30,195 nucleotides of DNA from a virus, in the IMG/VR virus record IMGVR_UViG_3300046714_000721, positions 1-30,195 of that record, one strand, 5' to 3'. Under the pieces are notes generated by a model. The model was not told the DNA's origin. It did no database searches and saw only the letters and a program-made list of their open reading frames with translations. The number at the start of each line of letters is the position of its first letter. Position 1 is the first letter of the stretch. Positions 1-30,195 of this stretch are shown here, in pieces. The translations under genes were made by a program, and so were the position numbers.

Positions 1-273
1 ATGAGTTTGGCTGTCGCGCCCTCGGTCATGACGTCCGGCCCGTTCGGGAGGTGCCACGTGGCTAGCATCTACCTCCCCGCGCCGGGCACGAAATACGGCC
101 CATGCCCGGAGCCATGCCAGCACCGCGATTGCGCGCGCACGAGAGCGGACGCGGCCATCGAGTGCCCCTACTGCCACAAGGCGATCGGATACGAACGGGC
201 CGCCACCGACGCCGGAGACGGCCTCGCCCACGAGACTTGCGCCTACCTACACTTCAGAGGAGCCGGAGCGTGA
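1..273 (+). CDS. small Cys-rich, probably zinc-binding protein
   Basis: This is a 90-residue protein of unknown function. It has CPEPC and then CPYC with a later HETC, spaced like a small zinc finger or treble clef (an inference). The ATG at position 1 is followed by A, giving ATGA, which fits a 4-base overlap with a gene lying outside the window. A GTG at 58 preceded by GGGAGG (46-51) is an alternative start. It would give a 71-residue protein that keeps all the CPxxC-type motifs, and the first 19 residues look less protein-like than the rest. The 3' end overlaps the next gene by GTGA. Confidence 0.6.
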   Translation: MSLAVAPSVMTSGPFGRCHVASIYLPAPGTKYGPCPEPCQHRDCARTRADAAIECPYCHKAIGYERAATDAGDGLAHETCAYLHFRGAGA

Positions 274-515
274 CCACGAAGAAAATGCCGACCATGGGGC
301 CCTGCTCCTGTAAGCCCGGAGAGCAGCGCGACAACTGCCCGAACTGCGAAGGCTCGGGCAGGGCGATTGACTGGCGGCGCTACCACTCCGAGCGGAAGCA
401 TGAGCCCACCCTCGCCGACCTGAGAGCCGCCGCGGTCGCCGAGTACGAGGAGGCGCTGGCGGCCGGGTACAAGGAAGATCTGCGGCCTGAGTTCCGGCCG
501 AAGGGGAGCCGATGA
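270..515 (+). CDS. small Cys-rich protein
   Basis: This 81-residue protein has no recognised function. Its N-terminal third carries CSC and CPNC spaced by about ten residues and followed by GSGR, a DnaJ-type or zinc-ribbon-like knuckle. The rest is charged and helical, with an Ala/Glu stretch. The start is the GTG at 270, inside the overlap with the upstream stop, with AGAGGAG at 256-262 as ribosome-binding site. It ends in an ATGA overlap with a still smaller Cys-rich gene. Metal binding is inferred from the cysteines only. Confidence 0.6.
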   Translation: MTTKKMPTMGPCSCKPGEQRDNCPNCEGSGRAIDWRRYHSERKHEPTLADLRAAAVAEYEEALAAGYKEDLRPEFRPKGSR

Positions 516-628
516 ACGCCACCGAGACCTACGGATTCTGCGAGGCTGGCCGATGCCCGAACCCTGGGCTCTGCCAGAGATGCCACCGCTGCGACCGCTG
601 CTGCCGCTGCTTCGAGCCGCGCACATGA
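512..628 (+). CDS. 38-residue Cys-rich microprotein
   Basis: This very short frame sits between two genes with ATGA overlaps at both ends (512-515 and 625-628), and AGGGGAG lies 7-10 bases upstream of its ATG. The protein has eight cysteines in 38 residues, at regular CxxC spacings (CQRC, CDRC, then CRC). Such density suggests metal binding, perhaps as a single zinc knuckle. The exact overlap signals on both sides are the main argument that it is translated. The function is unknown. Confidence 0.55.
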   Translation: MNATETYGFCEAGRCPNPGLCQRCHRCDRCCRCFEPRT

Positions 629-1071
629 GCGGCGCCGGGACCTGCCCGAAGGGCCACGCCCTCCACTGGTCGAGCGGCGGGCGCCGCTGGTGCCAGCCCT
701 GCGCCACCTACATCGACGGCCCGCGGGGCGCCATCCGCTCGCCGAAGGACGTCGCCAACCTGCTGATCGCCTCGCTCACCACGGAGGCCTTCGAGCTGGG
801 CCACGGCCTGATCCCGAAGTCGTACCCCTACGTCGCGCTCATGACCGAGGGGATCAGCGTCGAGACCTACGATGCGGCCCTCAACCTGCTCGAGGGCCTC
901 GGATTCATCCTGCACAACCACGACGAGATCCGGCCTGGGCCGCGCTTCGCCGAGCTGGCCGCGATGGCCGCTCGGCTCTTGAAGCAGGAGGCCGAGCGCC
1001 GGGCCGCCGAGCGCCATGTTCCACGTGGAACGTTTTGGGCCGGACGGCGCCAGGGGCCCGCGCGTGGGTAG
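625..1071 (+). CDS. zinc-ribbon / winged-helix-like protein
   Basis: This 148-residue protein starts at an ATGA overlap. Residues 7-26 contain CPKGH and CQPC, a likely zinc ribbon. The middle (about 35-110) is a mixed alpha/beta segment whose YDAALNLLEGLGFI helix and following strand resemble a winged-helix recognition region. The C-terminus is an Ala/Arg/Glu helix followed by a Gly/Arg tail. DNA binding is an inference, and I do not recognise the family. Its last codons overlap the parS-like palindrome at 1017-1032, encoding HVPRGTF there. Confidence 0.6.
   Translation: MSGAGTCPKGHALHWSSGGRRWCQPCATYIDGPRGAIRSPKDVANLLIASLTTEAFELGHGLIPKSYPYVALMTEGISVETYDAALNLLEGLGFILHNHDEIRPGPRFAELAAMAARLLKQEAERRAAERHVPRGTFWAGRRQGPARG
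1017..1032. promoter_or_regulatory. parS-like palindrome (candidate ParB binding site)
   Basis: The 16 bases TGTTCCACGTGGAACG contain a perfect 14-base palindrome (1018-1031). Chromosomal parS sites bound by ParB have the form TGTTtCACGTGaAACA, and the C/G variant TGTTCCACGTGGAAC is known from Pseudomonas. Only the last base differs from the 16-base palindrome. The site lies in the 3' end of the preceding gene, just before the likely start of the next. I found no second full copy in the window. Binding by host ParB, or by any phage protein, is inferred from sequence alone. Confidence 0.5.
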
Positions 1072-1369
1072 GGATCTCGGGAGATACCGGCGGCGCTATG
1101 AAGGCACCCAGCGAGGGCTCGAGGTGCGCGCCGAGTGGAAGGACAAGAACAAGCGGAGGCTCTACGGCTACGTCGTGGAGCATCGGCGAAAGATGCGGCT
1201 GCTCGAGGAGGCCGGGACCGCTCTCCGCCTCCGCTGGCCGCTATACACCGGGCAGGGGGAGCCCGGGACCGGGCCGGCTGGCCCATCCTCTGCGGCGGCG
1301 GGCGCATTGCACCGATCGGCTCAGCCCGCCGCCGCGCTTTCGGCCGTCAAGAAAAGGGGGAGGCGATGA
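1064..1369 (+). CDS. small basic hypothetical protein
   Basis: With the GTG at 1064 (AGGGG at 1052-1056 as ribosome-binding site, 8-base overlap with the upstream gene) this is a 101-residue protein. An ATG at 1016 in the same frame would add 16 residues beginning MFHVER, but it has no good ribosome-binding site and its bases are those of the parS-like palindrome. The N-terminal 65 residues are Arg-rich and plausibly helical. From about residue 70 the protein turns into low-complexity Gly/Pro/Ala over DNA that forms strong hairpins. It ends in an ATGA overlap with the next gene. The function is unknown. Confidence 0.5.
   Translation: MGRDLGRYRRRYEGTQRGLEVRAEWKDKNKRRLYGYVVEHRRKMRLLEEAGTALRLRWPLYTGQGEPGTGPAGPSSAAAGALHRSAQPAAALSAVKKRGRR
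1292..1335. repeat. 12-bp perfect inverted repeat (strong hairpin)
   Basis: GCGGCGGCGGGC (1292-1303) and its exact complement GCCCGCCGCCGC (1324-1335) can form an all-GC 12-bp stem with a 20-base loop. The loop itself contains the palindrome CCGATCGG (1312-1319). Only a short T-run (GCTTT) follows, so a classical rho-independent terminator is uncertain. It lies inside the low-complexity end of a small gene and upstream of the recombination operon, where an attenuator or a pause/processing site would make sense. Confidence 0.55.
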
Positions 1370-1581
1370 TCTGGAACGGAGACGCCCTGCCGCCTGGCCG
1401 CGCCAAGTTCGGCCCGAGCGGATTCCACAACCTATGCCGGGCCGCTCGCAAGCCGTACTCCTGGCTCCCGGCCCTTCTCCTCGTCGCCTACGCGGCCGTC
1501 TTCTGTGCCGCCGTCTGGACCTTTCTCCGGGCCTTCGACAAGGCCCTTTTCATCCACGATCAGCTCCTTCGCGGGCGCTGA
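1366..1581 (+). CDS. small single-pass membrane protein
   Basis: This is a 71-residue protein with one clear hydrophobic helix (about residues 33-55, from WLPALLLV to AAVWTFL), flanked by basic residues. The start is the ATG at 1366 in an ATGA overlap, with a strong AGGGGGAGG just upstream (about 1355-1363). The Arg/Lys-rich N-terminal flank suggests an N-in orientation. It sits directly before the recombination genes. Roles such as superinfection exclusion, or holin-like membrane activity, cannot be told from sequence. No lysis gene is adjacent, which argues weakly against a holin. Confidence 0.6.
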   Translation: MIWNGDALPPGRAKFGPSGFHNLCRAARKPYSWLPALLLVAYAAVFCAAVWTFLRAFDKALFIHDQLLRGR

Positions 1582-1602
1582 TCCAATCTCAAGGGGGAAC
1601 CG

Positions 1603-2502
1603 ATGGAACCGAAGACCGAAGAACAACCCGCCCCGCAGAGCACCGCCCTGGCGCGTCTCGACGCTCAAGAGCTCATCAAGATCGCCCTCGAGCAGAATGC
1701 CGACATCGACAAGCTCGAGCGACTGTTCGGGCTGGCGAAGGAGATCCGCGCCGAGCAGGCCCGCTCGGCATGGTACGCGGCGATGGCCGAATTCCAAGCG
1801 CGATGCCCGGCCCCGAAGAAGGACCGGACGGCCAGCATGGGGACCTTCACCTTCAAGTACGCCACCCTCCAAGAATGGATGCGGGCGATCCTCCCGACGA
1901 TGGGCGATTGCGGCCTGGCCGTCTCCTTCGAGACGAGTCAGGGCCCGGCCAGCGTCTCGGCCCGCTGCGTCATCTCCCACGCCCTGGGCCACGCGGAGCG
2001 GAGCGGCACGATCGAGATGCCGATCCCGAAGCCGCTGCCGGACGGCAAGGGAGCGAACGAGATGCAGCGGGTTGGGATCTCGCTCACCTACGCGATGCGG
2101 AACGCGCTGCGTTCGGTGATCGGGCTGGCGCCCGAGGACGGGGAGGACGAGGTCGCCGGGACTGGCTCGACGGTGCGCCAGCCGGCCCGCTCGGCTCCGC
2201 CCGCCCAGCCGGCGGCGCGCTCCGAGGCTCCCGCCCAGGCCGAGGGCGAGGTCCGCAGCTGGACCGGCCGGATCAAATCGGTGACCACGAGGAGCGGGGT
2301 CAAGAAGGCGACCGAGGAGGGCAAGAAGGACACGCCCTGGACGATCTACAACCTCGTCGCCGATCTCGGGCTCGAGTTCGGGACCTTCTCGGAGAGCCAC
2401 GCCAAGTTCGCGAAGGAGGCCGGCACCTCGAGGGTCAAGATCGAGTACCGGGTCAACGGCTCCCGCCTCTCCGTGGTCAGCATCGACGCGGCGCATGAGT
2501 AA
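1603..2502 (+). CDS. erf: Erf-family single-strand DNA annealing protein
   Basis: This 299-residue protein matches the ERF family of phage recombinases, which anneal complementary single strands during recombination-dependent replication or genome circularisation. Family hallmarks are visible: a helical N-terminus, FKYATLQEWMRAILPTM near residue 85, GLAVSFET, and the signature MQRVGISLTYAMRNALRSVI at about 153-172, followed by an acidic EDGEDE. A Pro/Ala linker (about 185-220) leads to a second domain of about 80 residues, rich in beta strands and OB-fold-like by inference. GGGGGAA precedes the ATG. The neighbouring nuclease and coiled-coil genes form the usual recombination operon. Confidence 0.88.
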   Translation: MEPKTEEQPAPQSTALARLDAQELIKIALEQNADIDKLERLFGLAKEIRAEQARSAWYAAMAEFQARCPAPKKDRTASMGTFTFKYATLQEWMRAILPTMGDCGLAVSFETSQGPASVSARCVISHALGHAERSGTIEMPIPKPLPDGKGANEMQRVGISLTYAMRNALRSVIGLAPEDGEDEVAGTGSTVRQPARSAPPAQPAARSEAPAQAEGEVRSWTGRIKSVTTRSGVKKATEEGKKDTPWTIYNLVADLGLEFGTFSESHAKFAKEAGTSRVKIEYRVNGSRLSVVSIDAAHE

Positions 2503-3004
2503 TCCCAGGGTCACGGATATTCTGCGGGAGGCCGGGCTCATCGACGCCACTTGGTACACGACCCAGGGGCGGGATCTCGGCACCGCAGTGCACGCGGCCT
2601 CGGCCTATCTCGACGAGGGGCGGCTCGACTGGTCGACGGTCGACCCGCTTGTCGCCCCTCGGCTCCGCTCCTACCAGAAGTTCCTCGAGGAGATGCGCCC
2701 GGCCATCGTCAGCATCGAGGAGACGGTCGCCAACCCGACGCTGGGCTACATCGGGCACGTGGACCGCACCCTTGAGATCAACGGGCGCTTCGGCGTGCTC
2801 GATCTCAAGTCTCCGGCCCGCGCCCCCTGGCATCCGATCCAGCTCGCGCTCTACGCCGGCTGCTACCGGGGCCCGGTCGCGCGATGGAACCTCTACCTCT
2901 CCGACACGAATTACCAACTCGTCGAGCACCGCGGCCGGCGTGATTGGGAGGTTGCGAAGGCCGCGATCACCCTTGCATCATGGAGGAGGAACTGTGCAGC
3001 CTGA
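2495..3004 (+). CDS. PD-(D/E)XK exonuclease (RecB/Cas4-like)
   Basis: This 169-residue protein overlaps the Erf gene by 8 bases. It shows the core of the PD-(D/E)XK nuclease superfamily: GHVDR at about 87-91, VLDLKS at about 101-106 (the D-x-K pair), and the downstream QLALYA helix typical of RecB/Cas4-type phage exonucleases. An early GTAVHAA supplies the usual His-containing helix. It probably resects duplex ends to make the single strands that Erf anneals. The length is at the short end for the family, but all core elements are present. Confidence 0.78.
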   Translation: MSNPRVTDILREAGLIDATWYTTQGRDLGTAVHAASAYLDEGRLDWSTVDPLVAPRLRSYQKFLEEMRPAIVSIEETVANPTLGYIGHVDRTLEINGRFGVLDLKSPARAPWHPIQLALYAGCYRGPVARWNLYLSDTNYQLVEHRGRRDWEVAKAAITLASWRRNCAA

Positions 3005-3707
3005 AACCGGAATGATCCAGATCGAGAGGCCCGGCCCGCCGGCCATCGTCGCCGAGTTGGCACCACTGGTGGCTCTGGCGCGGTCGTTCAAGGTCAACGA
3101 CAAGGACTCCCACGCCGAGGCGCTCGAGATATGCAAACGCTTCCGCCAGGGCGAGCGTGGCATCGAAGACCACTTCGCGCGCGCCAAGAAGGCGGCCAGC
3201 GACGCACACAAGGAGCTCGTGCGATCCATCGCCGGACTGGTGGGCCCTATCGCCGAGGCCCGCGGCATCATCGAAGGAACGAGCCGGGCCTTCGAGAAGC
3301 AGGAGGAGCAGAAGGCGGCGGCCCTGCAGCGCGAGTTGCAGGAGCGGGCCAGGAAGGAGGAGGAGGAGCGGCAGCTCATGGACGCGATCGAGGCCGAGCA
3401 GGCCGGCGACTCCGGGGCGGCGGAGGCGATCCTACAGGAGCAGGCGGCGGCGCCACAGACCATCGTCGAGGCCCAGGTCGCCAAGGTGGCCGGCGCCTCG
3501 AGCTCGAAGCGGTACGCGGCGGAGATCTTCGACCCGCTGGCCCTCGTCCGATTCGTCGCTGCGAACCCTCAATGGCTCTCCCTGCTCGAGGTCGACCGGC
3601 TGGCTGAGGAGCACCCGAACCTCAACCGGCTGGCGACCGCCCAGCGCGACGGGCTCAATTTCCCGGGGGTGCGCCCGATCGAGAAGACCGTCAGGCTCTA
3701 CCGGTAG
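2994..3707 (+). CDS. coiled-coil protein of the recombination module
   Basis: The start is the GTG at 2994, with a very strong GGAGGAGG at 2982-2989, giving 237 residues. An ATG at 3012 is the alternative. The N-terminal half is helical. Residues about 95-150 are a Glu/Lys/Arg/Gln coiled coil. The C-terminal 80 residues (KRYAAEIFDPLALV through LNFPGVRPIE) resemble a domain I recall as common in phage proteins encoded beside annealing proteins and nucleases, ending in an N-x-PGV-type motif. No catalytic function is evident. A structural or accessory role in recombination is inferred from its position. Confidence 0.65.
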   Translation: MQPETGMIQIERPGPPAIVAELAPLVALARSFKVNDKDSHAEALEICKRFRQGERGIEDHFARAKKAASDAHKELVRSIAGLVGPIAEARGIIEGTSRAFEKQEEQKAAALQRELQERARKEEEERQLMDAIEAEQAGDSGAAEAILQEQAAAPQTIVEAQVAKVAGASSSKRYAAEIFDPLALVRFVAANPQWLSLLEVDRLAEEHPNLNRLATAQRDGLNFPGVRPIEKTVRLYR

Positions 3708-3711
3708 ACCA

Positions 3712-4470
3712 GTGCCGAACCGCATCATCAGAGAATCGTCGAGGTTCTCCCGCAGCCTGGCCCGGCTCTCGAGCGACGCGGAGCGGGTCTGGTGGCGGAT
3801 GAATACGGTCTTCGACGACTTCGGGAGGTATTACGGCGACATCGAGCCGATGCTGGCGGCGGCATTTCCGGTCGGCGGGATCGGCCTATCAACGGAAGGG
3901 TTCAAGCGGAGCCTCGAGGAGCTCGCGGCGGTCGATTGCATCCGGTTCTATGAGGTCGACGGCCGGCGCTATGTCTATGTGCCGGCGTGGGATAAGCACC
4001 AGAGCCAGAGGGCAAAAGTGAGCAAGTTCCCAGACCCCGTGCGATCATCTGCGATCATCTGCGATCATTTGCGCGCAGATGCGCCCGTAATCGAAGACGT
4101 AGTCGTAGACGTAATCGGGGGCGGAGTCGTAGTCGGGCCCGAGCCGGCCCGCCCCCAGGGCCAGCTCTACGTCGTCAGTTGTGACCCCTGCCGCGCCATG
4201 CTGCGGATGCTCAACGAGTTGACCGCCTCGTTCTTCAACGCCCCAGGGCGGACCGGCGAGTGGATGCACCAAGCCCACCAAGGGCGGCGCCTCGAGGCCG
4301 TCCTAGACGCGATCGCGCGTCAGGTCGGGAAGCTGAACCTCGACCCAAAGCGCCGCGGATGGCTCGCTCCGTCGGTCCTTTTCAAGCCGGAAAATTGGGA
4401 CACCACCATCAACAACCGGGATCCGAAAAAGCGGACCCTGGCGGATCTATTAGGGGAGGAGCCGAAGTGA
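3712..4470 (+). CDS. phage replication initiator / replisome organiser (DnaD-like)
   Basis: This 252-residue protein starts at the GTG at 3712. The N-terminal 105 residues (RIIRESSRFSRSLARLS, then FDDFGRYYGDIE, then WDKHQSQRAKVSKFPDP) match the winged-helix domain of phage replisome organisers, which begin with RIIKES and end with a W-x-KHQ-x-R motif. The C-terminus (GWLAPSVLFKPENWDTTINN) resembles the conserved C-terminal domain of phage replication proteins. The middle contains Val/Asp/Gly repeats encoded by short DNA repeats (4041-4134), as expected if the origin lies inside the gene, as in lambda O. It probably loads host helicase at the phage origin. Confidence 0.75.
   Translation: MPNRIIRESSRFSRSLARLSSDAERVWWRMNTVFDDFGRYYGDIEPMLAAAFPVGGIGLSTEGFKRSLEELAAVDCIRFYEVDGRRYVYVPAWDKHQSQRAKVSKFPDPVRSSAIICDHLRADAPVIEDVVVDVIGGGVVVGPEPARPQGQLYVVSCDPCRAMLRMLNELTASFFNAPGRTGEWMHQAHQGRRLEAVLDAIARQVGKLNLDPKRRGWLAPSVLFKPENWDTTINNRDPKKRTLADLLGEEPK
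4041..4134. repeat. iteron-like direct repeats; candidate replication origin
   Basis: Three tandem 10-base units GCGATCATCT/GCGATCATCT/GCGATCATTT occupy 4041-4070. The inverted element GCAGAT follows at 4075-4080. Four degenerate 12-base units follow: GTAATCGAAGAC, GTAGTCGTAGAC, GTAATCGGGGGC and GGAGTCGTAGTC (4087-4134). The 10-base period is not a multiple of three, so these copies encode different residues and protein-level selection does not explain them. Their place inside the initiator gene resembles origins of lambdoid phages, where the initiator binds iterons in its own gene. Origin function is inferred. Confidence 0.55.
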
Positions 4471-4841
4471 TACCGATCAAAGAGGCCGTGGAAAGGCTCG
4501 AGGCGCTGGCCCCCAGGATGGCCGCCGAGGAGCCGACGTTCTCATGCCCGTGGTGCCTGGACAGCGGGTTCTCGACACATGACCGGATCGTCAAGGGAGA
4601 CCCCTGCCAGCTCGCTCGATTCTGCGAGTCCTGTAAGGTCGGCCTGGCCGCCGAGGCGGGCTACTGGGCTGAAAAGCTCCGGGTCGACAAGCGGAGCCGC
4701 CGCAGGGCCGGCGAGACCATCGTCGGCCGATGGAGGAAGCGGATCAGGATCCACGAGCAGGGCCGCGCGCTTGAGCTGCGGGTAGACGAGATCGTGCAGG
4801 TCAGCAGCGCCGAGGAGGAACGGGCCGAGGGTGGCCGATGA
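4467..4841 (+). CDS. zinc-ribbon protein
   Basis: This 124-residue protein starts at a GTG in a GTGA overlap, with GGGGAGG just upstream (4453-4459). CPWC (residues about 27-30) and CESC (about 53-56) form a four-Cys zinc ribbon. The C-terminal half is very basic (KRSRRRAG, RWRKRIRI) and then acidic. It directly follows the replication initiator, where phages often carry helicase loaders or single-strand binding accessories, but I see no Walker motif. DNA or RNA binding is an inference from zinc ribbon plus charge. Confidence 0.6.
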   Translation: MIPIKEAVERLEALAPRMAAEEPTFSCPWCLDSGFSTHDRIVKGDPCQLARFCESCKVGLAAEAGYWAEKLRVDKRSRRRAGETIVGRWRKRIRIHEQGRALELRVDEIVQVSSAEEERAEGGR

Positions 4842-5389
4842 GCGCGACGAACAGGGGCGCGGCCCGCCTGAAAAATGACGGGTATCAGACCAAGCCGGAG
4901 ACGATCGCGGCGCTCCTGGCCTACTTGAAGCCCTATGGATCTTTCCTCGAGCCGTGCCGCGGCTCAGGGAACATCTACGACGCGGTGGCGCCGCTGGTGG
5001 CGACCGCGAGCTGGTGCGAGCTCACCGAGGGGATCGATTTCCTCGAGCACAAGCAACCCAGGATCTACGACTGGATCATCACCAACCCTCCGTACTCACT
5101 GGCGCGCGAGTTCGTGGAGGCCTCGCTCTCGAGGGCATGGAATGTGGCGATGCTGCTGCGGCTCAATTTCCTGGGCTCTGGCGGCCGGCGGGACTGGTGG
5201 CAGCCGCGGATCCCGACCGCGATCTTCGTGCTGGCGCCGCGGCCGTCGTTCCTCGATCGAGACGGGCGGCCGGTGCTGGGGAAGGACGGGCGCCCAGGGG
5301 TCGACGCCTGTGAATATGCGTGGTTCGTATGGTCGCGCCTCTATTCCGGGGTCCGCGTCATCAACTCAACCGAAGGAGGCAAGCGGTGA
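4838..5389 (+). CDS. adenine-specific DNA methyltransferase (NPPY type)
   Basis: This is a 183-residue class I methyltransferase. The AdoMet-binding motif appears as LEPCRGSGNIY near residues 37-47. The catalytic motif IV is DWIITNPPYSLA (NPPY at about 83-86), which is specific for amino-group methylation of adenine in DNA (N4-cytosine is less likely). The protein is short, so target recognition must rest on small loops or on a partner. No restriction nuclease is adjacent, so it is probably an orphan phage enzyme for evading host restriction. It overlaps both neighbours by 4 bases. Confidence 0.75.
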   Translation: MSATNRGAARLKNDGYQTKPETIAALLAYLKPYGSFLEPCRGSGNIYDAVAPLVATASWCELTEGIDFLEHKQPRIYDWIITNPPYSLAREFVEASLSRAWNVAMLLRLNFLGSGGRRDWWQPRIPTAIFVLAPRPSFLDRDGRPVLGKDGRPGVDACEYAWFVWSRLYSGVRVINSTEGGKR

Positions 5390-5730
5390 AAAACGAAAAG
5401 GTGCAGTGGCTCGGCTCGAGGGCGACGCTCAAGATGACCGACGAGGCCGGGGTCGCCTCGGCGATCCTGACGGCGGTATCGTGTACCGCGGACGCCATGC
5501 TCGCGGCGGTCGCGCTGGTCGGCCAGGCGATCATCGTCCAGCGGAGCGTGCCGCTGATGTCGGTCCCTGGCAAGGCGACCGGCTTCTCAGTGAAGGACGT
5601 CGACGACGACGGAGTCCATATCCTCGAGGTGCGGTTGACGATCGAGGGGCCGCGCGCGCTCGGCGATTTCGTCGGGCTCAGGATCGGCGTGGAGGCCGCA
5701 CAACAGACGCTCGGCCAGGAACCCCGCTGA
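5386..5730 (+). CDS. hypothetical protein
   Basis: This 114-residue protein starts at a GTG within a GTGA overlap, with GAAGGAGG at about 5372-5379. It is small and soluble-looking, with alternating strands and an Ala/Val-rich helix around residues 25-50 (AILTAVSCTADAMLAAVALVGQAII). That helix is hydrophobic but interrupted, so I do not call it a membrane segment with confidence. No family is recognised. It sits among modification genes. Confidence 0.5.
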   Translation: MKNEKVQWLGSRATLKMTDEAGVASAILTAVSCTADAMLAAVALVGQAIIVQRSVPLMSVPGKATGFSVKDVDDDGVHILEVRLTIEGPRALGDFVGLRIGVEAAQQTLGQEPR

Positions 5731-5996
5731 TGCCCGACAATCCCGATAAGAGCGCAGAGGAGATCGTGCTGCCGGATTATGTGAACGTGGCTCTGACTGA
5801 AGTGGTAATGACCGCGAGGCTCACCGGCAAGCATATCGAATACGACTTCACGAAGGCCCGCCGCGCCATCAAGCGGATGGAATGCGAAAGTCGGGCTGAC
5901 GAGCAGCGCAAGTTCTTCGGGCTGAGCAAGGTGCAACGCGAGAATCGGATCATCTGGCTACTGGCCGACGCGCTGGAGAAGGGGGAATGGCGATGA
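5730..5996 (+). CDS. hypothetical protein
   Basis: This 88-residue protein follows its neighbour with a TGATG overlap. It is helical and charged, with FTKARRAIKRMECESRADEQRKFFGLSK-like amphipathic stretches and an IIWLLADALEKGEW end. It could be a small regulatory or protein-binding factor, but no motif decides this. The end overlaps the next gene by ATGA. Confidence 0.5.
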   Translation: MPDNPDKSAEEIVLPDYVNVALTEVVMTARLTGKHIEYDFTKARRAIKRMECESRADEQRKFFGLSKVQRENRIIWLLADALEKGEWR

Positions 5997-6493
5997 CTGA
6001 GCAGCGGTGCCCGACCTTCAACTGCGGTAAGCCGCGCTTCCATCTGCCTCCGCATGGCCGGCCCGAGCGGCCCATCGGTTCCGACTCCACCCTCTCCAAG
6101 CGCGACGCGGTTCAGATGTGCCGGGAGGGGTGTCATGGGGAGTCCGCTCCGAGCGAGACGGAGAGTGCGCCCACTGACAAGCCGCCCGCAGACCTACTCG
6201 CCGCAGCGCATGAGGATGTAGACGTGCTAGCCATTGCCGAGATTACGCTAGATGGTCCAGAGGTATTCGCTGCCCGATTACTGAAAGCCCACGTCGCCAT
6301 CGACCGGGCGGTGGGGGGGCTTCTCAGGCGGTGTTGTGCAATGGAAAAGCAGGCCCTCTCCAAGCGCGACGCGGAATGGAGGGAGGCGGCCAAAGAGGAA
6401 TGCTCAGAGCTGGAACTGCGCGACGAGCCGTTCCACCATACCCGATGTTCCGCTTGCCGCACCGTCGCAAGGATGGAGGGAAAGGAGGGGTGA
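5993..6493 (+). CDS. hypothetical Cys-containing protein in a compositionally distinct segment
   Basis: The protein has 166 residues from the ATG at 5993 (ATGA overlap, AGGGGGA about 7 bases upstream). An ATG at 5987 would add two residues. It has CPTFNCGK at the N-terminus and CSAC near the end, so metal binding is possible. An acidic Ser/Thr/Pro stretch separates helical parts. Codon use differs from the neighbours: third positions hold many more A/T bases (for example around 6215-6300), and the CTCGAG motif common elsewhere is absent. This suggests recent acquisition. The function is unknown. Confidence 0.5.
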   Translation: MTEQRCPTFNCGKPRFHLPPHGRPERPIGSDSTLSKRDAVQMCREGCHGESAPSETESAPTDKPPADLLAAAHEDVDVLAIAEITLDGPEVFAARLLKAHVAIDRAVGGLLRRCCAMEKQALSKRDAEWREAAKEECSELELRDEPFHHTRCSACRTVARMEGKEG

Positions 6494-7488
6494 ATGGCCT
6501 GGCTCTATGTTCCGGGATCGGCGGCCTCGAGCTCGGGCTCTCCCTAGCCCTCGGATCCGACTACCGAACCGTGTGCTACGTGGAGAGGGAAGCTCCCGCA
6601 GCCGCGCTCCTGGTCGCGGCTATGGAGAACGGCATTCTGGATGAGGCGCCTATCTGGTCTGACCTTGCCACCTTCGACGGCCGACGCTGGCGTGGAGTCG
6701 TGGATCTCATCTCTGCGGGATACCCGTGCCAGCCGTTCAGCGTTGCCGGCAAGCAGCTCGGAGCCGCCGACCCGCGCCACCTCTGGCCGCACGTCGCCCG
6801 GATCCTCGCGGAGGTGGAGCCCCTACTTGTGTTCGTGGAGAACGTGCCCGGTCACCTTCGACTCGGCTTCCCCGATGTCGTTGCCGACCTACGACGGATG
6901 GGTTACACGGTTGCGGCTGGCCTGTTCACGGCGGAGGAAGTCGGCGCGCCCCACCGGCGAGAACGTCTGTTCGCTCTGGCCCACGCCGGATGTGGCCCAC
7001 AAGGGCGACCGCACGCGCCTCGAGACGCCGGAGGAGCAGCGCCAGCGACACCGGCAACGGACGATCGAGGACGAGGCGAGGCGGTGGGCGAGCCCGACCT
7101 CGAGGGACTGGAAGAACGATCAGCTCCCGACGAGGACTGGCGCTGCGGCCCTTTCCCGCCAGGCCCCGGAGGCGACTGGTCATCTGTCGACCCGCGACTG
7201 TGGCCTGCCATCGGCTCCGGCGATCGGGCCCTGGGCGCGCGGCCACTACCCGACGCCGGCGGCCAACTCGAGCGGCTCGAGCCAGAACGAGGGAACGGTC
7301 CAGCACCCGAGGCCGTCGGCCGGAACCCCGAGCCTGCAGGGCTGGGCGAAGGCGCGGCTCAACCCGCTGTTCGTGGCGTGGTTGATGGGACTCCCGGTCG
7401 AGTTGATCTCCTCCGAGCCCTTGGAAACGCAGTCGTTCCGGTCGTGGCGGCAAAAGCATTCCGACATCTTGCGGAGGTCCTGAGATGA
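6490..7488 (+). CDS. C5-cytosine DNA methyltransferase, frame-mosaic
   Basis: The open frame gives 332 residues from the GTG at 6490. N-terminal motifs are clear: LCSGIGGLELGL (motif I), AGYPCQPFSVAGK with the catalytic Cys (IV), VFVENVPG (VI) and GAPHRRERLFALA (VIII). RALGNAVVP near 7414-7440 is motif X. Between about 6977 and 7400, however, the +1-shifted frame (6641-7483) reads like this family's target-recognition region: LWPTPDVAHKGD, SPTSRDWKND, LNPLFVAWLMGLP. By hand count about 87% of its codons end in G/C, against about 65% in the main frame. The gene may be frame-disrupted, or rebuilt by an out-of-frame exchange. A start at 6445 is also possible. Confidence 0.65.
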   Translation: MNGLALCSGIGGLELGLSLALGSDYRTVCYVEREAPAAALLVAAMENGILDEAPIWSDLATFDGRRWRGVVDLISAGYPCQPFSVAGKQLGAADPRHLWPHVARILAEVEPLLVFVENVPGHLRLGFPDVVADLRRMGYTVAAGLFTAEEVGAPHRRERLFALAHAGCGPQGRPHAPRDAGGAAPATPATDDRGRGEAVGEPDLEGLEERSAPDEDWRCGPFPPGPGGDWSSVDPRLWPAIGSGDRALGARPLPDAGGQLERLEPERGNGPAPEAVGRNPEPAGLGEGAAQPAVRGVVDGTPGRVDLLRALGNAVVPVVAAKAFRHLAEVLR

Positions 7489-7946
7489 CAAGTCCGTGGA
7501 AAGATCCGTGGCGGCAGAGTTGGAACAAGGACAGCCCGGCGGATGATGCCGGCGCCCAGGCGATCCTCGATCGGGAGGTGCTCCCCGGCGACCTCGAGAT
7601 CGTGCTCCTCTACCGCCTGCCGGCTGGCAATGCCGCCGTCGCCTCCGTGCAGGTCTCGGGCATCGACCAGAGCGCCTCGGCGCAGGCGAAGATCGAGATC
7701 CTGGGAGCCGCGGCCTGCGAGGCCCTCGAGTCGTGCCTCCGCCGGCTGGCGGCGCGGACCACGGCCGCGATCCCGAAGGGCCGCACCGTCGACACCGTCA
7801 CGGCCGAGGAGTGGCGCGCCGCCGGCTCCTGGGAGCGGGAGGAGTTCCTCGCCTCCTGGCGCCGGCGCGGCGTCGTGTCATTCTCCTGCACCGGCTGCGG
7901 GTTCCCGGCCGCCTTCGGCCGCTCCTCCTGCGAGGCCTGCCGATGA
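7485..7946 (+). CDS. hypothetical protein with C-terminal zinc ribbon
   Basis: This 153-residue protein overlaps the methyltransferase frame by ATGA. The N-terminus (SPWKDPWRQSWN) is Trp-rich, followed by an alpha/beta core. The C-terminal 20 residues carry CTGCGF and CEAC, a compact zinc ribbon. The terminal position of the ribbon is unusual and suggests a docking or nucleic-acid contact element. No family is recognised. It precedes a winged-helix protein, so a regulatory role is possible but not shown. Confidence 0.55.
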   Translation: MTSPWKDPWRQSWNKDSPADDAGAQAILDREVLPGDLEIVLLYRLPAGNAAVASVQVSGIDQSASAQAKIEILGAAACEALESCLRRLAARTTAAIPKGRTVDTVTAEEWRAAGSWEREEFLASWRRRGVVSFSCTGCGFPAAFGRSSCEACR

Positions 7947-8287
7947 GCCAGAGCGAAGACCCCAGCGAGACCGGCCGCGGCTTCGGGCCCCTGTTCGACA
8001 AGGTCCCGGCCGCCCCCGGCAAGAAGCCCACCAGCATCGAGGCCTTCCTGTCGATCCTGGGATGCCGCGGCACCCTCCGAGCCGCCGTCTTCACCGCGAT
8101 CTACAACGCCGGGCCAGACGGCGCCACCCGCGACGAGCTCGTGGACCTGACCGGCCAGCCCCTGCAGAGCGTATGCGCCCGCGTCTGGGAGCTGCTCAAC
8201 GCCGAGACCCAGGTGATCACCGAGGGCCCCGACCGGAGGAGGACGCCGAGCAACCGCCAGGCCTACGTGCTGCGGGTCGTCGCTTGA
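7943..8287 (+). CDS. winged helix-turn-helix protein, putative regulator
   Basis: This 114-residue protein starts in an ATGA overlap. After a disordered N-terminus, residues about 35-110 look like a winged helix: LRAAVFTAIYNAGPDGATRDEL (helix 1 and loop), VDLTGQPLQSVCARVWELL (helix-turn-helix with recognition helix), and a wing ending YVLRVV. Similar domains occur in small phage proteins that control DNA access or transcription. The TTGACA element overlapping its stop codon, and the start of the RusA/ParB-methylase unit, lie directly downstream, so local regulation is an attractive but untested inference. Confidence 0.6.
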   Translation: MSQSEDPSETGRGFGPLFDKVPAAPGKKPTSIEAFLSILGCRGTLRAAVFTAIYNAGPDGATRDELVDLTGQPLQSVCARVWELLNAETQVITEGPDRRRTPSNRQAYVLRVVA

Positions 8288-8314
8288 CACGCCTCGCACA
8301 GATAGGCGTAGGCT
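8284..8314 (+). promoter_or_regulatory. candidate promoter before the RusA gene
   Basis: TTGACA (8284-8289, overlapping the upstream stop) is followed after 19 bases by TAGGCT (8309-8314). It lies in one of the two longest gaps around here and resembles the stronger promoter at 8799-8828: both have TTGAC, then AGGCGTA leading into the -10. The spacing is one base longer than usual and exact TTGACA is expected by chance a few times in this window, so confidence is low. It would drive rusA and the ParB-methylase gene. Confidence 0.35.
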
Positions 8315-8334
8315 CGGCGGGCGGAGGGCGGGCG

Positions 8335-8802
8335 GTGGACAGCGACGACAAGGGCCAGAAGCCGCCACACCCCCGAGCCTGGAAGCTCACCCTCCCCGGC
8401 GACCCGATACCCTGGGCTCGGGTCGGCCGAAGCCGCTCCGGCTCCTCCTACCTCCCGACGCTCACCCGCAAGGCCGAGGAGGCGATCGGCTGGGCCTACA
8501 TCTCCGCCGGCGGAATCCTCCTGACCGGTCCCGTCTCCGTCGTCGCCTACTTCTTCCTCTCCGACCGCCTCTCCTCCGACCCGCACAAGGACGCCCGCGA
8601 CGTCGACAACATGCTCAAGACCGTGCTCGATGGCCTGCAGCGCGTCGCCTACCAGAACGACCGTCAGGTGGTCCTCGGCATAGAGCTCAAGCTCCGCGCC
8701 TCCGCCCTCGTGAAACCGCAGACCCGCGTCCTCGTCGCCGAGGGCCTCATAACCGAGTGGCATCTCGCCGACGCAATGCTCGGGTGCGCCTGGCGGACTT
8801 GA
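8335..8802 (+). CDS. rusA: RusA-family Holliday junction resolvase
   Basis: This is a 155-residue protein from the GTG at 8335, with GGAGGG (8323-8328) six bases upstream. A TTG at 8284 would add 17 poor residues. RusA features are visible: LPGDPIPWARVG near the N-terminus, acidic DVDNMLKTVLDGLQ at about 89-102 with the metal-binding Asp residues, then AYQNDRQVV with the third Asp. Phage RusA proteins are dimeric endonucleases that resolve four-way junctions during recombination-dependent replication or clear branches before packaging. It fits the Erf/exonuclease module upstream. Confidence 0.85.
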   Translation: MDSDDKGQKPPHPRAWKLTLPGDPIPWARVGRSRSGSSYLPTLTRKAEEAIGWAYISAGGILLTGPVSVVAYFFLSDRLSSDPHKDARDVDNMLKTVLDGLQRVAYQNDRQVVLGIELKLRASALVKPQTRVLVAEGLITEWHLADAMLGCAWRT

Positions 8803-8828
8803 CGGCCCGGCAGGACGAGGCGTAATGT
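8799..8828 (+). promoter_or_regulatory. sigma70-type promoter positioned for a leaderless mRNA
   Basis: TTGACG (8799-8804), an 18-base spacer and TAATGT (8823-8828) form a good -35/-10 pair. The -10 is embedded in a small dyad, GGCG-TAATGT-CGCC. The next gene's GTG (8836) begins after only 7 bases, where transcription is expected to start, and no ribosome-binding site lies at a usable distance. This is the geometry of leaderless genes known from Actinobacteria and Deinococcus. The dyad over the -10 could also be an operator. Confidence 0.5.
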
Positions 8829-8835
8829 CGCCCGC

Positions 8836-10323
8836 GTGAGACAGCCCCGGGAAATTTCAAATCAGGCTCCGGCACTCGGCGCCTTCGAAGTGGAGACCCT
8901 CCCGCTCGAGTCCCTGCAGCCGGCGGCCTACAACCCGCGGAAGATCCGCAAGCGGAACCTCGAGGCCCTGGCGCGCGAGCTGTGCGAGTTCGGGCTGGTG
9001 GAGCCGATCGTTGCGAACCGGCGCCCGAGCGGAGAGCTGGTGATCGTCGGCGGACACCAGCGGCTCGAGGCGGCGCGCGCCATCGGCTGGCCGGCCGTGC
9101 CGGTACACGTGATCGGCGTGAGCCTCGAGCGCGAGAAGGCGCTCAACCTGGCGCTCAACAACCCGGCGCTGCAGGGCGAGTGGGACGAGGACAAGCTGCG
9201 GTCCCTGCTCTCGGAGCTGCCGCAGCTCGAGGCGGGCCTGGCCGGGTTCGAGGCCGGGCTCCTGGCCGAGCCGCAGATCCCGGGCCCGACCCTGGCGGAT
9301 CGCTTCGGCGTGCCGCCCTTCTCGGTCCTCGACGCCCGTCAAGGCTATTGGCAGGAGCGGAAGCGCGCCTGGCTCTCCCTGGGGATCAAGAGCGAGCTGG
9401 GGCGCGGGGAGAACCTGCTCAACTTCTCCGATGCCGCCCGCGGCAAGGTCAAGTACGAAAAGAGCGGCGGCGCCCTGGCGGCCTACTCCGATGGAAGCGG
9501 GCCCGTGAAATACGCGCGCGAGCAGACCGCCAGCCTCAAGGGCGGCAAGACCTTCGGCCTCACCATGCACCCCTACGACGGAACCGACCCAGGGACCACG
9601 GCAAGCTACACCGGCACCTCGATCTTCGACCCCGTCCTCTGCGAGCTCGCCTACCGGTGGTTCTGCCCTCCCGGCGGACAGGTCCTCGACCCGTTCGCCG
9701 GCGGGAGCGTGCGCGGCATCGTGGCCGCCCGCCTCGGCCGCGCCTACGTCGGGATCGACCTCTCGGCGGCCCAGGTCCAAGCTAACCGCGATCAGCTCGG
9801 CGCCGCCCTGGACCCGGCTCCGCGCTGGGTGGTGGGCGACTCGCGCGACGCCGGCGAGCTGGCGCCGGGCGCCTATGATCTGATCTTCTCCTCCCCTCCC
9901 TACGGAGACCTTGAGGTCTACTCGACGCACCCCAAGGACCTGTCGGCTATGAAGGCGCCGGAGTTCCGCAGCGCCTACCGCGAGTGCGTGGCGGCGGCCT
10001 GCGCGCTGCTCAAGCCGGACCGCTTCGCCTGCTTCGTCGTGGGCGACTACCGCGAGAAGGGCGCGCGCGGCATCTATCGCAACTTCGTGAGCGAGACGAT
10101 CTCCGCCTTCCAAGCCGCGGGCCTCGAACTCTACAACGAGGCGATTCTCGTGACCGCCGTGGGGTCGCTGCCGATCCGGACCGCCCGCAATTTCGAGAGC
10201 GCCCGCAAGCTGGGGAAGACGCACCAGAACGTGCTCGTCTTCGTCAAGGGCGATCCGAAGAAGGCGACCCACGCGATCGGGCCAGTCGACTTCGCGCGCG
10301 CGCTGTCAGGGGAGACCGCCTGA
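8836..10323 (+). CDS. ParB-like domain fused to DNA methyltransferase
   Basis: This is a 495-residue two-part protein. Residues about 15-110 are a ParB/Srx-like N-terminal domain with LQPAAYNPRKI and GGHQRLEAARAIGW (about 72-85), the family's nucleotide-binding box. A linker region with FSVLDARQGYWQERKRAWLSLG follows, typical of phage modification methylases. The C-terminal half is a class I DNA methyltransferase: VLDPFAGGSVRGI (about 283-295) binds AdoMet, and FSSPPYGD (about 350-357) is the catalytic motif IV of N4-cytosine/N6-adenine enzymes. Such fusions are usually encoded beside terminase genes, as here. It probably modifies phage DNA. Target specificity cannot be read. Confidence 0.82.
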   Translation: MRQPREISNQAPALGAFEVETLPLESLQPAAYNPRKIRKRNLEALARELCEFGLVEPIVANRRPSGELVIVGGHQRLEAARAIGWPAVPVHVIGVSLEREKALNLALNNPALQGEWDEDKLRSLLSELPQLEAGLAGFEAGLLAEPQIPGPTLADRFGVPPFSVLDARQGYWQERKRAWLSLGIKSELGRGENLLNFSDAARGKVKYEKSGGALAAYSDGSGPVKYAREQTASLKGGKTFGLTMHPYDGTDPGTTASYTGTSIFDPVLCELAYRWFCPPGGQVLDPFAGGSVRGIVAARLGRAYVGIDLSAAQVQANRDQLGAALDPAPRWVVGDSRDAGELAPGAYDLIFSSPPYGDLEVYSTHPKDLSAMKAPEFRSAYRECVAAACALLKPDRFACFVVGDYREKGARGIYRNFVSETISAFQAAGLELYNEAILVTAVGSLPIRTARNFESARKLGKTHQNVLVFVKGDPKKATHAIGPVDFARALSGETA

Positions 10324-10724
10324 TGGCCGGCACCAGAGGGCGCAGCGGCGGCGCGCGGCCAGGCTCCGGGGCCCGCAAGGGGAGCCGCACGCTGATTCGG
10401 CTGCGAACCGTGAACGAGCGCGCCCTCTACGCCCGCTGTATCGCGGCCATCGCGCGCGACTTCAAGAAGCGCGGCGTCTGGTCGAGCGCGCCGGACCTGC
10501 CGAGCGACCCGGACCGCACCGCTACGATCTTCACCTCCTCCGTGCTGGCGATCCTGGCGATCAAGGGCGACTCCCGGGCCGCGATCCACCTCGACGAGCG
10601 GCTGCACGGGCGGGTCAAGTTTCAGCTCGAGCACGCCGGCGACGTCGGGGTTGGCGGAGCCGAGGCGCGCGGCCCGATCGAGTTCCTCATCCGCAGCCAG
10701 GCGCCGATCCTCCCGGTCGAGTAG
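10323..10724 (+). CDS. terminase small subunit candidate
   Basis: This 133-residue protein is encoded directly before the large terminase and shares a TGATG junction with the upstream gene. It has a basic Gly/Arg-rich N-terminus (GRSGGARPGSGARKG), as in many small terminase subunits, then an amphipathic helical middle. I do not see a clear helix-turn-helix. The acidic/neutral C-terminus could contact the large subunit. The assignment rests on size, position and the N-terminal pattern. An alternative is a small DNA-binding protein unrelated to packaging. Confidence 0.55.
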   Translation: MAGTRGRSGGARPGSGARKGSRTLIRLRTVNERALYARCIAAIARDFKKRGVWSSAPDLPSDPDRTATIFTSSVLAILAIKGDSRAAIHLDERLHGRVKFQLEHAGDVGVGGAEARGPIEFLIRSQAPILPVE

Positions 10725-10727
10725 GGC

Positions 10728-12074
10728 ATGGGCGCGGCGGCCGGCCGCCAGGCGATCCTCGAGCTGCCCCCCCTCTACCAGTACCAGCACGACCTCGTGC
10801 ACTCGCCCAGCAAGCGGGGAGTCGTCGTCTCGGCGCCGCAGATCGGCAAGACCTTTTCCGTCGCGGCATGGCAGGTCCGCCACGCATGGGCGCTCCCTGG
10901 GCGGCTCTCGTGGTGGGCGGCGCCGACGCACGATCAGACCGAGTTCGGGTTCGACGCCCTCGTGCAGATCCTCGAGGCGGTCAGCGACTCGCAGGGGCGG
11001 AACGCGATCGCCAGCAAGGGCCGCTCCGCGCCGCGGCGCCTCGTACTGCGGAACGGTCACCGGATCGACTTCCGGTCCTGGGAGCGCGAGGACAACCTCG
11101 GCGGCGCGCCGGTCTGGACCTTGGTCGTCGACGAGGCCCAGGAGCTCACGCGGCGCGCGCACTCGAACCTCGCGGCCCGCCAGGCGCACACCATGGGGCC
11201 CTCGCGCTACATCGGCAACGCCGACCACGTCGCCTCGGAGTGGTGGCGCATCTGCAAGGCCGCCGAGGAGAGCGGAAGCTATTTTCAGCGGTGGACGTGG
11301 AAGGACCGGATCGCATACCTCGCCGGCGCCGAGCGCCAGGCCTACTCGGAGTTCCTCGACGGCGAGCGCGAGAAGGGCATGGAGGACTTCGAACGGCTCT
11401 ACGAGGCGAAGTTCCTCACCCTCGGCACCGGCGTGCTCAATCTCCGGCCCGCCTGCACGCTCGGCGGCTCGGCGATGGAGCCGGTCGAGCTGCCCTACTT
11501 CGCCGCCTGGGATGGAAAGAGCGAATGCATCGCGGGGCTCGACCTCGGCGAGCACGTCGACTACACCGTGCTCTCGGTCGTCGAGCTCGAGACGGGGCGG
11601 CTCCTGGCGATGGACCGCTTCCGGCGCGTCGGCGGCTGGGCCGTGCAGGTGGCGCGCGCGATGGCATCATGCCGGCGCTACTGTCGCACGAAGAAGTCGG
11701 CGCTCGAGACCGGCGGCGGCAGGATTGACAGCCGAACTCTATCGGTGTACGTTGACGCGACGATGCTGGGCGGGCCCGTCGCCGAGATGCTCGAGGCCGC
11801 AGCCGAGAATGACCCGATCGATTTCGTCCCGGTGGTCTTCGACCAGGGGAAAAAAGCCGCGATGATCCGATACCTCCAGGCCGCGAGCGTCGAGGGCGGG
11901 CTCTTAAAGATGCCCTACATCGCCGAGGCGGTCGACGAGGCCGATATGCTCGAGCGCGTGCCGCTGGCGCGCGGCGTCTCCTACCGCGGCACGCAGGGAT
12001 CCCACGACGACGTGATCTGGTCCCTGGGCCTGGCCCTCTACGGCGTCAATCACACCGTGGGGGCGATCCTGTGA
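10728..12074 (+). CDS. terL: terminase large subunit (packaging ATPase/nuclease)
   Basis: This 448-residue packaging motor pumps DNA into the prohead and cuts concatemers. The ATPase half has a Walker A variant SAPQIGKT (about 35-42), adenine/coupling segments, and Walker B WTLVVDEAQE (about 130-139) with the catalytic Glu. The nuclease half has an RNase H-like fold signature: GLDLGEHVDYTVLSVVE (about 271-287), YVDATMLGG (about 340) and GSHDDVIWSLGLALYG (about 423-438), which supply acidic metal ligands. The length is normal. The start ATG at 10728 lies 3 bases after the small-subunit stop. A TTGACA/TACGTT pair inside the gene is probably chance. Confidence 0.9.
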   Translation: MGAAAGRQAILELPPLYQYQHDLVHSPSKRGVVVSAPQIGKTFSVAAWQVRHAWALPGRLSWWAAPTHDQTEFGFDALVQILEAVSDSQGRNAIASKGRSAPRRLVLRNGHRIDFRSWEREDNLGGAPVWTLVVDEAQELTRRAHSNLAARQAHTMGPSRYIGNADHVASEWWRICKAAEESGSYFQRWTWKDRIAYLAGAERQAYSEFLDGEREKGMEDFERLYEAKFLTLGTGVLNLRPACTLGGSAMEPVELPYFAAWDGKSECIAGLDLGEHVDYTVLSVVELETGRLLAMDRFRRVGGWAVQVARAMASCRRYCRTKKSALETGGGRIDSRTLSVYVDATMLGGPVAEMLEAAAENDPIDFVPVVFDQGKKAAMIRYLQAASVEGGLLKMPYIAEAVDEADMLERVPLARGVSYRGTQGSHDDVIWSLGLALYGVNHTVGAIL

Positions 12075-12475
12075 TGCCGCACGAGGTCGAGCGCGAGCTC
12101 CTGCGGGTGGTGGCGAGCGGGCCGGCCATCGACTTCATGGGCGTCGCCACCTGTGTCTTCCTGGCGCGCGACGGCCGCCGGTTCGTGAAGCAGGCCCGCC
12201 CCTCGCCCACAGTAGTATTTCCGGTGGCGCGCTCAATCTCGGCCATGCCGATCAGATACGAGTCCGATCTGCTGCCGGAGCCATTCTTCGGCCGCCAGTA
12301 TTTCAAGCTCGCCGACCTGCGGATGCTCTCCGGGCAGCTCGTCGCCACCTACAACGAGATCGACGAGCCGATCACGCCTCTGACGGCGGCGCCGCCAACG
12401 GCGCCCTCGCGCTGGGATCGCTTCCTGGCCCACTTCCGCCTCGGCTGGGCCCTGTGGGGCCCCGACCCGCGATGA
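12074..12475 (+). CDS. hypothetical protein between terminase and portal
   Basis: This is a 133-residue protein of unknown function with a TGATG junction (a GTG at 12071 is the alternative start). The N-terminal part is alpha/beta (IDFMGVATCVFLARDGRRFVKQ). A short region of lower GC around 12200-12260 encodes PSPTVVFPVARSI. The end has a Pro/Ala-rich linker and WDRFLAHFRLGWALWG, an amphipathic helix. A head-assembly accessory role is only suggested by position. It overlaps the portal gene by ATGA. Confidence 0.5.
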   Translation: MPHEVERELLRVVASGPAIDFMGVATCVFLARDGRRFVKQARPSPTVVFPVARSISAMPIRYESDLLPEPFFGRQYFKLADLRMLSGQLVATYNEIDEPITPLTAAPPTAPSRWDRFLAHFRLGWALWGPDPR

Positions 12476-14556
12476 AGATCGCCGAGGCCTTCCGCTGGGC
12501 CGTGAGCGGAATCAAGGCCGGGCAGGCGCTGGAAAAGAGCGCCGCCTCGGCGCTGGCCGACCACCTGTTCCGCCTCGGCTTCGACGCCTACCCGCCGACC
12601 TCGAGCGTCGACCCGTTCTCCGACCACCCGACCGCCTACCGGGCGATCCAGGCCTTCGCGCGCAACGTCGCGGCCATGCCGTTTGAGCTGTTCACGAAGG
12701 GCTCCGATGAGCCGGTCGAGAACACGCCGATCAACCGCCTGTTCGATCGCCCGAACCCGCTCATGCGCGGCACGCAGTTGTTCGAGGCCCTGACGATCGA
12801 CCTCGAGTGCTACGGGAACGGCCTCTGGTGGCTCGGGGCTCCGGCGCGGGTCAACGGCGCCGGGCTCATCCTGCCGTCGAACATCCGGCGCCTCGACCCG
12901 AACAAGGTGACGATCAAGCTCGGCCCTGGCGATACACCGGTGCTCTACCTTTTCAGCGCCCCGGGCCAGCAGCTCAAGATCCCGGCCGAGGAGGTGCTCC
13001 ACTTCAAGTATTGGAACCCGAACGACGAAACCTGGGGGATGTCGTGGGTTGGCCCGGCCCGAGGGGAGATCGAGGCCGACGCCCAGGCGAGCCGATGGAA
13101 CCGCCAGTTCTTCATCCGCGGCGCCGAGCCCGGGTTCATCCTCGTGCCCGAGGGAGACATGAACATCTCGGAGTCGAGCGCCGAGCGGATCCGACAGAGC
13201 TGGATCAACCGCCACGCCGGCGTCGAGAAGTCGCACGCGCCAGCGATCATGCCGAAGGGCCTCAAGGCCGAGAAGACCGGCATCGGGCAGAAGGACATGG
13301 ACTTCGTGCAGGGCCGCCGCTTCTCGCGGGAGAACACGCTGTCGACCGCCGGCGTGCCCCCGGCCATCGCCGGGATCCTCGAGTATGCGAACTACGCGAA
13401 CATGATGCCGCAACTCAGGATCTTCTTTCACCTCGAGCTCCTGCCGCGGCTTGCCTACATCGAGGACGTGATCCAGACGGATCTCCTCGACCGCTTCAAG
13501 ACCGGCCTCGAAGGCCACTTCAAGGTCGAGGCGATCATGGCCCTGGCGGACGAGATCGGCACCAAGAGCGAGGTCGCGGTGCGGCTCTCGAGCATCGGCG
13601 TGCCGCTGACGCTCATCAACGAGCGGCTCGAGCTGGGGCTCAATCTCGACGGGGTGGCGGGCGCCGATCAGCCGGTCAACGCCCCGGCGGCTCCGGGCCA
13701 ACCCACGGCTGTCCCCGGCCACGGGGGCGCCCCAGCCGCGCCGGAGCCGCCGCCTCCCGCCCCAGCCCAGGCGGAGAGCCTCGTCGTCATGCCGCGGGCC
13801 TGGCGCTCGACCGAGCTCGACGCGATCTGGCGCCGCCTCGTGAACCACGTTCACGATCTCGAGCTGCAGGCGGAGAGCCGCTGGCGCACGCACCTGAGGA
13901 ACCTGCGCGACGAGTCGATCCGCAACGTCGGCGCCGCCTTCAAGGCGTTCTCCGGCGCCATCACGCGCGTGGACGAGCAGCAGAAGGGGCCGCCGATCTT
14001 CGACCTGCAGAACGCCGACCAGGAGGCGATCCTCGCGTTCGAACCGATCTGGCGCGCCTCCATGACCCGCGGCGTGGACTCCATCGCCGGGCAGACGGGC
14101 GCCGCGGTCGATTTCCATTTCACCGACCCGCGCGTGGTCCAGCTCCTCGCCGGACGCCGCCAGGAGATCCGCGGGGTCGACGAGCGGATGCTGACCGACC
14201 TGCACGAGCTGCTGCAGGAAGGCCTCGCCGAGCGCAACACGGAGGAGGAACTCAAGCGGCTGGTGATCGACTTCTTCGGAGGCGAGCGCGCCAACGCGCG
14301 CACGGTCGCGCGCACGGAGACCTTCTCGGCCTATAGCGGCGGGAGATTCGAGGCCATGCGCGAGGCTCGGGTGCGAACGCACCGGTGGGTGACGGCCAGG
14401 GATGCCAGGGTGCGCGATGAGCACATCGTCCTCGAGGGCGAGCGCGTCATGGTCGGCGCGCCATTCAGTAACGGGCTCGAGTACCCGCACGATCCGACCG
14501 GCGAGGCGGGCCAGGTGATCAACTGTCGCTGCGTGACGATACCGGAGGTGGCGTGA
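12472..14556 (+). CDS. portal protein fused to Mu gpF-like head morphogenesis domain
   Basis: This 694-residue protein joins two usually separate head genes. Residues about 1-410 follow HK97-type portals: TAYRAIQAFARNVAAMPFELF, the LFDRPNPLM segment, EVLHFKYWNPND, and the SRENTLSTAGVPPAIAGI stretch. A Pro/Ala linker (about 415-440) leads to a C-terminal domain ending HRWVTARDARVRDEH, then GAPFSNGLEYPHDP and VINCRC, the signature of Mu gpF/SPP1 gp7-like minor head proteins. The portal forms the DNA entry ring, and the gpF-like part would add about twelve internal copies. The start is the ATG at 12472 (ATGA overlap). An upstream in-frame codon at 12454 is less likely. Confidence 0.88.
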   Translation: MKIAEAFRWAVSGIKAGQALEKSAASALADHLFRLGFDAYPPTSSVDPFSDHPTAYRAIQAFARNVAAMPFELFTKGSDEPVENTPINRLFDRPNPLMRGTQLFEALTIDLECYGNGLWWLGAPARVNGAGLILPSNIRRLDPNKVTIKLGPGDTPVLYLFSAPGQQLKIPAEEVLHFKYWNPNDETWGMSWVGPARGEIEADAQASRWNRQFFIRGAEPGFILVPEGDMNISESSAERIRQSWINRHAGVEKSHAPAIMPKGLKAEKTGIGQKDMDFVQGRRFSRENTLSTAGVPPAIAGILEYANYANMMPQLRIFFHLELLPRLAYIEDVIQTDLLDRFKTGLEGHFKVEAIMALADEIGTKSEVAVRLSSIGVPLTLINERLELGLNLDGVAGADQPVNAPAAPGQPTAVPGHGGAPAAPEPPPPAPAQAESLVVMPRAWRSTELDAIWRRLVNHVHDLELQAESRWRTHLRNLRDESIRNVGAAFKAFSGAITRVDEQQKGPPIFDLQNADQEAILAFEPIWRASMTRGVDSIAGQTGAAVDFHFTDPRVVQLLAGRRQEIRGVDERMLTDLHELLQEGLAERNTEEELKRLVIDFFGGERANARTVARTETFSAYSGGRFEAMREARVRTHRWVTARDARVRDEHIVLEGERVMVGAPFSNGLEYPHDPTGEAGQVINCRCVTIPEVA

Positions 14557-15566
14557 TGCAGAGGAAGATCCAGACCTACAGCTTCGCGAAGGCCGATTGG
14601 ACGCTCGAGGAGGCGCGGCGCTGGCTCTCCGACAACGAGGCGCGCGCCGAGAAGCTGGCCGAGACGTCGGTCGCCTACCGCTTCGAGCAGTTCCCGATCG
14701 AGCAGGTCGCCGAGCCCGAGGCCACCCGGCAGACGAGCGGACAGGACCTTCCGAAGGGGCTGCTGGGCGAGTCCTACCTCGTCACGCGCGCCTCGGTGGA
14801 CGTTACCGAGGAGGTCGATACCTTCACGGAGGTGGATCCGCGCCTCCTGGCGATGCTGCTCAAGCGGACCCAGCCGCGCGAGGGCGAGCGCCTGATCTTC
14901 CTCAAGGGCTGCGACGCCGTCGTCGAGAAGGACGACGCCAACACCGGCCGGCTCCGGTTCACGATCACCACCGACTCAGAGGATCGGATGGGCGACATCA
15001 TCGACCCCAAGGGGTGGTTCTTCGGCAACTACGAGAAGAACCCGATCGTCCTGTTCAATCACGAGTACGGGGAGGTCGCCGGGAGCCCGCCCTCGCAGGG
15101 CCGGACCCTGATGATCGAGCGGTACGAGCACGGCCTGCGCGCCGTGACCGAGTTCCACCGCAAGACCCGCTTTAACGAGGAGCTCTACTCGCTCTACAAG
15201 GACGGCTTCATGTCGACGACCTCGGTCGGCTTCTGGCCGATGGACAAGCCGGAGGAGCGCGAGACGAAGGCGGGCGGGCACGGCCTGTTCTTCAAGAAGC
15301 AGGATCTGCTCGAGTGGAGCCTCGTGGCGGTCCCGGCGAACGCCGAGGCCTACCAAGAGGCGATGAAAAAAGGAATCGTGCGACCACGCACGGCGGAGTA
15401 CCTCAGCGCGTTACTCGCTCCCCACGCGGATCGGCAGGGCGACCTCGCCCACGGGGAAAGCCGACACAAAGCGGCCCAGGAGCAGGAGCGGCTGGATGAC
15501 GCGGGACGCGGCCTCACCGCCGCGCTCGCAAATCTAACGTTTCTGAACCGGAGGATGGGAGCATGA
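14556..15566 (+). CDS. HK97-type prohead protease
   Basis: This is a 336-residue prohead maturation protease. The herpesvirus/HK97 serine protease core is visible: FTITTDSEDRMGDIID, then VLFNHEYGEVAGSP with the catalytic His (about 169), GFMSTTSVGFWP with the catalytic Ser (about 220), and LLEWSLVAVPANAEA (about 250-264). It cleaves the N-terminal delta domain of the capsid protein encoded next. An unusually long N-terminal extension of about 140 residues precedes the protease core. The C-terminal Gln/Ala/Arg helix may act as scaffold. GGAGG at 14544-14548 supports the ATG at 14556. Confidence 0.88.
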   Translation: MQRKIQTYSFAKADWTLEEARRWLSDNEARAEKLAETSVAYRFEQFPIEQVAEPEATRQTSGQDLPKGLLGESYLVTRASVDVTEEVDTFTEVDPRLLAMLLKRTQPREGERLIFLKGCDAVVEKDDANTGRLRFTITTDSEDRMGDIIDPKGWFFGNYEKNPIVLFNHEYGEVAGSPPSQGRTLMIERYEHGLRAVTEFHRKTRFNEELYSLYKDGFMSTTSVGFWPMDKPEERETKAGGHGLFFKKQDLLEWSLVAVPANAEAYQEAMKKGIVRPRTAEYLSALLAPHADRQGDLAHGESRHKAAQEQERLDDAGRGLTAALANLTFLNRRMGA

Positions 15567-16942
15567 GCACCGAAAAGCTCGAACTCGCAATCACCAAAAT
15601 GGCCGAGGAGACCGGCAAGGCCGTCAAGTTGGTCGAGGACACCGGTCTCAAGATGGCCGAGCTCGTGGCGAAGTTCAATAGCCACGAGGAATGGAAGGCG
15701 GACCTCGAGAAGCGCCTGGCCGACAAGCGGATCAGCCTGCACGGTGGCGATAACGTGCTGGCCGCGATCCCCGACTCGCACAAGAAGTTCCTCAATAACG
15801 CCGAGGTCACGTGCGAGCAGTACAAGAGCGACCGGATCCCGGTCGGCCAGCCCTCGCACATCCTGTTCCCGAAGGACCCGGTGCTCAAGACCGCCGCGAG
15901 CATCTGGCTGCAAGGGCACCTGATGAAGCTCACCCAGCCCGCCGAGTTCATGCGGCGCGCCGAGTGGCACTCCAAGATCGAGGAGGCCCTCGGCATGGGC
16001 CCCGTCGAAAAAGCCTCGATGAACGAGGGCACCGCCGGCCTGGGCGGCAACCTCGTGCCGACGATCGTCGAGTCGGAGATCCTCCGCCTGATCGCCGACA
16101 ACTCGCTCCTGCGGCCTCTCGTCCGCAAGGTGCCGATGACGACCAAGACCCACGCCTACCCGACGCGCGCGAACGCCTTCACGGCGGCCGTGATCGCCGA
16201 GGAAGGATCGATCACCGACTCCGCGCCGGCCTCGCCCTTCGGCCAGTCGAACCTCACCGCGAAGAAGCTAGCCTGCTTCGCCACGGTGTCGGGCGAGCTC
16301 CTGCAGGACAACGTCGTCCTCCTGGCCGATTACCTGGCCCAGGAGTTCGCCGAGCAGATCGGCCGCCTCGAGGATCAGCAGGCGCTCGAGGGTGACGGGA
16401 CCAACTTCACCGGCGTGATCGGAGCCTCGGGCGTGAACTCGCTCGTCTCCGGCACGAACGGCGAGGTGCTCTACTGGAACAAGCTCGCCGAGGTCCCGTG
16501 GACGGCGAACGAGGCCAGCTCGCGCCAGGGAGCCTACTGGTTCTTCGGGCCCAAGCTGATGAAGGTCCTCGTCAAGTCCCGCACCGACGCCGTGACCGCC
16601 GCGGACAACGCCGGGCTGCCGATCTTCGTGAGCCCGTCGACCGGCATCGGCCAGCCGGCGCCGCTCTCGATCCTGGGCTTCCCGTACGTGATCCACAGCG
16701 GGCTCCGCACGGACATCACGCGCGGGACCGGGACCGCCCTCGTCAACGCCTACTTCGGGCCGCCGCAGACGATCATCTTCGGCGACCTGCTGGGCTTCTC
16801 GATCGACCTGAACCCGTGGTCGAAGTTCCAGAACTTCCAGATCGACATCCGGGGGCTCAAGCGCACCGGGATCCTCGTGGCCCTGGGCTCGGCGTGGACG
16901 AAGTACATCGCCATCGACCCAGGCGCCGCGATGAAGGCGTAG
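15563..16942 (+). CDS. HK97-fold major capsid protein
   Basis: This 459-residue capsid protein follows the protease with an ATGA overlap. Residues about 1-60 form a charged coiled coil, as in the HK97 delta (scaffolding) domain, and about 60-145 remain helical. The mature shell probably starts near KASMNEGTAGLGGNLVP, where a maturation cut is typical (inference). The C-terminal part carries family-like segments: FATVSGELLQD, the E-loop region before it, LEDQQALEGDGTNFTGVI, and the terminal LNPWSKFQNFQIDIRG with ALGSAWTKYIAI. Its high copy number fits the strong codon bias. Confidence 0.9.
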   Translation: MSTEKLELAITKMAEETGKAVKLVEDTGLKMAELVAKFNSHEEWKADLEKRLADKRISLHGGDNVLAAIPDSHKKFLNNAEVTCEQYKSDRIPVGQPSHILFPKDPVLKTAASIWLQGHLMKLTQPAEFMRRAEWHSKIEEALGMGPVEKASMNEGTAGLGGNLVPTIVESEILRLIADNSLLRPLVRKVPMTTKTHAYPTRANAFTAAVIAEEGSITDSAPASPFGQSNLTAKKLACFATVSGELLQDNVVLLADYLAQEFAEQIGRLEDQQALEGDGTNFTGVIGASGVNSLVSGTNGEVLYWNKLAEVPWTANEASSRQGAYWFFGPKLMKVLVKSRTDAVTAADNAGLPIFVSPSTGIGQPAPLSILGFPYVIHSGLRTDITRGTGTALVNAYFGPPQTIIFGDLLGFSIDLNPWSKFQNFQIDIRGLKRTGILVALGSAWTKYIAIDPGAAMKA

Positions 16943-16969
16943 TTCTCGGCCGACAAGGAGGGTCAGCGC

Positions 16970-17686
16970 GTGGAGCGAGCGAAGAAGCAGGCGATGATCG
17001 CCGTCCCGTCCATCGACGGGAGGGTAACCTGTGGGCTCGCCCACGCGCTGGCCCAGGCCGCGGCTCTTTCCAAAGACCCGGACTTCCCCTGGGAGTTCGA
17101 GTTGTTCATGCAGGAGGGTGTCACGCCGGTCGACAACGCCCGCAACCGGTGCGTGGAGGCCTTCCTGAGCACCGGAGCAGACCGGCTCTTTTTCATCGAT
17201 GCAGACATGAAGCCGCCGCACGCATGGTGGGCCCTGCTCGGGCATGACGAGGACGCGGTGAGCGGCTTCGCGCTCGGCTGGGGTAGCGCCCCGAAGGATC
17301 CGCGCAGCTCGGGGAGGCCTGGCGTCCTGACCGTCGCCTACTCGGAGAAGATGCCGGAGGAGTATTTCAGCCTCCCGATCGACTCATGGCAGCCGTTCCG
17401 CGCCGACGCCGTGGGCGCCGCGTGCCTCGTGCTCAAGCGGTGGATCTTCGAGAAGATGCCGCGGCCGTGGTTCGAGACCCTGTTCGACCCGAAGACCCGC
17501 AAGCTGGCGCGCGGGGAGGACATCGAGTTCTTCCGCAAGGCGGGCCAGCTCGGGGTCAAGCCGCTGATCGATCCTCGGATCGCCTTCGGCCACATGAAGA
17601 CCGTTGACCTGCTCGACGTCGCCGATTTCCGGTTCGTCGAATCCTCGGGCGTGTTCGCCTCGCCCCGAAAGGAAGGTGCCGCGTGA
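16970..17686 (+). CDS. GT-A-type glycosyltransferase-like protein
   Basis: This 238-residue protein starts at the GTG at 16970, with AAGGAGGG just upstream. MIAVPSIDGRVTCG and PVDNARNRCVEAFLSTGADRLFFIDADMKPP resemble family-2-like glycosyltransferases. DAD (about 76-78) is the metal/nucleotide-sugar DxD motif, and GEDIEFFRKA near 180 looks like the catalytic acid segment. It lies between capsid and connector genes and contains no CTCGAG, unlike most neighbours, which suggests independent acquisition. Substrates could be virion proteins, modified bases or host glycans. None is shown. Confidence 0.65.
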   Translation: MERAKKQAMIAVPSIDGRVTCGLAHALAQAAALSKDPDFPWEFELFMQEGVTPVDNARNRCVEAFLSTGADRLFFIDADMKPPHAWWALLGHDEDAVSGFALGWGSAPKDPRSSGRPGVLTVAYSEKMPEEYFSLPIDSWQPFRADAVGAACLVLKRWIFEKMPRPWFETLFDPKTRKLARGEDIEFFRKAGQLGVKPLIDPRIAFGHMKTVDLLDVADFRFVESSGVFASPRKEGAA

Positions 17687-17913
17687 GCGTAGGAAAGTTC
17701 AAGTGGATCAAACCCCTGGACGGCAGCCGGTTCGTCGGAATGCTCGAGGAGCGCGACGGTTACAACGACGGCATCCTCGAGGGGTGGAAGGCGAAGGGAT
17801 GGATCGAGTTCGTCGAGCCAGCCGAGCCCGAGGCCCTGGAGGAGCAGACGGAGGACAAGGCGGTACACGACTCTCCGGTCGATCGGGCGCTCAAGGGGAA
17901 GAAGGGGAAATGA
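17683..17913 (+). CDS. small hypothetical protein in the decoration cassette
   Basis: This 76-residue protein starts at a GTG in a GTGA overlap, with AAAGGAAGG upstream. A short beta-rich N-terminus (KFKWIKPLDGSRFVGML) is followed by an acidic region and a Lys-rich end (ALKGKKGK). No family is recognised. Being translationally coupled between the glycosyltransferase-like and methyltransferase genes, it probably belongs to the same unit. A role as a small capsid decoration protein is possible but unsupported. Confidence 0.5.
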   Translation: MSVGKFKWIKPLDGSRFVGMLEERDGYNDGILEGWKAKGWIEFVEPAEPEALEEQTEDKAVHDSPVDRALKGKKGK

Positions 17914-18476
17914 CGCCCGTCGCCTCGCCTGGCCCGATGATCGCCCGCTACGGCGATGGACCGCAGGCGGAACTCTACGCCGCCGCGGCGGGCCAGGTGG
18001 GCGAGGTCGAGATGGTGGAGTTCCTGTTCGCCTTCGCGCGCCTTCTCAAGCCGCTGTACGCGCTCGAGCTGGGCACCGGGAGCGGCACCACCACGCGCGC
18101 GATCGGCGAGGCTCTCCTGGCGAATGGACGCGGGCGCCTCGACTCAATCGACAGCGACGAGCGGGCCACCGCCAAGGGGAGGATCGCCTGCGCGGGTCTG
18201 CCGGTCGAGCTGGTGACCTCCATGAGCCAGGAGTTCGTGCCGAGCGACGGCAAGAAGTTGCACGGGATCGACCTCCTGTTCGTGGACTCGGGGGAGGCCT
18301 ACGAACGATATGGCGACGTCCTCCGCTTCCGACCGATCACCAATGGCCCGATCATCATCCACGACACCGGGCTCTACCCGGAGCTGTGGAACCGGCTCAA
18401 TGGCACGCCAGGGCTGGACGCGATCCCGATCCCGTCTCCCCTGGGCCTGACGATCGCGCGGTGGAGGCCCATGTGA
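17910..18476 (+). CDS. SAM-dependent methyltransferase (class I)
   Basis: This is a 188-residue protein. ALELGTGSGTTTRAIGEAL (about 50-68) is the AdoMet-binding motif I and SIDSDE supplies the acidic residue after strand 2. GIDLLFVDSGEAYERYGDV and PIIIHDTG resemble the Methyltransf_24 / sugar O-methyltransferase-like group, where the last motif binds metal or substrate. No DNA-methylase NPPY motif is present, so a small molecule, sugar or protein target is more likely. Coupling to the glycosyltransferase-like gene suggests methylation of a transferred sugar, which is an inference. Confidence 0.68.
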   Translation: MTPVASPGPMIARYGDGPQAELYAAAAGQVGEVEMVEFLFAFARLLKPLYALELGTGSGTTTRAIGEALLANGRGRLDSIDSDERATAKGRIACAGLPVELVTSMSQEFVPSDGKKLHGIDLLFVDSGEAYERYGDVLRFRPITNGPIIIHDTGLYPELWNRLNGTPGLDAIPIPSPLGLTIARWRPM

Positions 18477-19048
18477 TCGGGACCCTGCAGCAACTCAAGG
18501 ACTATCTCGGCGACACCGCCGAGAAAAGCGACGAGAGGCTCACCGCGGCCCTGCAGGCGGCGACCTCCTGGGTCAACGCCTATTGTCGGCGGCGCTCCTT
18601 CGAGCTGGCGACCTACACCGCCGAGCTCTGCGACGGGACCGGGACCGACACGCTGCAGCTCGATGTGCCGATCGTCTCGGTCTCGGCCGTGCTCGAGGGC
18701 GGCTCCGCGCTGGTGGTCGGCGTGGACCCGAACGCGAACCCGACCCCGGACGTGATCTGGTACGGCGCCGAGGGGCACCTCGTGCGGCCCTTCGGTTGCT
18801 TCTTCGCCTACCGCCGCTTCTACTCGGTCACCTACTCCGCCGGATATGCGCCGGACGACATCCCGCCGATCGTCCTGCAGGCCTGTCTCGACCAGGCCGC
18901 GTTGATCGTGCGCGAGAAGAGCATCATCGGGATCGACCAGAAGAACATCGGCCAGCAGAGCACGACCTTCCGGCGCGAGATCCCGAAGGCGATCAAGGAC
19001 GGCCTCGACTTTTACCGCGACCTGGCGATCAACCGGAGGATCGCGTGA
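18473..19048 (+). CDS. head-tail connector protein (gp6-like)
   Basis: This 191-residue protein starts at a GTG in a GTGA overlap, preceded by GGAGG. The opening GTLQQLKDYLGDTAEKSDERLTAALQAATSWV matches the helical start of gp6-like connector/adaptor proteins (TLDEVKEYLRID..D..L..LI..A). YSVTYSAGYAPDDIPPIVLQACLDQAALI is the equally typical Y-x-AGY...P..I..A segment. It forms the ring under the portal that joins head and tail. The segment between about 70 and 120 has a small beta domain. Confidence 0.78.
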   Translation: MIGTLQQLKDYLGDTAEKSDERLTAALQAATSWVNAYCRRRSFELATYTAELCDGTGTDTLQLDVPIVSVSAVLEGGSALVVGVDPNANPTPDVIWYGAEGHLVRPFGCFFAYRRFYSVTYSAGYAPDDIPPIVLQACLDQAALIVREKSIIGIDQKNIGQQSTTFRREIPKAIKDGLDFYRDLAINRRIA

Positions 19049-19563
19049 CGGCCCCGGCGGTGAACGGCGCGCTCTCGGTCAACGTCACCGGATCCGAGGA
19101 GACGATGCGGGCGATCCGGCAGCGCGCCGGCGCCTTCCGCAAGGCCAGCATCGTGGCGCTCCGCTCCTCGAGCGAGATCGTCCTGGGCCGGGCCCTCGAG
19201 AACGTCAGCGGCCGGATCCTGCATATCCGCTCCGGCACCCTGGCGAACCGCCTGCACTACCAGGTCTTCGAGGCCGCCGGGATCGCCAAGGTCGGGTCGC
19301 CGGTCAAGTACGCCGCGATCCACGAGTACGGCGGCACCATCAAGCACCCAGGAGGAACGGCCTACTACTTCATCGCCCGCACCGGCCTGGCGCGCTGGCT
19401 CTCGAACAAGAAGGCCGCCGGGCACAACTTCCCGCGCACGAAGGCGCACGACATCGTCATGCCGGCGCGGCCCTGGCTCCGGCCCGCCCTCGAGGATTCC
19501 CGGGCCGACATCGAGAAGCAGTTCGCCACCGAGATCGACGCGGCCATCAAGGGCGGCTCGTGA
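19045..19563 (+). CDS. HK97 gp10-like / virion morphogenesis protein
   Basis: This 172-residue protein starts at a GTG in a GTGA overlap, with CGGAGGA upstream. The family pattern is visible in SGTLANRLHYQV, VGSPVKYAAIHEYGGTI and VMPARPWLRPALEDS, as in gp10/virion-morphogenesis proteins that complete tails or connect the head to the tail. It is followed by a tail-terminator-like gene, the normal order. Nothing is missing at either end. Confidence 0.75.
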   Translation: MTAPAVNGALSVNVTGSEETMRAIRQRAGAFRKASIVALRSSSEIVLGRALENVSGRILHIRSGTLANRLHYQVFEAAGIAKVGSPVKYAAIHEYGGTIKHPGGTAYYFIARTGLARWLSNKKAAGHNFPRTKAHDIVMPARPWLRPALEDSRADIEKQFATEIDAAIKGGS

Positions 19564-20024
19564 GCGCGCCCGGGATCGAGAACGTCGAGGCGGCCATCGC
19601 CTCGAGGCTCGCCGAGATCCAGATGTCGAACGGTTACCGCTGCGACGTCGCGCAGGTATACCGGGTACCGCTCAACGCGGATCAGCCGCCGGAGGGGAAC
19701 AACCTCGTGATCCTGGCGGCCCAGGACGGGATCAAGTTCGAGGCGGACGACTCGAGCGCCTACCGTCTGAGCGACCGCTTCGTGATCGGCGGGATCGTGA
19801 ACATGGGCCAGGCCGACCTAATGCAGCCGGATCGGGTCCAGCGCACCAACTGGCTCCTGCAGGATGTGCTCGACGCGCTCCTCGAGGATCAGACCTTCGG
19901 GTTCGCCACCAACTTCGGCATGGTGCTCGAGGCCGGCGACAGGGGAGTTGACAGCGACCGCGCGCTGGGGTATTTCACCTTGACGCTCAGGGTCTTCTAC
20001 CACTTCGTCAGGAGGTCAATGTGA
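19560..20024 (+). CDS. tail terminator candidate
   Basis: This 154-residue protein in the position of the tail terminator starts at a GTG in a GTGA overlap. Features fit: N-terminal helix ENVEAAIASRLAEI, central strands (NNLVILAAQDGIKFEAD), a helix with WLLQDVLDALLEDQ, and a beta end ALGYFTLTLRVFYHFV. Tail terminators form the ring that stops tube growth and binds the connector. The call rests on order and fold pattern rather than a recognised motif. Confidence 0.6.
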   Translation: MSAPGIENVEAAIASRLAEIQMSNGYRCDVAQVYRVPLNADQPPEGNNLVILAAQDGIKFEADDSSAYRLSDRFVIGGIVNMGQADLMQPDRVQRTNWLLQDVLDALLEDQTFGFATNFGMVLEAGDRGVDSDRALGYFTLTLRVFYHFVRRSM

Positions 20025-20479
20025 TGCGACGATTCGTCTCGGCTCTCGCCCTGCTGCTGCTCCTGGCCGGCCCGGCCTTCGCCGGCTCGACCCGCTTCGA
20101 CATCCTCGCCTCGGCGACGCAGACGGCCACCGCCCAGGGCGGCGCGATCTCGGTCTCGGGGATCAAAGAGCTGATCCTGTTCGCCTCGTGCACCGCCAGC
20201 ACGGCGCCCACCCAGCTCGACGTCTACCTGCAGAGCTCGAGCGACGGCGGCACAACGTGGTACGACCTGACGGCGGACGAGATCCAGCAGACGAACAGCG
20301 GCGCGGCCGAAACAGCGGCCAGCACCAACGTTCGAGATGTCTTCGCCGCCGTCACCTCCTGCGCCTCGCCGGTTAAGGCGATCGGGCGATACACCGTCTT
20401 CGGAGACCTCGTGCGCGCCGCCTGGGTGCTCACCGGGACCAACTTCACCTTCTCGCTCAAGGCGATCGGGAAAAACTGA
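20024..20479 (+). CDS. signal-peptide protein within the tail operon
   Basis: This 151-residue protein begins with a textbook Sec signal peptide: MRR, a Leu-rich core and AFA before a likely cleavage after residue 20. The mature part is Ser/Thr-rich and beta-like, with SSDGGTTWYDL resembling an Asp-box. AGGAGG at 20010-20015 serves the ATG at 20024 (TGATG junction); GTG at 20021 is possible. A secreted protein in the middle of the head-tail genes is unusual. It could act in the envelope of the infected host, or be a tail part with an N-terminal hydrophobic anchor. Confidence 0.65.
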   Translation: MRRFVSALALLLLLAGPAFAGSTRFDILASATQTATAQGGAISVSGIKELILFASCTASTAPTQLDVYLQSSSDGGTTWYDLTADEIQQTNSGAAETAASTNVRDVFAAVTSCASPVKAIGRYTVFGDLVRAAWVLTGTNFTFSLKAIGKN

Positions 20480-20488
20480 GGAGGATCA

Positions 20489-20866
20489 ATGCCGCCAAGC
20501 CGCGTGATCTACGACAAGCTGCCGCCCGGCTCCCATACCGTGCTCCCCGTCGATGCGCCAGGAGGAGGCGCCATCGACACCGGGACCGGCTTCCGGCCGC
20601 ACGTTGACTGGGAGCGGATCGAGCTCAACGCGATCGCCGAGGTCGAGGACATCACCGACCCGCGCTCGCACCGGGCCTATCAGATCCGCGGCCACCTGCT
20701 CGGCTTCGGAGTCCCGGGCCAGTATGGATACCAGGGGCCGCTCGCCTCGCTCGTGTCGGGGCCAGGGCCGGGCGCGCTCGAGACCGCGTTGCAGGAGCAG
20801 GGAGTCGTGCAGGCGAAGGTGGAGATCGAGGAAGCGAAGGCCGCCCCGGCGCCGCCGGCGGCGTAG
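20489..20866 (+). CDS. hypothetical tail-region protein
   Basis: This 125-residue protein has AGGAGG directly upstream of its ATG. The sequence is Gly/Pro-rich at the N-terminus (LPPGSHTVLPVDAPGGGA), followed by an alpha/beta segment and an Ala/Glu/Pro tail (KAAPAPPAA). It lies directly before the tail tube gene. It could be a minor tail or neck protein, but no family is recognised. Confidence 0.5.
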   Translation: MPPSRVIYDKLPPGSHTVLPVDAPGGGAIDTGTGFRPHVDWERIELNAIAEVEDITDPRSHRAYQIRGHLLGFGVPGQYGYQGPLASLVSGPGPGALETALQEQGVVQAKVEIEEAKAAPAPPAA

Positions 20867-20899
20867 TAGTTCACGGACCCGAAGCGGAGGTAATCGCAC

Positions 20900-21445
20900 A
20901 TGGCACTCTCATCGCCCGACGTACAGAACATCGTGATCGGCGCCCCGACTCAGGTGGCGTTGGGCCCCTACGTCACGGCGAAGGGCTCCGCCACCTACTA
21001 CGACATCGGCCACACCCTCGGCGGCGTGGAGATCACGCTCAAGACCGAGCGCCATGAGGTGATCGTCGATCGCTTCCTGGGCCCGGTCTCCTCGGAGCCG
21101 ACCAAGCGGAACGAACAGGTCAAGTTCAAGATGCTCGAGGGCATGATGAAGAACCTCGCCCTGGCCGCCGGCAACGACCCGGCCTCCGCTATCACCGGGG
21201 CCGATCCGAACTTCGTCTTCAAGCGGAACATGAGCGAGCGCGCCTACTACTCGGCGCTCAAGGTGGTCGGCCGCGGCCTGGGGACGACCAAGGTCCGCAC
21301 CTACATCTCCTACCGCTCCGTCGCGGGCGAGTTCGAATCGATCCCGCTCAAGAAGGACACCGAGCAGGCCTACGGGATCACGATGGAGGTCATGGAGGAG
21401 ACGACCGGATCCGGGACCGACTCGAGCAACTGGACCGACGCCTAA
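20900..21445 (+). CDS. major tail tube protein
   Basis: This 181-residue, beta-rich protein of typical tube size has AGCGGAGG before the ATG. The segments ITLKTERHEVIVDRFLGPV and FKMLEGMMKNLALAAG follow the beta-hairpin and alpha-helix order seen in tube proteins. FESIPLKKDTEQAYGITMEVMEE near the end resembles the last strands. It is followed, as expected, by a chaperone candidate and the tape measure. It polymerises as hexamer rings around the tape measure. Confidence 0.72.
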   Translation: MALSSPDVQNIVIGAPTQVALGPYVTAKGSATYYDIGHTLGGVEITLKTERHEVIVDRFLGPVSSEPTKRNEQVKFKMLEGMMKNLALAAGNDPASAITGADPNFVFKRNMSERAYYSALKVVGRGLGTTKVRTYISYRSVAGEFESIPLKKDTEQAYGITMEVMEETTGSGTDSSNWTDA

Positions 21446-21474
21446 TCTCAGGCTCTCAAGGGGGAGGGGTTCTC

Positions 21475-21726
21475 ATGCGATCAGTGGTGGCCGTTCTCGT
21501 CTGCGCCCTCGTCGCGATCTCGGTCTCCGGCTGCCAGAAGGCCGGCGACACGAAGCTCGCGCTGCCGTCCGTGCTCGATCAGGTCCCGACGCCCGCTGCG
21601 GTCGGCTCCTACGTCGAGTGCTTCGCCGACCACGGGCACGGGCCCAGCAAGTTGATCCACCTGCCAGCGGACGGGACGAAAAACAACGTCTGCTTCCGTG
21701 ACGGCGTCTGCTTCTACGGCTGCTGA
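21475..21726 (+). CDS. small phage-encoded lipoprotein
   Basis: This is an 83-residue precursor with a short hydrophobic signal and a lipobox SVSGC (Cys20), so lipid attachment and membrane anchoring are expected. The mature part of about 63 residues has four cysteines toward the C-terminus (ECF, VCF, VCF, YGC), which could form disulphides outside the cytoplasm. GGGGGAGGGG precedes the ATG. Phage lipoproteins of this size can block DNA entry or receptors (Llp of T5, Ltp of TP-J34), so superinfection exclusion is plausible but inferred from class only. It is coupled to the next gene by TGATG. Confidence 0.65.
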   Translation: MRSVVAVLVCALVAISVSGCQKAGDTKLALPSVLDQVPTPAAVGSYVECFADHGHGPSKLIHLPADGTKNNVCFRDGVCFYGC

Positions 21727-22301
21727 TGAGGACCGCGAGCGTCACCCTCTGGCGGGCGATCCCGCCGTTCCGCAAGCGCGTCACGATCGGGCCGATCACC
21801 GTGCGGTCATTCCGCGATGCGATCAAGCGGATGGGCGATCGAGTGTTCGAGTTCGCGCGCCTCTCCGGCGGCGACGAGATGCTCACCACGGAGCAGGTCT
21901 GGAAGGCGCTCGGCGACTGGGAGTGCTTCTCCGACATCGCAGACCTGATCGTCATGGGAGAGCGGCGCGGCTTCTGGAAAACATGGTCGACCAACCGGAA
22001 CGCCTCCGCCTTGATGGCCGGGGTCGTTGAGGTCGAGACGCCCGAGGGGATCGCCAGGATGTGGGGCCTCCTCGATTGGACCGGCGAGCGGGTCAAGAAG
22101 GGCGGCGGGTTCAACGCCGACCTCGAGATTGTCGCCAGGCTCGACCATGTCAGCCCGGTCACGCTGTTCGAGACCCCGATGCGGGATTTCCTCGACAGGT
22201 GCGACCTCCTGAAAGAGGCCGCCGCGATGGGCTACAGCGCGAGCCACGGCGACGACCCGACCCTCGACCCCAGCGCCGAGCCCACGCCGCTGCCGAATTA
22301 G
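21726..22301 (+). CDS. tail assembly chaperone candidate
   Basis: This is a 191-residue protein between tail tube and tape measure, where the G/GT-type chaperones normally lie. It is largely helical: IGPITVRSFRDAIKRMGDRVFEF, TEQVWKALGDWECFSDIADLI, and FLDRCDLLKEAAAMGY near the C-terminus. I found no convincing slippery heptamer and no overlapping second frame for a GT product, so a programmed frameshift is not supported. The identification rests on position and helical content. Confidence 0.5.
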   Translation: MRTASVTLWRAIPPFRKRVTIGPITVRSFRDAIKRMGDRVFEFARLSGGDEMLTTEQVWKALGDWECFSDIADLIVMGERRGFWKTWSTNRNASALMAGVVEVETPEGIARMWGLLDWTGERVKKGGGFNADLEIVARLDHVSPVTLFETPMRDFLDRCDLLKEAAAMGYSASHGDDPTLDPSAEPTPLPN

Positions 22302-22313
22302 GAGGCCCAGCGC

Positions 22314-23771
22314 GTGGCCGAGGATCTCAAACTCGCCGTCGTAATTCAGGCCCTCCTCGACGCCAAGGGCTTCGACCAAGCACAGATCGGCCTCAAGAAC
22401 CTGGCCGATACCGCCAACAAGACCACCAATCAACAGAAGAAGCTCGGGGAGTCCTTCGGGGGAACCCGCGGCCCGGTCGCCGACCTGACGCGCGTCCTGC
22501 TGATGAATACCGGGGTCACCGGGGCGGCCGGAGAGGCCGCGAAGGCCGCCGGGACCGCGATGTACTTCTTCGAGGGCGCCGCCACCGCGACCAACGTCGC
22601 CATCGCCGGCGGCGTTGCCGCGATCGCCCTGCTCCTGCCGAAGTTGATCGACTGGCTCTCGACAACTACCGACCTGAAAGACGCCCACGAGGGCCTCAAG
22701 ACCTCCCTGATCCAGAACCTCGAGCAGATCGACAAGTACGCCACGAACCTGCAGACCGCGAGCGATGCCGCCACCCTCCTGGCCGGGGCCCTGCGAACCC
22801 AGGCCATCGAGAAGGAACGGGAGAAGATCACCGAGATGCGCCGGGAGATCGCAATCTACACCGAGAACATGAAGAAGCTCGGGCAGACGATCATCGACTC
22901 GGCGGCGATCCGCGGCCTGCAGGCGCAGATCGTTTTGATGGAGGAGGCGCACCGCCAGGGGATCAGCTTCGCCGAGTCGCTCGAGCAGGTCGGGAAGCAG
23001 GAGCACAAGTTCGCGCTCGACCTGACCGGGGTCAACTCGGCGCTGCAGCGCGACGCAGAGGATCGCGCGCGGGCGGTCATGTTCGCGGCGCAGCAGGAGC
23101 TCGACGGCATCGGCGCGATCTCGGGCGCTCAGGAGAAGGCGTACAAGGTCCGCATCAAGGAGCTCGAGGAGGAGACGAAGCGCCTGCTCGCGCTGGTCGG
23201 CCTCAAGATCGCCGACACCAACATCACGATCGCCAACGAGACCAAGAAGCGCCAGCAGTACGCACAGACGGTCGGATCCCTGGGGCAGATCGCCAGCGCG
23301 CTCTCTGACCTGTTCGGTCGCAACAAGGCGCTCGCCATCGCCGGGGCCATCCTCGATACCTACGCCGGCGCCGCCTCGGCGCTGGCCGACAAGACGGTGC
23401 CGACCTACGTTCGCTTTGCTGCCGCCGCGGCGGTGATCGCCCAGGGGCTCGCTTATGTCGCGCAGATCCGCAAGACCAACCCGGTCGGATTCGACGATCC
23501 GTTCTCCGACCTCGTGGCGCGCCGGCTGGGCCGCCAGAGCGCCGACGACTTCGTGCACCACTTCGGGGGCGAGTTCATGCGCGGCCTCACCAACTTCGGC
23601 CAGGCGGCGCAGAACGTCTCGAACACCACGATCAACCGCGGCACCACGGTCGACATGAGCGGCATGACGGTCAACGGCGTGCTCGGGCACCGGACGCAGT
23701 TTCGGAAGTTCCTCGAGCGCGAGATGGAGCGGGCGACCCGCGTGCGGCGCCGGCGCACGGTCGGCCGGTGA
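22314..23771 (+). CDS. tape measure protein (short)
   Basis: This 485-residue protein starts at a GTG with TAGGAGG upstream. The N-terminal region (QIGLKNLADTANKTTNQQKKLGESF) and a Gly/Ala-rich hydrophobic middle (about 60-120, including VAIAGGVAAIALLLP) are followed by long coiled-coil helices. The C-terminal ALAIAGAILDTYAGAASALADK...AAAAVIAQGLAYVAQI pattern is typical of phage tape measures. Tape length sets tail length at about 0.15 nm per residue, which predicts a tail of roughly 70 nm, short for a siphovirus. The terminal Arg-rich segment is common. Confidence 0.75.
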   Translation: MAEDLKLAVVIQALLDAKGFDQAQIGLKNLADTANKTTNQQKKLGESFGGTRGPVADLTRVLLMNTGVTGAAGEAAKAAGTAMYFFEGAATATNVAIAGGVAAIALLLPKLIDWLSTTTDLKDAHEGLKTSLIQNLEQIDKYATNLQTASDAATLLAGALRTQAIEKEREKITEMRREIAIYTENMKKLGQTIIDSAAIRGLQAQIVLMEEAHRQGISFAESLEQVGKQEHKFALDLTGVNSALQRDAEDRARAVMFAAQQELDGIGAISGAQEKAYKVRIKELEEETKRLLALVGLKIADTNITIANETKKRQQYAQTVGSLGQIASALSDLFGRNKALAIAGAILDTYAGAASALADKTVPTYVRFAAAAAVIAQGLAYVAQIRKTNPVGFDDPFSDLVARRLGRQSADDFVHHFGGEFMRGLTNFGQAAQNVSNTTINRGTTVDMSGMTVNGVLGHRTQFRKFLEREMERATRVRRRRTVGR

Positions 23772-26056
23772 GCGGAGCTGCGGACTACCGGATCGAGATC
23801 ATCAAGGCGCGGCCGCAGGGCCTCGAGACCTTCGACCTCGGGCCCGTGCCGGTCGGCGACGTCATCGACGTCACCTCCCATGTCGAGCTCGACGGATTCG
23901 GATCGATCAACCGGGCTCTCGAGAGCGATCTATTCTCGTTCAAGACCGGCGACATCACGCTGACGTTCGACAACCCGCGCGGCTTCTTCGAGGACCTGTT
24001 CGCCTTCTTCGGCCCGGACGATATGTGGGGCCTCAAGATCTACCGCCGCGGCCTGGGCAACTTCTACGGCTGCCTCATCGGCATCGGCTCGATCCTGTTT
24101 CTCCCGAAGGACCGCCAGGTGGAGGTCACGGCCTACGGCCTGACCAAGATCCTTGATCGCACGAGCGCCGAGGGGAGCGAGTGCAAGCGGTCCTTCCTGA
24201 ACCCCCCCCCGACGCTGACCGTCGCCACGACGCCGGGCGTAACGGTCACCCTGAGCCTGAGCGCCAGCGGGACGATCGGATATGCCACCGGCGACACGCT
24301 CCACCTGACCGACCATGTGAACGCCGAGGATCTGATCGTGAAGCGGGTGATCTCCGGCACGAGCGTCGAGGTCGAGACCCCCACGCAGCACAGCTACGCG
24401 ATCGGCACGCCCGTGGTCTGCACCACGCCCTTCCATCGGAGCCGCAACATCGACTTTCTCGTGCGCGCCCTTTTCAAGCAAGCCGGATTCGCCATGACCG
24501 ATCTGCGGCTCTCCAACTCGCAGTTCAACACCCTGGGCCCGACGCCGGTCAACCTGTCCGGCCTCCCGGTCTTCGTGGCGCTGGGCGGCGGGCACAACCC
24601 CGTCTATACGAACCCCTCGCAGAAGGACGGCGCCGAGTTCATCACCCAACTCGTCGACGGCACGCGCTCGCAGGCCAGTCCGGACGTCGCCTGGGTGGTC
24701 TCCGACGCCACCGTGCAGGCCTGGGTCGACTGGTCGCCCTATTTCCTGCAGGGAGACGCGGGCCCTCCGATCCTCCCGCGCACCCCGAACGCCGGCGAGG
24801 CGGTCAAGGGTGGCGACCCGCACAACTGCGGCTGGGATCTCCGCGGCGCAACGATGACGATGTATGTCCTCAACACCGGGACCAAGCGCCTGCAGAAGCG
24901 CACGTCGACGGATGGCACCACCTGGACGGCGCTCGCCGATGTGACCACGCCCGACGTTCCCGGCATGGTGAGCCCGAGCTCCGGCGAGGTCTTCGGCTGC
25001 GACTATGACCCGGTGCGGGATCAGGTTCTCGTCTATGCCACCAACGGGGCGACCTTCGTCCTGCAGCTCTACGATGTGGCCGGCACCTCGTGGACCAATC
25101 TCCTGCAGGCCGACGACGTCGGGGCCACGCTCTACGGCGGCTTCTCATACTGCCGAGATCTCGATTGCTTCATCGGGCTCCGCGGGACGGTGGTGTTGGG
25201 CCCGACCTTCGAGGCGGTGGCATTCCGCGGCACCTCGAGGCTCTGGAAGCGGACCTTCCCGGGGTGCCTCATCACCACCAACGGCACCAACTCGGCGGTC
25301 TATCCGACCGACTCGATCCGCTTCGTGAACGGCAAGCTCTACACCGTCGTCATCAGCGACGGCGAGGCGCAGCTCCTCGTCACGCCCGACCAGTTCCAGA
25401 CCTACACCATCCGATCGATCAGCGCCAGCGGCACCGGCTTCCGCACCTTCGGCGCCAGGGTCAACGGGGCCTATGTGCTCGTCGCCTACAACTCGAACTT
25501 CCAGCGGGTGCTCCTCTATGGCGCGCCCTTCTACGCTGGCGTGATCTCCTATGCCGATTTCACCGGCCTCTCGGTCGGCGAGGGCCTCAAGAAGCTGGCG
25601 CTCCTGGCGAACGCCCTTTTCAGGGTGGACGACGACGCCCAGGGCCGGTTCGTGGCGCGCGATCTCTACGACCCCGGGGCGGTGGTCGACGTCGGCGACC
25701 TGCAGATGGATCGGACCGACGATCTGATCTGGGAGCAGACCTCGCAGTACGTCACCGTCGCGGGGAACGGCGTCTCGGCAACCGCCGGCAATCACAACTT
25801 CGCGGCCCAGGGGATCGAGCTCGACTCCTCCTTCCTCCCGAACGAGGCGACGGCTCAATCCCTGGCCGATACGGCCTACGCCTTCTTCTCCCTGGCGCGG
25901 CGATACGTCGAGGCTCAGTTCGTCGATCTGGACGGCCGGAAATTCGAGCCGCTCGACCGGGTGACGCTGGGCGGGCCGGAACGCTACTTCGTCGAGGAGT
26001 CGGATCACGACCTGGCCTCCGACGAGTTTCAGCTCACGCTCATCGAGGACCGGTAA
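23768..26056 (+). CDS. tail hub / baseplate protein with inserted beta-propeller
   Basis: This is a 762-residue protein directly after the tape measure. The N-terminal 140 residues (VIDVTSHVELDGFGSINRALESD...FKTGDITLTFDNPRG) look like a distal tail or hub domain. The C-terminal 170 (YADFTGLSVGEGLKKLALLANALFRVDDDAQGR...) resembles hub proteins that form the tail-tip ring. Between about 350 and 600 lie repeated four-strand blades including STDGTTWTAL (about 379-388), an Asp-box-like motif, so a beta-propeller is inserted. It may bind a surface sugar. A C9 homopolymer at 24202-24210 encodes Pro residues. Confidence 0.65.
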   Translation: MSGAADYRIEIIKARPQGLETFDLGPVPVGDVIDVTSHVELDGFGSINRALESDLFSFKTGDITLTFDNPRGFFEDLFAFFGPDDMWGLKIYRRGLGNFYGCLIGIGSILFLPKDRQVEVTAYGLTKILDRTSAEGSECKRSFLNPPPTLTVATTPGVTVTLSLSASGTIGYATGDTLHLTDHVNAEDLIVKRVISGTSVEVETPTQHSYAIGTPVVCTTPFHRSRNIDFLVRALFKQAGFAMTDLRLSNSQFNTLGPTPVNLSGLPVFVALGGGHNPVYTNPSQKDGAEFITQLVDGTRSQASPDVAWVVSDATVQAWVDWSPYFLQGDAGPPILPRTPNAGEAVKGGDPHNCGWDLRGATMTMYVLNTGTKRLQKRTSTDGTTWTALADVTTPDVPGMVSPSSGEVFGCDYDPVRDQVLVYATNGATFVLQLYDVAGTSWTNLLQADDVGATLYGGFSYCRDLDCFIGLRGTVVLGPTFEAVAFRGTSRLWKRTFPGCLITTNGTNSAVYPTDSIRFVNGKLYTVVISDGEAQLLVTPDQFQTYTIRSISASGTGFRTFGARVNGAYVLVAYNSNFQRVLLYGAPFYAGVISYADFTGLSVGEGLKKLALLANALFRVDDDAQGRFVARDLYDPGAVVDVGDLQMDRTDDLIWEQTSQYVTVAGNGVSATAGNHNFAAQGIELDSSFLPNEATAQSLADTAYAFFSLARRYVEAQFVDLDGRKFEPLDRVTLGGPERYFVEESDHDLASDEFQLTLIEDR

Positions 26057-26088
26057 GGGTGTAGGATTCGCGCAGGGAGGACGGCAGG

Positions 26089-26541
26089 ATGGCTCTTGGT
26101 CACGACTGGACCCCGATCGTCCGCGTCACGCCGCCCGCCGGAGCCGTCTACACCGTGAGCCTGCAGGGCCTGACCTGGATGACTGTCGGGCAGCCGTCCT
26201 GGGAGCCGCTCCACCAGATCAAGGAAATGCTCACCCGCGCGATCCGCAAGGTCAAGTACGGATTCCGCCTGTCGATCCACCAGGAGTTCGAGTTCTTCAC
26301 GCCGAGCGCCGACGAGACCACGCTCGCCCAGCTCGTGATCTCGCCGGCCTGCGACCCGGACAACGACTACGGCTTCGAGATCAGCCTCGACAACGGCGCC
26401 ACCTACCGGGTCGCCGAGCTCGTCGATGTCAGCCGGAGCCCAATAGAGAAGAAGAACATCGGCGTCCATGTCACGCTCGACTGGACCTGCTCGGATGCCG
26501 TTCCGACCCTGCCGGCAATCGGCACCGGGGCGTGGTCATGA
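26089..26541 (+). CDS. small baseplate/tail protein
   Basis: This is a 150-residue protein after a 32-base gap that contains GGGAGG. It is beta-rich with YTVSLQGLTWMTVGQPSWEPLHQI and DNDYGFEISLDNGATYRVAEL, the latter compatible with a carbohydrate-binding or Ig-like strand pair. No enzyme motif is visible. It probably belongs to the tail tip together with the following genes. It overlaps the next gene by ATGA. Confidence 0.55.
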   Translation: MALGHDWTPIVRVTPPAGAVYTVSLQGLTWMTVGQPSWEPLHQIKEMLTRAIRKVKYGFRLSIHQEFEFFTPSADETTLAQLVISPACDPDNDYGFEISLDNGATYRVAELVDVSRSPIEKKNIGVHVTLDWTCSDAVPTLPAIGTGAWS

Positions 26542-27359
26542 CGACCTATCTCCTGCCGCTGATCGCCGACCTCTCCGCGCCTGGCGTGCCGACCCCTGGG
26601 GCCCCGGCCACCCATTTCGACAAGTGCGACGAGGACCCGAACGACGGCGATACGACGCGGGTGCGCTACACGGCGGTCGGCATGGTCGAGTCCTACGCCT
26701 GGGATCCGAGCCTCGTCCCTGCGGACGCGATCATCGTTTCGTTGACCGTCCGATGGGCGTGGAAGGGCACGACGTCCGATCAATCGGTGGCGAGCGCCGG
26801 GGTGCGCCTCGGCGGGATCGACTATTTCGCTCCCTCGCGGAGCTTCACCGCGGGCCAGCCCTACACGGCGGCCGACGAGATCCTGATCACGAACCCGGCC
26901 ACCGGCCTGCCCTGGCTACCCTCCGAGCTGGCCGGCGGCGGCGTCTCGTGCATCTTCAACGCCGGGCCCGTCGAGCTGGGCGGCCCGCGGATCTCCCAGC
27001 TCGTGCCGTTCGTGACGGTGCTGGACCAGGTCTCGAGGAGCAGCGGCGCCGCGAACTCGCAGGCCCCGGACGCCGCCGCCTCGGGTGGCGGAGCGCCCGG
27101 CGCCGCCTCGAGCAGCGCCCCCGATGCCGCCGCCAGCTCGAGCGCCCCGGCGGCGCAGCCCTCGAGCGCGGCCCCTGATGCCGCGGCCTCCTCGAGCAGC
27201 CCGGCCGGAGCCGCGAGCGCCGCGGCGCCGAGGGCGGCGGCCAGCTCCGGCGCGGCCACATCGACGCCCACCTCGACCGCGCCGGTCGCGCGGCCGATCT
27301 CGCTCGCAACGTCCGCCGTCCCGTCGAAGCATGACGGCACCCAGGGAGCCGGAAGATGA
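26538..27359 (+). CDS. tail-tip protein with Ala/Ser/Pro-rich C-terminal tail
   Basis: This 273-residue protein starts at the ATG at 26538 (ATGA overlap); a GTG at 26532 is possible. Residues 1-165 form a beta-rich globular domain (SLTVRWAWKG, GVRLGGIDYF). From about residue 170 to 260 the chain is nearly only Ala, Ser, Pro and Gly, built from imperfect repeats APDAAASSS (about 27065-27200). Such a segment is flexible and could be a linker, or a heavily O-modified stalk. The DNA repeats are degenerate, so this is conserved composition rather than a fresh duplication. Confidence 0.6.
   Translation: MTTYLLPLIADLSAPGVPTPGAPATHFDKCDEDPNDGDTTRVRYTAVGMVESYAWDPSLVPADAIIVSLTVRWAWKGTTSDQSVASAGVRLGGIDYFAPSRSFTAGQPYTAADEILITNPATGLPWLPSELAGGGVSCIFNAGPVELGGPRISQLVPFVTVLDQVSRSSGAANSQAPDAAASGGGAPGAASSSAPDAAASSSAPAAQPSSAAPDAAASSSSPAGAASAAAPRAAASSGAATSTPTSTAPVARPISLATSAVPSKHDGTQGAGR
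27062..27200. repeat. imperfect Ala/Ser/Pro codon repeats
   Basis: Three related units begin with GCCCC and encode APDAAAS: one near 27062, one near 27117 and one near 27171. They are separated by Ser/Ala/Gly/Pro spacers of similar composition. Synonymous differences (GAC/GAT, GCC/GCG) show that the copies have diverged. CTCGAG occurs several times here as TCG-AGC serine pairs. The repeat underlies the disordered tail of the tail-tip protein. Confidence 0.6.
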
Positions 27360-27904
27360 GCGCCACGGGACTATTTATCGACCCGAGCACCTTCGACATT
27401 TACTTCGCCAGGGGCGACGATCAGACGATCCGGTTCGCGGTCACCAACCCGGACGGCACGGCGAAGAACATCACCGGGTGGACCTTCAAGTTCACCGTGA
27501 AGAAGTCGATCGACGATGCCATCGGCGCCGCCAAGTTCCAGAAGACGACCGGGGGCGGCGGGATTGTCCTGACGACCCCGGCCTCGGGCATCCTCGACGT
27601 GAGCGTTGCGGCGGCCGACACCCAGGCGCTCGCGGGCCGGCACTATTACGACCTGCAGGGACGGGACGCCGGAGGCCTGATCGGCACCCAGCGGATCGCC
27701 TCTTTCGTCGTCCTCAAGAACGTGACCGATACCGGTGTGGCCGGCCAGCCCTCGGCGCCAGGAGCCCCGTTCCCGGGCTGGATCTCAATCGGCGGAGTCC
27801 TCTATATGCTCGACGCGACGACCGGGCTCTACGGAGCCTTCCGCCTGAATAACGGCTTCTGGGAGCAATCGCTCAATCAAGGCCTTCCGCCGTTCACCTT
27901 CTGA
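27356..27904 (+). CDS. BppU-like baseplate protein
   Basis: This is a 182-residue protein with an N-terminal domain resembling the BppU/Ig-like baseplate fold: FDIYFARGDDQTIRFAVTNPDGTAKNITGWTFKFTVKK, then IVLTTPASGILDVSVAAADTQALAGRHYYDLQGRD. This is the usual rgDd..t....v...dG...dltg pattern. The C-terminal 45 residues (GWISIGGVLYMLDATTGLYGAFRLNNGFW) form a small beta module, perhaps an attachment point for the spike encoded next. It probably connects receptor-binding proteins to the baseplate. Confidence 0.7.
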   Translation: MSATGLFIDPSTFDIYFARGDDQTIRFAVTNPDGTAKNITGWTFKFTVKKSIDDAIGAAKFQKTTGGGGIVLTTPASGILDVSVAAADTQALAGRHYYDLQGRDAGGLIGTQRIASFVVLKNVTDTGVAGQPSAPGAPFPGWISIGGVLYMLDATTGLYGAFRLNNGFWEQSLNQGLPPFTF

Positions 27905-27913
27905 GGTGTCGAG

Positions 27914-29920
27914 ATGAGACGAAAGATCGGACTGTTGGCCCTTGCTGCCGCGGCGCTGTTCGTGGTGCTGCGCTATGGAGTGCCAGCCGAGGCCCAGGCG
28001 AATTACCTCAAGCTGCTGGGGATCAGGATGGACGGCTCCACGGGCCTGACGATCAAAGCGGAGGGCGCCACGACAAAGACCGCCGCGCTCACGGGCGCCA
28101 CGGTCAACTTCCTCCCGTTCTCCGTCGACGAGTCGCTGGCCGATCCGACCTCGCCCCCGACCCTTGGCACGACCTTCGCGACGCTCGGCTCCTGCAGGAG
28201 CGACACCACCTACCACTTCGCAATCGTCGAGCTCAACGCCTCCGGCATGACCGGGATCAGCCCCTTCCTCGCGTGGACGCCTTCCTCCGGCAACGCCAAT
28301 CGCGCAACCGTCATCCACCCCACCCTGTCGTCCGGGGCCGCGGCCTGGGCGCTCCTGATCTCCCGCAGCTCGGACAATCCCTCGTATAGCATCTGGCGCT
28401 ACTTCACCGGCGCACAGATCGACGCCCTCGGCACGAACTCCGTGGTCTCGAGCTGCGTCACCAACGGGACCATCGTCAGCGTCGGGAATACGACCGGCGC
28501 GATCTCGGCTGGCGATGTGCTCGAGGGCAGGCTCAGGGCGGGGGCGCGCGCCGGGACCGACAGCGACGACCCGAGGATCACGCCGGCGCGGAAGCAACTC
28601 AGCTTCTTCGGCCCGGCGCCGCAGTTCGACCCGGACAATGGGGTCGATCTGAGCATTCAAGTCTTGAGCGCACAAACGAAACTCGTGTGCGCGCGCGGCT
28701 GCGAGTTCACGACCATCGCGGCGGCCATTGCGGCCATCAATGCCGCCGGTGACGCCGGCGCCTCCAAGCGGTACACGATCCAGCTCGAGAGCGAGGAATA
28801 CAACGAGAGCCCGTTCCTCCCCGACTGGACGGTGATCGTCGGGCGCGGGCCAGCCGCCACGCGGCTCAAGGGGAACGTCACCGAGCCCGCCGAGTTTCAC
28901 GAAGGCGGTATGTTCAACCTACAGACCACCGGCAACAGCGGGATCGTGTGCGCCGGCAATTCCAGCGTGCGCGGGCACCTCTACGTCATGGGGAACGTGA
29001 TCGGCTCGCCCGATTATCCGATCCCCGACCACACCACCGACCCGATCGACTCGATCTGGAACTGCCCGAACGCCGACGTCTACGACATCGGCAACGTCCA
29101 CCAGACGGTATGGGATCAGCTCACCGCTTCCGATGGGGCGCGCGTCTTTTCCGTAGGGTCCACCTACCGGGCATGGAGCAAGGCGGGCGACTCCACCCTC
29201 GACGTCAGCGCCTCGGCTTTCCGGGTCCTCAATGGCGCATACCTGATCGTCGAGGGAGCCAACGTCGACATCAGGCTCGAGGACTCATCGGCCGATGCCG
29301 GATACCTGGCGGGCGCCGTCTGGCAGAGCCCGAGCACGCAGAGCCTCTACCCGACGATCTTGAAGGTCCTGAATAGCCACATCTACCTTGAGAACAAGAG
29401 CGCGACGTGGAACGGGCAAGCGGGGTGCCTTGTCGATCTCACGCCGGGAACGGTCCAGGCGGGTACGGTCTCTGGATCGATTGTCGATTTCTCCGGCACC
29501 GTCTGCTCGATCAACATCACGTCGACCTCCGGCGCCCTGGCGGGTTTCTATATTGGCGACGGGACGGACACGGATCGCGGGACGTGGACCTATATCTGGC
29601 GCGGCGGCTCCCTTAATCTAGCGGGAGGCGCCACGAGGCGAACGATCGACGTCCGCACCGGATCGCTCGCCTCCAACACGTTCCTGCTCGGCCCCACCTT
29701 CGAGAATCCGAATGTATTCAGCATCGTCGGCTCGGCGACCTACTCCTTCGACAAGCTGTGGTTCAACGATCAGGACCTCGTCGCCAACACTTGCTCGATC
29801 GGGGAGATCAGGACGGACAGCGCCGGGGCCAACCGGGAGCTGTGCTGGTGCTTCAATAACGCCGGGGCCGGGCGGTGGGCGTGCGTCACCGCGACGACGG
29901 CGAACGGGCCGACCGATTGA
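27914..29920 (+). CDS. putative beta-helix tail spike with N-terminal signal sequence
   Basis: This 668-residue protein has a basic start MRRK, a hydrophobic core (about 6-19) and AEAQA, a plausible signal peptide ending near residue 27-29, or a membrane anchor. The middle (from about 255) has FTTIAAAIAAINAAG, typical of the first turn of pectate-lyase-like right-handed beta-helices. Repeated short strands and polar turns follow to about residue 620. Such proteins bind or cut host polysaccharide as trimers. Catalytic acids cannot be assigned. A signal sequence on a virion spike is unexpected, so a secreted depolymerase is an alternative. Confidence 0.6.
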   Translation: MRRKIGLLALAAAALFVVLRYGVPAEAQANYLKLLGIRMDGSTGLTIKAEGATTKTAALTGATVNFLPFSVDESLADPTSPPTLGTTFATLGSCRSDTTYHFAIVELNASGMTGISPFLAWTPSSGNANRATVIHPTLSSGAAAWALLISRSSDNPSYSIWRYFTGAQIDALGTNSVVSSCVTNGTIVSVGNTTGAISAGDVLEGRLRAGARAGTDSDDPRITPARKQLSFFGPAPQFDPDNGVDLSIQVLSAQTKLVCARGCEFTTIAAAIAAINAAGDAGASKRYTIQLESEEYNESPFLPDWTVIVGRGPAATRLKGNVTEPAEFHEGGMFNLQTTGNSGIVCAGNSSVRGHLYVMGNVIGSPDYPIPDHTTDPIDSIWNCPNADVYDIGNVHQTVWDQLTASDGARVFSVGSTYRAWSKAGDSTLDVSASAFRVLNGAYLIVEGANVDIRLEDSSADAGYLAGAVWQSPSTQSLYPTILKVLNSHIYLENKSATWNGQAGCLVDLTPGTVQAGTVSGSIVDFSGTVCSINITSTSGALAGFYIGDGTDTDRGTWTYIWRGGSLNLAGGATRRTIDVRTGSLASNTFLLGPTFENPNVFSIVGSATYSFDKLWFNDQDLVANTCSIGEIRTDSAGANRELCWCFNNAGAGRWACVTATTANGPTD

Positions 29921-30195
29921 TCCTCGCCCTCACCCTCTCCTGGCTCCCCGTCCTCGTCGATTGCGCCGGCGGGCCGGAGAGCTATGTCTATTACGAGGTG
30001 AGCCAGATGGTCGGTCAGTGTATCGATTGGGAGAGCGACGCGCCGCTGTGCGGCGTGCAACTCGTCGTGCGGCGGTTCGATGAGCCGCGCGCGGTAGTCG
30101 ACGATCTGCCGGAGCCTGGCGTCGGCGGAGTCGTATGGATGGACGTTCGCGCGGTTGATGTCAACGGGAACAGGAGCGACGAGGTGTGCCAATGA
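29917..30195 (+). CDS. small protein with secretion-type N-terminus
   Basis: The TTG at 29917 (TTGA overlap with the spike stop) gives 92 residues. GTG at 29875 is an alternative start, adding 14 charged residues. With the shorter form, ILALTLSWLPVLVDCAGG is signal-like and could even be a lipobox region (VDC), although Asp at -1 is not favoured. The mature part has ESYVYYEVSQMVG and ends VWMDVRAVDVNGNRSD, a fibronectin-III-like last strand. The last bases (ATGA at 30192-30195) suggest the next gene starts here and continues beyond the window. Confidence 0.5.
   Translation: MILALTLSWLPVLVDCAGGPESYVYYEVSQMVGQCIDWESDAPLCGVQLVVRRFDEPRAVVDDLPEPGVGGVVWMDVRAVDVNGNRSDEVCQ

Follow-up and report, generated by a model that had tools for sequence, protein, structure and literature searches.

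Near the start of a phage genome, at the boundary between two early genes, lies a short inverted repeat that raises the question of whether the phage carries a bacterial centromere site, parS, and with it a means of engaging the ParB protein of its host, or whether the repeat serves another purpose or none. The stretch of DNA analysed here, referred to as the window, is an entire virus record, linear and 30,195 bases long, that may be a fragment; its GC content is 67.6%. Its early region encodes an ERF annealing protein, an exonuclease, RusA, a C5 methylase and a ParB_N-methyltransferase. Genes for terminase, portal, capsid and tail come after it; no tRNA genes were found in the window. The features that bear on the question are these:

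625..1071, + strand: upstream early gene, function not assigned; strongly coding frame over 625-1015
1016..1369, + strand: downstream small basic ORF; ATG at 1016 is the first possible start and GTG at 1064 an alternative start
1017..1032, no strand assigned: parS-type site TGTTCCACGTGGAACG; perfect palindrome over 1018-1031
1603..2502, + strand: ERF-family single-strand annealing protein (PF04404, phrog_155), which marks the early recombination region
2495..3004, + strand: recombination exonuclease (phrog_466, phrog_298)
8836-10323: ParB_N domain (PF02195) fused to an N6/N4 DNA methyltransferase; no detectable ParB HTH domain (Pfam)

The sequence-only reading from which this analysis started had described a nearly symmetrical parS-like site overlapping a gene boundary, and each part of that description held when examined. 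The 16-mer lies exactly at 1017-1032 and matches the chromosomal-type 16-bp inverted repeat tGTTNCACGTGNAACa; its inner GTTCCACGTGGAAC (1018-1031) is perfectly palindromic, and at the full 16 bp the symmetry fails at the outer pair, T..G. It is the sole copy in the window, with no second site at three or fewer mismatches to the 16-mer. The upstream ORF (625-1071) reads ...ERHVPRGTF... across the site, and the downstream ORF (1016-1369) opens with ATG-TTC-CAC-GTG-GAA-CGT, or MFHVER. Over 625-1015 the upstream frame scores +76 bits with a GC3 of 0.97, and over 1016-1071 it falls to -22 bits with a GC3 of 0.61, so that the codon signature of the genome is gone from the site onward; the downstream frame is the coding-like one from 1072 (+10.7 bits over 1072-1200), its signal fading beyond. 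Because the coding signal passes from one frame (to 1015) to the other (from 1072), the site is placed at the seam of the two genes. Its AT-rich wobble bases are atypical of the upstream gene, which means that coding usage of the upstream frame offers no explanation for the site. The upstream gene has no Pfam or PHROG match (PHROG scan of 646-1068), and no homologues of the downstream ORF were found in Pfam, PHROG or the viral contigs. Farther along, within a small ORF at 1366-1581, there is a terminator-like hairpin, GGGCCTTCGACAAGGCCC followed by TTTT (1529-1546).

The closest counterparts of the site are found in bacterial chromosomes. The parS consensus of Myxococcus xanthus is TGTTCCACGTGGAACG (PMC3899335; repeated in the review PMC7022226), identical to the window site at all 16 of 16 bases, and gel shifts with one such site showed binding by M. 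xanthus ParB in vitro (PMC3899335). In Pseudomonas aeruginosa, ParB uses TGTTCCACGTGGAACM in vivo (PMC5098823), from which the window site differs by one terminal base, and one mismatched pair reduces affinity only slightly (PMC4368675). The parS probe used for Bdellovibrio bacteriovorus is GGATGTTCCACGTGGAACATCC (PMC10547168). The chromosomal parS of Pseudomonas, Xanthomonas and Bdellovibrio represent the C form and are grouped with that of M. xanthus as the closest known systems. The arrangement differs, however, since the chromosomes carry a cluster of sites near oriC beside parAB, whereas the window has a single site in a phage with no detected ParA or partition-type ParB. The single site and the one imperfect outer pair both count against reading it as parS.

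A palindrome at the head of a gene might instead be an operator, bound by a regulator of the downstream early gene that either the phage encodes or the host supplies, and the likeness to parS would then be incidental. The site does overlie a possible start of that gene, and operators are typically palindromes of such size, but only one copy is present, no repressor was identified among the ORFs scanned, and no sigma-70-type promoter was found in positions 1-3000, which is a weak test in GC-rich DNA. Taken with the agreement at 16/16 bases with a sequence that ParB is known to bind (PMC3899335), these observations make the operator reading quite improbable. An element acting in the RNA, whether as a hairpin that covers the start codon or as a terminator (a stem followed by GTTTT), was rejected: RNA of 1010-1045 forms a hairpin of -11.2 kcal/mol, yet this fold is no better than those of shuffled sequences (z, -0.87). 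The site is also absent from the terminator-like sites found, and an RNA element, very improbable on these grounds, would leave the match to parS unexplained.

The weight given to that match depends on how readily it could arise by chance, which was estimated with Markov models of order 0-3 and, for palindrome counts, by comparison with simulations. The specific 14-mer is expected at 0.5-1.4e-4 copies per window and the specific 16-mer at 3-9e-6, while perfect palindromes with a length of 14 bp or above number four in the window vs 5.2 in simulations. The original argument that a perfect 14-mer is unlikely by chance thus stands for this particular 14-mer (~1e-4 expected) and fails for 14-bp palindromes in general; as these are ordinary in the window, palindromy as such says little. 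The effective rarity is also less than the ~1e-4 figure suggests, since other famous motifs could equally have been recognised.

Relatives of the phage contribute little to the question. Five relatives of the ERF gene were found in viral contigs, at 38-51% identity, one of which (L208) is partly syntenic with the window and has the ERF gene, exonuclease, next gene and terminase in the same order. The site is absent from all five, L208 included, and they decide nothing about the site because they are too diverged and a common host is not certain. Searches of viral contigs by terminase, by a 117-aa ORF and by the upstream gene found no relatives, the nearest terminases being ~25% identical to that of the window, and an ERF profile search of bacterial genomes gave no match. 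The 16-mer is rare in Gemmatimonadota (2/61 genomes).

The palindrome could, then, be an accident of overlapping coding sequences that no protein uses. Such an origin would agree with the commonness of 14-bp palindromes in the window, the absence of the site from the five ERF relatives, its single copy and imperfect outer pair, and the weaker enrichment of such sites in GC-rich contigs among the matches listed. Against it stand the low expectation for the specific 14-mer, the AT-rich wobble bases (GC3 of 0.61 vs 0.97 upstream) and an enrichment of parS across phages, described below, and we consider a chance origin unlikely, though far from negligible.

The phage itself seems a poor source of a protein that would bind the site as parS. 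The sequence-only reading had seen no parA or partition-type parB nearby and had recognised a ParB-like domain only in a methyltransferase fusion, and the scan of ORFs agreed on both counts: it contains no ParA or HTH-bearing ParB, and its sole ParB_N domain is that of 8836-10323. A self-contained phage ParABS, with parA and parB next to parS, is absent from the ORFs scanned in this record, which may be a fragment; within the same bounds, what is found is a parS mimic without a ParA or ParB of its own, as in the mobile element SGI1. The suggestion that the N-domain of the methyltransferase might bind the site fared less well. The presence of ParB_N speaks for it and the lack of a ParB HTH domain against it, and no parS at one or fewer mismatches occurs in 82 loci totalling 1.06 Mb (80 ParB-methyltransferase relatives and two ERF relatives), so that this domain is not a likely binder. 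Phages moreover commonly have ParB_N fused to a methyltransferase, and for some ParB-fold fusions the nucleotide bound is an NTP other than CTP (PMC12704722). Since parS does not recur with the relatives of the fusion, the site as a target of the phage's own ParB-domain methyltransferase was rejected and is scarcely credible.

Wider searches indicated that sites of this kind are not peculiar to the window. In viral contigs (IMG/VR), which may include host DNA, the flanks of 14-mer sites were tallied among the matches listed; the search itself set no requirement on a T..A flank. The next pair outward was nevertheless T..A in 60 of 121 listed sites, vs 7.7 expected, and the class without a T/A flank, duplicates removed, bounds random matches at ~26% of those listed. 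The T..G-type flank seen in the window occurs at 21 listed sites, ~17 above background. Extra parS copies within the same loci numbered 18 among the matches listed vs 0 for ten control palindromes, and 34% of the listed sites were intergenic or at a gene edge vs 17% of random positions. GC-rich viral contigs have a smaller genuine-looking fraction of such 14-mers among the matches listed, and for a T..G site in a GC-rich contig the estimated probability of being genuine is 0.84 when all listed sites are used and ~0.58 from GC-rich contigs only, both values being rough and drawn from small classes. One viral contig (L277) has two exact TGTTCCACGTGGAACG copies 24 bp apart (11951-11990); ~350 bp from the first of them lies another parS core, the third in this contig. 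Plasmid searches, in which only matches of at least 17 bases pass the E-value limit, are not directly comparable with the phage searches.

Named phages were searched with 18-mers around parS in 50,697 INPHARED phage records, a redundant set. The C-form 18-mer ATGTTCCACGTGGAACAT matched 108 records and the T-form 18-mer ATGTTTCACGTGAAACAT matched 315, in each case from many unrelated phages, while two shuffled control palindromes of the same design matched 5 records and 63 records, the latter all from one Synechococcus phage species. Host-type parS is strongly over-represented across phage genomes. According to the organism lists, the C form is found in Pseudomonas, Stenotrophomonas and Bdellovibrio phages, and the T form in Listeria, Bacillus, Microbacterium, Arthrobacter and Gordonia phages. 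The form carried by a phage appears to follow that of its host, a pattern read off those lists without phylogenetic control and with exceptions in both. No survey of parS in phages was found in the open literature searched.

Several individual records illustrate the range of these occurrences. Listeria records OR846756, OR848404 and similar ones are short phage-labelled contigs with several parS that may be host chromosome near oriC, and such contigs may inflate the T-form count. The Pseudomonas (P. syringae) phage ventosus has three parS-type sites, at 3502, 5240 and 6012, a span of ~2.5 kb occupied by small genes. In Bacillus phage Goe1, of the phi29 type, the endolysin gene contains a perfect T-form parS with an extension to 18 bp (1501-1518). 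Perfect parS palindromes, sometimes several, also occur in Microviridae and related small ssDNA phages, with up to 12 strand hits, or about six sites, in the bajarodino viruses; ParB could act there only on the double-stranded replicative form.

Taken together, these comparisons favor the reading that the 16 bases are a genuine chromosomal-type parS that recruits host ParB, to which we assign a probability of 0.6. The site is identical to one by which some bacteria anchor their own chromosome and segregate it, so that the phage probably borrows the ParB of its host. Recruitment of host ParB, as originally suggested for this locus, is partly supported, by the 16/16 identity to a bound parS and by the apparently host-matched enrichment in phages. 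The methylase N-domain as binder did not survive, and positioning, shielding or competition are candidate results of the recruitment. Binding is the probable step, resting on sequence identity and phage-wide enrichment, and from it we infer the steps that might follow. The host would possess a ParB of matching specificity. Once loaded at the site, this ParB would form a CTP-dependent clamp, and by sliding into the early genes nearby it would mark the phage genome, on entry or during replication, as centromere DNA. That genome might then be positioned, condensed or segregated by host ParA, and possibly by SMC. The early genes beside the site may be dampened as a by-product, since a mild excess of ParB silences genes close to parS in P. 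aeruginosa (PMC7022226).

An element that carries the parS of another replicon is of a kind already known, and the window phage is probably a further case of it. SGI1 carries copies of the parS of IncC plasmids and is stabilized by the ParABS of the plasmid (PMC10954446); the window phage would likewise be a mobile element that uses the system of the replicon from which its site derives. In SGI1 the lender is an IncC plasmid and binding has been demonstrated, whereas the lender to the window phage would be the host chromosome, with binding predicted. The genomes of Bacillus phage phi29 and its relatives are reportedly handled by host Spo0J (ParB), as Meijer et al. are said to have described in 2005. 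There, too, a host chromosomal ParB would handle a phage genome, and the phi29-type Goe1 has its perfect T-form parS; the phage family, parS form and host are different, however, and spore entrapment may not apply to the window phage. The phage-plasmid P1 and the cluster A mycobacteriophages encode their own ParA and ParB and have private parS. The upkeep of phage DNA via a centromere is what the window phage would share with them, and they differ from it in their own ParABS, none having been detected in the window.

It is possible, though we would put it at somewhat less than even odds, that phages have repeatedly evolved a widespread strategy of carrying the parS of their host, in whichever allele the host ParB favors, and that the window phage is one example. 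Such a strategy, tentatively, would span tailed phages, some with several clustered sites, as well as the small ssDNA Microviridae, and its effect would be to draw in host ParB so that phage DNA is positioned, condensed or quieted. Deletions of parB are viable in Bacillus subtilis and Pseudomonas putida. The general and apparently host-matched enrichment of parS in phages is a more interesting lead than the single site in the window. If it reflects such a strategy, the chromosome segregation proteins of the host would be a common and mostly overlooked part of infection, and the parS allele that a phage carries could hint at the identity of its host.
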